Source: Sulfurovum sp. (GTDB taxonomy: Bacteria; Campylobacterota; Campylobacteria; Campylobacterales; Sulfurovaceae). From it: 64,000 nucleotides of DNA. Below, piece by piece: positions 1 to 64,000 of the stretch (the stretch's first letter is position 1; every line of letters starts with the position of its first letter). The position numbers were made by a program, and so were the translations under genes. The notes beneath the pieces were generated by a model that worked only from the letters and a program-made list of their open reading frames with translations, was not told where the DNA came from and did no database searches. The stretch spans positions 806,502-870,501 of the forward strand of contig JAIZOF010000001.1 in NCBI GenBank assembly GCA_020525365.1, written 5' to 3'.

Positions 1-1
1 C

Positions 2-4018
<4,017 letters not shown>

Positions 4019-4028
4019 TTTACCTTTT

Positions 4029-4072
4029 GGCTACCATGATTGTTTGTGGTAGTCTCTCTATTATTTTTTTTA
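4029..4072 (+). terminator. Rho-independent terminator of rpoC
   Basis: An 8-bp stem (GGCTACCA pairing with TGGTAGTC, one G-U) with a 10-nt loop starts 11 nt after the rpoC stop. A T-rich tract with eight consecutive T follows after a short gap. It probably ends the rpoBC transcript before the tRNA gene. Confidence 0.7.
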
Positions 4073-4105
4073 GTTAAGATATATAAACCCTCTTTTATAC
4101 TTTTT

Positions 4106-4181
4106 CTCCTCATCGCTTAACTGGATAAAGCAGGGCCCTCCTAAGGCCTAGCTAGGGGTTCGAGTCCTCTTGGGGAGACCA
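4106..4181 (+). tRNA. tRNA-Arg (anticodon CCT)
   Basis: A complete 76-nt cloverleaf can be drawn. The acceptor stem is CTCCTCA with TGGGGAG, then discriminator A and an encoded CCA. The D stem is GCTT/AAGC, the anticodon stem GGGCC/GGCCT with loop CTCCTAA, and the T stem AGGGG/CCTCT with loop TTCGAGT. The anticodon CCT (4140-4142) reads AGG, so it charges arginine. Confidence 0.95.
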
Positions 4182-4222
4182 TAATTCTGTTTGTAGCTAC
4201 TATATATGTATGTCTAAGGTTA

Positions 4223-5461
4223 TTACATATTGATAATTCTATTTTCTTTACTGCGTGTTGTATCATTTAAAAGTACTATTTTTACAAGGTCTTCTTTCTC
4301 TACATTATCAATATCTTCTCCAAAACAGGCAATAGCATTACTTTCTGTTAATGGAGTAAGCATACCTGAGCCTATTTTATTGTTTCGAGTAGGGGTAAAT
4401 ATTCCATTTTTTATTGTTCCAATAATGATATTGGTACGCTTAGCTTTGAGCTTGATATCATGTGAGAATTTAGCATAATTAAAGGTGTGCCAGTGGGTAT
4501 TGGCACCAGCAATCTTGTAAAGTATTGGAATGGAGATAAGGTGTACAGTAAGCATGGTTGTTAGTGGATTTCCTGGCATTGCCATCACAAAGGTATTGCC
4601 CATAGTGCCCATCATGGTTGGACGACCAGGTTTAAGGTTAATACCGTGAAAGAGTGACTTTAGCCCATTAGCAAGAAATGCTTCATGGAGAAAATCAGCA
4701 TCACCCATACTGATGCCCCCTGTGGTAATAATTGCGTCAAAGTGTTTGAGTTTGGCAACAAATGTTTTGCTTGCTTCAAGATTGTCTGGAATACGACCTA
4801 TATAGGTAGGGGAAAATCCAAAACTTTTTAGTAGAGAAGAGACACCAAAGGCATTAGCATTGTAAATATCATCCTCGCTGGCATTTTCCCACGGCTCTTT
4901 AATCTCGTCACCAGTGGATACCACAGCGATACATGGTTGCATAAATACCTCAACTGCCATGATTCCCTGAGCAGAAAGTAAAGCAATATCTGAAGCTCGA
5001 AGAATATAGCCTGCCTCGAAGATAGTATCCCCTGCCTTGAGCTCCTCACTTTTTTTTCTAAAGTTACTACCTAGCTTAATATCTTTAGGAATGGTAACTG
5101 CTTCATCAGTTATATCAATACAACTCTCAATGGGTACGACTGTATCGACATCAGAAGGTAGTTGTGCACCGGTCATAATGCGATAGCATTCATCCACTTT
5201 GAGTGATGCACTTGCCACTTCCCCAGCAAAGATAGTACTAGCAACTCTGAGCCGTTTTCCGGTATCTTTGAACCTAAATGCAAAACCATCCATGGCAGAG
5301 TTATCGAAAGAGGGGAGATTTTTTTTGGCAGTGATTGCTTTGGAGAGGATACGTCCATTTGCATCGGTAATGGCAATAATTTCACTTTTATTTTTGGGTA
5401 CAGCATGATTAAAGGCTATAGTATGAGCCTCAAGAAGAGACAGAGTATCAAAAGTGGTCAT
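4223..5461 (-). CDS. moeA: Molybdopterin molybdotransferase MoeA
   Basis: MoeA inserts molybdate into adenylylated molybdopterin, the last common step of molybdenum cofactor synthesis. The 412-residue length is normal for the family. Typical segments are visible: an N-terminal DNSAMDGFA stretch, the central TTGGISMGDADF motif of the MoaB/Mog-like domain, and KPGRPTMMG followed by MPGNP. The start at 5461 has a strong ribosome binding site (GGAGAAGG) just upstream. It is convergent to rpoC and tRNA-Arg. The nearest molybdoenzyme is NapA at 30.3 kb, which needs this cofactor; that link is inferred from function. Confidence 0.93.
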   Translation of the reverse strand: MTTFDTLSLLEAHTIAFNHAVPKNKSEIIAITDANGRILSKAITAKKNLPSFDNSAMDGFAFRFKDTGKRLRVASTIFAGEVASASLKVDECYRIMTGAQLPSDVDTVVPIESCIDITDEAVTIPKDIKLGSNFRKKSEELKAGDTIFEAGYILRASDIALLSAQGIMAVEVFMQPCIAVVSTGDEIKEPWENASEDDIYNANAFGVSSLLKSFGFSPTYIGRIPDNLEASKTFVAKLKHFDAIITTGGISMGDADFLHEAFLANGLKSLFHGINLKPGRPTMMGTMGNTFVMAMPGNPLTTMLTVHLISIPILYKIAGANTHWHTFNYAKFSHDIKLKAKRTNIIIGTIKNGIFTPTRNNKIGSGMLTPLTESNAIACFGEDIDNVEKEDLVKIVLLNDTTRSKENRIINM

Positions 5462-5613
5462 AACCTTCTCCTTGCAAAACAGAAGTGTTGCTATTATAAC
5501 TTAAGCGTATTAGGGAATACCTTATCTTAAGGAAAAACCAAAGATTTAAAATGATAGATTAATTTCTTTGTCTTAACAATTGTCCCATAGAGATAGTTTA
5601 AGTTAATGGATAA

Positions 5614-5802
5614 TTATGCAAACTTCAGGAAAAGTCCAATAACCAGTGATAGCCCTATGGTGAGCGTAATAACTGATATGGTATGCCATGAAGGTGATAT
5701 AATTTCTTTGGATTCAAGCCATTGAGCAATCCGCATTGCTGGGAATGCCATAAACACAAGCATGACGATACTAAAAACAAGTATAAGTATAATATCAAGC
5801 AT
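5614..5802 (-). CDS. Small two-helix membrane protein, unknown
   Basis: A 62-residue protein with two hydrophobic segments (about residues 3-22 and 40-60) joined by a short polar stretch containing QWLESKE. No family is recognised. It starts 2 nt after the stop of the gene at 5805-6194 and is therefore probably translated from the same message, under the Crp/Fnr-type box at 6255. Two-helix proteins of this size are common near respiratory complexes, but nothing here names a partner. Confidence 0.6.
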   Translation of the reverse strand: MLDIILILVFSIVMLVFMAFPAMRIAQWLESKEIISPSWHTISVITLTIGLSLVIGLFLKFA

Positions 5803-5804
5803 AG

Positions 5805-6194
5805 TTATATTTCATAATATTGGTGTATAAAATTTAATTCTTCTATTTTTTCTATACGAAATTTTGCTTTTATAGAACTATTGTCATCAATAATAAGTAG
5901 TGTATCTCCATCCATTTTAAGATGATGCTTCCCCCATTCTTTTTCTAAGCGTTCAAACTCCTTAAAGAGACTCATATTTGTTGGTTTTTCTTTAAATGCT
6001 TTATTTTTTTTATGCTTAATTGTCAAACCACCAAAACGTTTTTCTAAATAGTAAGGACTGTAGTGCTGTACAATTTTATAGATACGCTTATTTTTAGACG
6101 AGGGTCTACTTTGGAAGAAAACTACCAATGCAGTAAAAGTAAAAGCAGCAAAGAGTGCTAGTGGTAGATACCTATTCCATGCTTGCTGTTTCAT
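5805..6194 (-). CDS. Membrane-anchored protein, unknown
   Basis: A 129-residue protein with one N-terminal membrane anchor (about residues 10-27) and a basic, soluble remainder. I recognise no family. The C-terminal half (MDGDTLLIIDDNSSIKAKF) looks like a small beta-rich domain. It heads a two-gene operon with the 62-residue protein downstream. A TATACT hexamer on this strand (6227-6232) is centred exactly 32 nt from the centre of the box at 6255-6268, so control by the nitrogen-oxide regulator is likely although its function is unknown. Confidence 0.6.
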   Translation of the reverse strand: MKQQAWNRYLPLALFAAFTFTALVVFFQSRPSSKNKRIYKIVQHYSPYYLEKRFGGLTIKHKKNKAFKEKPTNMSLFKEFERLEKEWGKHHLKMDGDTLLIIDDNSSIKAKFRIEKIEELNFIHQYYEI

Positions 6195-6254
6195 TTGTAG
6201 TTCCTAAAATCTTTTGTATAGACTACAGTATAGAGCTTTTTCTTTTATAAAATG

Positions 6255-6268
6255 TTGATACATATCAA
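6255..6268. promoter_or_regulatory. Crp/Fnr-type box serving two divergent promoters
   Basis: The sequence TTGATACATATCAA is a perfect TTGAT-N4-ATCAA box. On the plus side TATGAT (6292-6297) is centred 33 nt away, and on the minus side TATACT (6227-6232) is centred 32 nt away. It sits between divergent genes starting at 6194 and 6327, so one site probably activates both. Confidence 0.75.
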
Positions 6269-6326
6269 TCATAAGCATAAAAGGGTTATGTTATGATATT
6301 TTTCTATCTTTTAAAAAGGGCAAGAC

Positions 6327-6692
6327 ATGAAAAATTTTCTCTACTTAGAGGGTGCATATCTTATATTGGGAGGGATTATTCTTTTAGTCACATTATATGT
6401 AACAACAAGACCTTTCATGTCTTCAGGTGCAGTCAAAAAAGGCTTAATATTAATAACTACTATACTGGTATTCATGATAGGTATACACTATGTGGTTACC
6501 ACTAAAAGAATGAAAGAGGTTAGGATTGCATTTGAGCAGAACAAACCAGTCATCTGTGAGAGTCGTATGCAGAGAAAAGTAGCACAAGCAGTGACGATAC
6601 AGCGCTCAAAGGGATGGGTGCTTGAAGGTAAAAATTTTGTTTCCCCCAACTATACTAGACCCTTTTTTAGTGCTCGATGTATTGTAAAATAA
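6327..6692 (+). CDS. Membrane protein with two N-terminal helices, unknown
   Basis: A 121-residue protein with two hydrophobic segments (about residues 7-26 and 38-56) and a soluble C-terminal part holding two cysteines (CESRMQ and the near-terminal ARCIVK). No family is recognised. The gene is divergent from the unknown pair on the other strand and shares with it a symmetric Crp/Fnr-type box, so the three genes look co-regulated. It lies upstream of norCB but is separated from it by its own box at 6747. A role in NO respiration is inference from regulation only. Confidence 0.6.
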   Translation: MKNFLYLEGAYLILGGIILLVTLYVTTRPFMSSGAVKKGLILITTILVFMIGIHYVVTTKRMKEVRIAFEQNKPVICESRMQRKVAQAVTIQRSKGWVLEGKNFVSPNYTRPFFSARCIVK

Positions 6693-6746
6693 TATATCAA
6701 ATGATTCCTACACCCATAAATATTTTTATGATTTTTATTTGTTTTC

Positions 6747-6760
6747 TTGATGCATATCAA
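6747..6760. promoter_or_regulatory. Crp/Fnr-type box of the norCB operon
   Basis: TTGATGCATATCAA is a perfect TTGAT-N4-ATCAA match. A CATAAT hexamer (6783-6788) is centred 32 nt downstream. It is the only such box ahead of the run 6852-9578, so it probably drives the unknown membrane gene, norC, norB and the small 47-residue gene. Confidence 0.75.
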
Positions 6761-6851
6761 TCTCTTCGGTTTCAGAAAAGGTCATAATACCCTTATGCCT
6801 TGGATGCTTTTCGAAGTTTTTGGCAAATAGATAACTGACAGGAGGCAGACG

Positions 6852-7196
6852 ATGGAAACGTTAATCATTAGGCCAGAGATAGCGTTGGATCAGTTCCTCC
6901 CTATTTTCATAGAGTCAACATTGGTTCTTGTCTTTGGCGTAGGGTATGCAGCAATTATTACCTTATCAAAAATGGGATTCTTCTCCAAAGGATGGATGCC
7001 TGTGGGATATCTATTTTGGGCATTACAAACCTACTTCTTGTATGATCTTTCTCTCTTGATACAGAGTAACCATTTTACGACAAAAGTATTAATGGTTACG
7101 ATGCTAGTCTATATCTTTATACCGCATCTCTATTTCTATTTAATAGAAGAGGCGGAAAAGAAGTATGAAAATATACAAAAGAATATACAGGATTAA
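6852..7196 (+). CDS. Four-helix-like membrane protein leading the norCB operon
   Basis: A 114-residue, very hydrophobic protein with about three to four membrane segments and a short charged tail (EEAEKKYENIQ). It has a good ribosome binding site (AGGAGGC) and follows the Crp/Fnr-type box at 6747. norC begins 64 nt after its stop with no obvious terminator between. I cannot assign it to a named family. By position it may help assemble or deliver electrons to cNOR; that is inference. Confidence 0.6.
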   Translation: METLIIRPEIALDQFLPIFIESTLVLVFGVGYAAIITLSKMGFFSKGWMPVGYLFWALQTYFLYDLSLLIQSNHFTTKVLMVTMLVYIFIPHLYFYLIEEAEKKYENIQKNIQD

Positions 7197-7260
7197 ACAA
7201 TGAACACAAGGTGCTTTAAAAGCTATTTAGGAGAGTTTCAATTAAGAAAAAGGAGGATAC

Positions 7261-7929
7261 ATGGCAAATGAGAATAAGTCAGTATGGGTTAGTATATCAT
7301 TTTGGCGCCGTTCTGCAGCGTGGGTGACAGGATTTGCATCTATTTTGTTGATATGGTTGACATTTGATACGCTAGGTCAAATTAGTATGGGGACAGACGA
7401 GGATCTTAAAAGTGGGATAACCAAAAGGGTACCAGGTCCTACGGTAATCAATTATCATATTGATTACAAGATGAGCGAAAAAAGAGGGCATGAGGTACCA
7501 GTAATTGGAGAAAAAGAACTCTTTTTTGGTAAAGAATGGAGTAAGGAGGAAGCAGCAAAATTATTACATCTTGGTAAATTGACCTCTCAGGCAAAGAACT
7601 GTATGAATTGTCATACACTCCTAGGTAATGGTGCTTATTATGCTCCTGATCTTACCAAAGCGTGGCTTGATCCTGCATGGCAGAATGGTGGACCACTTCA
7701 GGGAATAACAGGAAAAAATACAGTAGAGGAAGCGATGGCAGAATTTCTACAACATCCATCTCGATACCCTACACATGCAAGAATGATGCCAAATCTTGGT
7801 ATTACAGCAGAAGAAGCAAAAGGGTTAGTAGCATTTCTCAAACATATGAGTAGTATTGATACTAATGGTTTCCCAAGAAACTTCTCACAATCTGCTGACA
7901 GAATCAAAGGAGGTACACATGCTCACTAG
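7261..7929 (+). CDS. norC: Nitric oxide reductase cytochrome c subunit NorC
   Basis: NorC is the membrane-anchored cytochrome c that passes electrons to NorB for reduction of NO to N2O. This 222-residue protein has one N-terminal membrane anchor (about residues 18-38), a single heme c site CMNCH (Cys114, Cys117, His118), and the NorC hallmark GAYYAPDLT just after it. NorC proteins are usually around 150 residues; the extra length here lies between anchor and heme site and toward the C-terminus. The ribosome binding site AAAAAGGAGG precedes the ATG. The gene overlaps norB by 11 nt, which indicates coupled translation. Confidence 0.93.
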   Translation: MANENKSVWVSISFWRRSAAWVTGFASILLIWLTFDTLGQISMGTDEDLKSGITKRVPGPTVINYHIDYKMSEKRGHEVPVIGEKELFFGKEWSKEEAAKLLHLGKLTSQAKNCMNCHTLLGNGAYYAPDLTKAWLDPAWQNGGPLQGITGKNTVEEAMAEFLQHPSRYPTHARMMPNLGITAEEAKGLVAFLKHMSSIDTNGFPRNFSQSADRIKGGTHAH

Positions 7930-9352
7930 TATCAAAACAAATGAATTTGCTGGAAATGAATCAAAAAAACTGGCAATGATGTATTTTAGGGTAGCGATTA
8001 TACTCTTTGGCGCACAGTTGCTAATGGGACTTATTGCTGCAATTCAGTTTCTTGCACCAGGGTTCCTCTTTGAGCTTTTTGATTTCTCGGTAGCCAGAAT
8101 GGTACACATCAATGCATTAGTTGTCTGGATGCTTTATGCAATGATAGGGTCAGTTTATTATATGCTATCTGATGAAACAGGGATAGAAACGGTTCATATT
8201 GGTATAGGAAAGCTTGCTTTTTGGGTATTGACTGCTGCAGTTACGGTTGTTGTACTTGTTTACATTTTTGTTCAAGTAGGTTCAGGAACAGAAGCAACTA
8301 TTTGGTTAATTAATGAAGGTAGAGAGTATCTTGAAGCACCTAGATGGGCCGATATTGGTATTGTTGTGGTGGTTCTTACCTTCTATTGGAATGTATTTGC
8401 TACCTACATGAAAGGTCAAAAAACTGGAATTATGACTGTCATGGTTGCTAACTTGATGGCACTGGCGGGTCTCTATCTTGCAGGAATGTTCTTTACAGAC
8501 AATATCTCTATGGACCAGTACTGGTGGTGGTGGGTTATTCATCTTTGGGTTGAAGCAACTTGGGAAGTTTTTGTTGGTACACTTGCAGCTTATGCACTAA
8601 TCAAGATTATTGATGCAAAGCGTGAGATTGTTGAGATGTGGCTTTGGATTGAAGTGTTGATGTTGTTTGGATCAGGTATTCTTGGTTTAGGTCACCACTA
8701 TTTTTGGATTGGTACACCTGAATATTGGTGGGAGATTGGTGCACTCTTCTCTGCACTTGAGCCAGTACCACTAGTAGCGATGTTTGTCCATGTTCTCTAT
8801 GATTGGGGTAAAGAGCAAGGAATCGCTAAAGCAGAAGGAAAGCCAGGTTCAGTAATGAATAATGGTCCTGCAATGGCATGGATTGTTACTAATGCATTTG
8901 GTAACTTCCTTGGGGCAGGTATTTGGGGATTTTTCCATACCCTACCACAGGTAAATATTTATACACACGGAACACAATTTACAGCAGCACATGGACACTT
9001 GGCATTCTTTGGAGCCTATGCAACTATTCTTATTGGGATGATGTATATGGGTATTCAGGGTGCATACGGGATTGAGAGAATGAAGGCAACATTCAAGTCT
9101 AAAATGGCAATCTCTTTAATTACTTTTGGAGTACTTGGAATGACAGTAGCATTGACGATTGCTGGATATGAACAGGTACTGGTAGAAAGAGCAGATCTTG
9201 GAGCTAGCTGGAATGCATTTTTTACAGCACAGAATCTACCTTGGTATGTTCAAGCACAGCTTTGGAGAACGATTATGGGTGTGCTTACTTTTGTTGGGTT
9301 TGTCTATTTAGTATGGGATTTGCTAACAATTGGTAAATCGAAAGCAGATTAG
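7919..9352 (+). CDS. norB: Nitric oxide reductase catalytic subunit NorB (cNOR)
   Basis: NorB is the heme b / heme b3-FeB subunit of cNOR in the cytoplasmic membrane. The start at 7919 is chosen because AAAGGAGG lies at the right distance; an in-frame ATG at 7856 would add 21 polar residues inside norC. The 477-residue protein has about 12 helices. The FeB ligand region HLWVEATWE with its two glutamates, the HH pair in GLGHHYFW, and HGTQFTAAHGHLAFFG for the heme ligands are all present, so the enzyme looks intact. It follows norC with overlap, the standard order. Confidence 0.95.
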   Translation: MLTSIKTNEFAGNESKKLAMMYFRVAIILFGAQLLMGLIAAIQFLAPGFLFELFDFSVARMVHINALVVWMLYAMIGSVYYMLSDETGIETVHIGIGKLAFWVLTAAVTVVVLVYIFVQVGSGTEATIWLINEGREYLEAPRWADIGIVVVVLTFYWNVFATYMKGQKTGIMTVMVANLMALAGLYLAGMFFTDNISMDQYWWWWVIHLWVEATWEVFVGTLAAYALIKIIDAKREIVEMWLWIEVLMLFGSGILGLGHHYFWIGTPEYWWEIGALFSALEPVPLVAMFVHVLYDWGKEQGIAKAEGKPGSVMNNGPAMAWIVTNAFGNFLGAGIWGFFHTLPQVNIYTHGTQFTAAHGHLAFFGAYATILIGMMYMGIQGAYGIERMKATFKSKMAISLITFGVLGMTVALTIAGYEQVLVERADLGASWNAFFTAQNLPWYVQAQLWRTIMGVLTFVGFVYLVWDLLTIGKSKAD

Positions 9353-9434
9353 AGGGAATCTGAGGTGGCTACAGCCTGATAATTAAAGCAGAGAGTATTT
9401 CTCTCTGCATCCTACTGTAATAAAGGAAATAAAG

Positions 9435-9578
9435 ATGTTATTTGAACAGTTTTCAGATATCGTACCAAGTTTTTTTGGATGGCTCAATCAAGGTCCATTG
9501 ACTTTGACAATCTTTCTGCATACATTGATTGTTTTGCCAATGATTTGGATCTATTTTGATGAGAAAAAAAAATTATAA
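9435..9578 (+). CDS. 47-residue single-helix protein after norB
   Basis: A short gene with ATG at 9435, a ribosome binding site (AAAGGAAAT) and stop TAA at 9576. The product begins MLFEQFSDIVPSFFGW, has one membrane segment (about residues 21-41) and ends in a charged FDEKKKL tail. It is 82 nt after norB in the same direction. The layout resembles small accessory subunits of respiratory enzymes. No family is recognised, and the coding call rests on the start signal, the membrane-protein composition and position. Confidence 0.6.
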   Translation: MLFEQFSDIVPSFFGWLNQGPLTLTIFLHTLIVLPMIWIYFDEKKKL

Positions 9579-9664
9579 GGTAAAAATATCTAATGAATGC
9601 CTCTTGTAGAAAGTGTTATCTATTGTCCAATAATATTTTTATATTATAAGTCAATAAAAAAGAG

Positions 9665-9688
9665 ATAAGGGCTAGGTAGAGCCCTTAT
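9665..9688. other. Perfect 9-bp hairpin between norB and nirS
   Basis: ATAAGGGCT and AGCCCTTAT pair perfectly around a 6-nt loop. On the plus strand no T-run follows, so it is not a classic terminator there. On the minus strand it is followed by CTCTTTTTTATT, which would make a terminator, but no minus-strand gene leads into it. It could stabilise or separate the norCB and nirS messages. The rest of 9579-9789 holds no recognised gene or Crp/Fnr box. Confidence 0.5.
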
Positions 9689-9789
9689 GAATAGTGCCAC
9701 AATTAAAGAGAGGCTCAAGATTCTACCGAAAAAAGAGTAACAGAGTGTTGTATTGCTATAAAGCTTTGTTTTTCTAAAAGGAGAAAGAG

Positions 9790-11532
9790 ATGAAATGGGA
9801 TAAACTTCTAGGTTTTGTTACGGTAACAAGTTTTGCTGCAACGATGGTAATGGCAGGCACATCAAATATGGATTTTGCAAAAACATACGAGAAAGAGTGC
9901 CAAGGATGTCATGGGCCAATTCATCAGGGTGGCGTTGGATCAGATCTTAGGCCTGCAGCACTGAAGAAAAAAAGTAGAGAATTTCTTGCAGAAACAATTC
10001 TTAACGGCAGAGAGAATACGGCGATGCCAGCATGGAATCATAAGTTTTCAAAAGATGATGCGACAGGTATGATTGATTGGCTGATGGATTGGAAAAATAC
10101 AGTAGAGTTGACACTGGATTTAGATGAGGTACAAAAGACATGGACCAAACTTGCCGATGTAACTAAACTGGCAAAAAAATATCCTGTAAATAAAGATGGA
10201 AAGCTTGTCTATAAAGGGGCAGAAGTAAAAAACGTTAAAGATATTACTTTTGCAACAGAGAGGGATGCCTCTTTAGTTGATTTTATAGATTCTACAAATG
10301 GAAAAGTACTCTCACGCCATAAGGCGGGTTTTGCAGTACATGTAACTGTAACCAATAAAAATGAGCCACGATATGCTTATTCCATCTCTCGTTCGGGAAG
10401 ATTAACCATGTTTGATATTGGAGCACCTGGACAACCCGCAGTAGCTTCTGTACAGGTGGGACAGGAGTCTAGGGGGCTTGCAGTCTCACCTAATGGTAAA
10501 TATATTATTGCAGGAAATTATAATCCAGGTGGTGCAGTGCTTTGTGATGCACACACACTTAAGCCACTTAAAGCTTATGATACTAGTCGTGTCATTGATC
10601 CCGATGGACAGATTGGACCATCACGTGTAGCAGGAATTGCAGATACACCGTATGGACCATACTTTGCCGTAGCATTGAAAGATGGCGGACATACATATAT
10701 TATTGATTATTCAAAAGAGGGATTCCCTATTGTTGGAGATATACCAAATATTGGAAAGATTCTACATGACTGTTTTCTTAATGAGAACAAAGGAGAAGAT
10801 TTTGGTAGATATTTTCAAATTGCTTCTCAGGGATCAGACCTTATGGGTATTGTTGACTTTAAAACCAAATCTTTGGCAGCAAAAGTTTATACAGGTAAAA
10901 AATCTAAGCCACACCCTGGACAAGGATCAAGCTGGTTTAATAAAAAAATGGGAAAACAGCTTAATGCAACAAACTCTATGAACTTTGGTTCGGTGGTTAT
11001 TTGGAGTTCACCAGGATGGAAAGTAGTTAAAAAGATTAAAACTTCTGGTGGTGGACTTTTTGTTGGAACATCAGAACATACACCATGGATATGGTCTGAT
11101 TGTGTACTTGCTAAACCTGCAAAATATAATGAAGTACACCTGATTAACAAAGAGACACTTAAGACAGATAGAATTATTAAAGTTGGAAAGAAAAAAGGTC
11201 AGTTAATTGATGCTAAAACGAAAAAAATTCTTCAAGAGTGGGATGCAACCCAGCACCAAAAAATAGCTGTAAATGAAAAAGTATTTGGCAAAGAGAAGAT
11301 TATGCCTATACCTAACAAGGTAGGTCCTGCTGTAAAAAATCCAGTACAGCCAAGACTGCTACATGCAGAACCTGCCAATCATGGTAAATGGACTATGATT
11401 TCTGAGTGGACAACAGGAAGAATTGGTATTTATGATTCCAAAACAGGTAAATTTATCAAGTATATCGAGAACTTAACAACACCAACATTTACCTACTCTA
11501 TAGAACACAGACAACACATACCTGGTGCATAA
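9790..11532 (+). CDS. nirS: Cytochrome cd1 nitrite reductase NirS
   Basis: NirS is the periplasmic enzyme that reduces nitrite to NO using heme c and heme d1. The 580-residue product has a signal peptide (cleavage near residues 22-24), one heme c site CQGCH (Cys37, Cys40, His41) in an N-terminal cytochrome domain, and a long C-terminal beta-propeller of the cytochrome D1 type. Length fits the family. A ribosome binding site (AAAAGGAGAAAG) precedes the ATG. No Crp/Fnr box is seen immediately upstream; it may be read from the norCB promoter or its own unseen one. Genes for heme d1 synthesis lie downstream. Confidence 0.96.
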   Translation: MKWDKLLGFVTVTSFAATMVMAGTSNMDFAKTYEKECQGCHGPIHQGGVGSDLRPAALKKKSREFLAETILNGRENTAMPAWNHKFSKDDATGMIDWLMDWKNTVELTLDLDEVQKTWTKLADVTKLAKKYPVNKDGKLVYKGAEVKNVKDITFATERDASLVDFIDSTNGKVLSRHKAGFAVHVTVTNKNEPRYAYSISRSGRLTMFDIGAPGQPAVASVQVGQESRGLAVSPNGKYIIAGNYNPGGAVLCDAHTLKPLKAYDTSRVIDPDGQIGPSRVAGIADTPYGPYFAVALKDGGHTYIIDYSKEGFPIVGDIPNIGKILHDCFLNENKGEDFGRYFQIASQGSDLMGIVDFKTKSLAAKVYTGKKSKPHPGQGSSWFNKKMGKQLNATNSMNFGSVVIWSSPGWKVVKKIKTSGGGLFVGTSEHTPWIWSDCVLAKPAKYNEVHLINKETLKTDRIIKVGKKKGQLIDAKTKKILQEWDATQHQKIAVNEKVFGKEKIMPIPNKVGPAVKNPVQPRLLHAEPANHGKWTMISEWTTGRIGIYDSKTGKFIKYIENLTTPTFTYSIEHRQHIPGA

Positions 11533-11538
11533 AATTTT

Positions 11539-11573
11539 GTGTAGTGAGAATAACCCCTCTTGCTACACTTTTA
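11539..11573 (+). terminator. Probable terminator after nirS
   Basis: Just after the nirS stop, GTGTAG pairs with CTACAC; the stem can be extended by several pairs including two G-U, and a short T-run (CTTTTAT) follows. Confidence 0.5.
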
Positions 11574-11729
11574 TGTAGTCAACAAGAAATCTTATCTTTA
11601 TATAATTACCCTATTTCCTAGTTTTCCTTATCAAAAAACCCATCAAAAGTTCTAACTATTTGATATACTAATGCCACTGTTGTGGATATTTAAGTACAAT
11701 AGAATAGTTTAAAATACAAGGATATCTTT

Positions 11730-12827
11730 ATGAAATTATTACTGTCTATTTTGGTATGGGGAAGCATGCTCTCCTTGGTATTAAATGCAAAAGAGAAATA
11801 TTTTGTTGTAGAGCGAGACAGTGAATCTGTTGCAATAATAGAAGATGGTTTAACAAAGCGATATATGAAACATATGCACAATATGAACCATGGTATTATT
11901 AAATTTGATGGCAGTGATGGATACCTTATCAGTCGTGATGGGTATGTGGTGAAGTTTGATCCTAGAACAGAGAAAAAAGAGACAGAATACAAGACCTCAA
12001 AGTCTGCTATTGGATTTGTTATAGGTAAGCATTATGTTGCTGTTGCCAATTATGATGATAAATCTGTTGATATTCTTACACGTAATCTCAAGCCTATCAA
12101 AAAGATTAAGACGGGTTCGAAGAATGTTGGTATCAAGATATATAAAGATAAGCTCATCTTTGCGCAGATGGACAATGACAAGGTGAGTGTCTATGAAGAT
12201 ATTAACCATGAGAAAGGAATACCAAAGTTCAGGAAGCTTAAAGAGTTCAGTGTCGGTAAGATGCCTTTTGATGCGATGATCAAGGAAAATACCTATATTG
12301 TCGGGTTCTTTTTGACCAAAGGATTTGGTGTAATCGATTTAAATAGTATGCAATACAGTCAGATTGATGTAACGACTGAAGGAAACAAGCCTGTACTAAA
12401 GGTACCCCATTTTGGATTCTGGTCAATTAGTGATAAAAAAACTTTTATTCCTGCAGTAGGTGACAATAAAGTGATGGTTTATGATAAAGATTTTAAATTT
12501 ATTAAAAATATTAAAACAAAAGGATTGCCTGTTTTTACCTCTTTAAGTCCAGATAAAAAATATATTGCTGTGACATTTTCAGGAAAAGATTTTCCTACCA
12601 TAGAGATTGTAGATACCAACACACTTAAAGTGATTAAGTCTTTTACCTTTCCTGGTAAAGTACTACATGTGAGATGGTCCAAGGAGTATCCTGACCTTTA
12701 TGTCTCTGTTAATGATGCCAATCAAGTTAGTGTAATCAATACACAGAATTGGTTCTTGCAAAGAGATATTTTTCAGGTTAAACACCCTTCGGGTATTTTT
12801 CTCTACGAAATGGATAATAAGAAATAG
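11730..12827 (+). CDS. nirF: Heme d1 biosynthesis protein NirF
   Basis: NirF is a periplasmic D1-propeller protein needed for late steps of heme d1 synthesis. This 365-residue product has a signal peptide (about residues 1-20) and then a propeller resembling the C-terminal domain of NirS but without any CXXCH, which separates NirF from NirS and NirN. Repeated blades are seen (for example EIVDTNTLKVIKSF and VSVINTQNW). It follows nirS in the same direction after the terminator-like hairpin. It is convergent with the pentaheme cytochrome gene; the stop codons lie 4 nt apart with no terminator between. Confidence 0.8.
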   Translation: MKLLLSILVWGSMLSLVLNAKEKYFVVERDSESVAIIEDGLTKRYMKHMHNMNHGIIKFDGSDGYLISRDGYVVKFDPRTEKKETEYKTSKSAIGFVIGKHYVAVANYDDKSVDILTRNLKPIKKIKTGSKNVGIKIYKDKLIFAQMDNDKVSVYEDINHEKGIPKFRKLKEFSVGKMPFDAMIKENTYIVGFFLTKGFGVIDLNSMQYSQIDVTTEGNKPVLKVPHFGFWSISDKKTFIPAVGDNKVMVYDKDFKFIKNIKTKGLPVFTSLSPDKKYIAVTFSGKDFPTIEIVDTNTLKVIKSFTFPGKVLHVRWSKEYPDLYVSVNDANQVSVINTQNWFLQRDIFQVKHPSGIFLYEMDNKK

Positions 12828-12831
12828 AAGA

Positions 12832-13962
12832 TCAGATAGCAATACGTTTTTTGTTTAAAATAATAATTTTTTTTACCTTGGTATCAGTAATCCTCAGCTG
12901 TTTAGCTGCCTTTGGATTGACGAGATAGTATCCAAATTCAATAATGAGATGGTCACCTTTTTTTAAGGGTGTATTATAGTGTATTTTACGGGTTTCGTGT
13001 GCCTTGATGGTAGTATCTTTAAGAACCTCGGTTGCCAGCCACGGCATAGAGGGCTTGCCTGCCGTTCCAATGATTCGCATAAAAGAGTGTATTGGTAAAG
13101 TAAGGAGCTTGTCATTGCGTTCGATACTGACTCTGAGTTGGCTCATTCTTAGCGGTTGGGGAAAAAGAGTATGTGTTGCTTTATTTTTGATATACACATC
13201 AAATCCTGATGGTTGTTTATTTATAGAAAATTGAATATATCGTGAGAGGTGTTTTGGTTTTTGGTGTATGGAAATACCGTGGAAAGCATGCTTTCTATTT
13301 TGCTTCTGATTAGCTAAACTTCCTTTTTTTTGTGGCATATGACAACTAATACATGTTTCTTTAGAGTCTTTCTGTTTGACCTCAAGATCACAAACAGTAA
13401 ATCCTTTATTGTTTTGTTTGTGATCATGGCACCCTAAGCAGATTCTACCATTGTAGTAAATTTCATTACCATAGTCTATATCATGATAGGGGGAACCACT
13501 CTTTTTTTTAAAGATTCCCAGAAATGAACGTTCCTCTTTAAAGACAACTTTTTCCCCTTTACGTTTGTGGTCCATAGAAAAGAAATATTTTTTCTTACGA
13601 GTGTAAATATTTTTATTAGCTTTAGCATGCTCTTCGATACGCTCTATGCGGTGACAGGTTTGACATGATATGGGTTCATCGATTTCAGCATGGTTGGGTG
13701 TGGGTAGCATGCCTTTGGTAACCGAATGATCTGAGGGTGTATGACATGAAGCACATTTATAGTTTCTTTTTACTTTGGCAGGATGCCTCTTCCATACTGC
13801 GTTATGTGTAGGGTCACCAAAGAGAGAGGAATGGCTATGCATAGAGTGTTGATATTCTGCATAAATTAGAGGATGACAGTTCTTACAAGTAGTATTTTCT
13901 AGTGCTATTATGTTACTTTGTGTAATCCATAACAGCAGTATAAAAAAGAGTATTTGTCGCAT
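12832..13962 (-). CDS. Periplasmic pentaheme cytochrome c
   Basis: A multiheme c-type cytochrome with five CXXCH sites: CKNCH, CASCH, CQTCH, CLGCH and CISCH, all in the N-terminal 60%, followed by a beta-rich C-terminal region. An ATG exists at 13998, but a TACAAT hexamer (13997-14002), centred exactly 32 nt from the Crp/Fnr box at 14025, would put the transcript start inside that longer reading, so I choose 13962. From there a clean signal peptide (MRQILFFILLLW) is predicted, giving 376 residues. Substrate is unknown; the heme spacing resembles c554/octaheme-type reductase relatives rather than NrfA. Co-regulation points to nitrogen-oxide metabolism. Confidence 0.75.
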   Translation of the reverse strand: MRQILFFILLLWITQSNIIALENTTCKNCHPLIYAEYQHSMHSHSSLFGDPTHNAVWKRHPAKVKRNYKCASCHTPSDHSVTKGMLPTPNHAEIDEPISCQTCHRIERIEEHAKANKNIYTRKKKYFFSMDHKRKGEKVVFKEERSFLGIFKKKSGSPYHDIDYGNEIYYNGRICLGCHDHKQNNKGFTVCDLEVKQKDSKETCISCHMPQKKGSLANQKQNRKHAFHGISIHQKPKHLSRYIQFSINKQPSGFDVYIKNKATHTLFPQPLRMSQLRVSIERNDKLLTLPIHSFMRIIGTAGKPSMPWLATEVLKDTTIKAHETRKIHYNTPLKKGDHLIIEFGYYLVNPKAAKQLRITDTKVKKIIILNKKRIAI

Positions 13963-14024
13963 TATTACAAAAAGCCTTTTTGTATATGAATAGTGCATTG
14001 TAGTTAAACAAAAGAGTATCTCTC

Positions 14025-14038
14025 TTGATACAAGTCAA
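14025..14038. promoter_or_regulatory. Crp/Fnr-type box of the pentaheme cytochrome gene
   Basis: TTGATACAAGTCAA matches the box with one change in the right arm. TACAAT on the minus strand (13997-14002) is centred 32 nt away, and TATTAA (14061-14066) is centred 32 nt away on the plus side. Confidence 0.65.
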
Positions 14039-14142
14039 TCATTGCATGGCTTTTTGTGAATATTAATTGATCAATAAAAATAAAAGATAATCTTTTAGTA
14101 TGATTTTTTGATTAATATTTATACAATTATATGTTTATATAA

Positions 14143-14183
14143 TTGACCTAAATCAACTTTTGATTCTATGTCTTGAATATAAT
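14143..14183 (+). promoter_or_regulatory. Crp/Fnr-type box and -10 element of the gNOR-type operon
   Basis: TTGACCTAAATCAA (14143-14156) is a near match to the box, with one change in the left arm. A perfect TATAAT (14178-14183) is centred 31 nt downstream, and the subunit II gene starts at 14215. Confidence 0.7.
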
Positions 14184-14214
14184 AGTGGGCTTAAAAAAAT
14201 ACTAAGGAGAAGAA

Positions 14215-14790
14215 ATGACTTTTGAAACTTCAGTAGAAGTGTTGAAATTTCATTGGGTGGTCTATACTATCTATGCAACACTTATCATAGCAATTATTGC
14301 ATGGTTTTCCTATAATTTAACACGTAAAGAGAAGGCAAAACCGATTGTGCGTATCCCGTTTTATGGGTTTATTGCATTTTTAGTTGCAGGAGGTGTAGGT
14401 CATCATATTTTCACTTATAATACGATGCCATGGGTGTCAGAAGATATTATGCGTCATGAGATTTCACCTGACAAGGTCTTTAAAATTGAAATTGCCAAAC
14501 ATCAGTTCAAGCTACCTGAAAAGATGGAAATCATCAAAGGAGATAAGATACTTTTTGATGCATACAGTAGTGATTTGGTTTATGGTTTTGGACTTTTTAG
14601 ACAAGATGGCAGTATGGTAGCTCAAATGCAGGTAAACCCAGGAAGTCGCAACGATCTTCTGTGGACTTTTAATGAGTGTGGCATATTTGATGTTAGGTCA
14701 ACAGAGTATGCTGGACCTAAAGGGAATAGTATGTTTGTAAAAAAAGCAGTTGTTGTGACAGGATGTAATACGAAAGGAGAAAAATCATGA
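14215..14790 (+). CDS. Oxidase subunit II-like protein without CuA ligands (gNOR-type partner)
   Basis: A 191-residue protein with two N-terminal membrane helices (about 15-34 and 46-65) and a cupredoxin domain like cytochrome oxidase subunit II. The CuA motif C-S-E-Y-C-G-x-x-H-x-x-M aligns with S162-T-E-Y-A-G-P-K-G-N-S-M173: both cysteines and the histidine are replaced, and the upstream histidine position is Tyr123. It therefore cannot bind a normal CuA centre. The gene overlaps the subunit I gene by 4 nt and follows a Crp/Fnr box with a perfect -10. Together they fit the gNOR family of heme-copper NO reductases. The family name is from general knowledge; the missing ligands are seen directly. 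Confidence 0.8.
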   Translation: MTFETSVEVLKFHWVVYTIYATLIIAIIAWFSYNLTRKEKAKPIVRIPFYGFIAFLVAGGVGHHIFTYNTMPWVSEDIMRHEISPDKVFKIEIAKHQFKLPEKMEIIKGDKILFDAYSSDLVYGFGLFRQDGSMVAQMQVNPGSRNDLLWTFNECGIFDVRSTEYAGPKGNSMFVKKAVVVTGCNTKGEKS

Positions 14791-16460
14791 GTATTGTAAA
14801 GAATCTAGTGGAAGGAACAGGTTTTAATGCTTCTTCATTGACTGCTTTGCAGAAAGTTACACTTCGTGCGGTAGTGATGTCTTTTCTTTTCTATGGACTA
14901 GCATCCATTGAAGGCACATTGATGCGGGCTGCATTGGTAAATCCTATGATCCCTCCGATTAATAGTTTTCCTGATCATTATTTTTCAATTATGACAGTAC
15001 ACCCTATTATTGGGATTTTTGGTTCTACTTATCAGTTGGTTTTTGCTGCATTTATGTTTTTGATTCCCTATTTGACAAAAAAGCCACTCTATAGTATAGG
15101 ATTGGCAAATTTTGTTTGGATTATGATTACCATTGGTTCAGCTTTAGCATGGATTGCTGCATTTATTTGGCACTATGCACCACTCTATACACTTTACTGG
15201 CCGCTACCAGCAGATGTTAGCCAGTTTAGCAGAATAGGTGGGATTGTCTTTATTATTGGGATTGCATTGATTATGGTCGGTACATTGGGGTTTATCTACA
15301 ATATTTATGCGACAATCTTTGCAAAAGTAGGTATTCATACCAACAAAACAACCAAAGAGCTACTGATTTCTGGTTTTGGTATTGATGGTTTGATGAATCT
15401 AATTTATAAATTGATGGGGAAGACTCCATATACCAAAGAGCCAGCATTGTCCCTGCCAGTTGTTGCCATTTTTAGAGGAACAGTCGATACATTTCTTGAT
15501 GCACTTGTAATTCTTGGTGCTGGTATTCTTGTTCTTGTCTATCTGCTTGCAGATACAGCAGGTTTGAGCTGGGATGTACATGCAGTAGATGCACTACTTT
15601 ATAAAAATTTCTTCTGGTGGGGACTTGACCTTGTGGCAGATGGATTGGTGTTGATTTATGTAGCAGGCTCATGGTATCTGTTGGCAACACTAATAACAGG
15701 ACAGAAGCTTTTTATGGAGAATGTTGCACGTGCAGCACTTCTCTTGGAGCTTTTTGTTTCTTGGATGGTTTGGTCGCATCACTTGCTTGCTGATCAGGGA
15801 CAACCTGAAATGATGAAACTTATCTCTGGTGAGATGGTTACGGCATTTGAGTTACTCACTCAAGGGCTAGCACTCTTTATTACGCTTGTTACACTTTGGA
15901 AAGCTAGACCACTAAAAATGACTATGGAACTTAAGTATTTACTAGGAGGGCTTCTTGGTTTTGGTCTTGCGGTTCCAGCAGGGATTCTTCAAGCAGATAT
16001 GGGACTAAACAGAGTATTGCATAATACCCAATGGATTATTGGTGCGCATGTACATATTGCTCTCCTTACAGGTCTCTATATGACACTTTATAGTGTTGTC
16101 TATGTACTTTGGCCTCTATTAACGAATAATACAAAGCTCTATTCCATGAAGCTTGCCAATGCACACTTTTGGCTCCATCTTATTGGAAGTATCGGTATGG
16201 GAGCCTTTATGGGAATGGCAGGTCTTGAAGGGATGCTAAGGCGTCACTTTTATATGGATGGAGAGTTTCAAACCTTCATGATTCTTGCGGCTATCTGTGC
16301 GACTATGATGGTTACGGCATGGATACTTTTTATGATTAATATTGTTATGTCTATTGGGCTGAAGGGACTTATTGGTATCTTTATTCCTGCAAAAGATAAT
16401 ACAGCAACATTTGGTATTGACCCACAGCCTTCGGTTGTAACCCAACTAAAAAAAGACTAA
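14787..16460 (+). CDS. Heme-copper oxidase superfamily subunit I, gNOR-type NO reductase
   Basis: A 557-residue membrane protein with about 12-14 helices. Heme ligands are in place: His72 in TVHPIIGIFG, His421 and His423 in IIGAHVHIAL. The CuB pair His331-His332 (WSHHLLADQGQP) is present. At the helix VI CuB histidine position (tryptophan plus four) the sequence is WWGLDLVADG, so Asp281 replaces the histidine and Asp285 stands where oxidases have the cross-linked tyrosine and cNOR has a glutamate. That active site excludes a canonical oxygen reductase and matches the unusual sites described for gNOR-type enzymes. Probable reaction: NO to N2O. The electron donor is unclear because subunit II lacks CuA. 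Confidence 0.8.
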   Translation: MSIVKNLVEGTGFNASSLTALQKVTLRAVVMSFLFYGLASIEGTLMRAALVNPMIPPINSFPDHYFSIMTVHPIIGIFGSTYQLVFAAFMFLIPYLTKKPLYSIGLANFVWIMITIGSALAWIAAFIWHYAPLYTLYWPLPADVSQFSRIGGIVFIIGIALIMVGTLGFIYNIYATIFAKVGIHTNKTTKELLISGFGIDGLMNLIYKLMGKTPYTKEPALSLPVVAIFRGTVDTFLDALVILGAGILVLVYLLADTAGLSWDVHAVDALLYKNFFWWGLDLVADGLVLIYVAGSWYLLATLITGQKLFMENVARAALLLELFVSWMVWSHHLLADQGQPEMMKLISGEMVTAFELLTQGLALFITLVTLWKARPLKMTMELKYLLGGLLGFGLAVPAGILQADMGLNRVLHNTQWIIGAHVHIALLTGLYMTLYSVVYVLWPLLTNNTKLYSMKLANAHFWLHLIGSIGMGAFMGMAGLEGMLRRHFYMDGEFQTFMILAAICATMMVTAWILFMINIVMSIGLKGLIGIFIPAKDNTATFGIDPQPSVVTQLKKD

Positions 16461-16552
16461 GTAATATTAATGTGATTTTCTTGTACTAGACTTATGTTGG
16501 GATTCCTTAAGAGAGCCTCGAAATAGGTTTATATGATTTTAAAGGAGACTAT

Positions 16553-17158
16553 GTGCTAAATATGCTGAGGGTTATCGATGAGATACAACATGTAGGGCTC
16601 TATAGTCTTATACTTCAGGATATTCAGAAGATTACAGGCAAAGAGAAGCCAAGTGCCAAAGAGGTTGAAGAGGCACTACAGAAACATCCTTCTCTTCTGC
16701 GTGATTATATGCAGACAACGGTTGAATATAACCTAAGTAATATTCATCTTAAAGATATCAATCTTGATCACATTGCTGCTGATTGTCATGTAAAAGCAAA
16801 AAAAATTAATGAAAACTTAGCCATATTACGTAAACTAGAAAAGTATACACTCGATTTCGAACAGAGTTCTACGCTGGTATTAATTTTTTCAGTAGAGTTT
16901 CTTGTACTTTTTTCTGTGCAATATTTTATTGTGCTTCTTAATCTTAAGATGTGGCAGTGGTATATTTACGGTCTTTTTGCACTTTCTATTGTTGTGGCAT
17001 GGATTTATGCTAAAAAAGTACGCAAAAAGTATGAAAATGGTAATACAGAATATGAAAGACTCTACAAAGAGACTCTTAAACTCATTGAGTTACTTGAAGA
17101 GAAAGGAGAACTTTGCAAAGCAGACCTCTATATAGGAAAATCAGATGAACACATCTAA
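16553..17158 (+). CDS. Membrane protein with coiled-coil ends, unknown
   Basis: A 201-residue protein read from GTG at 16553 with AAAGGAG seven nt earlier. Residues 1-105 are soluble and helical, two membrane segments follow (about 106-130 and 136-155), and the charged C-terminal helix (KKVRKKYENGNTEYERLYKE) can form a coiled coil. No family is recognised. It is the first of five tightly spaced unknown genes between the gNOR-type operon and nirC, and it overlaps the next gene by 14 nt, so it is probably co-transcribed. Confidence 0.6.
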   Translation: MLNMLRVIDEIQHVGLYSLILQDIQKITGKEKPSAKEVEEALQKHPSLLRDYMQTTVEYNLSNIHLKDINLDHIAADCHVKAKKINENLAILRKLEKYTLDFEQSSTLVLIFSVEFLVLFSVQYFIVLLNLKMWQWYIYGLFALSIVVAWIYAKKVRKKYENGNTEYERLYKETLKLIELLEEKGELCKADLYIGKSDEHI

Positions 17159-17654
17159 ACCTGTGACCATATGTTACCGTTGGGATAAAGAAAATTTAAA
17201 AAAAGCATTTGTACATGCCTACGAATATCAATTTAAACATTCAGTTAGACGCTATATAGGATGGCTATTTATTGCTATGGTACAGTTTGGAGTTGTTGTA
17301 GTACTCAAAGGAGGATCTGTCGGTCTGCTATTGTTTTCTACAATTTTGATACTCTATTGGTATTTTATCAAGAGGTGGTTAATATATAGACGCACTCTTA
17401 CATCGTTTAAACACTCAGAATTTAGGGATATGCCTATTGCACTTGAGGCAAATAAAGATGGAATAAAGCAGCATGGTACAGTGATACCATGGAAGGAGAT
17501 ACAAAGAGTAATATTCTTAGACGATGCAATTTTGCTTTACAATAAAGATAAAACATTTTATATTCCACATAGTGCTTTCTCTTCCTTGGAGGAAAAAAGT
17601 AGGTTTAAAAGTTTTGCTAAAGAAAAAGAGAGACTAGTCAATGTTCAAGGTTAG
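17145..17654 (+). CDS. YcxB-like membrane protein
   Basis: A 169-residue protein with two central membrane segments (about 38-58 and 62-79) and a C-terminal domain (IALEANKDGIKQHG, then IPWKEIQRVIFLDDAILLY and FYIPHSAF) that matches the pattern of the YcxB C-terminal domain. That family has no known biochemical role. It overlaps both neighbours by 14 nt, showing a compact operon. The family call is by motif recall only. Confidence 0.6.
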   Translation: MNTSKPVTICYRWDKENLKKAFVHAYEYQFKHSVRRYIGWLFIAMVQFGVVVVLKGGSVGLLLFSTILILYWYFIKRWLIYRRTLTSFKHSEFRDMPIALEANKDGIKQHGTVIPWKEIQRVIFLDDAILLYNKDKTFYIPHSAFSSLEEKSRFKSFAKEKERLVNVQG

Positions 17655-18090
17655 ATATATAGGTCAATATATATTGATGCTGTTGCTACTAATATTGGTA
17701 GTGCTGGAGATATGGACATATTATTTAGGGACAGCAGATGTAACATTTAAGCGACTTGTTGGCAGTAAACCCTATTCTCAAATTGAAAATCTTACACTCA
17801 GGCGTTATGAGAAAAATATGATTTCTCCACACCTCTTTACGGTAAAGACCAAAGATGAAAGAGCAGTGATCAATCAGTTTAGTAGAGACTGTCATCTTAA
17901 GCGTATTACTTCTGAGGAGTTGCCAATAGAGGTAAAGCAGACAGATTTGGAAATGGTGGAGGTGATTAAAAAATCCCCCTTTATGTATCTTAGTGAAAAA
18001 TTTGATTTAGCAGAGCCAAAAAAAGGAAGAATGTGTCTCTTATTTAGAGACAAAACATACTTATATCTTTTGGTTAATGGCAATTTATAA
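17641..18090 (+). CDS. Single-pass membrane protein, unknown
   Basis: A 149-residue protein with one N-terminal hydrophobic helix (about 9-26) that may be an anchor or an uncleaved signal, then a periplasmic-looking domain with one pair of well separated cysteines (RDCHLKR and GRMCLLF). No CXXCH is present. It overlaps the YcxB-like gene by 14 nt. Nothing names a function; it travels with unknown genes between two denitrification operons. Confidence 0.55.
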   Translation: MFKVRYIGQYILMLLLLILVVLEIWTYYLGTADVTFKRLVGSKPYSQIENLTLRRYEKNMISPHLFTVKTKDERAVINQFSRDCHLKRITSEELPIEVKQTDLEMVEVIKKSPFMYLSEKFDLAEPKKGRMCLLFRDKTYLYLLVNGNL

Positions 18091-18103
18091 AAGAAGAACG
18101 AGG

Positions 18104-18214
18104 ATGACAGAGTATATTTATATAGTTACCATCATTTTTTTTGTGATTATACTACTGGTTGTAGCAAAGATAGAGGATGGAGAAGATATGGATTATGAGG
18201 AGGATGATCTGTGA
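18104..18214 (+). CDS. 36-residue single-helix protein
   Basis: ATG at 18104 follows AGAACGAGG 13 nt after the previous stop. The product is one membrane helix (IYIVTIIFFVIILLVV) with a strongly acidic tail (EDGEDMDYEEDDL). The stop overlaps the GTG of the next gene by 4 nt (GTGA), which supports real translation. The shape, helix plus acidic tail, resembles small subunits such as CcoQ-like proteins. Function unknown. Confidence 0.5.
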   Translation: MTEYIYIVTIIFFVIILLVVAKIEDGEDMDYEEDDL

Positions 18215-18357
18215 GAGGTTTTTTGATTTTTTTGATTTTTAGTTTGTTGCTTTTGGTAGGATTTATTGTCTATAATATAATTTATCCCTCCGATGGGATG
18301 ATTGTTAGGCAGAACGGAAAGTGGATTGTCTTAAAATATAACAATACAAAAAAGTAA
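18211..18357 (+). CDS. 48-residue membrane-anchored protein
   Basis: GTG at 18211 overlaps the preceding stop by 4 nt and the ribosome site GAGGAGG lies 8 nt upstream. The product starts with a leucine/phenylalanine-rich helix (about residues 3-21) and ends in a short soluble part (MIVRQNGKWIVLKY). Unknown family. The next feature is a Crp/Fnr-like box 7 nt after the stop, so this is the end of the unknown five-gene run. Confidence 0.5.
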   Translation: MRGFLIFLIFSLLLLVGFIVYNIIYPSDGMIVRQNGKWIVLKYNNTKK

Positions 18358-18363
18358 CATTTC

Positions 18364-18405
18364 TTGTTTTATATCAAGTAGGAGAAATTAAAAAAAGGTT
18401 ATCAT
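18364..18405 (+). promoter_or_regulatory. Imperfect Crp/Fnr-type box and -10 element of nirC-J-E
   Basis: TTGTTTTATATCAA (18364-18377) keeps a perfect right arm and has one mismatch in the left. TATCAT (18400-18405) is centred 32 nt downstream, the same spacing as the perfect boxes. Confidence 0.6.
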
Positions 18406-18433
18406 CTTTATTGTCAATATAAAGGTGCTAATA

Positions 18434-18775
18434 ATGCATACACAAAGTATATCAATACTTTTTTTAATACTTTTTATCATCCTCTCATCAGCTTTTGGAG
18501 TAGAAGGGAAAAAAGTTTTTGAAACTTATTGCTGGGGATGTCATCATCAAACAGCAATGGCATTTGGTCCGCCACTATCCCAGATTGCAACAAAAAGAAC
18601 ACCAGAAGAGATACAGGCGATGATTGCTAACCCTGAAGCAGTTTCTAAAATATTTGGATATCAGCGTAATGCTATGCCTCCATTTCAGCTTAAACCAGAA
18701 GAGCTCAAAGCAATTACTGCTTATATTCTTTCTTTCGGAGTGGTTCAAGATATCAATACAGGCAAGAAAAAATAA
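18434..18775 (+). CDS. nirC: Monoheme cytochrome c, NirC-like
   Basis: A 113-residue periplasmic cytochrome with a signal peptide (about 1-22) and one heme site CWGCH followed by MAFGPPLSQIA; a methionine (NAMPPF) late in the protein can be the sixth ligand. NirC-type cytochromes donate electrons for NirS or in heme d1 synthesis. A GTG at 18425 would add three residues, but AAAGG (18421-18425) is correctly spaced for ATG 18434. The stop overlaps the nirJ start by 1 nt, and the run nirC-nirJ-nirE is one operon. Confidence 0.75.
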   Translation: MHTQSISILFLILFIILSSAFGVEGKKVFETYCWGCHHQTAMAFGPPLSQIATKRTPEEIQAMIANPEAVSKIFGYQRNAMPPFQLKPEELKAITAYILSFGVVQDINTGKKK

Positions 18776-19905
18776 TGTTTAGACTCTCAAATCTACTTAA
18801 ATCAGTAGTAGAGGGCAATCCTTCACGTATCCTTGATGGCAGTATTGCGATATGGAATTTCACCAACCGATGCAACCTTAGTTGTTTACATTGCTACTCC
18901 AGGGCTGATCTTGATGCAGTAGATACTTTAAGTACTGACGATATCATGCAGACACTTCCAAAACTTAAAAAAAATGGAGTAAAGTTCCTTATTTTTTCTG
19001 GAGGAGAGCCTCTGACACGTAAGGATCTCTTTGATATTGCTATACGGTGCAAAGAGCTTGGTATTGTGACTTATCTTTCCACAAATGGATTGTATGTTAA
19101 GCAGAGTAATGTTAAAAAAATTCTTGATACATTTGATTATATTGGCATTAGTATCGATGGAAGCCCCAAAGTGCATGATAAGTTTAGAGGGCTTGTAGGC
19201 TCATTTGTTGAGTCAATGAAGGCAGTAGACTTGCTCAACTCGTTTGGTAGAAAAAAGGTAGGAATCCGTTTTACTATTACCAAAGATACTTACAATGATT
19301 TACCATTTATCTTTGATTTGGTAGAGAGGCACCATATTCCTAAGATATATATTTCCCATCTTGTATATAGTGGACGGGGTTTAGAAAATTTAGAGATGGA
19401 TTTGACAAAAGAGCAACGCATTAAAGCGGTTAATTATATTTTGGATAAAGCATTTGAGTACCATGAAAGTGGATGCGATATAGAGATTGTAACAGGCAAT
19501 ATGGAGATGGATGCCATCCTCTTTTATGATAGATTTATACAAAAATATCCCAAATATGCCGAAGAGATGAAGCAAAGATTGACTGCTTGGGGTGGCAACA
19601 GTGCGGGACAAAAACTACTTAATATAGATAGCGATGGGTTTGTTAAACCTGACCCTTTCTTTCCTGTTAAGATTGGCAATATCCTTCATCAGGATTTTTC
19701 TGATATTTGGATCAATAAGCCAAGCCAACTACTTCAAAAACTACGTACACATCCCCGAGAGCTTAGTGGCAAGTGTATGGATTGTCATTATTTAGATATC
19801 TGTAATGGAGGATCAAGAAGTAGAGCTTATGCGATATATGGAGATATGTGGGCACAAGATCCTTCATGTTATTTGAGTGAAGAAAAAACGAAAAGGAATA
19901 GATAA
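18775..19905 (+). CDS. nirJ: Radical SAM heme d1 synthesis protein NirJ
   Basis: NirJ removes the two propionates of didecarboxysiroheme during heme d1 synthesis. The 376-residue protein carries the radical SAM motif CNLSCLHC (Cys33, Cys37, Cys40) near the N-terminus, a GGEPL motif, and a C-terminal SPASM-like cysteine set (CMDCHYLDIC, then a later cysteine in DPSCYL) for a second iron-sulfur cluster. It is translationally coupled to nirC upstream and to nirE downstream by 1-nt overlaps. The close alternative, AhbC/AhbD of alternative heme synthesis, is made less likely by the nirS neighbourhood. Confidence 0.88.
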   Translation: MFRLSNLLKSVVEGNPSRILDGSIAIWNFTNRCNLSCLHCYSRADLDAVDTLSTDDIMQTLPKLKKNGVKFLIFSGGEPLTRKDLFDIAIRCKELGIVTYLSTNGLYVKQSNVKKILDTFDYIGISIDGSPKVHDKFRGLVGSFVESMKAVDLLNSFGRKKVGIRFTITKDTYNDLPFIFDLVERHHIPKIYISHLVYSGRGLENLEMDLTKEQRIKAVNYILDKAFEYHESGCDIEIVTGNMEMDAILFYDRFIQKYPKYAEEMKQRLTAWGGNSAGQKLLNIDSDGFVKPDPFFPVKIGNILHQDFSDIWINKPSQLLQKLRTHPRELSGKCMDCHYLDICNGGSRSRAYAIYGDMWAQDPSCYLSEEKTKRNR

Positions 19906-20639
19906 TGTCAACCGTATATCTGACAGGAGCGGGACCAGGAGATGTCGATTTATTGACAGTCAAGGCATTGCGCGTAATTCGTAAAGCTGATGTAATTATC
20001 TATGATAGACTAGCCAATTCGGATATTTTGGTTGAAGCAAAGGATGGTTGTGAATTTATCTATGTTGGGAAAGAGGATTCACATCATACACTTCCACAAG
20101 AGGAGATTAATGAAGTAATTTATCAGAGTGCATTGAAATATGACAATGTTGTCAGGCTTAAAGGAGGAGACCCTTTGGTGTTTGGTAGAGGAGGAGAAGA
20201 AGCACTCTATTTGCGTGAACGTGATATAAAATTTGAATTTATTCCTGGTATTACTTCTGCCATTGCCGTACCAGAGTATGCGGGCATTCCTGTTACTCAT
20301 CGTGGTGTGACTGTTTCCTTTAGGATAGTGACAGGCCATGAATCCAAGAATAAAGACCATTCTCAAATTCCATGGGAAAATTACAAGACTGATGATACAA
20401 TTGTTTTTCTAATGGGTCTTCATCGTTTAGATAAAATTACTAAAAAGTTAATAGAGATTGGCAAACCCAAAGACCATCCTGTTGCAGTCATTAGTCGTGG
20501 TACCAGATTAGACGAGAAAACAGTGATAGGCACATTGGAAAATATCTATGAAAAAGCAAAAGACCTTCCTACTCCAGCATTGATTGTAGTAGGAGAAGTC
20601 GTGAAATTGCATGAGAAATTAAGTTGGTTTGAGAAATAA
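19905..20639 (+). CDS. nirE: Uroporphyrinogen-III C-methyltransferase (NirE/CobA type)
   Basis: Converts uroporphyrinogen III to precorrin-2 using S-adenosylmethionine, the entry step to siroheme and heme d1. The 244-residue single-domain protein shows the family motifs GAGPGDVDLLTVKALR at the N-terminus, GGDPLVFGRGGEE in the middle, and PVAVISRGTRLDEKTV toward the end. It lacks a fused CysG dehydrogenase domain; a separate dehydrogenase is at 27486. Position in the nirC-J-E operon favours NirE over general CobA, though the activity is the same. Confidence 0.9.
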   Translation: MSTVYLTGAGPGDVDLLTVKALRVIRKADVIIYDRLANSDILVEAKDGCEFIYVGKEDSHHTLPQEEINEVIYQSALKYDNVVRLKGGDPLVFGRGGEEALYLRERDIKFEFIPGITSAIAVPEYAGIPVTHRGVTVSFRIVTGHESKNKDHSQIPWENYKTDDTIVFLMGLHRLDKITKKLIEIGKPKDHPVAVISRGTRLDEKTVIGTLENIYEKAKDLPTPALIVVGEVVKLHEKLSWFEK

Positions 20640-20722
20640 TAATCTAAGTTATCTTTTATAAAATATGGATAGTATGAAAGCAATAGCAATAATAGATATT
20701 ATAGATTGGGAGGTGTAGAAGA

Positions 20723-21424
20723 ATGATAAAACTAGAAGAAATTCCTATATTTTCTGCACTAGAAGACAAATATCTTAAAGAGCTACAAAATGAGATTTAT
20801 ATCAAACATTTTCTAAAAGATAGTATTGTATTTTACGAGGGAGATAAGAGTGATTATCTACATATTTTGATAGAAGGAAGTGTTAAACTCTATAAAACAT
20901 CTCCTAAGGGAAGTCAGATTCAGATCAATCGTTTTGCAGCACCATCACTTATTGCAGAGTTTGTCTGTTTTGAAAAAGAGATATTTCCAGCAACCTGTGA
21001 ATTTGTTACTGATGGTACAATTGGACTATTGCATTTTGATAAACTTTATGAACATCTTAATGAGCCAATGTTTTCACTGGAGTTGATCAAGTCGTTAACC
21101 AGTAAAGTCATGTTACTCTCTTCACTTGTACACAAAGAGACAATTCTCTCTTCAGAAGCAAAAGTGGCTGATCTGATGATTAAGAAAAACTCTATTTTTA
21201 ATCGCTTAAAAAATAATGAGATTGCTTCAATGCTTAATTTGACACCAGAAACATTCTCACGTATCCTCACCAAATTTAAGAAAGAGGGAATTATAGTTTT
21301 AGAGGAGCATATTCTCAAGGTAACCAATGAAGATGCACTCTATAAGATTGTAGAGACTAATACGATGAAAGAGTGCACCAACTGTATTGCACACCTTAAA
21401 GAGCAGACTGAATGTAAAGACTAG
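20723..21424 (+). CDS. Crp/Fnr-family transcription regulator
   Basis: A 233-residue regulator with an N-terminal cyclic-nucleotide-like beta-barrel (about 1-120), a dimer helix and a C-terminal winged helix-turn-helix (NEIASMLNLTPETFSRILTKF). The N-terminal cysteine cluster of O2-sensing Fnr is absent, so it is closer to Dnr/NnrR-type NO sensors or Campylobacter NssR in logic. A short cysteine-bearing tail (CTNCIAHLKEQTEC) is unusual. It lies directly downstream of nirE and is the only Crp/Fnr gene visible, so it is the best candidate for binding the TTGAT-N4-ATCAA boxes. Its 3' end overlaps the convergent tetR gene by 4 nt. Confidence 0.88.
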   Translation: MIKLEEIPIFSALEDKYLKELQNEIYIKHFLKDSIVFYEGDKSDYLHILIEGSVKLYKTSPKGSQIQINRFAAPSLIAEFVCFEKEIFPATCEFVTDGTIGLLHFDKLYEHLNEPMFSLELIKSLTSKVMLLSSLVHKETILSSEAKVADLMIKKNSIFNRLKNNEIASMLNLTPETFSRILTKFKKEGIIVLEEHILKVTNEDALYKIVETNTMKECTNCIAHLKEQTECKD

Positions 21425-22023
21425 TTATTTGCAAGTCCCGTTAGTAAACTATATAACATTTTATTGACTAAATCATCATAAATCTCTTCTACATCATGAA
21501 AACAGTTAATAATTAAAGAGGTAAGACCATGTAGTGAAGACCAAACAACTACAGTTTGTGCAAAGCTGTCCTCTATTTTAATTAACCTCTTCATTTGCCC
21601 CTCTTCGATAAGTGCCTTTAAAGCCATAAAACCTTTACAATTTTCACTTCGTATTGTAATAAATGATTCTCTAACATGAGCATATTTTTTACCAAATAAT
21701 AGTCGGTATAAATTAGGATTTTTTTTAGCCCAATCAATATAATATTTGGCTGCAATAAAAAATCTTTTATCTAAATCTTCATTGTCATTAGAGAGAATGG
21801 GAACAATGACTGAATCAAACTTATCAAACCCTTTTTCCATTACTGCTTTGATAAGTTCATCTTTGGAGCTGAAATGTTTATAAATTGCCGAACGTGATGT
21901 GTTGGTTACATCAGCAAGTATTTTAAGTGTAAGCTTGTCTATATCTTTTTTATGGATAAAATCTAAAGAAAATGATAATAATTCTTGTTTTAGATTACCA
22001 TGGTGATAGGTATTTTTTTTCAT
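21421..22023 (-). CDS. TetR/AcrR-family repressor
   Basis: A 200-residue regulator with an N-terminal helix-turn-helix (KILADVTNTSRSAIYKHFSSKDELI) and an all-helical ligand-binding C-terminal domain. It is divergent from the exporter genes starting at 22142, and the space between contains two 17-bp palindrome-like operators. It therefore probably represses the exporter operon and itself. The ligand is unknown. The gene is AT-rich like the rest of the cassette. Confidence 0.88.
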   Translation of the reverse strand: MKKNTYHHGNLKQELLSFSLDFIHKKDIDKLTLKILADVTNTSRSAIYKHFSSKDELIKAVMEKGFDKFDSVIVPILSNDNEDLDKRFFIAAKYYIDWAKKNPNLYRLLFGKKYAHVRESFITIRSENCKGFMALKALIEEGQMKRLIKIEDSFAQTVVVWSSLHGLTSLIINCFHDVEEIYDDLVNKMLYSLLTGLANN

Positions 22024-22060
22024 GATTCCTATTATAACAAAATATGAACAAAAATATAAA

Positions 22061-22120
22061 TGTAAACATTGTTTACATTGTTTACATTATTTAAGACTCT
22101 TTATGTTAACATTGTTTACT
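22061..22120. promoter_or_regulatory. Two operators for the TetR-type repressor
   Basis: A perfect palindrome TGTAAACATTGTTTACA lies at 22061-22077. A second copy, TGTTAACATTGTTTACT (22104-22120), matches 15 of 17 bases; the centres are 43 nt apart. TGTTTACAT also repeats directly at 22070 and 22079. The block sits between tetR and the exporter operon, where it could cover both promoters. Confidence 0.7.
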
Positions 22121-22141
22121 TTGTAAATAGAGGAGTATAAT

Positions 22142-22888
22142 ATAAGAAAAATAATTATTATTACAGCAATTAGTATAAATGTATTTGCACAATCTGCACA
22201 AGATGTAGTAAAAAAATCTTTTGAAGCTATTAGTGGCTATGGAGGAAGTGAGACTATAAGTGAAATGGTATTAAGAAATGCACAAGGAGTGGAAAATAAA
22301 CGGAAATTAAAAGTACTTAGAAAAGAAGGAAGTCATGGAGATAGGTCATTTATAGAATTTTTATATCCTAATGATATTAAAGGTACAAAACTGCTAAGTT
22401 TTGAAGTAATAGGAAAAGATGATAAACAGTGGCTATATTTACCGGCACTGAAACGTATAAAGCGTATTAGTTCTCGCAATAAATCGGGTTCATTTGCTGC
22501 AAGCGAATTTTCTTATGAAGATATCTCTTCTGTAAATTATCAAAATTATACATATAGTGGTGAAGCAGAGATAGATACTAAAAATGGAAAGTCCTATTTT
22601 AAAATTGTACGTAAACCTATTGATAAATATAGTGGATATTCAAAACAAATAATATGGATAGACAAAAAAGATTATTTAATTCGTTTTGGAGAATATTATG
22701 ATAGACATGGCAAACTCTTAAAAAAAGTACATTTTTCTAAATATAAAAAAACAGAAGGAGTTTGGCGTATATTTGAAATTGATATAGAAAATATACAAAA
22801 CCATAAAAGCTCTAAACTTATTTGGAAATCAGACAAAATTCATATACCTATAAAAAATACAGATGTCTCTAAAAGAGTATTATATTGA
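22142..22888 (+). CDS. Outer-membrane lipoprotein-sorting-like protein (LolA-like fold), possible ATA start
   Basis: A periplasmic protein that accompanies RND/MMPL exporters; domain pattern includes DKQWLYLPALKRIKRISS, the GSFAASEFSYEDI stretch and a C-terminal half that resembles LolA/LolB-like barrels. The first ATG is at 22265, but the frame upstream encodes a proper signal peptide (RKIIIITAISINVFAQSAQ) that starts at an ATA codon (22142) exactly six nt after AGGAG. From there the protein has 248 residues. No ATG, GTG or TTG is available in this frame at that place. Either ATA initiates or the start codon is mutated. Downstream gene overlaps by 4 nt. Confidence 0.7.
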   Translation: MRKIIIITAISINVFAQSAQDVVKKSFEAISGYGGSETISEMVLRNAQGVENKRKLKVLRKEGSHGDRSFIEFLYPNDIKGTKLLSFEVIGKDDKQWLYLPALKRIKRISSRNKSGSFAASEFSYEDISSVNYQNYTYSGEAEIDTKNGKSYFKIVRKPIDKYSGYSKQIIWIDKKDYLIRFGEYYDRHGKLLKKVHFSKYKKTEGVWRIFEIDIENIQNHKSSKLIWKSDKIHIPIKNTDVSKRVLY

Positions 22889-24054
22889 AATGGTTATTTG
22901 GTATTGTTGTAAGTTTGCAACTATGTTTTGCAAATGAGCATATAGAATTTAGAGGAGATATTGGTATAAAAACTATCTCTTACAATGATAATAAAAATGA
23001 TTTATTAAGCGTAGGTAAAAGTATAGTTACATTCAAAAAAGAGTTATTTGAATTACATACGGAAGTAGATTTTTTCTATAGTCAAAAGTATAAAGATAAA
23101 AAAGAAGTATATTTTAATGAATTATATATGACTTGGCATGATGATATGTATGCTATTAAAATAGGAAAACAACTTACTTTTTGGGGCGAACTTGAAGGAT
23201 ATAATATTACGGATGTAATCAACCCTAAAAATAGTATGTTGGATATTTTTGATAAAAGTGAAAAAAAAGGTGTTTGGGCATTGATGGTTAATGCTTTTGA
23301 AGAGAATAAAAATGTTGAATTAGGGATAAAAGTACATGAAGAAGATAATAAATATGTAGATGATACAAGTTCCTATTATTTTTTACCTTTGGCTTATACA
23401 AGTAATTTACAAATTAAAAACAGGTATAGCCCTACGGTATATCTAAAATATAGTTTTTTAACTGATGAAAGCATAGAGAGTGAAAGTAGCATTATTATAC
23501 AAAAAGGTTATGACAATAAACGATATTTTGCACCAATTAGTGAGCATAAAATGGCACAATTTGCTTACAATGCAAACAAAGTTATGTTCTTGAGTAATAT
23601 TTTATATCAAGATATTTTTTTTAAATTTGAAGCTGCATATACTGATGTACTTGATGAATCTAAAATGAGCGATTATAGACAATTGGGTGTAGGTTTTGAA
23701 AAAGGTTTTTATGATATTAATGGAATAGATATTACTTTGTATACAGAATACTATTATTATGATTATCTAAATAATGATAAACCTAAGTATGTAGATATCA
23801 GTGAATTGTATGATAATGATATCTTTATGGCATTAAGATTTACTTTGAATGATACAAGAGATAGCGAACTTAAGTTAGGCTTTTTGAAAGATATTAAAAA
23901 TGGTGAAAATATTACAAAAGTTGAAATAAAAAGTAGATTGGCAGATACTATGGTTTTTATTGCTGAAGGTTTACATTTTTCCAAACAGTTTAAAACATAT
24001 TCAAAGTTAACAAACCATACTCGTATGATTTTTGGTATAAAGTATTTTTTTTAA
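22885..24054 (+). CDS. DUF1302-like outer-membrane beta-barrel protein
   Basis: A 389-residue protein with a signal peptide (MKWLFGIVVSLQLCFA) and alternating beta-strand pattern ending in an aromatic residue (KYFF), as in outer-membrane barrels. The stretch LTFWGELEGYNITDVINPKN is typical of the DUF1302 family that is encoded with lipoprotein-sorting-like and RND proteins. The start is TTG at 22885, overlapping the preceding stop (TTGA). It probably forms the outer-membrane part of the same export or lipid-transport system. Confidence 0.7.
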   Translation: MKWLFGIVVSLQLCFANEHIEFRGDIGIKTISYNDNKNDLLSVGKSIVTFKKELFELHTEVDFFYSQKYKDKKEVYFNELYMTWHDDMYAIKIGKQLTFWGELEGYNITDVINPKNSMLDIFDKSEKKGVWALMVNAFEENKNVELGIKVHEEDNKYVDDTSSYYFLPLAYTSNLQIKNRYSPTVYLKYSFLTDESIESESSIIIQKGYDNKRYFAPISEHKMAQFAYNANKVMFLSNILYQDIFFKFEAAYTDVLDESKMSDYRQLGVGFEKGFYDINGIDITLYTEYYYYDYLNNDKPKYVDISELYDNDIFMALRFTLNDTRDSELKLGFLKDIKNGENITKVEIKSRLADTMVFIAEGLHFSKQFKTYSKLTNHTRMIFGIKYFF

Positions 24055-24066
24055 GGAGATATGTGG

Positions 24067-26325
24067 ATGATACACTATATAAATTTTTTAGATAGATATA
24101 AAACAAAGCTTTTTATAATTATTACTATTATCGTACTCTTTTTTAGCTACTGGATAAAAGACATAGCCTTTGAAGGTAGTTATAGAATATGGTTTAGTCC
24201 TGATGCTACTATTATGAAAAATTATGATAATTTTAGAGATACTTTTAGTACGGATGATACCTTTATCGTGGCATTTCGAGATGAAAAAGGTATTTTTACT
24301 GATAAGGCTACAGATATTGTTTTAAAATTAACTGAAGAGATAGCAAATATTGATGGGGTACGAAAAGTAGATAGTCTTAGCAATTATCAATATATAAGTG
24401 CAATAGAAGATGAATTAAATGTTGAAGACTTTATTCATGAGGATGATAAAGGAGATTTAACACATAAAAAAGAGATAGCATTAAAAGATAAGCTTATTTT
24501 AAATCATGCCATTTCAAGAGATGGTAAAACTACTACGCTCTCCGTAAAACTTAGTACTGAAACTAGTTCAGGAGAAGAAGTAAATATTTATGTAATGGAT
24601 GCATTAGAGCAAATAGCACATACCTATGAACAGAAGTACGGATATAAACTTTATATTTCAGGTATGCCTGCTGTGACAGCATCATTAGTGACTGTAGCAG
24701 TACATGATGCAATCTATATTATGCCTTTGGCAGTCATTATTGTTATTATATTTTTATGGATTTTATTTAGAGATATAGTTGGAGTTTTTGTACCAGCTAT
24801 AATCATACTGTATACCTTTCTCATTGTATTAGGTATGCAGTTTTTAATGGGGTATAAACTCAATAATTTTACAGTGAATATTCCTGCCTTTATTGCGGCT
24901 ATTGCTATTGCAGATTCTCTTCATTTACTTTTAGCTTGGCGATATTATAAAAGTAAAAAAACTGTCAATAAAGATGCTGTGTGTCAAGCAGTAAAAAATA
25001 ATTTTTTACCCATTACTTTGACCTCATTTACTACTGCAACGGGATTTGCTTCCCTTATGACAAGTGATATTGTGCCTATAGCTACATTAGGGTATGCCAT
25101 TACAGTAGGAGCTATTTTGGCATTTGTATTGAGTGTCACATTAGCACCTGCATTGCTACTTTATATGAAAGATGATTATATACCTAAAAGAATATTTTTT
25201 ATTGATTTTACGAAACTACAGGGATATGGTAAATTTATTACAAAACATGATAAAAAAATTGTAGGTTTTTTTATGATACTAATATTGGTGTTGGGCTATG
25301 GATTAAAATATGTGAATGTAGATAATAATAGTGTAGAATATTTTGATAAAAGTACAGTAGTACGTTCAGGGAGTGATTTTGTAGAAAAGTATGTAACAGG
25401 TGCAATGACCTATGAAATTATTATAGATTCCAAAAAGAAAGATGGAATCAAAAATATAGCATTTTTAAAAAAAGTATTGGCTTTTGAGAAGACACTAAAA
25501 GATAAATATCCCAATGTCACTTTTAGTACTTCTATAAAAGATATTATACAACGTATGCATACAGTTTTAAGTGATACGCATGAGACTACATTGCCTACAG
25601 ATAGCAATCTTATAGCACAATATCTTTTACTCTACTCTATGAGTGTTCCACAAGGGATGAGTATCAATGATCAGATCGATATGAGTGAACAGTTTTTACG
25701 TATGACCATTAATAGTGAGACACAAACAACTTCCAAAGATGTACAAATGATAGAGTGGATTAAACAATGGTGGAAAACACATAGTCATTATAGTGCCCAA
25801 GTAGAGGGCGAAACAGCGATATTTTCCTATATGCAAGAGCATGTGATTCATACCTTATTGGTCTCTATACTGTTCACACTTATTATCATTATACTTGCCA
25901 TGTCACTAATATTTAAAAAATTAAAAATGTTATGGATTTTTGTTTTACCCAATATTGCACCTATTATATTAGTTGCAGGAGTAATGGGCTATTTAGGTAT
26001 CAGTATAGATATTGGTGTGGTGATTTCTGCTTCGGTTATTTTAGGTATTGCTGTGGATGATACGATACACTTTTTTAGTAAATATTTTCAAACAAGAAAA
26101 ATGATGCCTTTTGAAGAGAGTATAGACTATATTATTACACATAGTGGTAATGCAATGATTTTAACTACCATGATATTATCTTTTACCTTTCTTATTTTTG
26201 CTGTGAGTAGCTTTATACCTAATAACCACTTCTCTTTTGTGACTGTTATTGCATTAAATTTAGCACTATTATTAGATTTAGTATTATTGCCAGCACTTTT
26301 AAGTCTATTTTATAAAAAAGCTTAA
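24067..26325 (+). CDS. RND-superfamily exporter, MMPL/HAE type
   Basis: A proton-driven transporter with two repeats of one helix, a large periplasmic loop and five more helices, giving about 12 membrane segments. The motif GIAVDDTIHFFSKY in the second repeat and AIAIADSLHLLLAW in the first are characteristic. Starting at 24067 it has 752 residues; the ATG at 24061 is only 2 nt from the AAGGAG site, whereas 24067 has the usual 8 nt. It forms an operon with the lipoprotein-sorting-like and DUF1302-like genes. The substrate may be a lipid or hydrophobic compound; that is inference. The stop overlaps the convergent nirDL stop by 4 nt. Confidence 0.85.
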   Translation: MIHYINFLDRYKTKLFIIITIIVLFFSYWIKDIAFEGSYRIWFSPDATIMKNYDNFRDTFSTDDTFIVAFRDEKGIFTDKATDIVLKLTEEIANIDGVRKVDSLSNYQYISAIEDELNVEDFIHEDDKGDLTHKKEIALKDKLILNHAISRDGKTTTLSVKLSTETSSGEEVNIYVMDALEQIAHTYEQKYGYKLYISGMPAVTASLVTVAVHDAIYIMPLAVIIVIIFLWILFRDIVGVFVPAIIILYTFLIVLGMQFLMGYKLNNFTVNIPAFIAAIAIADSLHLLLAWRYYKSKKTVNKDAVCQAVKNNFLPITLTSFTTATGFASLMTSDIVPIATLGYAITVGAILAFVLSVTLAPALLLYMKDDYIPKRIFFIDFTKLQGYGKFITKHDKKIVGFFMILILVLGYGLKYVNVDNNSVEYFDKSTVVRSGSDFVEKYVTGAMTYEIIIDSKKKDGIKNIAFLKKVLAFEKTLKDKYPNVTFSTSIKDIIQRMHTVLSDTHETTLPTDSNLIAQYLLLYSMSVPQGMSINDQIDMSEQFLRMTINSETQTTSKDVQMIEWIKQWWKTHSHYSAQVEGETAIFSYMQEHVIHTLLVSILFTLIIIILAMSLIFKKLKMLWIFVLPNIAPIILVAGVMGYLGISIDIGVVISASVILGIAVDDTIHFFSKYFQTRKMMPFEESIDYIITHSGNAMILTTMILSFTFLIFAVSSFIPNNHFSFVTVIALNLALLLDLVLLPALLSLFYKKA

Positions 26326-27334
26326 GCGTGTGCTATCACATCTTCTTCCCACTCTCTAAACGTATCATCAAAATAGACCAATCTTTGTTTTTTAAACTCT
26401 ACTGTGGAGTAGAGCTTTCCATATTCTGTCAAGCCACTCTCTTGCGCCATCTCTTCTATGAGCGTATCACACTCCTCTTGTGTTTTGGCATGTACCATAG
26501 CAAAGAGGTTGTAGGGCCAATTGGGGTATTTGGGTCGTAGGTAACAGTGGCTTACAGCAGAGAATTCTGCAAGCTGTTTTCCTATCTCTCCCCCTTCTCT
26601 TCAGGTACTGACCACACACTCATCGCATTGGCACTAAAACCTGCCTTTCTATGGTTAAGAATGGTTGCAAATCGACGCATGACACCACTCTCTTTTAGTT
26701 CATTGGCAATCGTAAAAAATTCATCATAGCTAAGATTTAATTTTTTGAGATACTTTTTGAAAGGTTCTGAAACTACATCTATGTCTTGTTGCAAGGCTTT
26801 TATAATTGCCATATGTCTAGCTGTGAGACCAATCTCTTTGTGGGCTAGTTTTTGAAGTTTCTCTTTTTTGGCACGTTTTCCTGTTGTATCCATCTGGACT
26901 TTAATCTTGAACATTTTTAGCGTTGGTAGTATGATTGCGTCCTCGGCACCTGTTTTATTTTTGAGTATCTCTATAGTCTTTTCGAGACCCAATTTGGAGT
27001 CTGGAGTAACTGCTATGGTAAACCAGATATTGTAGTCATGGTTACGCAGATAGTTGTGGCTGACACCTGGGTGTGCATTGATCATTTTTGCCGCTTGTTC
27101 TATTTTATTTTCTACTACTTTAAAAGCAACCAGTGAAGATTTGTAGCCTAACCGCTTAGTATCAAAGATTGCTGAAGTCTGTCGGATAATCTTCCTTTCT
27201 TTGAGTCTACGTACTGTTGCAAGTATTTCATTTTCTGTTATTCCCAGTTTTTGAGAAAGCTCTAAAAAAGGTCTTTGTGTTATAGGAAAAGCATGTTGCA
27301 TTTCATAGAGGAGTTTGTTTTCTGTTTCTATCAT
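26322..27334 (-). pseudogene. nirDL: Siroheme decarboxylase, fused NirD-NirL/AhbA-AhbB type, frameshifted
   Basis: This enzyme removes two carboxyl groups from siroheme on the way to heme d1. The protein is two Lrp/AsnC-like halves. The first half (residues 1-160, with HNYLRNHDYNIWF) is intact. The second half stops early at 26582 after EEKGER, yet the other frame immediately continues as GKQLAEFSAVSHCYLRPKYP, WPYNLFAMVHAKT and on to a natural stop at 26322. One missing base in a run of five G (plus-strand C, 26590-26594) restores 337 residues. So the second active-site half is out of frame: true mutation, slippage or sequence error. A box at 27415 with TATAAT on this strand serves it. Confidence 0.85.
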
Positions 27335-27414
27335 GTATTGTTCCTATATAATCTATAGAATAAAATATATTTATTTATGTTTATAGATTATAGTCTATTA
27401 TGCTTCGATAAGTA

Positions 27415-27428
27415 TTGATACATATCAA
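27415..27428. promoter_or_regulatory. Crp/Fnr-type box between nirDL and the SirC-like gene
   Basis: TTGATACATATCAA is a perfect box. TATAAT on the minus strand (27387-27392) and TAATCT on the plus strand (27451-27456) are each centred exactly 32 nt from the box centre, so both divergent genes are probably activated from it. Confidence 0.8.
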
Positions 27429-27485
27429 AGCAATTATGATACACTTTGGCTAATCTGCAATATAAATATGCAATAAAGGACATAT

Positions 27486-28055
27486 ATGCCATATTTTCCT
27501 ATGTTCATAAATATAGAGAAGTTAAAGGTATTGGTTGTTGGTGGCGGGGTGATTGCCACCGAGAAACTTCAGAAACTAGTAGATTTTACCAAAGAGATTA
27601 CCATTATCGCTGAAGAACTGAGTCCTGAAGTTAACCGACTTATCTGCAATCATTGCCTTAGCTTCCATCAGAGAGCATACCGTAGTGGAGATATCAGAGG
27701 GTTTGATATTGTGATCATTGCAACAGATACCGCAGAACTGCATCAGCAGATATATGAAGAGAGTAGAGGTAGTGGAATACTCATTAATTCTGTAGATAAT
27801 GCAGACTATTGTGATTTTATCTTTCCTTCCTATATCAAAAAAGAAGATTTGACTATTGCATTTTCCACTGGTGGGGCATCCCCTGCTTTTACAAAACAGA
27901 TACGTGAATATTTTGAGAAAATTATTCCACAAAGCGTTGGAACATTTCTTACAAAAATGAAAATATTACGTACCACAATGCCCAAAGGTAAAGAGCGAAT
28001 GCACTATTTTGAGACACTTGTAGAAGCATATTTTAAAAAATATTTTAAATCTTGA
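27486..28055 (+). CDS. sirC: Precorrin-2 dehydrogenase (SirC / CysG N-domain type)
   Basis: Oxidises precorrin-2 to sirohydrochlorin with NAD. The 189-residue protein has a Rossmann glycine motif (VLVVGGGVIATEK), the family aspartate in NSVDNADYCDFIFPS, and a short C-terminal dimer domain. It is the stand-alone form; no methyltransferase or obvious ferrochelatase domain is fused. Together with NirE at 19905 and the siroheme decarboxylase on the other strand it supplies the heme d1 pathway. It is under the divergent box at 27415, and its last codons overlap the box of the next operon (28052). Confidence 0.88.
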   Translation: MPYFPMFINIEKLKVLVVGGGVIATEKLQKLVDFTKEITIIAEELSPEVNRLICNHCLSFHQRAYRSGDIRGFDIVIIATDTAELHQQIYEESRGSGILINSVDNADYCDFIFPSYIKKEDLTIAFSTGGASPAFTKQIREYFEKIIPQSVGTFLTKMKILRTTMPKGKERMHYFETLVEAYFKKYFKS

Positions 28056-28093
28056 TATAAATCAATATTATATATTAAATAAGTCCATACAAT
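28052..28093 (+). promoter_or_regulatory. Crp/Fnr-type box and -10 of the DUF2249 operon
   Basis: TTGATATAAATCAA (28052-28065) is a perfect box overlapping the end of the SirC-like gene. TACAAT (28088-28093) is centred 32 nt downstream, and the DUF2249 gene starts at 28118 with an AAGGAG site. Confidence 0.75.
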
Positions 28094-28117
28094 ACAAGAA
28101 AATAATAAGGAGTCAAA

Positions 28118-28459
28118 ATGTCTGAAATAGAAAAAAAAGAGATTAAAGTAGAGGGTGCAACTGTACCCTTTTATGAATATATAATTGGTGAGACGCAATA
28201 CTATGAGTTTGATACCTCCAAGTGTGGACCACCCGAACCAATGGTTAATGCTATGACAGGTTTGAAGATGCTTGATAATCCGAAGAAGAAAGTGGTTATG
28301 ATCAACCATAAAAAACCGATGGGGTTGCTTGAGAAAATTGGAGAGAATTATAAGATAGAGACAGAGAAGATGAATGATGGCTGTATTAAGCTTATTTTCT
28401 CATATAAAGAGGGAGAGAGCAAAAAAGCCAATCTCAACGATATGGCATGTCATGGTTAG
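28118..28459 (+). CDS. DUF2249-family protein
   Basis: A 113-residue soluble protein. The pattern CGPPEPMVNAMTGLKML, then VVMINHKKPMGLLEKIGE and a C-terminal DGCIKLIFSY strand matches DUF2249, a TusA/SirA-like small fold often encoded beside NO-response genes. The TusA-like cysteine position here is the CGPPEP cysteine, and two more cysteines occur later. Its biochemical role is not established. It is the first gene of a three-gene operon with an oxidase-like membrane protein and a DUF59 protein, under a perfect Crp/Fnr box. Confidence 0.7.
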   Translation: MSEIEKKEIKVEGATVPFYEYIIGETQYYEFDTSKCGPPEPMVNAMTGLKMLDNPKKKVVMINHKKPMGLLEKIGENYKIETEKMNDGCIKLIFSYKEGESKKANLNDMACHG

Positions 28460-28469
28460 TGAGAGGTAG

Positions 28470-29714
28470 ATGAAGCAGATATCGAGTGATTTTGCACCAC
28501 CACTAAAATTGATTGCTCCATTTTTTAGGTTTGGTGCAATCTTCTATCTTCTATCGATGACGGCATTACTCTTTTTTTCACCTTCTTTCAGTTACGTACA
28601 GATGAATATTGCAGGATGGATACATCTATTTTTACTCGGATTTGTAATGATAGTTATCTTTGGAGCAATGGCACAATTAGTACCTGTGGTACTAGAAGCA
28701 GGACATGCAGTAGTAGATGTCTATTATGTTATTATGCCACTTCTGGTAATTGGTACAGTAATCATGGTTGCAGGGTTTTGGTTTATGCCCACACTTTTGC
28801 CTTATGGTGGACTTTTAGTGCTTATAGCGATGATTATTTTTGCTGTAGAGAATTTTGCTACGCTTAAAAAGACCACACTTTGTACATTAACTATCTCTAC
28901 AGTTAAGTGGAGTAATACTTATCTGTTATTTGGAATATTGACTGGATTTGCAATCACTCTCGGGATTGTAGGAGATCTCTCTATTAATGTTAGTTTGATA
29001 CTTAAAGCCCATGTCTATGCAGTGCTTGGCGGATATGTGCTTTTGACGATCATAGGGCTCTCATTGATTCTAATTCCAATGTTCTCATTGGCACATGGTT
29101 TTGATGAGAAGTCAATTCATATTGCCTTTAAGTTGACTGTTGGTGGTGTAGCAGTTGTTTTTCTGGGTGCATTGATTGGTATGGAGCAGATAATGTATTT
29201 GGGATACCTCCTTACAATAATAGGAGTATTCTTCTATTTGCGGCAAATATATATTATTGCCAAACTAACAGTACGAAAAGAATTGGATATTTGGGCAAAA
29301 TCAATGCTTTTTGCTTATGGTATGCTGATACTCTCTCTTATAGTTGTAGCAGCTTATTTTATTAGTGATAGTGAAAATCTATTACATGCTTCAATTTGGT
29401 TTCTGTTAATGGGGTTTATCTCCTCTATGATTACTGGACACCTTTATAAGATTGTACCATTTTTAGTTTGGTTTGAACGCTTTGCTCCATTTGTGGGAAA
29501 GAAAAAAGTACCTATGTTGCATGAAATGTACTCCAAGGAGGGAGCCTCAGTATTTTTTTGGTTTACTGCTTCAGGAGTAATCTTATCTGGGATAGGTTTG
29601 CTGCTAGAGAGCAATCTTTTTTTTAAAGCCGGAGGGAGTTTTCTATTTATAGGGGCACTTTTTTTGACACTAACAATCTATAAAATGCTAGCATATGGTA
29701 AAGAAGAAATATAA
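28470..29714 (+). CDS. Multi-helix membrane protein resembling a reduced heme-copper oxidase subunit I / NnrS
   Basis: A 414-residue protein with about 12 membrane helices. The motif GWIHLFLLGFVMIVIFGAMA near residues 50-70 resembles the heme-ligand helix of oxidase subunit I, and later helices keep single histidines (KAHVYAVLGGY, ITGHLYKIVPFLVW). The CuB histidine pair is not seen, so it is not a terminal oxidase. Similar proteins accompany DUF2249 and DUF59 genes in denitrifiers, and NnrS is a comparable heme membrane protein for NO tolerance. The role in NO handling is inference from regulation and neighbours. Confidence 0.6.
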   Translation: MKQISSDFAPPLKLIAPFFRFGAIFYLLSMTALLFFSPSFSYVQMNIAGWIHLFLLGFVMIVIFGAMAQLVPVVLEAGHAVVDVYYVIMPLLVIGTVIMVAGFWFMPTLLPYGGLLVLIAMIIFAVENFATLKKTTLCTLTISTVKWSNTYLLFGILTGFAITLGIVGDLSINVSLILKAHVYAVLGGYVLLTIIGLSLILIPMFSLAHGFDEKSIHIAFKLTVGGVAVVFLGALIGMEQIMYLGYLLTIIGVFFYLRQIYIIAKLTVRKELDIWAKSMLFAYGMLILSLIVVAAYFISDSENLLHASIWFLLMGFISSMITGHLYKIVPFLVWFERFAPFVGKKKVPMLHEMYSKEGASVFFWFTASGVILSGIGLLLESNLFFKAGGSFLFIGALFLTLTIYKMLAYGKEEI

Positions 29715-29728
29715 GGAGTTGTAGGAAT

Positions 29729-30037
29729 ATGTGCAATATTACAAAAGAAGTAGTTTTTGATGCGATCTCAACAGTGATTGATCCTGAGGTAGGGTTCAAT
29801 CTGGTAGAGATGGGTTTGATTTATGATGCAATTATTGATGAGAAATATAATGTACATGTAGTGATGACTCTTTCGACACAGGGGTGTCCACTACACCAAA
29901 TGATTACTCAGTGGGTCAAAGAGGCAACAGAACGCATTGAAGGTGTTGGTGAGGTTGACATAGAAGTGGTCTGGGAGCCAGCATGGAATATTTCTATGGC
30001 AGATGATAATGTTAAAAAGGCACTTGGGGGGATGTGA
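29729..30037 (+). CDS. DUF59/MIP18-family protein
   Basis: A 102-residue protein of the metal-sulfur cluster assembly family related to SufT and PaaD. The family features DPEVGFNLVEMGLIYDA at the N-terminus and the conserved cysteine in LSTQGCPLH are present. It ends the DUF2249 operon. It may help maturation or repair of iron-sulfur proteins under nitrosative conditions, which fits the NO-linked promoter, but no target is visible. Confidence 0.85.
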   Translation: MCNITKEVVFDAISTVIDPEVGFNLVEMGLIYDAIIDEKYNVHVVMTLSTQGCPLHQMITQWVKEATERIEGVGEVDIEVVWEPAWNISMADDNVKKALGGM

Positions 30038-30164
30038 CCCCTTGAAGTATCAAAATAATTTAGTTTTTTTTAAATTTTCATACTATTTATTGATAAAAGA
30101 CTTTTTTACTCTGATTTATAATAGAGAATTATTACCCTTTCATAAGTCCTAACATATACTTTCC

Positions 30165-30206
30165 TTGATACGTATCAAGACTTTTTCTCTTTTATGGGGT
30201 TATTCT
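30165..30206 (+). promoter_or_regulatory. Crp/Fnr-type box and -10 of the nap operon
   Basis: TTGATACGTATCAA (30165-30178) is a perfect palindrome. TATTCT (30201-30206) is centred exactly 32 nt downstream. napA starts at 30288, leaving a leader of about 75 nt with no clear secondary structure. Confidence 0.75.
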
Positions 30207-30287
30207 AATAAGGTATATTTATGCTAAATATAAATCTATTATGTGATTTGTCTTTTAGGCAGATCTAGATAACTAAAAGGAGGAAAA

Positions 30288-33107
30288 ATGTCACTGAACA
30301 GACGTGAATTTTTAAAAAATTCGGCAGCAGTTGCAGCAGCAAGTGCAGTAGGTATCTCTGTACCCCAAGAGGCACAGGCACAAGCATCAAACACTGAAAA
30401 AGATTGGAGGTGGGACAAGGCAGCGTGTCGTTTCTGTGGTACAGGGTGCGGTATCATGCTTGCGACTAAACAGGGTAGAATTGTTGCGGTCAAGGGTGAT
30501 CCAGCAGCACCAGTTAACAGGGGGCTAAACTGTATCAAGGGATACTTTAATGCAAAGATTATGTATGGTGCAGATAGACTGAAGACCCCACTGTTAAGGA
30601 TGAACAGCAAGGGTGAGTTTGACAAGAATGGAAAATTTCGCCCTGTTAGCTGGAAACGTGCTTTTGATGAAATGGAAAAGCATGCCAAGAAGGCACTTAA
30701 AGAGAATGGTCCTGAAGGTGTGGCAGTATTTGCTTCTGGACAATACACCATCATGGAGGGATATGCTGCACAGAAGATGATGAAGGCTGGTTTTAGATCT
30801 AATGCAATAGATCCCAACGCACGTCACTGTATGGCATCGGCTGTTGTTGGCTTTTATCAGACATTTGGTATTGATGAGCCTTCAGGATGCTATGATGATA
30901 TCGAGATTACTGATACCATTGTTACATGGGGCTCTAATATGGCAGAGATGCATCCAATACTTTGGTCACGTGTTACAGATAGGAAACTTTCCAATCCAGA
31001 CAAAGTAAAAATTGTTAATATTCAGACCTATACACACCGAACATGTGATTTGGGAGACTTTAATATTATCTTTTCACCAAATACAGATTTGGCACTTTGG
31101 AACTATATTGCACATGAGATCGTTTTTAATCATCCTGAGGCAATTGATTGGGATTTTGTTAAGCAGAACATTGTATTTACGGCAGGACCGCTAAATATTG
31201 GATATGGTATGAGAAGGGCAAGCGATAAGTCACTCAAAGAGGGTAAATATAGTGCTAAAGAGATGGAGACCATTAGGAAAGAGATGGAAAAGGAGATCTC
31301 TGCTAAAGAGGCACCTGCATTAGCTCCGTATGGTATTAAAAAGGGTGATATTATGAAAAATACCCCAGGTACACTCAAGCATTGGAAGATCTCATTTGAA
31401 GAGTACAAAAAGTCACTCGAGCCATTTACACTTGACTATGTTGCCAAGATTGCCAAAGGAGATCCAAATGAGTCAATTGAATCATTTAAGAAAAAACTCA
31501 AAATGTTAGCAGATCTTTATATTGAAAAAGACAGAAAAGTTGTTTCTTTCTGGACCATGGGTATGAACCAGCACACTAGAGGTACATGGGTCAATACCCT
31601 CTCCTATAATGTACATTTCTTGCTTAACAAGCAGGCACTTCCAGGAAATGGTGCATTCTCTTTGACGGGACAACCGAGTGCGTGTGGTACAGCAAGAGAA
31701 GTTGGTACTTTCTGCCATAGATTACCGGCAGATATGATGGTTAAAAATCCTAAACATAGAGCACACGCAGAGAAAGTATGGAATATTCCGGCAGGGACAC
31801 TTAATCCAGTAGGCAATCAGCATATCATGAAGATACATAGGGATATTGAGGATGGTATAGTCAAGTTTGCATGGGTTAATGTCTGTAATGCGTATCAAGA
31901 TTCTGCATCTGCCAGCCACTGGATTAAAGCAGCAAGAGAGATGGATAACTTTATTGTTACCTCTGATGGGTATCCAGGTATTTCTGCAATGGTTTCTGAT
32001 CTAGTCCTTCCGTCTGCAATGATCTATGAAAAATGGGGTGCATATGGAAATGCTGAGAGGCGTACGCAACATTGGAGACAGCAAGTTCTCCCTGTGGGTG
32101 ATGCAATGTCAGACACATGGCAGTGGTTTGAGTTTTCTAAGCGTTTTACCGTAAAAGATCTTTGGGGTAAATATACACTTAGAAATGGCAAGAAGCTACC
32201 AAATGTTATCAAAGATGCAAAAAAGATGGGTTACAGTGAAGATACAACAATGTATGAAATTCTTTTTGCTAATGAAAAAGCAAAGAAAAATTACCCACTT
32301 AAGTCAAATCAGTTTCCTCAAAAAGGATATGATAACTCAGAAGCAATGGGTGACAGTAGAAATGTTGTTGGTTCTGACGGAAAAGTATTCAAAGGATACG
32401 GCTTTATGATTCAAGAGTACCTCTTTGAAGAGTACGCAAGTTTTGGTAGAGGACATGGACATGACTTGGCTCCATTTAATGTTTATCATAAGGTACGTGG
32501 ACTTAAGTGGCCGGTTGTCGATGGCAAAGAGACACAGTGGCGATTTAATGTTAAGTATGATCCATATGCAGCAAAAGCAGCCAAAAAAGCGGGTAGCAAT
32601 TCAACACATGCTTTTTATGGTCCATTAGCAAAGAAGATTCTTCAAGGAACACTGACTGGTCCAGATAAGAAGCTTGGGAAGTATGCCTTGCCAAATAAAG
32701 CAAAAATATTTGCAAGACCATATATGGATCCACCAGAAATGCCAGATAGTAATTACGATACATGGCTTTGTACAGGGCGGGTACTTGAGCATTGGCATTC
32801 TGGAACCATGACAATGAGAGTACCTGAACTCTATCGTGCGGTACCAGAAGCACTCTGTTACATGAATCCTAAAGATGCCAAAGAAAAAAGTGTTAAACGT
32901 GGTGAGCTCGTATGGGTTGAGAGTAGACGTGGCAAAGTTAAGGCAAGAGTTGAGACTAGAGGACGTAATAGACCACCTCAAGGATTGGTATTTGTTCCAT
33001 GGTTTGATGAAAAGGTATTTATTAACAAAGTGTGTCTTGATGCAACTTGTCCAATGAGTAAGCAGACAGATTACAAAAAGTGTGCAGTTAAAATATATAA
33101 AGCATAA
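30288..33107 (+). CDS. napA: Periplasmic nitrate reductase catalytic subunit NapA
   Basis: NapA reduces nitrate to nitrite in the periplasm with a Mo-bis-MGD cofactor and one [4Fe-4S] cluster. The 939-residue protein opens with a twin-arginine signal (NRREFLK, residues 4-10, then an alanine-rich helix and AQA). Cluster ligands are Cys47, Cys50, Cys54 and Cys82; the Mo ligand is Cys181 in NARHCMASA. Length matches the long Campylobacterota form of NapA. It is first in napAGHBF-x-L-D, preceded by AAAGGAGG. MoeA at 4.2 kb and NapD at 37.6 kb serve its maturation. Confidence 0.97.
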
Positions 33108-33118
33108 GGTAAGTGTAG

Positions 33119-33955
33119 ATGGCAAACAGCTCTAACAACAATAGACGAAAGTTTATAGCAACAACTTTTCAAAGTGTTGGCTTGACAGCTCTTGGCGGGT
33201 TGTTGTGGAGTGGGTATGTAGACGAAACAAAAGCATCACCATTAGTGCTTAGACCACCTGGTGCACTAAAAGAAGAAGATTTCATTAAGGCATGTATCAA
33301 ATGTGGACTCTGCGCAGAGGCATGTGTTAATCGTGATAGCAATATTGATAAAGAAACGGGAGAACAGCGTCCTGGCACCATTAAAATGGCAAAGGGAGGT
33401 AATCATGTTCTGATAGGTACACCCTTTTTTGTGCCTAGAGATATACCATGTTATATGTGTGATGATATCCCTTGTGTTCCAGTCTGTCCGTCTGGTGCAC
33501 TGAATGAAGCATCTGTTACGAATGATAAAGGAGAGCTTGATATCGAAAAAGCACATATGGGATTAGCAGTTGTGCACAAAGAGAGTTGTGTTGCTTTTTG
33601 GGGACTACAGTGTGATGCATGTTATCGTGCTTGCCCACTACTTGATGAGGCGATTACTTTAGAGTATCATAAAAATGAACGTACTGGAAAGCATGCATTT
33701 TTGTTACCAGTGGTTCATTCAGGCATCTGTACAGGCTGCGGACTGTGTGAAAAGGCATGTGTCACCGAAAAGCCAGCAATTTTTGTATTGCCAATCGAGT
33801 ATTCGACGGGTAGAGTAGGTGATCATTATGTTAAAGGTTGGGATAAAAAAGATCAGCAACGTGTAGGTGACCGTAAACTTGATAAGATAAAAACAAAGAC
33901 TAAGCGAAGTGAAAAAACACCAATAGACTATCTAAATAAGGGAATAGAGTATTGA
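33119..33955 (+). CDS. napG: Ferredoxin-type quinol dehydrogenase subunit NapG
   Basis: NapG works with NapH to take electrons from menaquinol to NapB/NapA. The 278-residue protein has an N-terminal export signal with a twin-arginine-like NNRRKF and four iron-sulfur binding regions: CIKCGLCAEAC, CYMCDDIPCVPVC, CVAFWGLQCDACYRAC and CTGCGLCEKAC. It follows napA by 11 nt and overlaps napH by 4 nt. The absence of napC with presence of napGH is the usual Campylobacterota arrangement. Confidence 0.95.
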   Translation: MANSSNNNRRKFIATTFQSVGLTALGGLLWSGYVDETKASPLVLRPPGALKEEDFIKACIKCGLCAEACVNRDSNIDKETGEQRPGTIKMAKGGNHVLIGTPFFVPRDIPCYMCDDIPCVPVCPSGALNEASVTNDKGELDIEKAHMGLAVVHKESCVAFWGLQCDACYRACPLLDEAITLEYHKNERTGKHAFLLPVVHSGICTGCGLCEKACVTEKPAIFVLPIEYSTGRVGDHYVKGWDKKDQQRVGDRKLDKIKTKTKRSEKTPIDYLNKGIEY

Positions 33956-34776
33956 TAAAAAATCTAAAATATCTACTACTTAGACGTACAACGCAGATAT
34001 TGCTTTTGGTACTCTATTTTGGTGCAAATGCCTATGGTTGGCATATTCTCGAAGGGACATTTGGCTCCTCTGTACTCTTTGGAACCATTCCTCTAGCAGA
34101 TCCCTATACGACACTACAGGTGCTCGCTACTGGGCTTGTACTGGGAACTGATGTATTATTTGGTGCTGTGATTATTACGTTGTTTTACTTTATCATAGGT
34201 GGTAGAGCATTTTGTTCATGGGTCTGCCCTATCAATATGGTGACCGATCTTGCCAATTGGTTTAGACGTATACTCAAGCTAGATAAGGAGGAGGTTAACT
34301 ATCGTTTCATTAAACGTAGTGCACGCTACTGGATTATGGTACTAGGTCTTATTGTCTCTACCGTAGTTGGTGTAGCAGCGTTTGAAGCACTTAGCCCCAT
34401 TACCATCATGCAAAGAGGTATTATCTTTGGTTTTGGTGTAGGTGTTTCTGTAGTGGTAGCAATTTTTCTGTTTGACCTGTTTGGAGTTAAAAATGGTTGG
34501 TGTGGATACTTGTGTCCACTTGGTGCAGCCTATAGTTTAATAGGTTCCAAAAGTCTTATTAGGGTCGAACATAATCATGAGTTATGTACAACATGCATGG
34601 AGTGTAAAGTGGTATGTCCTGAAAATCAGGTCTTATGGATGGTTGACAAAGAGAGTACCTCAGTTATAGATGGAGAGTGTACCAACTGTGGTCGTTGCAT
34701 TGATGTATGTAATGACGACGCATTAGGGTTTGGTATTAGAAACTTTACAAAAAAAGTAAACAGCAAAAAGGAGTAA
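33952..34776 (+). CDS. napH: Membrane quinol dehydrogenase subunit NapH
   Basis: A 274-residue membrane iron-sulfur protein with about four helices. Two CXXXCP motifs face the cytoplasm (CSWVCP and CGYLCP), and two ferredoxin-type sites lie in the C-terminal tail (CTTCMECKVVCPE and CTNCGRCIDVC). It forms the menaquinol-oxidising partner of NapG. Translation starts at TTG 33952, overlapping the napG stop (TTGA), so synthesis is coupled. Confidence 0.95.
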   Translation: MIKNLKYLLLRRTTQILLLVLYFGANAYGWHILEGTFGSSVLFGTIPLADPYTTLQVLATGLVLGTDVLFGAVIITLFYFIIGGRAFCSWVCPINMVTDLANWFRRILKLDKEEVNYRFIKRSARYWIMVLGLIVSTVVGVAAFEALSPITIMQRGIIFGFGVGVSVVVAIFLFDLFGVKNGWCGYLCPLGAAYSLIGSKSLIRVEHNHELCTTCMECKVVCPENQVLWMVDKESTSVIDGECTNCGRCIDVCNDDALGFGIRNFTKKVNSKKE

Positions 34777-34779
34777 AGA

Positions 34780-35724
34780 ATGAAAAGAATAATAAAACCA
34801 CTGGTAATGGGTTCATTGCTTATGGCATCAACACTTTATGGCACAAATACAGCCGCATGTAAGGGATGCCATGGTCAAAATTTTGAAAAGCATGCAATGG
34901 GAAAATCAAAAATTGTAAAAGATATGAGTAAAGCAGATATTGTTACAGCTTTAAAAGGGTATAGAACTGGCACTTATGGTAGAGGAATGAAAGGGATAAT
35001 GATTGGACAGGTTAAAGCACTTGACAATAAAGCAATTAAAGCACTAGCAAATGAAATCAAGAGTGCAGGAACGGTAAAAAGCAATAAACCGTCTACCAGT
35101 AAAGCAAAAGTCATTGATATTAATGCTAAAGCATCTGACCCAAATAGAATCATAAAAGAAGATCTCGGTAATAAAAAAGTTATTGACGAGACCGTACTAG
35201 GACTACGCAAAAAGTCACTTTTCAAGGAAGATGATGTTGCGCCAGTAAATGTTAAAGAGAATAGACCAGCACCAGGAACTTCATCAAGATTTGAAAGAGC
35301 TTATGTCAATGCGCCACCAATGATTCCTCACTCTGTAGAAGGACTACTGCCGATTATGAAGAATAACAACCAGTGCTTGGGTTGCCATATGCCAGATGTA
35401 GCAAAAGGAATAGGCGCAACACCGATTCCTTTGTCTCACTTTACAAACTATAGACCTGAAACAGTTCTTAAAAATGGTGAGATGGTTAAAGAAGGTAAGG
35501 TGGTTGGACTTCATGGTGATTTAGGTAATGTTGGTGATATTAAGCTGGCAAAGGTAAAAAAACTCAATCATCTTTATCAGGGACGCTTCAACTGTTCTCA
35601 ATGTCATGCACCGCAGGCAAAAGTACAGACAGCTGTTGCGAATACATTTAGGCCTGATGGATTAACCGGAGATATGAAAACACGCTCAAATCTTTTTGAT
35701 ACTATCAGTGAAGGTGTTAAATAG
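34780..35724 (+). CDS. napB: NapB with an extra N-terminal cytochrome c domain (triheme)
   Basis: NapB is normally a 150-190-residue diheme cytochrome that delivers electrons to NapA. This protein has 314 residues. After the signal peptide (about 1-21) comes a c553-like domain with CKGCH (Cys27, Cys30, His31) up to about residue 97, then a lysine-rich linker, then the NapB domain (about 130-314) with CLGCH (199-203), CSQCH (272-276) and the conserved histidine in PPMIPHSVEG. It is thus a triheme fusion. No frameshift marks the join. The added heme may take electrons from NapGH; that is inference. Confidence 0.88.
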   Translation: MKRIIKPLVMGSLLMASTLYGTNTAACKGCHGQNFEKHAMGKSKIVKDMSKADIVTALKGYRTGTYGRGMKGIMIGQVKALDNKAIKALANEIKSAGTVKSNKPSTSKAKVIDINAKASDPNRIIKEDLGNKKVIDETVLGLRKKSLFKEDDVAPVNVKENRPAPGTSSRFERAYVNAPPMIPHSVEGLLPIMKNNNQCLGCHMPDVAKGIGATPIPLSHFTNYRPETVLKNGEMVKEGKVVGLHGDLGNVGDIKLAKVKKLNHLYQGRFNCSQCHAPQAKVQTAVANTFRPDGLTGDMKTRSNLFDTISEGVK

Positions 35725-36263
35725 TGACAAAACGAAGAGTATTTTTTCATACTTTGGGTGGTTCATCGCACTACAACAGGGAGCACAACTCTCTGTATGT
35801 ACGACCACCTTATGGAAATACAGAATCTCTTTTTCAGAAGGAGTGTCCTACCTGCGAAAGCAACAGCTGTGTAGCTTCTTGTGATGAAAAGATTATCTTT
35901 ATTGCCGACGATAATACACCTAGGCTAACATTTAAACAAAATGGTTGCACCTTTTGTGATGCCTGTGCACAAGCATGTGAACTGGGGGTACTTTCTCTTG
36001 AAAATAAAGAGACAGCCATGCAACTCAATGCTATATTTCGTATCTCTCTTAATACTTGTGTAGCACATCACGGTGTGATCTGTCATACCTGTAAAGAGCC
36101 TTGTATTGATGATGCCATTTTATTTAATGGACTTTTTAATCCTATTATTGATAATGAGAAGTGTACTGCTTGTGGTTTTTGCCTTTCGCGCTGTCCAACA
36201 CAGGCAATTACCTATGAGCCATTTGTATTAGAAAAAAATAAAGAAAATATCACTATGGCTTAA
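35724..36263 (+). CDS. napF: Ferredoxin-type protein NapF
   Basis: A 179-residue cytoplasmic iron-sulfur protein implicated in NapA cofactor loading. Cysteine groups are CPTCESNSCVASC, CTFCDACAQAC, CVAHHGVICHTCKEPC and CTACGFCLSRCP, enough for four clusters or three plus a variant. It starts at GTG 35724, overlapping the last base of the napB stop. Position between napB and napL is usual for this phylum. Confidence 0.9.
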   Translation: MTKRRVFFHTLGGSSHYNREHNSLYVRPPYGNTESLFQKECPTCESNSCVASCDEKIIFIADDNTPRLTFKQNGCTFCDACAQACELGVLSLENKETAMQLNAIFRISLNTCVAHHGVICHTCKEPCIDDAILFNGLFNPIIDNEKCTACGFCLSRCPTQAITYEPFVLEKNKENITMA

Positions 36264-36321
36264 TTGTCTTAGATAAAAACATAATACTATTTAATAGAGA
36301 CAATATAAGGGAGTATATAGC

Positions 36322-36660
36322 ATGAATCTACAAAAGTGTTATCCAAAACTATTTAAAAAGCTTAAAGATAAAAATCTTGAACTACGTCATCTTCTTAATG
36401 TTGATGAGAACTACGAGGACTATGATTCTGAAGAATTTGAGTTTGAGCCTGATGAATATAATTTTATTATCTATATTGCTGATCCAATCAAACTGGTACT
36501 AGGAGAGGAAAGGTTTAAAATATTTGTAGAGCATTTGGGTAATCTAGAAGCATTTGAAAATTTTGTACTCTCCGAAGAGGATCTTTACGGTATAAAGAGC
36601 ACACTAAATGATGAGGAGATTGCAGCATTGATACTCGAGAAGGTAGAGGCATTATTGTGA
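36322..36660 (+). CDS. Acidic nap-operon protein, unknown
   Basis: A 112-residue soluble protein rich in acidic residues (DENYEDYDSEEFEFEPDEY). No signal peptide, cysteine motif or membrane helix. No family recognised. It has an AAGGGAG site, lies 58 nt after napF, and its stop overlaps the GTG of napL (GTGA). It is clearly in the nap operon, so a maturation or chaperone role for Nap is plausible but unproven. Confidence 0.65.
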   Translation: MNLQKCYPKLFKKLKDKNLELRHLLNVDENYEDYDSEEFEFEPDEYNFIIYIADPIKLVLGEERFKIFVEHLGNLEAFENFVLSEEDLYGIKSTLNDEEIAALILEKVEALL

Positions 36661-37613
36661 GAACCTTGCTACTTTTACTAATATTGAGTCTATATGCTCT
36701 GTCGGTCACAGAAATTGTACCAGTACACCAGATTGATGTTAATGGAACTGTGAAAGATATGGTGTTGCATAATAGAACACTAGTTATTGCCACAGATATG
36801 GGACATATTGAGGTATGGAATATTGATAATTATACTAAAAAGAAAGAGGTTTCAATTCCTGATGTGAAGGACTTTATGGGTGATATAATGCCTGCACGAC
36901 TAATGAGTACTGACGTGAATGATGGCAGATACTTACTTCTAAGCGATAGCGGTATTGGCGGATACAGTAATCTTTTCCTTTATGAAAATGGTACACTTAA
37001 ACAGATTTTTTCCCATAAGGAGAAAAAAGTTTTAATTAAAGCCCGTTTTATTGATCATGACCATATCTTATTTGGTTACCTCGGTAATGAGGCAGCACTA
37101 TATGACCTAAAAAGTAACCAAGAGAGGTATCGGGTACAGTTAAGCGAGTCAAAATTTTCAGACTTTGCACTGAATGATGATAAAACCTTAGCAGTGTTCT
37201 CTTGCGAAAGTGGGGTGCTTAGTGTAATTGATGTCCAGCATGGAAAAATAATCAGAAAACTTGAAGGTCAAAATGTAGACAATGTGTATAAAGTTGACTT
37301 TAAACACAATATTATCTCAGGAGCTGGACAGGACCAACGTGGTTCACTTTATGATGTTGCAACAGGAAAAGGAGGCTACATTAAAGGACATTTTTTAATC
37401 TATGCAACTGGCCTAAGTCCTTCTGCATCCAAAGTAGCATTTGCAATGGATGAAAAAAATAATATAACAATTTATAATACTAATACCAGATCAAAATTAG
37501 CTTTACTCAAAGGGCAAAAGAGTACACTTAATGTGATTATTTTTGAAAATGAGAAAAGACTCTACTCTGCCAGTGATAATGGTAGTGTTATGGTATGGGA
37601 ACTCAATCAATAA
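36657..37613 (+). CDS. napL: Nap accessory beta-propeller protein NapL
   Basis: A 318-residue protein with a signal peptide and WD40-like repeats (for example MGHIEVWNIDNY, DNGSVMVWEL at the end, and SVIDVQHGKIIRKL). NapL is found in Campylobacterota nap operons and supports nitrate reductase activity or maturation; its precise task is not known. GTG start at 36657 overlaps the preceding stop. napD follows 11 nt downstream. Confidence 0.8.
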   Translation: MRTLLLLLILSLYALSVTEIVPVHQIDVNGTVKDMVLHNRTLVIATDMGHIEVWNIDNYTKKKEVSIPDVKDFMGDIMPARLMSTDVNDGRYLLLSDSGIGGYSNLFLYENGTLKQIFSHKEKKVLIKARFIDHDHILFGYLGNEAALYDLKSNQERYRVQLSESKFSDFALNDDKTLAVFSCESGVLSVIDVQHGKIIRKLEGQNVDNVYKVDFKHNIISGAGQDQRGSLYDVATGKGGYIKGHFLIYATGLSPSASKVAFAMDEKNNITIYNTNTRSKLALLKGQKSTLNVIIFENEKRLYSASDNGSVMVWELNQ

Positions 37614-37624
37614 AAGGAGTATGA

Positions 37625-37984
37625 ATGAATGTATCCAGCATTGTAGTACAGGCACTTCCTGAGCATATAGACGAATTAGTTGAAATGTTTAAAGAAGTTG
37701 ATTATGCAGATTATCATCTACACGATAAAGAGAAGGGAAAGATTATCATTACCGTAGAGGGTGAAGGAGTAGAAGAGGAGATTAAAAAATTGGTAGAGAT
37801 ACAGCGCCTTCCTCATGTATTGGCAGCTGATATGATGATGACCTATCAGGAGGATGAACTTGATGAAGAGGTTAAGCGCCTTGAGGCGGAAGACTTGGTG
37901 CCATCAATTCTTAACAAAGAGGATGTCGATGTAAAGGATGTAGTCTATCACGGTGACCTCAAACATAAAAATTTAGGGTTCTAA
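37625..37984 (+). CDS. napD: NapA maturation chaperone NapD
   Basis: NapD binds the twin-arginine signal of NapA and delays export until the molybdenum cofactor is inserted. The 119-residue protein starts with the NapD ferredoxin-like fold (NVSSIVVQALPEHIDELVE, then GKIIITVEGE, and LPHVLAADMMMTYQ). A 30-residue acidic extension at the C-terminus is longer than in the enterobacterial protein. It has an AAAAGGAG site. Confidence 0.88.
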   Translation: MNVSSIVVQALPEHIDELVEMFKEVDYADYHLHDKEKGKIIITVEGEGVEEEIKKLVEIQRLPHVLAADMMMTYQEDELDEEVKRLEAEDLVPSILNKEDVDVKDVVYHGDLKHKNLGF

Positions 37985-37985
37985 A

Positions 37986-38318
37986 ATGGCAGGTATTTTT
38001 GAATCAGTCATCAAGACTTCTCCATTGGGTCGCTGGTATATTGAATTAACAGATACAATAAAGTTGGATACTGAGCCAACAATATGTATGGATGTGTATG
38101 AATATGCCGATAAGATTGAAGAGTTGGGCAAAGAGTACAATGGTGTAGTAGAGGTAATTTGGAGTAGTGATGAGAAGGTCACCCCTGAACAGATAAATGA
38201 AGTACGAATGCAAATGAATGCCTATGAGGCAGAGCAGGAGACCATACGCAATGGTGAAAATCATTTGGTGGATGGTACCCCTAACTTTAGCAGCCCAAAT
38301 GACCACGAAGATGCGTAG
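37986..38318 (+). CDS. Soluble protein after napD, unknown
   Basis: A 110-residue protein with no signal or membrane helix. It begins 2 nt after the napD stop and so is part of the operon. The central segment (CMDVYEYADKIEELGKEYNG) looks helical and the C-terminus is polar and possibly disordered. I recognise no family. Candidate Nap or molybdenum-cofactor accessory by position only. Confidence 0.6.
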   Translation: MAGIFESVIKTSPLGRWYIELTDTIKLDTEPTICMDVYEYADKIEELGKEYNGVVEVIWSSDEKVTPEQINEVRMQMNAYEAEQETIRNGENHLVDGTPNFSSPNDHEDA

Positions 38319-38526
38319 CATATTCAAAGAGCTCTATGGCACGGGTATTCTCTTTTTCTACTATATGAAGTACATCATTCTCACTGGATGGCCGCTGTTG
38401 CGTTTTGGGTTGGAGTACAAAGATAATATCATCATCGATATTCTATGGGTTTATTGTCTTGTTTTGATGATCAAGGATATTGTCTATAAGTTTATACTTA
38501 AAAAGAGCTACTGCCAAAAAAAATAA
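38311..38526 (+). CDS. 71-residue membrane protein at the end of the nap operon
   Basis: The ATG at 38311 overlaps the previous gene by 8 nt. The frame is open further upstream, but those residues lie inside the previous gene and have no ribosome site. The product (MRSIFKELYGTGILFFYYMKY) has one or two hydrophobic segments and a basic tail with a terminal cysteine. Unknown family; the string YMKYIILTGWPLLRF suggests a membrane-interface helix. Confidence 0.5.
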   Translation: MRSIFKELYGTGILFFYYMKYIILTGWPLLRFGLEYKDNIIIDILWVYCLVLMIKDIVYKFILKKSYCQKK

Positions 38527-38615
38527 TGATTTAATATAAAAAATCTTATTATGTGATTGTGTGCCTATTAAAGCATTGGACTCTTTGTAGAAGGATGCAT
38601 TAAGCAAGTTGTGCA

Positions 38616-38745
38616 AAATACTTCCGAAGGTATTTGAAAAGTTGAGTACTATATCGTCTAAATATACCTAAAGTCTCTATTCGCGCTTCTTCAAGGATTG
38701 TGATGGTTTTGAATCATTTAATCTCTAAAGTTTCTATGTTATAAT
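38616..38745 (+). promoter_or_regulatory. Intergenic region with hairpin and promoter of the aldehyde dehydrogenase gene
   Basis: The stretch 38527-38777 holds no gene. AAATACTT pairs with GAGGTATTT-like AGGTATTT (38616-38635) in an 8-bp hairpin without a T-run. A perfect TATAAT occurs at 38740-38745, about 33 nt before the TTG start at 38778. No Crp/Fnr box is present, so this gene is outside the nitrogen regulon. Confidence 0.5.
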
Positions 38746-38777
38746 CATTTCAATTTTTACTGCATAAGAGATATACC

Positions 38778-40226
38778 TTGTTCGAAATATTTAATAACAA
38801 AAATGATATAGCCGAAGCGAAGATATTTTTTGGCTCGACCGAAGCGATCAAAGAACAGATGAGTGAACGCAAAAGCCCCTATGACGGCAGTGTAGTCTCT
38901 ACCGCACCGGTGTGTGACGCAGACGATACCGTCAAAGCTCTCGAGATCGCCAAGGCGACGACGAAGACTGCTGCGGCAAGTCCGCTCTCTCAGCGTATTG
39001 CTTGGCTGGAAGATGTGGCAATACAACTGAATGAGGAGAAGGAGAGCTTTGCTCTCATGCTTGCCAAGGAGGTGGCAAAACCCATTGCTTTTGCACGTAT
39101 CGAGGTAGAGCGGTGTGCTGAGACTATTAAGCTCACCGCAATGGAAGTTGCCAACTTGTGTGGTGAGACCATTCCAACCGACATCATGCCAAGTGGAAAG
39201 AGGACTATGGCATACTACCGTCGTGAGCCTGTAGGAGTTGTTGTATGCATTACTCCGTTTAATTTTCCACTTAATCTCATTGCCCATAAGATTGCACCAG
39301 CATTGGGAGCAGGAAATACTGTTGTACTTAAGCCGACTCCCGAAGCACCTATGACTGCTTATATGTTGGCTAAACTCTTTATTAACTCTAAGTATGCTGT
39401 TAAAGATGCCCTCTCAGTTGTCTATGGAGATGCCGAAGTGGGCTCAACACTGGTAAAAAGCCCTATTCCACGTGTTATTAGTTTTACTGGTTCAGTACCA
39501 GTAGGAAAGATCATCATGTCACAGGCAGGCATCAAGAAAGTGAGCTTGGAGCTTGGTGGAAATGCAGCGACTTACATTGACAAAAGTGCTGATTTGGAAT
39601 TAGCAGCTAAGCGTTGCGCCTACGGAGCGTTCTACAACTCTGGTCAAGTGTGTATCTCGCTGCAACGTATCTATGTGCATGAAGAGGTGTATGAGATATT
39701 TTCAGAATTGATGGCAAAAGAGACCAAAACACTAAAGGTTGGCTCTCCGTATGATGAGGATACTTTTATGGGACCACTTATTGATGAAGAGTCCAAACAC
39801 CGTGCCAAGACGTGGGTTGCCTCCGCCAAGAATGAAGGGGCATACGCAGTTGCCGGTGACAATGAAGTGGACGGTATCTTTACCCCAACAGTTATGACAA
39901 ATGTGACAGATGATATGAAGATTATCTGTGAAGAGGTTTTTGCACCTATTGTTTCTCTTGTTTCTGTTCCTAGCTATACTGCTGCAGTAGAAAAGATGAA
40001 TAATTCTCCTTATGGTTTACAATTTAGTATCTTTACCAATAATCTGAAAATGACACAGCATTTTATTGATGATACTCAATGTGGTGGCGTAGTTATTAAT
40101 GATATTCCAACTTTACGTTTTGATGTACAGCCTTATGGTGGTGCAAAACTATCTGGAGTTGGGCGTGAAGGTCCAAAGTGGGCACTAGAGGAGTTTACAG
40201 AGATTAAGAGTATTGTTATTTGTTAA
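38778..40226 (+). CDS. NAD(P)-dependent aldehyde dehydrogenase
   Basis: Oxidises an aldehyde to its acid. The 482-residue protein shows the catalytic cysteine in YNSGQVCISLQR, the general-base glutamate in KKVSLELGGNAA, the FTGSVPVGK nucleotide-binding turn and the PFNFPLNL segment. The family member closest in feel is the lactaldehyde / glyceraldehyde-3-phosphate (non-phosphorylating) group, but the substrate cannot be fixed from sequence. It starts with TTG at 38778 after a perfect TATAAT promoter. The first 450 nt are noticeably richer in G+C than the rest of the gene. Confidence 0.85.
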   Translation: MFEIFNNKNDIAEAKIFFGSTEAIKEQMSERKSPYDGSVVSTAPVCDADDTVKALEIAKATTKTAAASPLSQRIAWLEDVAIQLNEEKESFALMLAKEVAKPIAFARIEVERCAETIKLTAMEVANLCGETIPTDIMPSGKRTMAYYRREPVGVVVCITPFNFPLNLIAHKIAPALGAGNTVVLKPTPEAPMTAYMLAKLFINSKYAVKDALSVVYGDAEVGSTLVKSPIPRVISFTGSVPVGKIIMSQAGIKKVSLELGGNAATYIDKSADLELAAKRCAYGAFYNSGQVCISLQRIYVHEEVYEIFSELMAKETKTLKVGSPYDEDTFMGPLIDEESKHRAKTWVASAKNEGAYAVAGDNEVDGIFTPTVMTNVTDDMKIICEEVFAPIVSLVSVPSYTAAVEKMNNSPYGLQFSIFTNNLKMTQHFIDDTQCGGVVINDIPTLRFDVQPYGGAKLSGVGREGPKWALEEFTEIKSIVIC

Positions 40227-40263
40227 TTTTAATAAGGTAGTATAAATAATTTAAGGAGTAATG

Positions 40264-40755
40264 ATGGATTATATGTTTCAATCTGGATTCTTAGGTACTA
40301 AGGCTCCATTTTTTATGGATTTTGTGACTTTGGTAGTAGCTTTACTACCACTGTTAGTTGGTATAGCAATTTTATTTGCCCGTAAAGGTTACTATAATTT
40401 ACATGGTAAAGCACAAGGACTTATTTTTATTATCTCTGTGATTGTAGTAGGATATTTTGAATATGGAGTACGTTTTGGGGGCGGCTATAAAGTATTTATA
40501 CAAAACACACAGGTTTCATATGACTACCTGTTTGTTGTATTGGTTGTGCATATTACTATTGCTATTTTAACACTTAGTATTTGGTATTTGACATTGCAAC
40601 GAGCCCATAAAGAGTATCGGCATCGATACAGAACAAGTACACTACCTGGTATTGGTTCTGAGGCACACAAAAAGGCAGGAAAGTATACTTTTTTAGGAAT
40701 TGTCGCAACCTCTCTAACTGGTATTTGGGTTTATCTACTTCTGTTTGTATGTTAA
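40264..40755 (+). CDS. DUF420-like membrane protein
   Basis: A 163-residue protein with four membrane helices and conserved histidines (NLHGKAQG, VVHITIAIL, EAHKKAGKYTF), a pattern seen in DUF420 proteins that occur beside oxidases and cytochrome assembly genes. ATG 40264 is preferred to 40261 because AAGGAG ends at 40258. It overlaps the next gene by 7 nt. The function of the family is not settled; a heme-related role is suggested by the histidines. Confidence 0.7.
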   Translation: MDYMFQSGFLGTKAPFFMDFVTLVVALLPLLVGIAILFARKGYYNLHGKAQGLIFIISVIVVGYFEYGVRFGGGYKVFIQNTQVSYDYLFVVLVVHITIAILTLSIWYLTLQRAHKEYRHRYRTSTLPGIGSEAHKKAGKYTFLGIVATSLTGIWVYLLLFVC

Positions 40756-41207
40756 CAAAAAAAGTTGCTGTATCTGCCTGTTTGATGGGTGAATCCTGTC
40801 GTTATGATGGTACTAATAATTACAATAATATGCTACTTGAAGCCTTGAGGTGTATGGAAGTTGTACCATTTTGTCCAGAAGATTTTTCTTTTGGTACACC
40901 ACGCCCAACCATGGATCTCGTAAAAAAAGAGAAAAACAATATACGCGCTATTTCCAATGAGTCAGGCACTGACCTTTCTGAACCAATCATTGCTTATGCT
41001 AAAGACTTTTTTGATACCCATTCCGATATTGATCTTTTTATCGGTAAAGATAGAAGCCCAAGCTGTGGAGTATGTAGTTCTAAGTGCTATGATCAAGCAA
41101 AAAAATTAATCTCTACAGAGGAAACTGGACTAATGGCAATGGAGGCCAAACATAGAGGCATTAAAGCAGTTGATGTCCAAACTTATCTCAAAGATTTTAG
41201 AGTGTAA
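40749..41207 (+). CDS. DUF523-family protein
   Basis: A 152-residue soluble protein with the family pattern VSACLMGESCRYDG at the N-terminus, PFCPEDFSFGTPRP, and a later DRSPSCGVCSSKCYD cysteine group. The cysteines suggest metal or cluster binding; no reaction is established. The longer frame beginning at 40725 lies inside the DUF420 gene, so I use the ATG at 40749, which overlaps that gene's stop by 7 nt. Confidence 0.8.
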   Translation: MLTKKVAVSACLMGESCRYDGTNNYNNMLLEALRCMEVVPFCPEDFSFGTPRPTMDLVKKEKNNIRAISNESGTDLSEPIIAYAKDFFDTHSDIDLFIGKDRSPSCGVCSSKCYDQAKKLISTEETGLMAMEAKHRGIKAVDVQTYLKDFRV

Positions 41208-41236
41208 TGCGGAACAACTATAAGACTTAATGCTTA

Positions 41237-42574
41237 TTACGTTTCAAGTAACATGCCTCTAATTTGATCCTCATCAATCAAATCCTTTTCATACTTTACT
41301 ACAGCAATATTTTCTGTTTCATTAACATAGCTTTCAACAACAGCAGGATGCCCCGTTAATGTGGAGATTCTATTTCTATCAAAAATATTAAGTGGTAGAT
41401 AGACATTACCACGGTTATTTGGGTTAGGCATGGTAGCAACCCATAAAAACCATAACATACACAAAAAACCTACAATAAGTGCCAAGATATGTTGGTCATA
41501 GTGTTGCATAACCCATCCAGAAAGTAAGCCACCAAAGAATATACCAATATATGCAAAGGTATTGGCAACACCAAGTGCAGCACCTTTTTGATGTACTTTG
41601 GCAAATTTGGCAACAAAGCTTTGCAAAAGAGGCTCAAACATATTAAAACCAATAAAGAATAAGACAACACCCATGACAAATATCCAAGCTTTTGAGGCAA
41701 ACCCCATTGCTATAAACCCCAAAAATGTAAAGATGATTGATATAATAAAAATAAGTTTACCTTTATTATACTTCTCCCCTAAAATGGCGGCAGGTGCCAT
41801 GGCAATAAACCCAAAAATCATTGCAGGAAAGTAGACTTTCCAAAGTTCGGACTTTTCCCATCCAAAACCACCCAAATCAATACTCCGTGTTAAGACTAAG
41901 GGGATAATATAGAATGCCATCATCATAATGGAGGAGTGAAAAAGAAATGTAATGTACATACGCACTAACGCTTTATCTTTAAAAACATCAGTTGTTTTTG
42001 CTTCTCTCTCTGAGTAAGAGTGGATAATTTTAGGTGGTTGGGGTACTGCTGTAAATAGTACCCCAATTGATACAATCGATAAGGCTGCTGTAAGCCAAAA
42101 TAGTTTGTCAATACCCCAGTTTCCACCAACAATAGGTGCAATAATCATCGCTGCAGCAAAACTCATTGCAATTGTTCCGCCAAGAATTGCCATGGCATGA
42201 GCACGCTCTTCTTCTTTAACCAGATCAGCCACCATAGCAGAGACAACAGAACCAATTGCACCCGCACCTTGTAAAAATCGACCAATTAATAGCATATAGA
42301 TGCTATCGCTTAAGGCAGAAATGATAGAGCCAGCAATGAAAATAAGTAGACCAACAAGAAGGGTTTTTTTTCTACCTATTTTATCACTCATAAGCCCAAA
42401 AGGAACCTGAAATAATGCTTGTGTCAGTGCATAGCCACCAACAACCAAACCAGCAAGAAATGGTGTGGCACCTTTCATGTCAAGTGCATAAATAGAGAGT
42501 ACTGGAAGTACAATAAAGAGTCCAAAGAATCGTAATGCAACAACAAGACTAAGAGGCATAATCTGTTTAATCAT
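41237..42574 (-). CDS. MFS transporter with C-terminal ferredoxin-like domain (YajR type)
   Basis: A 445-residue major facilitator with 12 helices. Motif A is clear (GLMSDKIGRKKTLLVG, after helix 2). The last 60 residues (HPAVVESYVNETENIAVVKYE) form a small HMA/YAM-like ferredoxin fold, the same architecture as E. coli YajR. The substrate is unknown. It is convergent with the DUF523 gene and divergent from rdgB, 71 nt away. Confidence 0.85.
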   Translation of the reverse strand: MIKQIMPLSLVVALRFFGLFIVLPVLSIYALDMKGATPFLAGLVVGGYALTQALFQVPFGLMSDKIGRKKTLLVGLLIFIAGSIISALSDSIYMLLIGRFLQGAGAIGSVVSAMVADLVKEEERAHAMAILGGTIAMSFAAAMIIAPIVGGNWGIDKLFWLTAALSIVSIGVLFTAVPQPPKIIHSYSEREAKTTDVFKDKALVRMYITFLFHSSIMMMAFYIIPLVLTRSIDLGGFGWEKSELWKVYFPAMIFGFIAMAPAAILGEKYNKGKLIFIISIIFTFLGFIAMGFASKAWIFVMGVVLFFIGFNMFEPLLQSFVAKFAKVHQKGAALGVANTFAYIGIFFGGLLSGWVMQHYDQHILALIVGFLCMLWFLWVATMPNPNNRGNVYLPLNIFDRNRISTLTGHPAVVESYVNETENIAVVKYEKDLIDEDQIRGMLLET

Positions 42575-42645
42575 CTTAATATCTCCAATAGGGTAAAATC
42601 TGCCCTAATTATAGTCCCATAAAGTAAAATGAAGGTTAACTTAAA

Positions 42646-43251
42646 ATGAAATTGATTTTAGCAACAGGGAATAAAGGGAAAATACGTGAGTTTCAGCAAA
42701 TGTGTCAAGATGAGGTGTTGGGCTTTTCAGTACTTTTGGGTGATATGGAGATTGTAGAAGATGGTAACACATTTGCTGCTAATGCACTTATTAAGGCACA
42801 CGCTATTTATGAAACATTACAAAAAAAATACCCTCAGGAGAGTTATTTGGTTATATCGGATGACAGCGGTATTTCCTTGCCGGTACTAGGCGGTGCACCA
42901 GCTATTTACTCGGCACGTTATGCTGGTGAAGGTGCGAGTGACAAGGATAACCTTTATAAGCTTATTAATGCACTCAAGAAAAGAAGGCTTAAGGAGACAC
43001 CAGCTTATTATACAGCTGCGATTGCTATTGTTTCGAAGTATGGTGAATATGTGGTACATGGATGGATGCATGGTAAGGCAATAGATGATCCAAGAGGAGA
43101 GAAGGGTTTTGGGTATGATCCAATATTTGTTCCTGTAGGATCTGATAGGACATTGGGAGAATTAGATGACAATATTAAGTTAAATATCTCTCATCGTGCT
43201 AAGGCAATTGCTTTGGCAAAGCCAATTATTCAAATGTTAAAAAATAAGTAG
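42646..43251 (+). CDS. rdgB: XTP/dITP diphosphatase RdgB
   Basis: Removes non-canonical purine nucleotides (dITP, XTP) from the pool. The 201-residue length is normal. The motifs [11 protein letters not shown] at the N-terminus, [20 protein letters not shown] with the catalytic acids, and [12 protein letters not shown] in the middle are diagnostic, with a late SHRAKA. It stands alone, divergent from the MFS gene. Confidence 0.95.
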
Positions 43252-43327
43252 TAGCAATGATAGAAAGGGTATTCATAGTGGAGATATTTATTATGGTTTC
43301 CTTGGTGAAATACAGAGGAAAAAAAGA

Positions 43328-45166
43328 ATGACTAAAGAGCAATTTATAAAAGATTTACAGATTATCTATGATGAACTGCAAAGTAGGCAGGCAAGTTTAA
43401 ACAGTTACTATGACTTACTCGATAAAAACAAAACCCATAAACATGCTGATGCAGTCATTGATGCTTTTTTAAAGTTGATAGATATACCACGCAACAAAGA
43501 GAGTGAGATGGCAGCCCTTACACGCATTATTCATTTACAAGAAGATGCGTTAGAACAGGTGCTTCAAAAACAGGGGTATAGTGATAAGGAGATATGTCTT
43601 AAAAAAGAACTTGCCTATGGTTTTGTCTCCACATTGCATATTGCACGCCACGAGAGTCTTATTGGATGGATTGAGGAGAAGAAACTGTTAACATCTTTCT
43701 ATCGAGGACTTATCTTCGGTGTACACTTTGTGGGAGTACGTCTTAGTGAGTGGCAGAGTCATTGGGTACACCATATTATTAATGGAGTCAATGTTGAGTT
43801 GAGTGAAATGTTCCATGGAGATGATACGAAAATCTTTGAGATGCTACGAGAAAAGTCATTATTGGAGTGCGATGAATATGGTCATATAGCTGATCGAAGT
43901 TATTCAGTGTTAGTGAAAGAGGATGATCATTATAAGAGTGTGTCATATGCTAAAGCCTTTAAAAAAGAGGTAGGGGACGTAGTTGTTGCCCTAGAACAAC
44001 TTATTGCCTTGCTAGAACAGGATGAAGATAAGATTTTCAATAAAAAGCAAGAGTGGATTGCCTACTTTGTAGCACTTCAAGAAGCATTTTCTCATACCAA
44101 AAATGATGAACTTATTAAAATGTGGGCAGAAGTTGACAGATGCTGGATGGCATTAGATACACCTATCCAGGTAGGGCATCCGCTGGAGTATTATGAAGAC
44201 CATTATCGTAAAGCAGTGGCATTAGAGTGGGATCTTCGTATTGTTAATCCCAAACTTCAAGAGAGATCACATACTCACAACAACATCAAACTTTTTGCTC
44301 AGAAAATGGTAGAAAAATTTAATGATGAAGCAGAATGTATTATGGCTAAGAATTTGTTGCAGGTTGATCAGACACAACTTTATATTGGTCAGCCTATGCT
44401 CTACTACGCAGCAGAGTTCAATGGACTCTTCTCGGCACAAGTTGTTCCCAATGATGAAACCGTCAGTATTGAATTTGGAAAGAAAATCTTTGCCTATGCT
44501 GATTTCGTACTGGAGAATAAGAAGTCTAAGCCGATCATGAAGCTCTCTGTCGAGATAATGGGAGAGAAGTTTGTACGTAAGCAACGTACATTGGCAGAGA
44601 ATAAGCCTGAGCTTTGGCATGAACTCTATGATATTTCTACTATTGGACATGAATATGGACATATTCTTTGGATAGATTCTAATACTGAGACCAAGATGAA
44701 TACTGCAGGACAGTTTAAAAATATTGAAGAATTTAAAGCAACAACTGGTGGATTAATGGCATTTTTTTATCATGAAAGAGAAGAGCTCAAAACACACATC
44801 ATTGATGATCTTGTCTCGCGTGCAGTTGGACTTATGTCATGGCGTGAGGTAGGAGAGGTGTTACCATACTACTGTGAAGGCTTAATTCACCTTGATATTC
44901 TTTTTAGTTCGGGTGTCATCTTCTATGATGGTCAAATCAAGATAGACTACAGTAGATATGATGCAATGAAAACAGCCTACATTGAAGCCTATGAAGTATT
45001 GGCAACAAGTTACCTTGCAAAGAGTGATGCGAGTGAGTATCTGAAGCAGTATGCCCAGAAATCCAATAGTGTTTATTTGCCTGTTAAAGAGAGTGTTAGA
45101 AGTTTTGTAGAGCACTATTATGCCCGCTACAAGGAGATTGGGCAGCAGATAGTCAATATGAATTAA
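43328..45166 (+). CDS. ciaB: CiaB-family protein with HExxH motif
   Basis: A 612-residue soluble protein that matches in length and overall pattern the CiaB family, first known as a secreted invasion antigen of Campylobacter jejuni but common in free-living relatives. The motif GHEYGHILW near residue 440 is a zinc-peptidase-like HExxH, with a glutamate-rich stretch (NIEEFKATTGG) about 25 residues later that could supply the third ligand. No signal peptide. Preceded by GAGGAAA. In this organism a housekeeping peptidase-like role is more likely than invasion; that is inference. Confidence 0.68.
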   Translation: MTKEQFIKDLQIIYDELQSRQASLNSYYDLLDKNKTHKHADAVIDAFLKLIDIPRNKESEMAALTRIIHLQEDALEQVLQKQGYSDKEICLKKELAYGFVSTLHIARHESLIGWIEEKKLLTSFYRGLIFGVHFVGVRLSEWQSHWVHHIINGVNVELSEMFHGDDTKIFEMLREKSLLECDEYGHIADRSYSVLVKEDDHYKSVSYAKAFKKEVGDVVVALEQLIALLEQDEDKIFNKKQEWIAYFVALQEAFSHTKNDELIKMWAEVDRCWMALDTPIQVGHPLEYYEDHYRKAVALEWDLRIVNPKLQERSHTHNNIKLFAQKMVEKFNDEAECIMAKNLLQVDQTQLYIGQPMLYYAAEFNGLFSAQVVPNDETVSIEFGKKIFAYADFVLENKKSKPIMKLSVEIMGEKFVRKQRTLAENKPELWHELYDISTIGHEYGHILWIDSNTETKMNTAGQFKNIEEFKATTGGLMAFFYHEREELKTHIIDDLVSRAVGLMSWREVGEVLPYYCEGLIHLDILFSSGVIFYDGQIKIDYSRYDAMKTAYIEAYEVLATSYLAKSDASEYLKQYAQKSNSVYLPVKESVRSFVEHYYARYKEIGQQIVNMN

Positions 45167-45199
45167 TACTGTTTCACCAAATTCTAACCTCCTTTTCGA

Positions 45200-45236
45200 T
45201 ATAATCCCGATAATTACGCCGTCGTCAATGATGGCG
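45200..45236 (+). promoter_or_regulatory. -10 element and leader hairpin of the aminotransferase operon
   Basis: A perfect TATAAT (45200-45205) is followed by a 7-bp stem (CGCCGTC with GATGGCG, one G-U) and a 6-nt loop at 45217-45236. The hairpin would sit near the 5' end of the message, just before the start codon at 45252. Confidence 0.5.
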
Positions 45237-45251
45237 ATTGCGAGGATTATA

Positions 45252-46379
45252 ATGCTACTTTTTACCCCAGGACCTACTCCGGTACCCGAGTCTGTTAGAC
45301 TGGCAATGGCAGAACCAACACTACACCACAGAACACCAGAATTTGAAGCAATCTTTAAAGAGACACGAGAATTACTGTTTGAACTAATGGAGACTGATGA
45401 GGTGATTATGCTTGCCTCTACTGGAACTGGTGCAATGGAAGCAGCAGTGGTCAATCTTTGCCATAATACCCTGCTTAATGTAAATTCTGGAAAGTTTGGT
45501 GAGCGTTTTGGTAAGATCGCCAAAGCACACGGGTTGCATAATGTTGAGATAAAACATGAGTGGGATACACCTGCAACAGTGGAAGAGATTATTAAAGTGG
45601 TGAAGACCAATGAGCAGATTGATGCGATTGCTATTCAGATTAGTGAATCTGCAGGAGGATTACGTCATCCCGTAGAAGAGATTGCTAAAGCAATTAAAGA
45701 GATTAGACCTGACGTAATGGTTATTGCTGATGGAATCACAGCAGTTGGAGTAGAGCGTATTGACACAACACACATCGATGTATTGATTGCTGGAAGTCAA
45801 AAGGCACTGATGCTTCCTCCGGGCCTGGCGATCTTAGGGATGAGTAATGCTGCGATCAAAAAAATTGGTGAAGGGAAAGGTTATTATTTCAACCTTACTT
45901 CTGAAATCAAGAAACAGCAACAGAACACAACAGCCTACACAGCAGCAACTACACTGGTTATTGGGCTTGGAAAAATTCTCAAAGAGATTAAAAAAGATGA
46001 TGGATTAGGTAAACTCTATTGCGATACGGCACGTCGTGCCAAAGCAACCCGCTTTGCACTTGAGGCACTAGGGTTGCACTCTTACCCAAAAATACCGGCA
46101 CGCTCCATGACCACTATTGATGATAAAAACGCTAAAGAGATACGTGATTTACTAAAAACCGATTTTGGCGTTAATGTTGCAGGTGGACAAGATCATCTTA
46201 AAGGAAAGATTTTCCGTATCAACCAAATGGGACTCATTAAACCTTATGAGATGGTATGGGTAGTCAATGCTGTGGAACTAGTATTAGCAAAATTGGGACG
46301 CAGACCCTACGATGGGACGGCAAGCAAGGTATTTAGTGAAGAGTACTTTAAAAATATCCTCAAAAGTGAAAATACATGA
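45252..46379 (+). CDS. Alanine-glyoxylate / serine-pyruvate type aminotransferase
   Basis: A class V PLP-dependent aminotransferase of 375 residues. It opens with the family signature LLFTPGPTPVPESVRLAM, has the STGTGAMEAA cofactor loop, the aspartate in VIADGITAVG and the PLP lysine in AGSQKALMLPPG. Substrates may be alanine, serine or phosphoserine-like amino acids; sequence alone does not decide. I place the start at 45252, since the upstream in-frame ATGs lie within the promoter leader hairpin. The stop overlaps hisZ by 4 nt. Confidence 0.85.
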   Translation: MLLFTPGPTPVPESVRLAMAEPTLHHRTPEFEAIFKETRELLFELMETDEVIMLASTGTGAMEAAVVNLCHNTLLNVNSGKFGERFGKIAKAHGLHNVEIKHEWDTPATVEEIIKVVKTNEQIDAIAIQISESAGGLRHPVEEIAKAIKEIRPDVMVIADGITAVGVERIDTTHIDVLIAGSQKALMLPPGLAILGMSNAAIKKIGEGKGYYFNLTSEIKKQQQNTTAYTAATTLVIGLGKILKEIKKDDGLGKLYCDTARRAKATRFALEALGLHSYPKIPARSMTTIDDKNAKEIRDLLKTDFGVNVAGGQDHLKGKIFRINQMGLIKPYEMVWVVNAVELVLAKLGRRPYDGTASKVFSEEYFKNILKSENT

Positions 46380-47227
46380 TATTCGAACATGAAATCCCCA
46401 GTGGGTCAAAACTCTATTTTGGAAAAAGTGCCAAAATTAAGCGTGAGATTGAGTTTATTTCGGCAGAAATACTGGAAAATCTTGGTTTTGAGGAGATTGT
46501 AACACCATTTTTCTCCTATCACCAACATGAGAGCTTTGAAGACAAAAAGCCATTAGTAAGACTCAATGATGAGCAGAATCATGAAGTAACGCTCCGTGCA
46601 GATTCAACAGCAGATGTAGTACGTATTGTTACTAAAAGATTGGGACGCTCTACCACTTCAAAAAAATGGTTTTATATTCAGCCAACAGTATCCTTCCCAA
46701 CAAAAGAACAGTATCAGATTGGTGTAGAGGTAATTGATGGTAGTTTTGAGGAGATTGTACGTACTTCCACTGTACTTTTGAAGGAGATTGGTGCTTTACC
46801 GGTTATGCAGGTAGCAAATATTTGTATCCCACATCTACTTAATGAAAAATATGGTATATCGCTTGAGGCACTAAAAGCAATGCACCTTGAGAAAATACTT
46901 AATAGTGGTTTACCATGGATAGAGCAATTGATACAGATTAATACTGTAGAAGATCTTGAAGATCTCTCTATTTTTCCTGATGATATTTGTATAGAGCTAG
47001 AAAAGATTAAAATGGCCATACAGATGGTGGAGTATGAAAATATGATTATCTCTCCACTTTTTTATGCAAAGATGCGGTACTATGATTCACTGACTTTTCG
47101 TATGTTTGAGGGAAATACACTTCTTGCGATGGGCGGTACTTATACAATTGATGATATAGAAGCAGCAGGTTTTGCACTTTATACTGATGAGTGTATTGTA
47201 AGCAAAATAAACAAGGGTAAAAAATAG
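46376..47227 (+). CDS. hisZ: ATP phosphoribosyltransferase regulatory subunit HisZ-like
   Basis: HisZ is a catalytically inactive relative of histidyl-tRNA synthetase that partners the short form of HisG in histidine synthesis. The 283-residue protein keeps class II synthetase features (motif 2-like TLRADSTADVVRIV, KKWFYIQPTVSF) but lacks an anticodon domain. No hisG lies beside it; it sits between an aminotransferase and purA, an arrangement of unrelated genes sharing one transcript. It overlaps its upstream gene by 4 nt and abuts purA. Confidence 0.8.
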   Translation: MIFEHEIPSGSKLYFGKSAKIKREIEFISAEILENLGFEEIVTPFFSYHQHESFEDKKPLVRLNDEQNHEVTLRADSTADVVRIVTKRLGRSTTSKKWFYIQPTVSFPTKEQYQIGVEVIDGSFEEIVRTSTVLLKEIGALPVMQVANICIPHLLNEKYGISLEALKAMHLEKILNSGLPWIEQLIQINTVEDLEDLSIFPDDICIELEKIKMAIQMVEYENMIISPLFYAKMRYYDSLTFRMFEGNTLLAMGGTYTIDDIEAAGFALYTDECIVSKINKGKK

Positions 47228-48478
<1,251 letters not shown>

Positions 48479-48489
48479 AAGGGGTAAAT

Positions 48490-49041
48490 ATGAGATTAAA
48501 ACCACAACAGACACGATATATAGCAACAAAGATAGGGATTGACCTTGCAAATGCTCCTTTTGTTACACTACCAAAAGGGCGTGAAATAGTTGTAGAGACG
48601 GCTAAATGCATTATTGATAAAAACCTTGCCAAGGAGCATACACTTGATGAACAAGTTAAGAAGATACTTGATGAAAATTATGATGAGATTGAGTTTCAAC
48701 ATGCTGATGAGCGTCAACTCTTCTTCATGATTAAAAAGAAGATGGCACCAGAATATGATGTAATCATGAACTATGATGATCGCTATAATGATTTGGCACA
48801 TCTAATCCTTGATGAACTTTATGAAAATTATATTGCAGAATATACTGTAAGTGATAATCAGGTCAAGAATGTTATCTTTAAATCTTTTAAGGCTTTTGCC
48901 GATGCATTTGATGAGATCGATGATATTGTCTACAGTAAGATTAAAAATATGGAGAAAGAGGTAATTCCAGGTTCTCAGGATTTTGAACTACTCTATGAAC
49001 GACTCTATCAAGAAGAGCTTACAAAGAGAGGAATGTTGTAG
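48490..49041 (+). CDS. DUF507-family protein
   Basis: A 183-residue soluble, acidic, mostly helical protein. It matches DUF507 (MRLKPQQTRYIATKI start, and the paired helical repeats ending in ELTKRGML). The family is conserved in Campylobacterota and Aquificae and has no assigned function. It follows purA by 11 nt with an AAAAGGGG site, so it is likely in that operon. Confidence 0.8.
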   Translation: MRLKPQQTRYIATKIGIDLANAPFVTLPKGREIVVETAKCIIDKNLAKEHTLDEQVKKILDENYDEIEFQHADERQLFFMIKKKMAPEYDVIMNYDDRYNDLAHLILDELYENYIAEYTVSDNQVKNVIFKSFKAFADAFDEIDDIVYSKIKNMEKEVIPGSQDFELLYERLYQEELTKRGML

Positions 49042-49155
49042 CAATAAAGTTATGATGTTAATTAAGCCAATAGGGGGTGTAATGAGTTGTGGTATGCTTT
49101 TTAATGAAAAGCATTGTATGTGTAGAGTGAATGTATCCACTATGAAGGAATATCT

Positions 49156-50277
49156 ATGAATAAAGTGAGCTTATATTTTGAAAATGGTCTTTTTATGGAG
49201 GCAAAGGGTTTTGGGGCAGAGGGAACAGCAGTTGGTGAGATTGTATTTAACACCTCTTTAACTGGATATCAAGAGATTGTGACTGACCCTAGCTATGCGG
49301 GACAGTTTATTACCTTTACAATGCCTGAAATTGGTAATGTTGGATGTAATATGCAGGATATGGAGAGCAAGGGAGCACACTGTAAAGGAATTATTGTGCG
49401 TTCCTATCAGTCACGCCCCTCCAACTTCCGTTCCGAGGAGACACTTGCAACACTACTTAAGAGAGAGAATGTATTGGGCATTACCGATATAGACACACGT
49501 TTTTTAACCAAGGTTCTTCGTAGTGAAGGGGCAATGATGATGGTTGCCTCTACCGAAGTACACGATGAGGCAATACTTAAGAAGATTCTTGAGACCTCAC
49601 CACGTATTGAGGAGATTAACTACATTGAGCAGGTGAGCACCAAAGAGCCGTATATACATATGGAAGCACGTTACAATATAGGAACTTTTGAGTACGGTAA
49701 ACCAGAGACAAGTAAAAAAATTATTGCACTCGATTTTGGTATTAAGCGAAATATACTCAATGAACTGACCCATGCAGGCATGGAAGTATTAGTTGTTCCT
49801 AATGATATATCGGTTCAAGAGATTATTGAAAAGTTTGAAGCAAAAGAGATAGATGGTGTATTTCTCTCCAATGGACCAGGTGATCCTCTAATCCTTAAAG
49901 CAGAGCAAGAGAAGATTAAGCAGCTTATTGTAGCCAAAATACCAATGTTTGGTATTTGTCTTGGACATCAACTACTCTCTATCTCTCATGGCTACAATAC
50001 ATATAAGCTCAAATTTGGACACCATGGTGGAAACCATCCAGTTAAGAATCAAGTAAGTGGTATGGTTGAGATTACAGCACAAAATCATAACTATAATGTA
50101 CCTGATAACATCACTGAAGTAGCAGAGGTAACTCACATCAACCTTTTTGATAATACAATTGAGGGACTAAGGTACAAAAAGGTACCAGCTATGTCTGTGC
50201 AGCACCACCCCGAAGCAAGCCCTGGTCCCCATGAGAGTGCCTACATTTTCTCTGAATTTAGAAAGATGCTAGATTGA
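49156..50277 (+). CDS. carA: Carbamoyl-phosphate synthase small subunit CarA
   Basis: The glutaminase subunit that feeds ammonia to CarB for pyrimidine and arginine synthesis. The 373-residue protein has the N-terminal CarA domain and a class I amidotransferase domain with nucleophile Cys268 in GICLGHQLL and the histidine/glutamate pair in QHHPEASPGPHES. carB is not adjacent. It has its own AAGGAAT ribosome site; 49042-49155 shows no other gene. Confidence 0.96.
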   Translation: MNKVSLYFENGLFMEAKGFGAEGTAVGEIVFNTSLTGYQEIVTDPSYAGQFITFTMPEIGNVGCNMQDMESKGAHCKGIIVRSYQSRPSNFRSEETLATLLKRENVLGITDIDTRFLTKVLRSEGAMMMVASTEVHDEAILKKILETSPRIEEINYIEQVSTKEPYIHMEARYNIGTFEYGKPETSKKIIALDFGIKRNILNELTHAGMEVLVVPNDISVQEIIEKFEAKEIDGVFLSNGPGDPLILKAEQEKIKQLIVAKIPMFGICLGHQLLSISHGYNTYKLKFGHHGGNHPVKNQVSGMVEITAQNHNYNVPDNITEVAEVTHINLFDNTIEGLRYKKVPAMSVQHHPEASPGPHESAYIFSEFRKMLD

Positions 50278-50371
50278 CCTACAGGAAGATTTATTTGCCA
50301 AATACTTAAGGTAGATTATTTAACTTTATATAGAAAATACCCATATTCAGGGATTGAAAAAAGGAAACCTT

Positions 50372-51412
50372 ATGAACATAGCCATTTTATTCGGTGGATC
50401 TAGTTTTGAACATGAGATTAGTATTGTCTCTGCCATTACAATGAAAAAGGTACTTAAAAAGAGTAAGATTACCTACATCTTTATTGACTCCAATCGAGAG
50501 TTTTGGTTAGTGGATACAGAAAAGCTTAATGCTAAACTCTTCTCTTCAGGTGAGTATAAAAAAGGCAAACAACTCACACTAAAAAAGAGTGGTTTTTTTA
50601 CTGAAGGCATATTTGGCAATAAGAAAGTATCTTTTGATGTGGTACTTAATCTCATACACGGGCGTGATGGAGAAGATGGTAAGATTGCTTCATTAATGAC
50701 CTTTTTTGATATACCGTTCGTCTCTCCAGGGCTTGAAGCTTCCTTGCTCTCTTACAATAAGCTCTACACCAAGTTCCTTGCAGAGAGCTTGGGGGTTAAA
50801 ACAGTTACTTACGAACATATCTCTAAGCATGATGTACGTAAGGTTAGCATGAAATACCCTGTGATTGTCAAACCGGTACGTCTTGGATCAAGTATTGGTG
50901 TAAGCATTGTTAAAAATGAGACAGAACTTGATTATGCGCTTGATGTTGCTTTTGAATTTGATACAGATGTCATTATTGAACCATTTATAGAAGGGGTTAA
51001 AGAATATAATCAAGCAGGCTGTCTGACTAATGATTGGGAGCTTTCTATTGTTGAAGAACCACACAAAGAAGAGTTTCTTGATTTTGAAAAGAAATATATG
51101 GACTTTTCTCGTGATTCACAGGTTTTAGAAGCCAATATTCCTGATGACCTAAAAGAGAGGATTCGCAATATATTTAAAAAAGTCTATGATCCACTTTTTA
51201 GAGGAAGTATTATTCGTTGTGATTTTTTTGTTGTTGATAATGAAGTATTACTTAATGAGATAAACCCAATCCCAGGATCGATGGCAAACTATCTATTTGA
51301 AGATTTTGAAGGGATGCTAGAACGTCTGCTAAGGTATCTTCCCAAAGAGCAGAAGGTTAAAATAGATTACCAGTATATCCACTCCATACAGCAAGCAAAA
51401 GGGAAGGCATAA
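50372..51412 (+). CDS. ddl: D-alanine-D-alanine ligase
   Basis: Joins two D-alanines for peptidoglycan precursors. The 346-residue protein begins MNIAILFGGSSFEHEISIVSA, has the ATP-grasp core (PVIVKPVRLGSSIGVSIV) and the metal-binding C-terminal NEINPIPGSMANYLF. A TTG at 50354 would add six residues, but AAAGGAAA is spaced for ATG 50372. Stand-alone gene downstream of carA. Confidence 0.94.
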   Translation: MNIAILFGGSSFEHEISIVSAITMKKVLKKSKITYIFIDSNREFWLVDTEKLNAKLFSSGEYKKGKQLTLKKSGFFTEGIFGNKKVSFDVVLNLIHGRDGEDGKIASLMTFFDIPFVSPGLEASLLSYNKLYTKFLAESLGVKTVTYEHISKHDVRKVSMKYPVIVKPVRLGSSIGVSIVKNETELDYALDVAFEFDTDVIIEPFIEGVKEYNQAGCLTNDWELSIVEEPHKEEFLDFEKKYMDFSRDSQVLEANIPDDLKERIRNIFKKVYDPLFRGSIIRCDFFVVDNEVLLNEINPIPGSMANYLFEDFEGMLERLLRYLPKEQKVKIDYQYIHSIQQAKGKA

Positions 51413-51433
51413 AAGGTTTGGTTTTTTATGTAA

Positions 51434-51456
51434 AATAGGAGTATTTTACTCCTATT
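51434..51456. other. Perfect 10-bp hairpin between ddl and ccoN
   Basis: AATAGGAGTA pairs with TACTCCTATT around a 3-nt TTT loop, 21 nt after the ddl stop. A T-run precedes it but none follows, so it may act as a weak terminator or RNA-processing stem rather than a classic terminator. Confidence 0.5.
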
Positions 51457-51577
51457 AAAATTCCTTCAAATGCCTATAAAACAATACATTGACACATTTC
51501 TGTCTCTTTTGTTAAAACTTATTTAACAAATTGCTTTTTTCCCTTTCATTTTAAGCTTTACATAGGAAAAGTTAACT

Positions 51578-51583
51578 TATAAT
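51578..51583 (+). promoter_or_regulatory. -10 element of the cco operon
   Basis: A perfect TATAAT lies 55 nt before ccoN. No TTGAT-N4-ATCAA box is found near it, so cbb3 oxidase appears outside the nitrogen-oxide regulon and may be constitutive. The rest of 51413-51637 holds only the hairpin at 51434. Confidence 0.55.
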
Positions 51584-51637
51584 TAATGTTGAATGTTGTT
51601 ATAAGATACAGCATAAAATTTTTACAAGGGGGTATGT

Positions 51638-53104
51638 ATGCAGTCAAACGCAGCATTAGAATACGATTATTCCATAGCAAAATTGTTTACATTTACAACA
51701 ATTTTGTTTGGATTCTTAGGTATGGTGATTGGTACGCTTATTGCGTCACAACTAGCCTTTCCAGAATTGAACTACTTACTTGGTGAGTATGGAACATTCT
51801 CAAGGCTAAGACCACTTCACACAAATATTGTGATTTATGGGTTTACTTTGAGTGGTGTTTGGGCAACCTTTTACTACTCTGCACAGAGAGTCCTTAAGGT
51901 ATCTATGGCAGAGTCAAAGTTTGTGATGTTTATTGGAAAATTTCACTTCTATCTCTATTTTGTAGGTGCACTTATTGCCGTGATCACACTTCTTATGGGT
52001 ATTACACAAGCAAAAGAGTACGCACAGTTTGAGTGGCCAATTGATATCGTTATTGTATTGATTTGGGTACTTTGGGGTGTTGCAATGTTTGGTCTTATCG
52101 GAATCAGAAGAGAGAAAGCACTTTATATCTCTATGTGGTATTACATCGCATGTTTCCTTGGTATTGCTATGCTTTACCTTTTTAATAATATGGCTGTACC
52201 TACATACTTCGCTTCTGGTGGTGTTGGTAGCATTATGCACTCTGTTTCTATGTACTCAGGTACAAATGATGCACTTGTACAGTGGTGGTTTGGTCACAAT
52301 GCAGTCGCATTTGGTTTCACTGTGCCTATCGTTGCAATGATCTACTACTTCCTTCCAAAAGAGTCTGGGCAGGCAGTTTATTCCTATAAACTCTCTCTTC
52401 TCTCTTTCTGGGGTCTTATGTTTGTTTACCTCTGGGCTGGTTCGCACCATCTTCTATGGTCAACTGTTCCAGACTGGATGCAGACAATGGGTTCTATTTT
52501 CTCTGTTGTTCTCATTCTTCCGTCATGGGGTTCAGCAATTAACATGCTTCTTACGATGAAAGGTGAGTGGAACCAGCTGACTGAGAACCCGCTGATTAAA
52601 TTCATGGTTCTTGCATCTACGTTCTATATGCTTTCTACACTAGAGGGTCCAATTCAGGCAATCAAATCTGTTAATGCTATTGCGCACTTTACAGATTGGA
52701 TTCCTGGACATGTTCATGATGGTGTACTTGGTTGGGTTGTATTTATGATTATGGCAGCACTCTTCCATATGGCACCAAGAATGTTCAAAAGAGAGATATA
52801 CTCTAGGAAGTTAATGGAAGCACAGTTCTGGCTTCAAACTACAGCAGTTGTTCTCTACTTTACCTCTATGTGGATTGCAGGTATCACACAGGGTATGATG
52901 TGGAGAGCGGTGGATGAATATGGTAACTTAATGTATTCATTCATTGATACTGTTACAGTGCTTCATCCATACTATGCGATAAGAGCCCTTTCAGGTGTAA
53001 TGTACCTAATTGGATTCGTTATGTTCGCTTACAATATGATTAAGACTATGACTTCTTCTAGAGAGCTCTCTGAAGAACCACAGTTCAGATCACCTATGGC
53101 ATAA
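51638..53104 (+). CDS. ccoN: Cytochrome cbb3 oxidase subunit I CcoN
   Basis: The catalytic heme b / heme b3-CuB subunit of the high-affinity oxygen reductase. The 488-residue protein has about 12-14 helices. Ligands are visible: RLRPLHTNIVIYG for the low-spin heme, WWFGHNAVAFGFTVP for the CuB histidine, GSHHLLWSTVPDW for the CuB pair and DWIPGHVHDGVLGW for the two hemes. A strong site (AAGGGGG) precedes ATG 51638. It heads ccoNOQP. Confidence 0.97.
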   Translation: MQSNAALEYDYSIAKLFTFTTILFGFLGMVIGTLIASQLAFPELNYLLGEYGTFSRLRPLHTNIVIYGFTLSGVWATFYYSAQRVLKVSMAESKFVMFIGKFHFYLYFVGALIAVITLLMGITQAKEYAQFEWPIDIVIVLIWVLWGVAMFGLIGIRREKALYISMWYYIACFLGIAMLYLFNNMAVPTYFASGGVGSIMHSVSMYSGTNDALVQWWFGHNAVAFGFTVPIVAMIYYFLPKESGQAVYSYKLSLLSFWGLMFVYLWAGSHHLLWSTVPDWMQTMGSIFSVVLILPSWGSAINMLLTMKGEWNQLTENPLIKFMVLASTFYMLSTLEGPIQAIKSVNAIAHFTDWIPGHVHDGVLGWVVFMIMAALFHMAPRMFKREIYSRKLMEAQFWLQTTAVVLYFTSMWIAGITQGMMWRAVDEYGNLMYSFIDTVTVLHPYYAIRALSGVMYLIGFVMFAYNMIKTMTSSRELSEEPQFRSPMA

Positions 53105-53115
53105 GGAGGTAGGTT

Positions 53116-53805
53116 ATGTTTCATTGGTTAGAGAAAAATCCATTCTTCTTTGCAGTAGGAGTATTTTTAACTATCGCGTTCGCAGGTATCATTGAGATTC
53201 TGCCTAACTTTGCGGAAGCATCGCGTCCGGTAGCAGGTCTTAGACCATATACTGTACTTGAACTTGCGGGAAAAGAAATTTACAAAAAAGACAACTGTAT
53301 TGCATGCCATTCGCAGCTGATTCGTCCATTTAAAGCGGAAACAGACAGATATGGTCAATATTCTCTCTCTGGAGAGTACGCATACGACAGACCTTTCCAA
53401 TGGGGGTCTAAAAGAACAGGTCCGGACCTTCACCGTGTAGGCAACTACAGAACCACCGACTGGCACGAGAACCACATGTGGGAGCCAACATCTGTTGTAC
53501 CAGGTTCCATTATGCCTGCTTATAAGCATATGTTTACAAACAAAGCGGACATAGAGACAGCCTATGCTGAAGCAGTTACGGTTAAAAATGTCTTCAATAC
53601 ACCATATGGTGATGATATTCAACCAGGTCAAAAAGCATTTGAAGCCTATAAGTCGAAAGTACTTAATGAGGCAAAGAAGATTGCAGCTGATATGAAGAAC
53701 AAGGATGTTAAAGATGCGGTTTCCAAAGGAAAGATTCCTGAAATTGTAGCACTTATTGCATATTTGAATAGTCTGGGAGAAAGCCGTTACGCGGCAGCTA
53801 AATAA
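53116..53805 (+). CDS. ccoO: Cytochrome cbb3 oxidase subunit II CcoO
   Basis: Membrane-anchored monoheme cytochrome c of the cbb3 oxidase. The 229-residue protein has one N-terminal helix (about 9-27), the heme site CIACHSQ (about 65-71) and the CcoO hallmark RTGPDLHRVG. A methionine in PGSIMPAYK is the likely sixth ligand. It follows ccoN after 11 nt. Confidence 0.96.
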   Translation: MFHWLEKNPFFFAVGVFLTIAFAGIIEILPNFAEASRPVAGLRPYTVLELAGKEIYKKDNCIACHSQLIRPFKAETDRYGQYSLSGEYAYDRPFQWGSKRTGPDLHRVGNYRTTDWHENHMWEPTSVVPGSIMPAYKHMFTNKADIETAYAEAVTVKNVFNTPYGDDIQPGQKAFEAYKSKVLNEAKKIAADMKNKDVKDAVSKGKIPEIVALIAYLNSLGESRYAAAK

Positions 53806-53810
53806 GTGAT

Positions 53811-54020
53811 ATGGGACTTAGAGAATTACAAGGCTATGCCAGTTTCTTTATGACCATATTCTTGGTGGTGATGTTGTATGGGTACATTGTTTACTTGTAC
53901 AGGAGTGAAAAAAAAGGGAAGAAGGATTACGAGAAGCTAGGGAAGATCGCTCTTGATGACGAGATCGATTCTACTCCTATCAATACAAGTGATCCTCTAC
54001 CTGAAGAACAAAAGGAGTAG
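53811..54020 (+). CDS. ccoQ: Cytochrome cbb3 oxidase small subunit CcoQ
   Basis: A 69-residue single-helix protein (helix about 10-30, RSEKKGKKDYEKLGK after it) in the ccoQ position between ccoO and ccoP. Its helix-plus-charged-tail shape is typical of CcoQ, which stabilises CcoP in the complex. The 5-nt gaps on both sides indicate tight coupling. Confidence 0.88.
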   Translation: MGLRELQGYASFFMTIFLVVMLYGYIVYLYRSEKKGKKDYEKLGKIALDDEIDSTPINTSDPLPEEQKE

Positions 54021-54025
54021 AATAA

Positions 54026-54913
54026 ATGAATGCATTAATAGCAAAAGCATTGGCATTTGCAGCGGTACTGATTATTGTAACGATCGTAGTCGTCAAGCAG
54101 ATGAACATTGACCTAAGTGACCCGATCAACCTGCTTACAATGATCGGTGCGATCGCGATCGCAGTACTGTCAGCAGGTGTCTCGGCAAAATATATTGCCC
54201 AGATGAAGACAGATAAAGCTGAAGGTGAACTTGCTGAAGAAAATTGGGATGGTATTGGTGAATACAAGAATGAACTGCCTGCAGGTTGGGCTTACTCATT
54301 TCTTGGCACACTGATTTGGGCACTTTGGTATTGGCAGTGGGGGTATCCTGTCAATGCCTATAGTCAGATTGGTGAGTGGAATAAAGAGGTGAAGACTTAC
54401 AATAAGAAGTTTGAAGAGGTTCATAAAAATCCAGATAAAGCCACACTTAAAGAGATGGGTGAGTCTATCTTTCTTGTAAAGTGTGCGCCATGTCATGGAA
54501 CTACAGGTGATGGTCTTTCAGGTAAAGCACAAGATTTTGGTGCAAGAATGAGTAAAGAACAGATTCTTCATGTGATTAATAATGGACAGAATCAACTTGG
54601 TTATCCAATGGGTGCAATGCCTGCAGGTATGGCAACTGGAAAAGATGCGGAAGAGATTGCAACATATATTGCTGGTGGCATGAAAGGTAGCCAGCCTGCA
54701 TCATTTGCGGCATGTGCCTCTTGTCACGGTGCAGATGGTAAAGGAAATAATGGTATGGCACCAAACCTTGCTGGATATGATCTGACATTGGTGCAGCATG
54801 TACTTGAACATGGTAAAAAAGGAATGCTTGGTAAAATGCCATCATTTAAGACAACCACTACGCCAGTTCAAGAGAAAGCATTGGCTGAATTTCTTCAGTC
54901 TTTGAATAATTAA
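54026..54913 (+). CDS. ccoP: Cytochrome cbb3 oxidase diheme subunit CcoP
   Basis: Diheme cytochrome c subunit that receives electrons for the oxidase. The 295-residue protein has an N-terminal double helix region (about 4-22 and 30-48), a third helix near 90-105, and two heme sites, CAPCHGT and CASCHGADG. The NAFxGTLxW-like FLGTLIWALWYWQWGYP signature of CcoP is present. It starts 5 nt after ccoQ. Confidence 0.96.
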   Translation: MNALIAKALAFAAVLIIVTIVVVKQMNIDLSDPINLLTMIGAIAIAVLSAGVSAKYIAQMKTDKAEGELAEENWDGIGEYKNELPAGWAYSFLGTLIWALWYWQWGYPVNAYSQIGEWNKEVKTYNKKFEEVHKNPDKATLKEMGESIFLVKCAPCHGTTGDGLSGKAQDFGARMSKEQILHVINNGQNQLGYPMGAMPAGMATGKDAEEIATYIAGGMKGSQPASFAACASCHGADGKGNNGMAPNLAGYDLTLVQHVLEHGKKGMLGKMPSFKTTTTPVQEKALAEFLQSLNN

Positions 54914-54923
54914 GGAGTAGATG

Positions 54924-55154
54924 ATGGCAGAAAATACTAACAGATCCGTTTTTGGACTCAATGGCGTAACAGGTATGCTTATCGCAACTGTTCTGTTGCT
55001 TTCCATTCTGGTATTCCTTACAGTATGGGGACTTGGTGTTCAGCAAAAGTCTGCAAAGAATGCTTATAATCCAGCACCTATTACAGGTAGTCTAGATAAC
55101 GTAAAAATGATTAGCAAAGACAATGCACAGTTTGCATTTAAAAATGTAAAATAA
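54924..55154 (+). CDS. DUF4006-family cco operon protein
   Basis: A 76-residue protein with one membrane helix (about 13-36) that occurs next to cco genes in Campylobacterota. The start at 54924 has the better distance from AAGGAG than ATG 54921. The function is not known; likely an accessory or stability factor of cbb3 oxidase. Follows ccoP by 10 nt. Confidence 0.75.
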   Translation: MAENTNRSVFGLNGVTGMLIATVLLLSILVFLTVWGLGVQQKSAKNAYNPAPITGSLDNVKMISKDNAQFAFKNVK

Positions 55155-55172
55155 ATCATAAAGGATTGAACT

Positions 55173-55274
55173 ATGATTACAATTATGGATAAAATACTTG
55201 GTTGGATGATGGCTGTTACAGCAATCTATACCGCATGGGCAGTTTTAACACCAAACCATCTTTTTATAGGATAA
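55173..55274 (+). CDS. 33-residue membrane microprotein of the cco operon
   Basis: ATG at 55173 after AAAGGATTG, stop at 55272. The product (MITIMDKILGWMMAVTAIYT) is essentially one helix with a short C-terminal TPNHLFIG. It fills the gap between the DUF4006 gene and the next gene (3 nt downstream), leaving no unused space, which supports real coding. No family recognised. Confidence 0.5.
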   Translation: MITIMDKILGWMMAVTAIYTAWAVLTPNHLFIG

Positions 55275-55277
55275 ACA

Positions 55278-55907
55278 ATGATAAAAGTAAAAGCAGGGCT
55301 TGCCTTGCTTACTTTACTACTTCCACTTCTTCTGAACGCTACCACACTTTTAAAGAATGACATTTTAAATGATACAGCTGCAAAATATATAGAGCAGATG
55401 GGCAAAGAACTTGTCGAGAAGACAGGTATTCATGGGTATGTAATAGCAACAAATGAGCATTTCCCAGAAAGATTCAATTTGGTAGCTTATAGTAAGAGAT
55501 ATGAAGAGAAAGTAAGCAAACCGTATGTGATATTTATTTTTGCACCATTTGCACTAATTACAAAACAGTCACAACAAAGAGGACGGGTGGCAGTGATTTC
55601 CTCCTCGACAGCAATTGCATCAATGTATGACAAGGGCGAAATTATGGATGCAACTATTGATATAGTTGCATCAATCGATAAAAACAAAATTGAAGACAAG
55701 TATGCCATTGGTGTTGTTCAGGGATTTTCTGAACTCGCAGATGAGATAGCACACACCAAAGGTATTGAGTTGAAAAATACCATCAAAGAGACCCGTCAGG
55801 GTATTTGGGTGATTCAGGCAATCGTATTTTTTGGAGCATCAATCATATTTTGGTTGTTCATTTTCAGACCACTATACAGAAGGATAAAATATGGCAAAGA
55901 AAACTAA
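55278..55907 (+). CDS. Secreted membrane-tethered protein of the cco operon, TPM-like layout
   Basis: A 209-residue protein with a signal peptide (about 1-21), a periplasmic alpha/beta domain, and one C-terminal membrane helix (about 177-197) with a basic tail (RRIKYGKEN). The layout is like TPM-domain proteins, but I see no firm motif match. The start codon follows the microprotein stop by 3 nt and the end overlaps fixH by 17 nt, so it is probably a cbb3 assembly or quality factor. Function unknown. Confidence 0.6.
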   Translation: MIKVKAGLALLTLLLPLLLNATTLLKNDILNDTAAKYIEQMGKELVEKTGIHGYVIATNEHFPERFNLVAYSKRYEEKVSKPYVIFIFAPFALITKQSQQRGRVAVISSSTAIASMYDKGEIMDATIDIVASIDKNKIEDKYAIGVVQGFSELADEIAHTKGIELKNTIKETRQGIWVIQAIVFFGASIIFWLFIFRPLYRRIKYGKEN

Positions 55908-56442
55908 AGATATCTCTTATTGGCCTCATATGATTCTTGGATTTCTGATTGTTGGAATTACTTTAAGTTATTGGACAGTTAAATCTGCCTCCTCTATACC
56001 TGTGCAGGAGCCTAATGAGTATATGATGGAGTACCAACAAGCAGATATACATATCAATGACATCCTAAGATGTAAAGCCAATTTTGACAGACAGTTCACG
56101 ATTGAAATTATAGATGCTCCTAAGACTATTCTTGAATTAGAAAATGCCAAGCGTGCGAAAGAAGAAGAGGTTATTGTACTTAAAAATGGTATAAATCATT
56201 TCTCCTATCGCGTGAGCACCAAGTCGGGCACACCATTGACAGATGCCAATATCACTTTTTTATTGACACGTCCCCATACAAACAGAGATAATGTCATGAT
56301 TGAGAATGTATCGAATTCAAACGGTGTCTACGCAGTTGATGGTGTTAGCGTGAACAAGACAGGACGTTATATTTTGCAACTAAAGGCCATAGTTAACAAG
56401 GATACCATAGGGTATCTGGAGATACCAGCCTACTTGAAGTAA
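55891..56442 (+). CDS. fixH: FixH-like cbb3 assembly protein
   Basis: A 183-residue protein with one N-terminal helix (about 10-30) and a periplasmic immunoglobulin-like domain (GINHFSYRVSTKSGTPLTDANITF). It matches FixH, part of the copper-supply and assembly path for cbb3 oxidase. It overlaps the preceding gene by 17 nt and ends the operon. The rest of the fixGHIS set is not in the window. Confidence 0.75.
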   Translation: MAKKTKDISYWPHMILGFLIVGITLSYWTVKSASSIPVQEPNEYMMEYQQADIHINDILRCKANFDRQFTIEIIDAPKTILELENAKRAKEEEVIVLKNGINHFSYRVSTKSGTPLTDANITFLLTRPHTNRDNVMIENVSNSNGVYAVDGVSVNKTGRYILQLKAIVNKDTIGYLEIPAYLK

Positions 56443-56575
56443 GAGATTAAAAAATAAATTTCTCTATAGTAATATAGTTTCATATTATTTATCATTTTTG
56501 AATTATTTTATATTTTTATTTTATTTATATTTTATTTATACTATAATTATATATCTTAACATAAAGGATATATTG

Positions 56576-56971
56576 ATGAAAAAGTTATTACTGTTATCGT
56601 TGCTTATGATGGGGATTGCTTCAGCAAGTGTAGGAGAGCATACCAAGCGTATGAATACAATGAAAAAACTTGAAAATGGTATGGAAACAATCTTAAAAGG
56701 ATTGATGTACAATAACAAAAAGATTCTTCTTAAGGGTGTTGATATTGTCAAGGAAAATACAAAGGATATTAAATCCTTCAATATAAAAAACGAAGAAGGA
56801 AAGGGCTTTAAGCGTAAAAAATATGCTGAAACTGAGGCAAAAGCAATTGCTGTTGAAGCAGAAAGAATTTTTAAAGCCTTTAAGAAAGCAAATCGTAATC
56901 GTATGCTTGATAGTTTTAGAAAGTTGCAAAATCGATGTATGAGTTGCCATGCTTTAATACGTGAATGGTAA
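56576..56971 (+). CDS. Small periplasmic cytochrome with C-terminal heme site
   Basis: A 131-residue protein with a signal peptide (MKKLLLLSLLMMGIASA) and a single heme site CMSCH placed seven residues before the end. A heme site at the C-terminus of a helical protein is the arrangement of cytochrome c' type and related four-helix cytochromes. The ATG at 56498 lies 78 nt upstream with no ribosome site, while AAAGGA fits 56576. A perfect TATAAT is at 56542. NO or other gas binding is possible for that fold; not shown here. Confidence 0.75.
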   Translation: MKKLLLLSLLMMGIASASVGEHTKRMNTMKKLENGMETILKGLMYNNKKILLKGVDIVKENTKDIKSFNIKNEEGKGFKRKKYAETEAKAIAVEAERIFKAFKKANRNRMLDSFRKLQNRCMSCHALIREW

Positions 56972-57040
56972 TTAAAGAATTCCCCGAAGAGTTTCGCAGT
57001 TTAGAGAAACCCCTAATGATTGATATAGGGGTTGTCAGAA

Positions 57041-57484
57041 TCAGTGATTCTCTTTGAGTATATGATCTTTTGCCCATATTTTTATAGCATCACGTTGAGA
57101 TTTAGTCAACCTTGCATCTTCATGTATGATTAGATACATTGGTATCGGCATACGAAAATTGATTGTCTTAACAATTCCCTTATAAACTTTCTGTTTTTTA
57201 TTTTCATCATACCTATTCCACTCTTGAAAATTAACCGCTTTTCGTCCCTCTTTAACATGGCTCTTTACTTCAAGTGAGATAGGAGAGATATACCCATACC
57301 ACGGCATCTTTGTCTTATAGGAGTGGCAATTGTAACAGGAGGTTTTGAGCATATGCATAATCTCTTTGGGTGCCCTAATCTCATCTTTAGGATCAATCTC
57401 CTTGGGAGGCTCTGGAATGTCTATCTGTATCGTTTGAAGTAGCAAATGTACCTCCAGCCCATAAAAGAAGTATTTTTTCCACAT
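57041..57484 (-). CDS. Haem-binding domain protein
   Basis: A 147-residue protein of the small family with one CXXCH (TSCYNCHSYKTKMPWYG) and the following pattern ISPISLEVKSHVKEGRKAVNFQEWNRY, typical of the 'haem-binding domain' group. The N-terminal hydrophobic stretch is a short anchor or signal. It is convergent with the cytochrome gene before it. Electron partner unknown. Confidence 0.8.
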   Translation of the reverse strand: MWKKYFFYGLEVHLLLQTIQIDIPEPPKEIDPKDEIRAPKEIMHMLKTSCYNCHSYKTKMPWYGYISPISLEVKSHVKEGRKAVNFQEWNRYDENKKQKVYKGIVKTINFRMPIPMYLIIHEDARLTKSQRDAIKIWAKDHILKENH

Positions 57485-57586
57485 CGTAACCTTTTTAGGT
57501 GCATTATAGCCTTAGTAAATAAATTACTGGCTACTTGAAAGGCTAGGGCAATACACAATGTATGGTTTCTGTGGTATACTTTTTGC

Positions 57587-59916
57587 ATGAATATACTACA
57601 GGTTTACCCCACATCAAGAGCCTTGCGCACTGTTATGCAGCAACAGGGAAACCAAGAAGGTTTTCTTCCAACACTCATGTGCATGGATGAGTTTGAGAAT
57701 CGTACTGTACTTTTAGATGATGCCACAATGGTTGACCCATTGCAGCGAACCATACTACTTAAAAAATCAACAGAATTTGAATCATTTAAGAAGCTTAAGA
57801 TTGACCGTGATTTAGTACGTTTTTTTACCAAAAGTGACGCACTGTTTAAGTTTTTTGAAGAGCTCTCTTTTGAGCAAGTTACACTGGAAGTACTTGCTAA
57901 GGCAGATCCTTATGCGGAGTTTGGTGATCACCTGCGGGTACTGGGTGAATTGAAGTTGCGTTATGAAGAGATACTTGCTTCAAAAGGGATGATAGACAGA
58001 ATGTTTATTCCTAAGAATTATAGACTAAATGAAGGATTCTTGAAGAGCTATGATTGTATTGAGATCTACCTTGAGGGGTATTTGAGTCATTTTGAACTGA
58101 CACTTTTACAGCAAGTAGCAAACCATACCCAAGTTGTTCTCTCCTACTATACCAGTCGGTTTACTAAGAAGATGCAGGAGCGTTTTGAGAGCTGTGGTAT
58201 TGTGCTTAAAGAAGATTGTCATATCACATTTGACCTTGGTGCTAAAAATATACTAAAGAGTACACCTATCAAAGAAGAGATAAATACTTTAGTATATTGT
58301 GTAGAGGAACGTGATGAACAGGTGGCACTGGCATTGATGAAGATAGAGGAGATGGTAGGTGAGGGTGTTGACCCCTCTGAAATTGTCTTGGTACTTCCTG
58401 ATGAGTCTTTCAAGGAGCACTTTATGCTCTTTGATCATCTCAATAACCTTAATTTTGCCATGGGGTATGACTATTGCCATGGGCGTATTGTACGTTCTCT
58501 TGAGGCACTTTACAATTACTGGGAAAAGCATGACAAAAAGAGTCAAAAGCTCTTGGAGCGTTATGGTTTGGGAATAGAGAAGATTGATGCTATTGCTTGG
58601 GTTGAACATATTGGTGTACAGGCTTTTTTTACTTTTTTAAAACTACTCGGATTAGAAGAGAAGCAAAAGAATGAAGATGTAGAATTAGTAAAGTATCACT
58701 TTGAAACACTTTTTAATCAAGAGACGTTTACTTACAAGGTGTGGCTATATCTCTGGCTTCAAGCACTCTCTAAGGTGACTCTTGATGATGTGCGAGGAGG
58801 AAAGGTAACTGTAATGGGTGCACTAGAGACCCGAGGAGTCTCCTTTAGGGGTGTCGTGATTGTTGACTTTAATGATGGTGTGATACCAGCAACGCCTAGA
58901 AAAGATATGTTTCTTAGCTCAACCGTACGTGCCTTTTCTGGTCTACCAACACGTCAGGACAGAGAGGCACTACAAAAGCAGATATATAACCGCCTACTGC
59001 AGCAAGCGGAGCGTTCAGTCATCATCTATGCAACATCAGAAAATAGGTTGCCTTCAAAGTTTCTCTATGAATTGGGTTTATCTGAAGTAGTACAAACAAA
59101 AGCACCGGTGCATCTGCTCTACAGTCCGTCTTCACAGCTCGTATCAAAAGTAGATCCAATAGTTAAAAACTTCGATGCCACAACACAGACATGGTCTGCT
59201 TCACGGCTAAAAACCTTTTTGGAGTGTAAACGTAAATACTACTACCGCTACCTTGCCAACATAAAACCCAAAGAGGATGAAGAGTTAAATGAGGGTGCTT
59301 TTTTGCACAGACTCCTAGAAGAGCTTTATCAAGAGCATGATTATTATGTTTCAGAAGTAGAGATGACACAGGTACTGCATGCCAAAATGGAACAGTTGCT
59401 ACCTAATACAGATAGTAAAAGCTGTTATCAAAAAGCACTTTGGCGTGAGAGGCTCAAAGGGTTTGTGCAGCATGAAATCGCACATTTTAGTGCTAACTGG
59501 CGTGTAATTTCCCGTGAAATGGAAGTACACGGCAAGATAGGTGGGCTGAAGTTTAAGGGTCGCATCGATCGCATTGACCAAAATACTACCGATACGATTG
59601 GTACTTGACTACAGTGGAAACATAAAGAGGCACAAAGACCAAGAATCTAGGACATTAAATGACCTACAAGTGGTATCTATTATCCCAGCTATTACAAGAC
59701 CAAGTACCAAAATATAAGACTTGCCTTTGTCAAGCCCTCTTGAGGGTGGGAGAGTAGAAGAAATCAGCCCTAGAGAAGAATGAACATCCTTGAGGTCATC
59801 ATAGGTTGAAACAAACTAAGAACTTTGTAGCAGAGAAGTGTGAGGACTTACAGGAAATTGTAAGTGGTGTGAGTTTACCTTTGTTGTGTGGGGAGGGAGT
59901 ATTTAGAATTTTTTAA
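57587..59916 (+). pseudogene. addB: AddB-like helicase-nuclease subunit, 3' nuclease region broken
   Basis: AddB and AddA form a double-strand-break resection enzyme. The first 673 codons (57587-59608) read as AddB: WSASRLKTFLECKRKYYYRYL and GRIDRID lead toward the PD-(D/E)XK nuclease. At the LDYKSG core the sequence has an extra G and lacks the lysine codon, so the frame stops at 59608. Beyond it, pieces continue in other frames: YYPSYYKTKYQNIRLAFVKP, then CEDLQ, a CKWCEF cysteine pair and LLCGEGVFRIF before TAA at 59914. At least four indels are needed to restore them. The nuclease part is not functional as written, unless the assembly is faulty here. Confidence 0.8.
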
Positions 59917-59962
59917 AGTTTATTTTCATATAATAAATAAATATATATGAAAAAGGATAAAT

Positions 59963-60234
59963 ATGAATACTATATCCATCTCAGGATACAGCGAAACCTA
60001 CCATAAACTTGATAGTTTTGATGTTGTAGAAGTAGTAGATAAAACGCCATCAAGTAAAGGGATGTTTTTAGATAAAAAATATCATGACTGTAGAAGAACT
60101 TTCAAGCCAAAGGGAGATAAAAAAATAAGGCTATTGAAGAGTTTCGTAAAATTAGTCAAAATATACCTGTTTTGAAAGATAAAACAATAGACTTTACCAA
60201 ATTGGATGAGGATATGAATAGTGATATATTTTGA
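59963..60234 (+). pseudogene. Remnant of an antitoxin gene
   Basis: A short gene with an AAAAGGAT site: MNTISISGYSETYHKLDSF, then VVEVVDKTPSSKGMF. One base is missing near 60125; before it the frame runs to a stop at 60173, after it the other frame reads AIEEFRKISQNIPVLKDKTI and ends at DMNSDIF (60234). The second frame overlaps the PIN-toxin remnant by 14 nt, the usual antitoxin-toxin arrangement. The family is not recognised, but the layout supports antitoxin. Confidence 0.5.
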
Positions 60235-60599
60235 GATACAATGTACTGATTTATTATTCAATTAATCAAGATGAAAATAAGCAAAATTATCTGCAGGAGA
60301 GCTTATAGAAAAGGCTATTGGGGCTAAAGAGGTTTATATATCTCAATTGGTATTTAGTGAATATATTGTCCTCACTAGCAAGAGTTAAAATGATTGACCA
60401 GAGCCAACTCCCGTATTGACTTTTAAAAGAGTGTATGAGTGATATTCAATATAAAATGTCTGTAGTGATGGGTATGCATTCTGTAGAGATAAACTTTACA
60501 AAAATATAAATGATGGCATATCTAAAGAATTGTGAAGAGCATTGTGAAAAACTGGTGACTTTTGATAGTGACTTTAAAATTTCAGAAATACAGAACTGA
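60221..60599 (+). pseudogene. Remnant of a PIN-domain (VapC-like) toxin
   Basis: With small indels corrected, the sequence reads MIYFDTNVLIY, then INQDENKQ, LIEKAIGAKEVYISQLVFSE, and finally KLVTFDSDFK: the DTN start, the SQLVFSE acidic position and the FDSDF pair are PIN-domain ribonuclease landmarks. At least five stop or frame breaks interrupt it (for example a missing A in GATACAATG). It cannot make a full toxin as written. Confidence 0.6.
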
Positions 60600-60628
60600 G
60601 ATAAATCATAATCATCTAGGAGAATAAT

Positions 60629-61893
60629 ATGTCAACACTAAAGGCATTAAAAAGAGTGGTAGGTGATGGTGGATATCTGCTGAATGATGATAACAATGGC
60701 AAGACAGTGATGCTCTCTGGTGCTTAGGGTTCAGGAAAACATTTTGCAGAATGAGTTGTTAAAGAAAACGAAAATCTAAAATCATTGTAAATAAAAGAAG
60801 AGAGAAATAAATATTCTCCTAAAGAACTTAAAGAAGGTTTATTTCTTTATTGAAGAAAAAGAAAAATCTTGTGTATATGTTGTAGCCTATATGGTAAAGA
60901 CGTATAGAAGATATTAAAGTAGGTATTTACAAAGCATATTCTCAAATACCAACAAAGGAAATAAAGATAAAAATATTGATACTGCAGTAACATGGTTTAG
61001 GATATGGTTCTAAAATTGTATCAGTATCTGTTTTTTAGTGTAAATAGATACAACACAAGCTACCGATAAAGCTAAAGATTATATAGATAATGAAAAATTA
61101 AATAAAGCACAAGAAGCTATACGTGATGGTGGCGTAATATGTTTGATGATTTTGAGAGAATCTAAAAATGATTATTATTAATGGTCTTTTCTGATATACT
61201 AGCCCCTCTCAAATATCAAGTAATCAATCTTTAACACAGTGCAAAATAGTTTGGGTGATGAAACGAGTCAATGTTTTATTTATTTACAGTGAAGTTCTTT
61301 AATTCTATTTATGAGAGTAATGAAAAGTATAAAAATTAGATGCATATAGAGCTGAAATCTTAAAGCCATAGAAGAGACAGAAGAGTTAAATGCTCATGTT
61401 ATATTCAGGTTTTGGATAATTGTTTGGAGTGGATTGGGAAGGGTATGATAAAATACAATAAGATCTTTGAGTGTTTATAAGTGTGAATTTTATATAATGA
61501 TTTAATTCTTACTAAACCAATAAGAATAAAAGTGGTTATTCTCAATTTGAAAATATAGTGTATTCAGAAGTGTTATCAGATAATCGCCTTTTTGTACATT
61601 TACAACAAGAAAAATATCACAGAAAATAATATTAAATTTGAAGATATGACAGGGTCCCGAATGGAGTGGTAAGAATATAATCAAAAAACTTCTTTAATTG
61701 AAAATTTTGAAATGTATCAGAAAATAAAACAGGACATGAATTTTTTCAGAAACAGAACAAGTAGCTATTCGAAGTTGGATTAACAAAAATAAACGAAAGT
61801 TAGATGCAATTTGGAAATACGGGATACAACTATATTGCATGGATACTATAGATGACAGCACTTCTTATAATAAGCAAGCTAATTTGTAAAATC
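60629..61893 (+). pseudogene. Remnant of a P-loop NTPase, possibly KAP family
   Basis: ATG 60629 follows CTAGGAG. The beginning reads MSTLKALKRVVGDGGYLLND, then KTVMLSGA, a stop, and GSGKTF: a Walker A motif (GAPGSGKT-like) with a stop codon inside. Further pieces, SCVYV..LYGKD, EDIKVGIYKAYSQIPT and later NQKTSLIENFEMYQKI, are in different frames with many stops. The order 'GSGKT, strand VYVSLYG, ED-x-K' resembles KAP NTPases that often work in phage defence or membrane processes. Family call is weak, decay is certain. The rest of the stretch to 61900 shows no intact gene. Confidence 0.45.
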
Positions 61894-61925
61894 AGGAATA
61901 ACTAAAAAATCACAAAAGAGTCATC

Positions 61926-64000
61926 ATGACCTTCCAGCCACCTAGCCCTCTCTCTATTAAATGCAATTCAGGTGAACCTTTGCACTCTCTGTACGTTACA
62001 TTAGCCTACTTTTTTATGGGAATCACCGGCCAGCATACTGCGACCACCTTTACCAACAAAGCGGTACAGGATGCGACAGCGTGTGGTGGATTCAACAGGG
62101 AACTGGGGGATAATGAAGCATTTTTGGGTGCGATGTTGGAGCAGACGGGACTTACTCCGTGAGGCTTTTGCTAAACAGCCAGAGAGTGTTGGCTCGGTTT
62201 TGTCATAGCTCTTACATGTGACGCTTGACAGTTTTTCAAGAGTATCTTGCGTTCTGCATCTTTGGAGATGGGCTTAGGCCTGACTTTGTGATGAAGGCAG
62301 GGCACAGATGAACTAAGAGATACTTTTTAGATGAGTGCAAACCAGGGTTTACTCTCTAACCTTGTGAAGTTAGTTGGACACTTAGAGACAAACGTTTTGG
62401 AAAGATCTTTGATCCTGATGCAGGACTGTAGAGTGGATCCTCTCTTACCTGAGGTCAAGAAGAGTACTCTTTGGCGAAGTCGGAAGAGAACTGTGAAGTA
62501 CGTGTAGGAAGCTTATCAGGGCGCGAAAATGTAGGGGCAACACCAAGGGCACTGAAACAGTTTGAGACAAAGAGTATTAAAGAACTTCTCTAAGATTATT
62601 TGAAAATGATTCTTTAGTGGAACACTCGTGGTATAAAAGGTAGCCAACGATGAGATAGAAGGACTCTATGCCCTACCTCAAAATAGAACTAGCCAAATAG
62701 GCGAGACTAAAGAGGCAATAGTCTTGCAAAAATCTCTTTGGTATTTATGGCTACTATCAATAATGCCAATATCACAGCTGCCAAGAGTTCACAGGGTACT
62801 TTAAGCTTTGATGACCTGACATACTTTACCTATGAGCTACTGCGAGTAGCATCAGCCGTGAGTTTTTGTATTTTAAGATAGATGCGAAGTTCAAACATAT
62901 ATTTGCTAGATGAGTTTCAGGACACCTCTGCCTTACAATTTCTGCTACTTAAGCCACTTATAGATGAGATATTCGCTGGTTTTGGGCAGAGTGAGTTCAA
63001 GTCATTTTTTTATGTGGGAGATACCAAGCAATCGCTGTACCGTTTTCGTGGTGGGGCAGAAGAGCTGTTCGACAAGGTAGCACAAAGGTATGGTGTAAAG
63101 ATAGAGCAGATGGATACCAACTACCGTAGCTCTAAAGCAGTCGTAGAACAGGTGAACCACTGGTTTAAAGATACCATGAAAGACTATGTCCCTCAAAAAA
63201 ATAGAGAGGATGCAAGTGAGGGCTATGTAGAGGTATTGGAGTCTGAAGAGCTCATAGATGAGGCAGTGAAGCAGGCTAAGAGACTACTGGAACTTGGGAT
63301 CAATGTAGACGATATTGCCTTTTTAGTAAGCACCAATAAAGATGGACAGACTTTACAAGAGGCATGTCAGCATGAGGAGATAAAGACACTGCTAAAAACC
63401 TCCAGCTCACTCAAAAATATGCCAAAAATCGCAGCACTTGTAGCTATGACAGAGTACCTCTTCTTTGGAGAGAAGATAGATGCTCAGGCGATGTTGTTCA
63501 GAGTAGGCAAAAAGCTAGAAGATATAGATACCTCTTGGTTCTCTGCGTTTATGTCTCCTTTGCAGGTGATAGACAGGCTGGTACGTGAGTTTGGGTATTT
63601 TGATGATGATTTGAATATCTTGAAGCTTTTGGAGTTTGCCTCAAGTTTCTCTGATATCCCTAGCTTTGTAGAGGAGTTTAGGGGCTCTAGTATCGCAGTA
63701 GCATCCAATACTGTACATGGTGCGAAGATTATGACCATTCATGGCTCAAAAGGGCTGGAGTTTAAGCATGTAATCTTGTTAGATAAACTCACACGAAAGA
63801 ATGCTGACAAATCGACACTGCTCTATGATTATGATGAGAATCTCTACATAGACAAGATACTTTACCGTATCAAAGGTAGAGAGAATTTTGATGATGATTA
63901 TACACAAATCATAGAAGAGCGTAAGGCATCATCAGCCAAAGACAGCATGAATGTACTCTATGTGGCACTCACCAGAGCAGTAGAGGGGATGATAATCATA
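61926..64000 (+). pseudogene. addA: AddA-like UvrD-type helicase, 5' part heavily decayed, 3' part open to the window end
   Basis: AddA is the helicase-nuclease partner of AddB. The first fragment (61926-62162) still shows TFTNKAVQDA and ELGDNEAFLGAMLEQTGLT, but the Walker A SAGSGKT site is degraded to KCNSGEP. From 62163 to about 62890 recognisable helicase pieces appear in changing frames (LHVTLDSF, LSFDDLTYFTYELLR, IDAKFKHIF). From 62894 a clean frame runs to the window edge: LLDEFQDTSALQFL (Walker B), YVGDTKQSLYRFRGG, TNYRSSKAVV, and MTIHGSKGLEFKHV (motif V), then MNVLYVALTRA (motif VI). The 3' part is well preserved, the 5' part is not translatable. Confidence 0.8.

Follow-up and report, generated by a model that had tools for sequence, protein, structure and literature searches.

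The gene pair and its surroundings

The window, i.e., the whole stretch of 64,000 nucleotides of Sulfurovum sp. DNA that was analysed, carries a complete pair of overlapping open reading frames on the plus strand, which code for a putative two-subunit heme-copper NO reductase of the gNOR type. The relevant features of the region are the following:

7261-7929, plus strand: NorC of a cNOR (CMNCH motif in the translation)
about 7919-9352, plus strand: NorB of the cNOR (HLWVE motif; tree position)
9790-11532, plus strand: NirS-type cytochrome cd1 nitrite reductase, the NO source (Cytochrom_D1, E 3.8e-58, and an N-terminal cytochrome c domain)
11730-12827: d1-type propeller protein, upstream of the pair
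12832-13998, minus strand: cytochrome with five CxxCH motifs, near the pair
14215-14790, plus strand: putative gNOR subunit II (191 aa; CuA-domain homology, profile E 7.7e-9)
14787-16460, plus strand: putative gNOR subunit I, the heme-copper catalytic subunit (557 aa; Pfam COX1, E 1.2e-52)
16553-17158, plus strand: u201, an unannotated membrane protein and near-obligate gNOR partner by linkage (helical model, pLDDT 86)
17145-17654, plus strand: u169, a YcxB-like membrane protein (PF14317, E 5.7e-10)
18425-18775: mono-heme cytochrome c, downstream of the pair

Genes for a cytochrome c, a NirJ-like protein, CobA and a Crp-type regulator lie downstream of gNOR. LolA-like, unannotated and MMPL-family genes (22265-26325, plus strand) separate the Crp-type regulator from NirD-like genes inside the denitrification region. 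Since a canonical cNOR is also encoded (7261-9352), gNOR is not the sole NO reductase of the window.

Active site of subunit I

The predicted model of subunit I retrieved heme-copper oxidases from the PDB in a fold search. The first-pass annotation had named the heme ligands His72, His421 and His423, the CuB pair His331-His332, Asp281 and Asp285 as active-site residues. This numbering is right and all seven residues are invariant in 93 Campylobacterota homologues, distant members (59-67% identity) included. In an alignment of 34 proteins, His72, His331, His332, His421 and His423 are universal. Position 281 is His in every row of the A, B and C families and of cNOR and qNOR, and at position 285 the oxidases carry Tyr (Ala in the C family) and cNOR and qNOR carry Glu.

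The annotation had also put Asp281 at the position of the helix VI CuB/FeB histidine. This was borne out by a profile alignment to Thermus ba3, in which Asp285 falls on the cross-linked Tyr. There are one-residue indels between helix VI and His331 and, as an extra gNOR residue, just before His421, and the subunit I model is weak there (pLDDT below 50 at 272-277 and 405-423). Because of the indels and the weak model near helix VI and His421, Asp281 is placed by sequence and not by atoms. A second global alignment, with E. coli CyoB, shifted Asp281 by one residue; this shift was rejected, since an ungapped FWW anchor, a local alignment and the ba3 profile agree on Asp281.

The motif GLDLVAD replaces the HLWVE of cNOR and qNOR, and the FeB set of three His and one Glu is absent. 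The same holds for the three CuB His and the cross-linked Tyr of B-family oxygen reductases, of which Asp281 and Asp285 take two places. With cNOR and qNOR, gNOR shares a carboxylate one helical turn past the helix VI metal-ligand position (Asp285 versus their Glu), but these enzymes keep the metal His at position 281 and are distant from gNOR in the tree. The nearest solved relative by sequence, for both subunits, is Thermus ba3, a B-family oxygen reductase; its CuB His and active-site Tyr are Asp in gNOR, which has also lost CuA.

Assignment to the gNOR class

The proposed fit to the gNOR class is supported by Asp285 at the Tyr position, by Asp281 in place of one CuB/FeB His, by the two-subunit make-up with a cupredoxin second subunit and by a separate clade in the tree (100/100). 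Active-site Asp at the Tyr position characterizes gNOR, which is listed for Sulfurimonas, Sulfurovum and Persephonella (PMC8756737, Table A4), and the cupredoxin second subunit is a gNOR feature as well (PMC8756737). Another source describes loss of the oxidase Tyr with gain of a carboxylate at the same position as a mark of NORs and, citing Hemp & Gennis 2008 and Sievert 2008, the replacement of one CuB/FeB His by Asp in certain NOR types (PMC3475470). As described, gNOR (NorGH) of the three genera (Sievert 2008; Hemp & Gennis 2008; Murali 2024) shares with the window pair both Asp residues, one at the Tyr position and one for a metal-binding His, and the cupredoxin second subunit; a quinol donor is assigned to it in one paper, and the phylum is the same. 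Within these descriptions we found no difference in kind from the window pair, the two being compared by description and not by sequence. The NOR families given as biochemically characterized are cNOR, qNOR, bNOR and eNOR (PMC11388526). Judged from its sequence, the window pair (14215-16460) fits gNOR, a class already named and published; neither the class nor the Asp changes nor the quinol assignment is new. No published assay of gNOR was found in our literature search, and to our knowledge the enzyme has never been purified.

Subunit II without CuA

Subunit II comprises two predicted transmembrane helices and a cupredoxin domain. It had been described as an oxidase-type cupredoxin frame in which all Cys and His residues of CuA are replaced, and both parts of this description proved correct. 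The protein matches CuA domains (phmmer E 2.6e-4; profile as listed above), and no Pfam family was found for it. H114, C149, C153 and H157 of ba3, which together with M160 are its CuA ligands, correspond to Y123, S162, A166 and G170. The axial Met is kept (M160 = M173, present in 90 of 91 homologues), so that of the two Cys, two His and one Met of a CuA-containing subunit II the Met alone remains; the Cys and His ligands of CuA are lost in 91 of 91 subunit II sequences. Y123 and M173, like the cNOR at 7261-9352, go beyond what the first-pass annotation had listed for this pair. It can be seen from the same alignment that Y123, S162-T-E-Y165 and G167-P168 (STEYxGP) are invariant in the 91 homologues; the subunit II copy of genome G178 carries P at position 162. 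The heme c motif CxxCH was found in neither subunit I nor subunit II. Two further residues of subunit II are invariant, His64 where the second transmembrane helix ends on the periplasmic side and Cys184 near the C terminus.

Electron entry

When subunit I was aligned with E. coli CyoB, Glu42 corresponded to Asp75, His64 to His98, Met46 to Met79, Leu38 to Arg71 and Ser67 to Gln101. The cluster of Arg71, Asp75, His98 and residue 101 is the ubiquinone site of bo3 (PMC10256718), and two of its four positions are matched in gNOR (Glu42, His64) while two differ (Leu38, Ser67). Both matching residues are invariant in 93 gNORs, and none of 23 references from the A, B and C families, cNOR and qNOR has an acid at position 42 or His at position 64. 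Because Glu42 and His64 align with the bo3 quinol site and are missing from the references, this pair suggests direct oxidation of quinol by gNOR at a site partly matching that of bo3. The loss of the CuA ligands from subunit II and the lack of a heme c motif also speak for a quinol donor. The bo3 quinol oxidase, a member of the A family, resembles gNOR in this acid and this His and in the lack of CuA; however, its Arg71 and Gln101 are not kept in gNOR, it retains the CuB His and Tyr, and gNOR falls outside the A family. The first-pass annotation had called electron entry an open question. This is true experimentally but a little too strong as worded, since gNOR (norGH) has already been classed as quinone-oxidizing and non-electrogenic (PMC8906906) and half of the bo3 quinol site is matched.

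Position in the heme-copper tree

All gNOR sequences form a single clade with a support of 100/100. The clade joins the A and B families (92/88) and stands apart from cNOR/qNOR and from the C family, and NorB of the window groups with cNOR/qNOR at 100/100 in the same tree. The references of this tree came from the A, B and C families, cNOR and qNOR, with no eNOR, sNOR, nNOR, bNOR or gNOR-labelled sequence among them, and long branches are flagged in it. A search of plasmids yielded only oxygen-reductase-like relatives below 60% identity, which served as tree references, and a search of viral contigs gave no relative.

Neighbouring genes

Subunit II adjoins subunit I in 92 of 93 gNOR loci, and u201 follows subunit I in 83 of them; seven of the ten loci without u201 end at or near contig ends. 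When genomes were searched by profile, u201 was detected in 18 of 20 genomes with gNOR and in 0 of 180 others, and the two gNOR genomes without it (G058, G104) are both in the most distant gNOR branch. The protein has two hydrophobic stretches, as in a two-helix membrane protein, and no heme motif was found in it. The u201 of the window matched no Pfam family above the cut-off, the scattered and weak Pfam matches of other members were dismissed as chance, and a fold search with the u201 model gave no significant match (best E 1.0). As a guess from linkage, u201 is possibly a third subunit or an assembly factor. Downstream, u169 is present in 72 of 93 loci, usually in fourth place within the gNOR block. 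The mono-heme cytochrome c neighbours gNOR in 13 of 93 loci and the five-heme cytochrome in 12 of 93; neither is a constant neighbour, and both were rejected as gNOR partners.

Distribution among genomes

Our survey comprised 200 genomes of the class, each at least 90% complete, and 20 of these carry gNOR. NirS or a NirS-like protein is encoded in 18 of the 20 gNOR genomes and in 8 of the 180 others (Fisher p 1.5e-17, relatedness ignored). Counted the other way, of the 26 genomes that encode NirS or a NirS-like protein 18 carry gNOR, versus 2 of the 174 that encode neither, relatedness again being ignored. For cNOR the counts are 17 of 20 versus 8 of 180, relatedness likewise being ignored, and qNOR is present in 0 of the 20 gNOR genomes. 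Because 17 of 20 gNOR genomes carry cNOR, gNOR is in most cases not the sole NO reductase, and its role could be a different one. One gNOR genome, G176 (L151), which already has cNOR and gNOR, additionally encodes a NorB-like protein of 464 aa with 40% identity to cNOR.

In genome G178 (99% complete; L154, L160), NirS and NosZ occur together with a complete gNOR block, and gNOR is the only COX1-family protein. We found no cNOR, qNOR or cbb3 in this genome, and a cNOR could lie in an assembly gap. G178 is a natural test of gNOR as sole NO reductase. In G058 and G193, which carry gNOR, neither NirS nor NosZ scored above the cut-off.

Proposed mechanism and alternative readings

We favor the reading that the pair is gNOR, a two-subunit heme-copper NO reductase of a NirS denitrification cluster, which would reduce 2 NO to N2O with electrons most likely taken directly from menaquinol; we put its probability at roughly 0.78. 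The quinol would bind to subunit I close to where helices I and II end on the periplasmic side (Glu42, His64). From there, electrons would pass via the low-spin heme (His72/His423) to the high-spin heme (His421) and the metal next to it, which would be held by His331, His332, Asp281 and probably Asp285. This metal of the binuclear site may be iron rather than copper, because two His and two carboxylates make a better ligand set for Fe than for Cu. Subunit II would have lost electron carriage and been retained as a structural cupredoxin cap. A more specific version describes a three-component gNOR, with u201 as obligate subunit or maturation factor. In it, the metal centre would consist of two His and two Asp, probably with iron, and the quinol site would have evolved at the same place as in bo3 but separately from it. 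We offer this version tentatively and rate its prospects as somewhat worse than even.

A different electron route would start from a periplasmic cytochrome c or another soluble carrier, which would dock on the CuA-less subunit II and pass electrons straight to the low-spin heme. A mono-heme cytochrome c (18425-18775) and the five-CxxCH cytochrome (12832-13998, minus strand) are indeed encoded nearby, and the former CuA loop (STEYxGP, M173) is strongly conserved despite the loss of the copper ligands. However, these cytochromes accompany gNOR at 13 and 12 of 93 loci, whereas subunit II does so at 92 and u201 at 83, and such a route leaves the Glu42/His64 pair unexplained; we consider it improbable. 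The role of the enzyme is a separate matter, and gNOR may mainly detoxify NO or scavenge it at low levels beside a respiratory cNOR instead of serving as the chief NOR of denitrification, which would be compatible with the quinol mechanism. Its coexistence with cNOR in 17 of 20 gNOR genomes, this one included, is consistent with such a function, as are G058 and G193 with gNOR but neither NirS nor NosZ over the cut-off. The strong association with NirS argues against it, and so does G178, in which no NOR other than gNOR was found to link NirS with NosZ. On balance, a mainly detoxifying role appears unlikely, though it deserves consideration.

That the pair is a modified A- or B-type oxygen reductase is very hard to reconcile with the replacement of the helix VI CuB His and the Tyr, both invariant in the A/B references, by Asp in every gNOR, with the separate 100/100 clade and with a genome distribution that tracks NirS. 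By sequence, ba3 oxygen reductases match best in the PDB, and gNOR joins the A and B families (92/88), but we regard this reading as highly improbable. We have just as little confidence in other NO chemistry, such as NO dismutation or the reduction of another N-oxide. No chemical study of a metal site with two Asp and two His was found, and the presence of cNOR beside gNOR points to a different role. Against this, the dismutase-like relatives of qNOR are said to fall in the cNOR/qNOR group, from which gNOR branches away.

Among the Campylobacterota of vents and redoxclines that produce or use up N2O, gNOR is common. General models can mistake gNOR subunit I for a cytochrome oxidase, which could hide NO reduction in surveys. 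Taken together, the residue and genome evidence makes it possible to test where electrons enter, which metal is used and whether a third component takes part.

Subunit I has four more invariant residues, Glu321, Glu349, Glu355 and Gln359, and a nearly invariant one, Thr358, all within or next to helices VII-VIII. A proton route through these residues is possible, though gNOR is listed without a channel.
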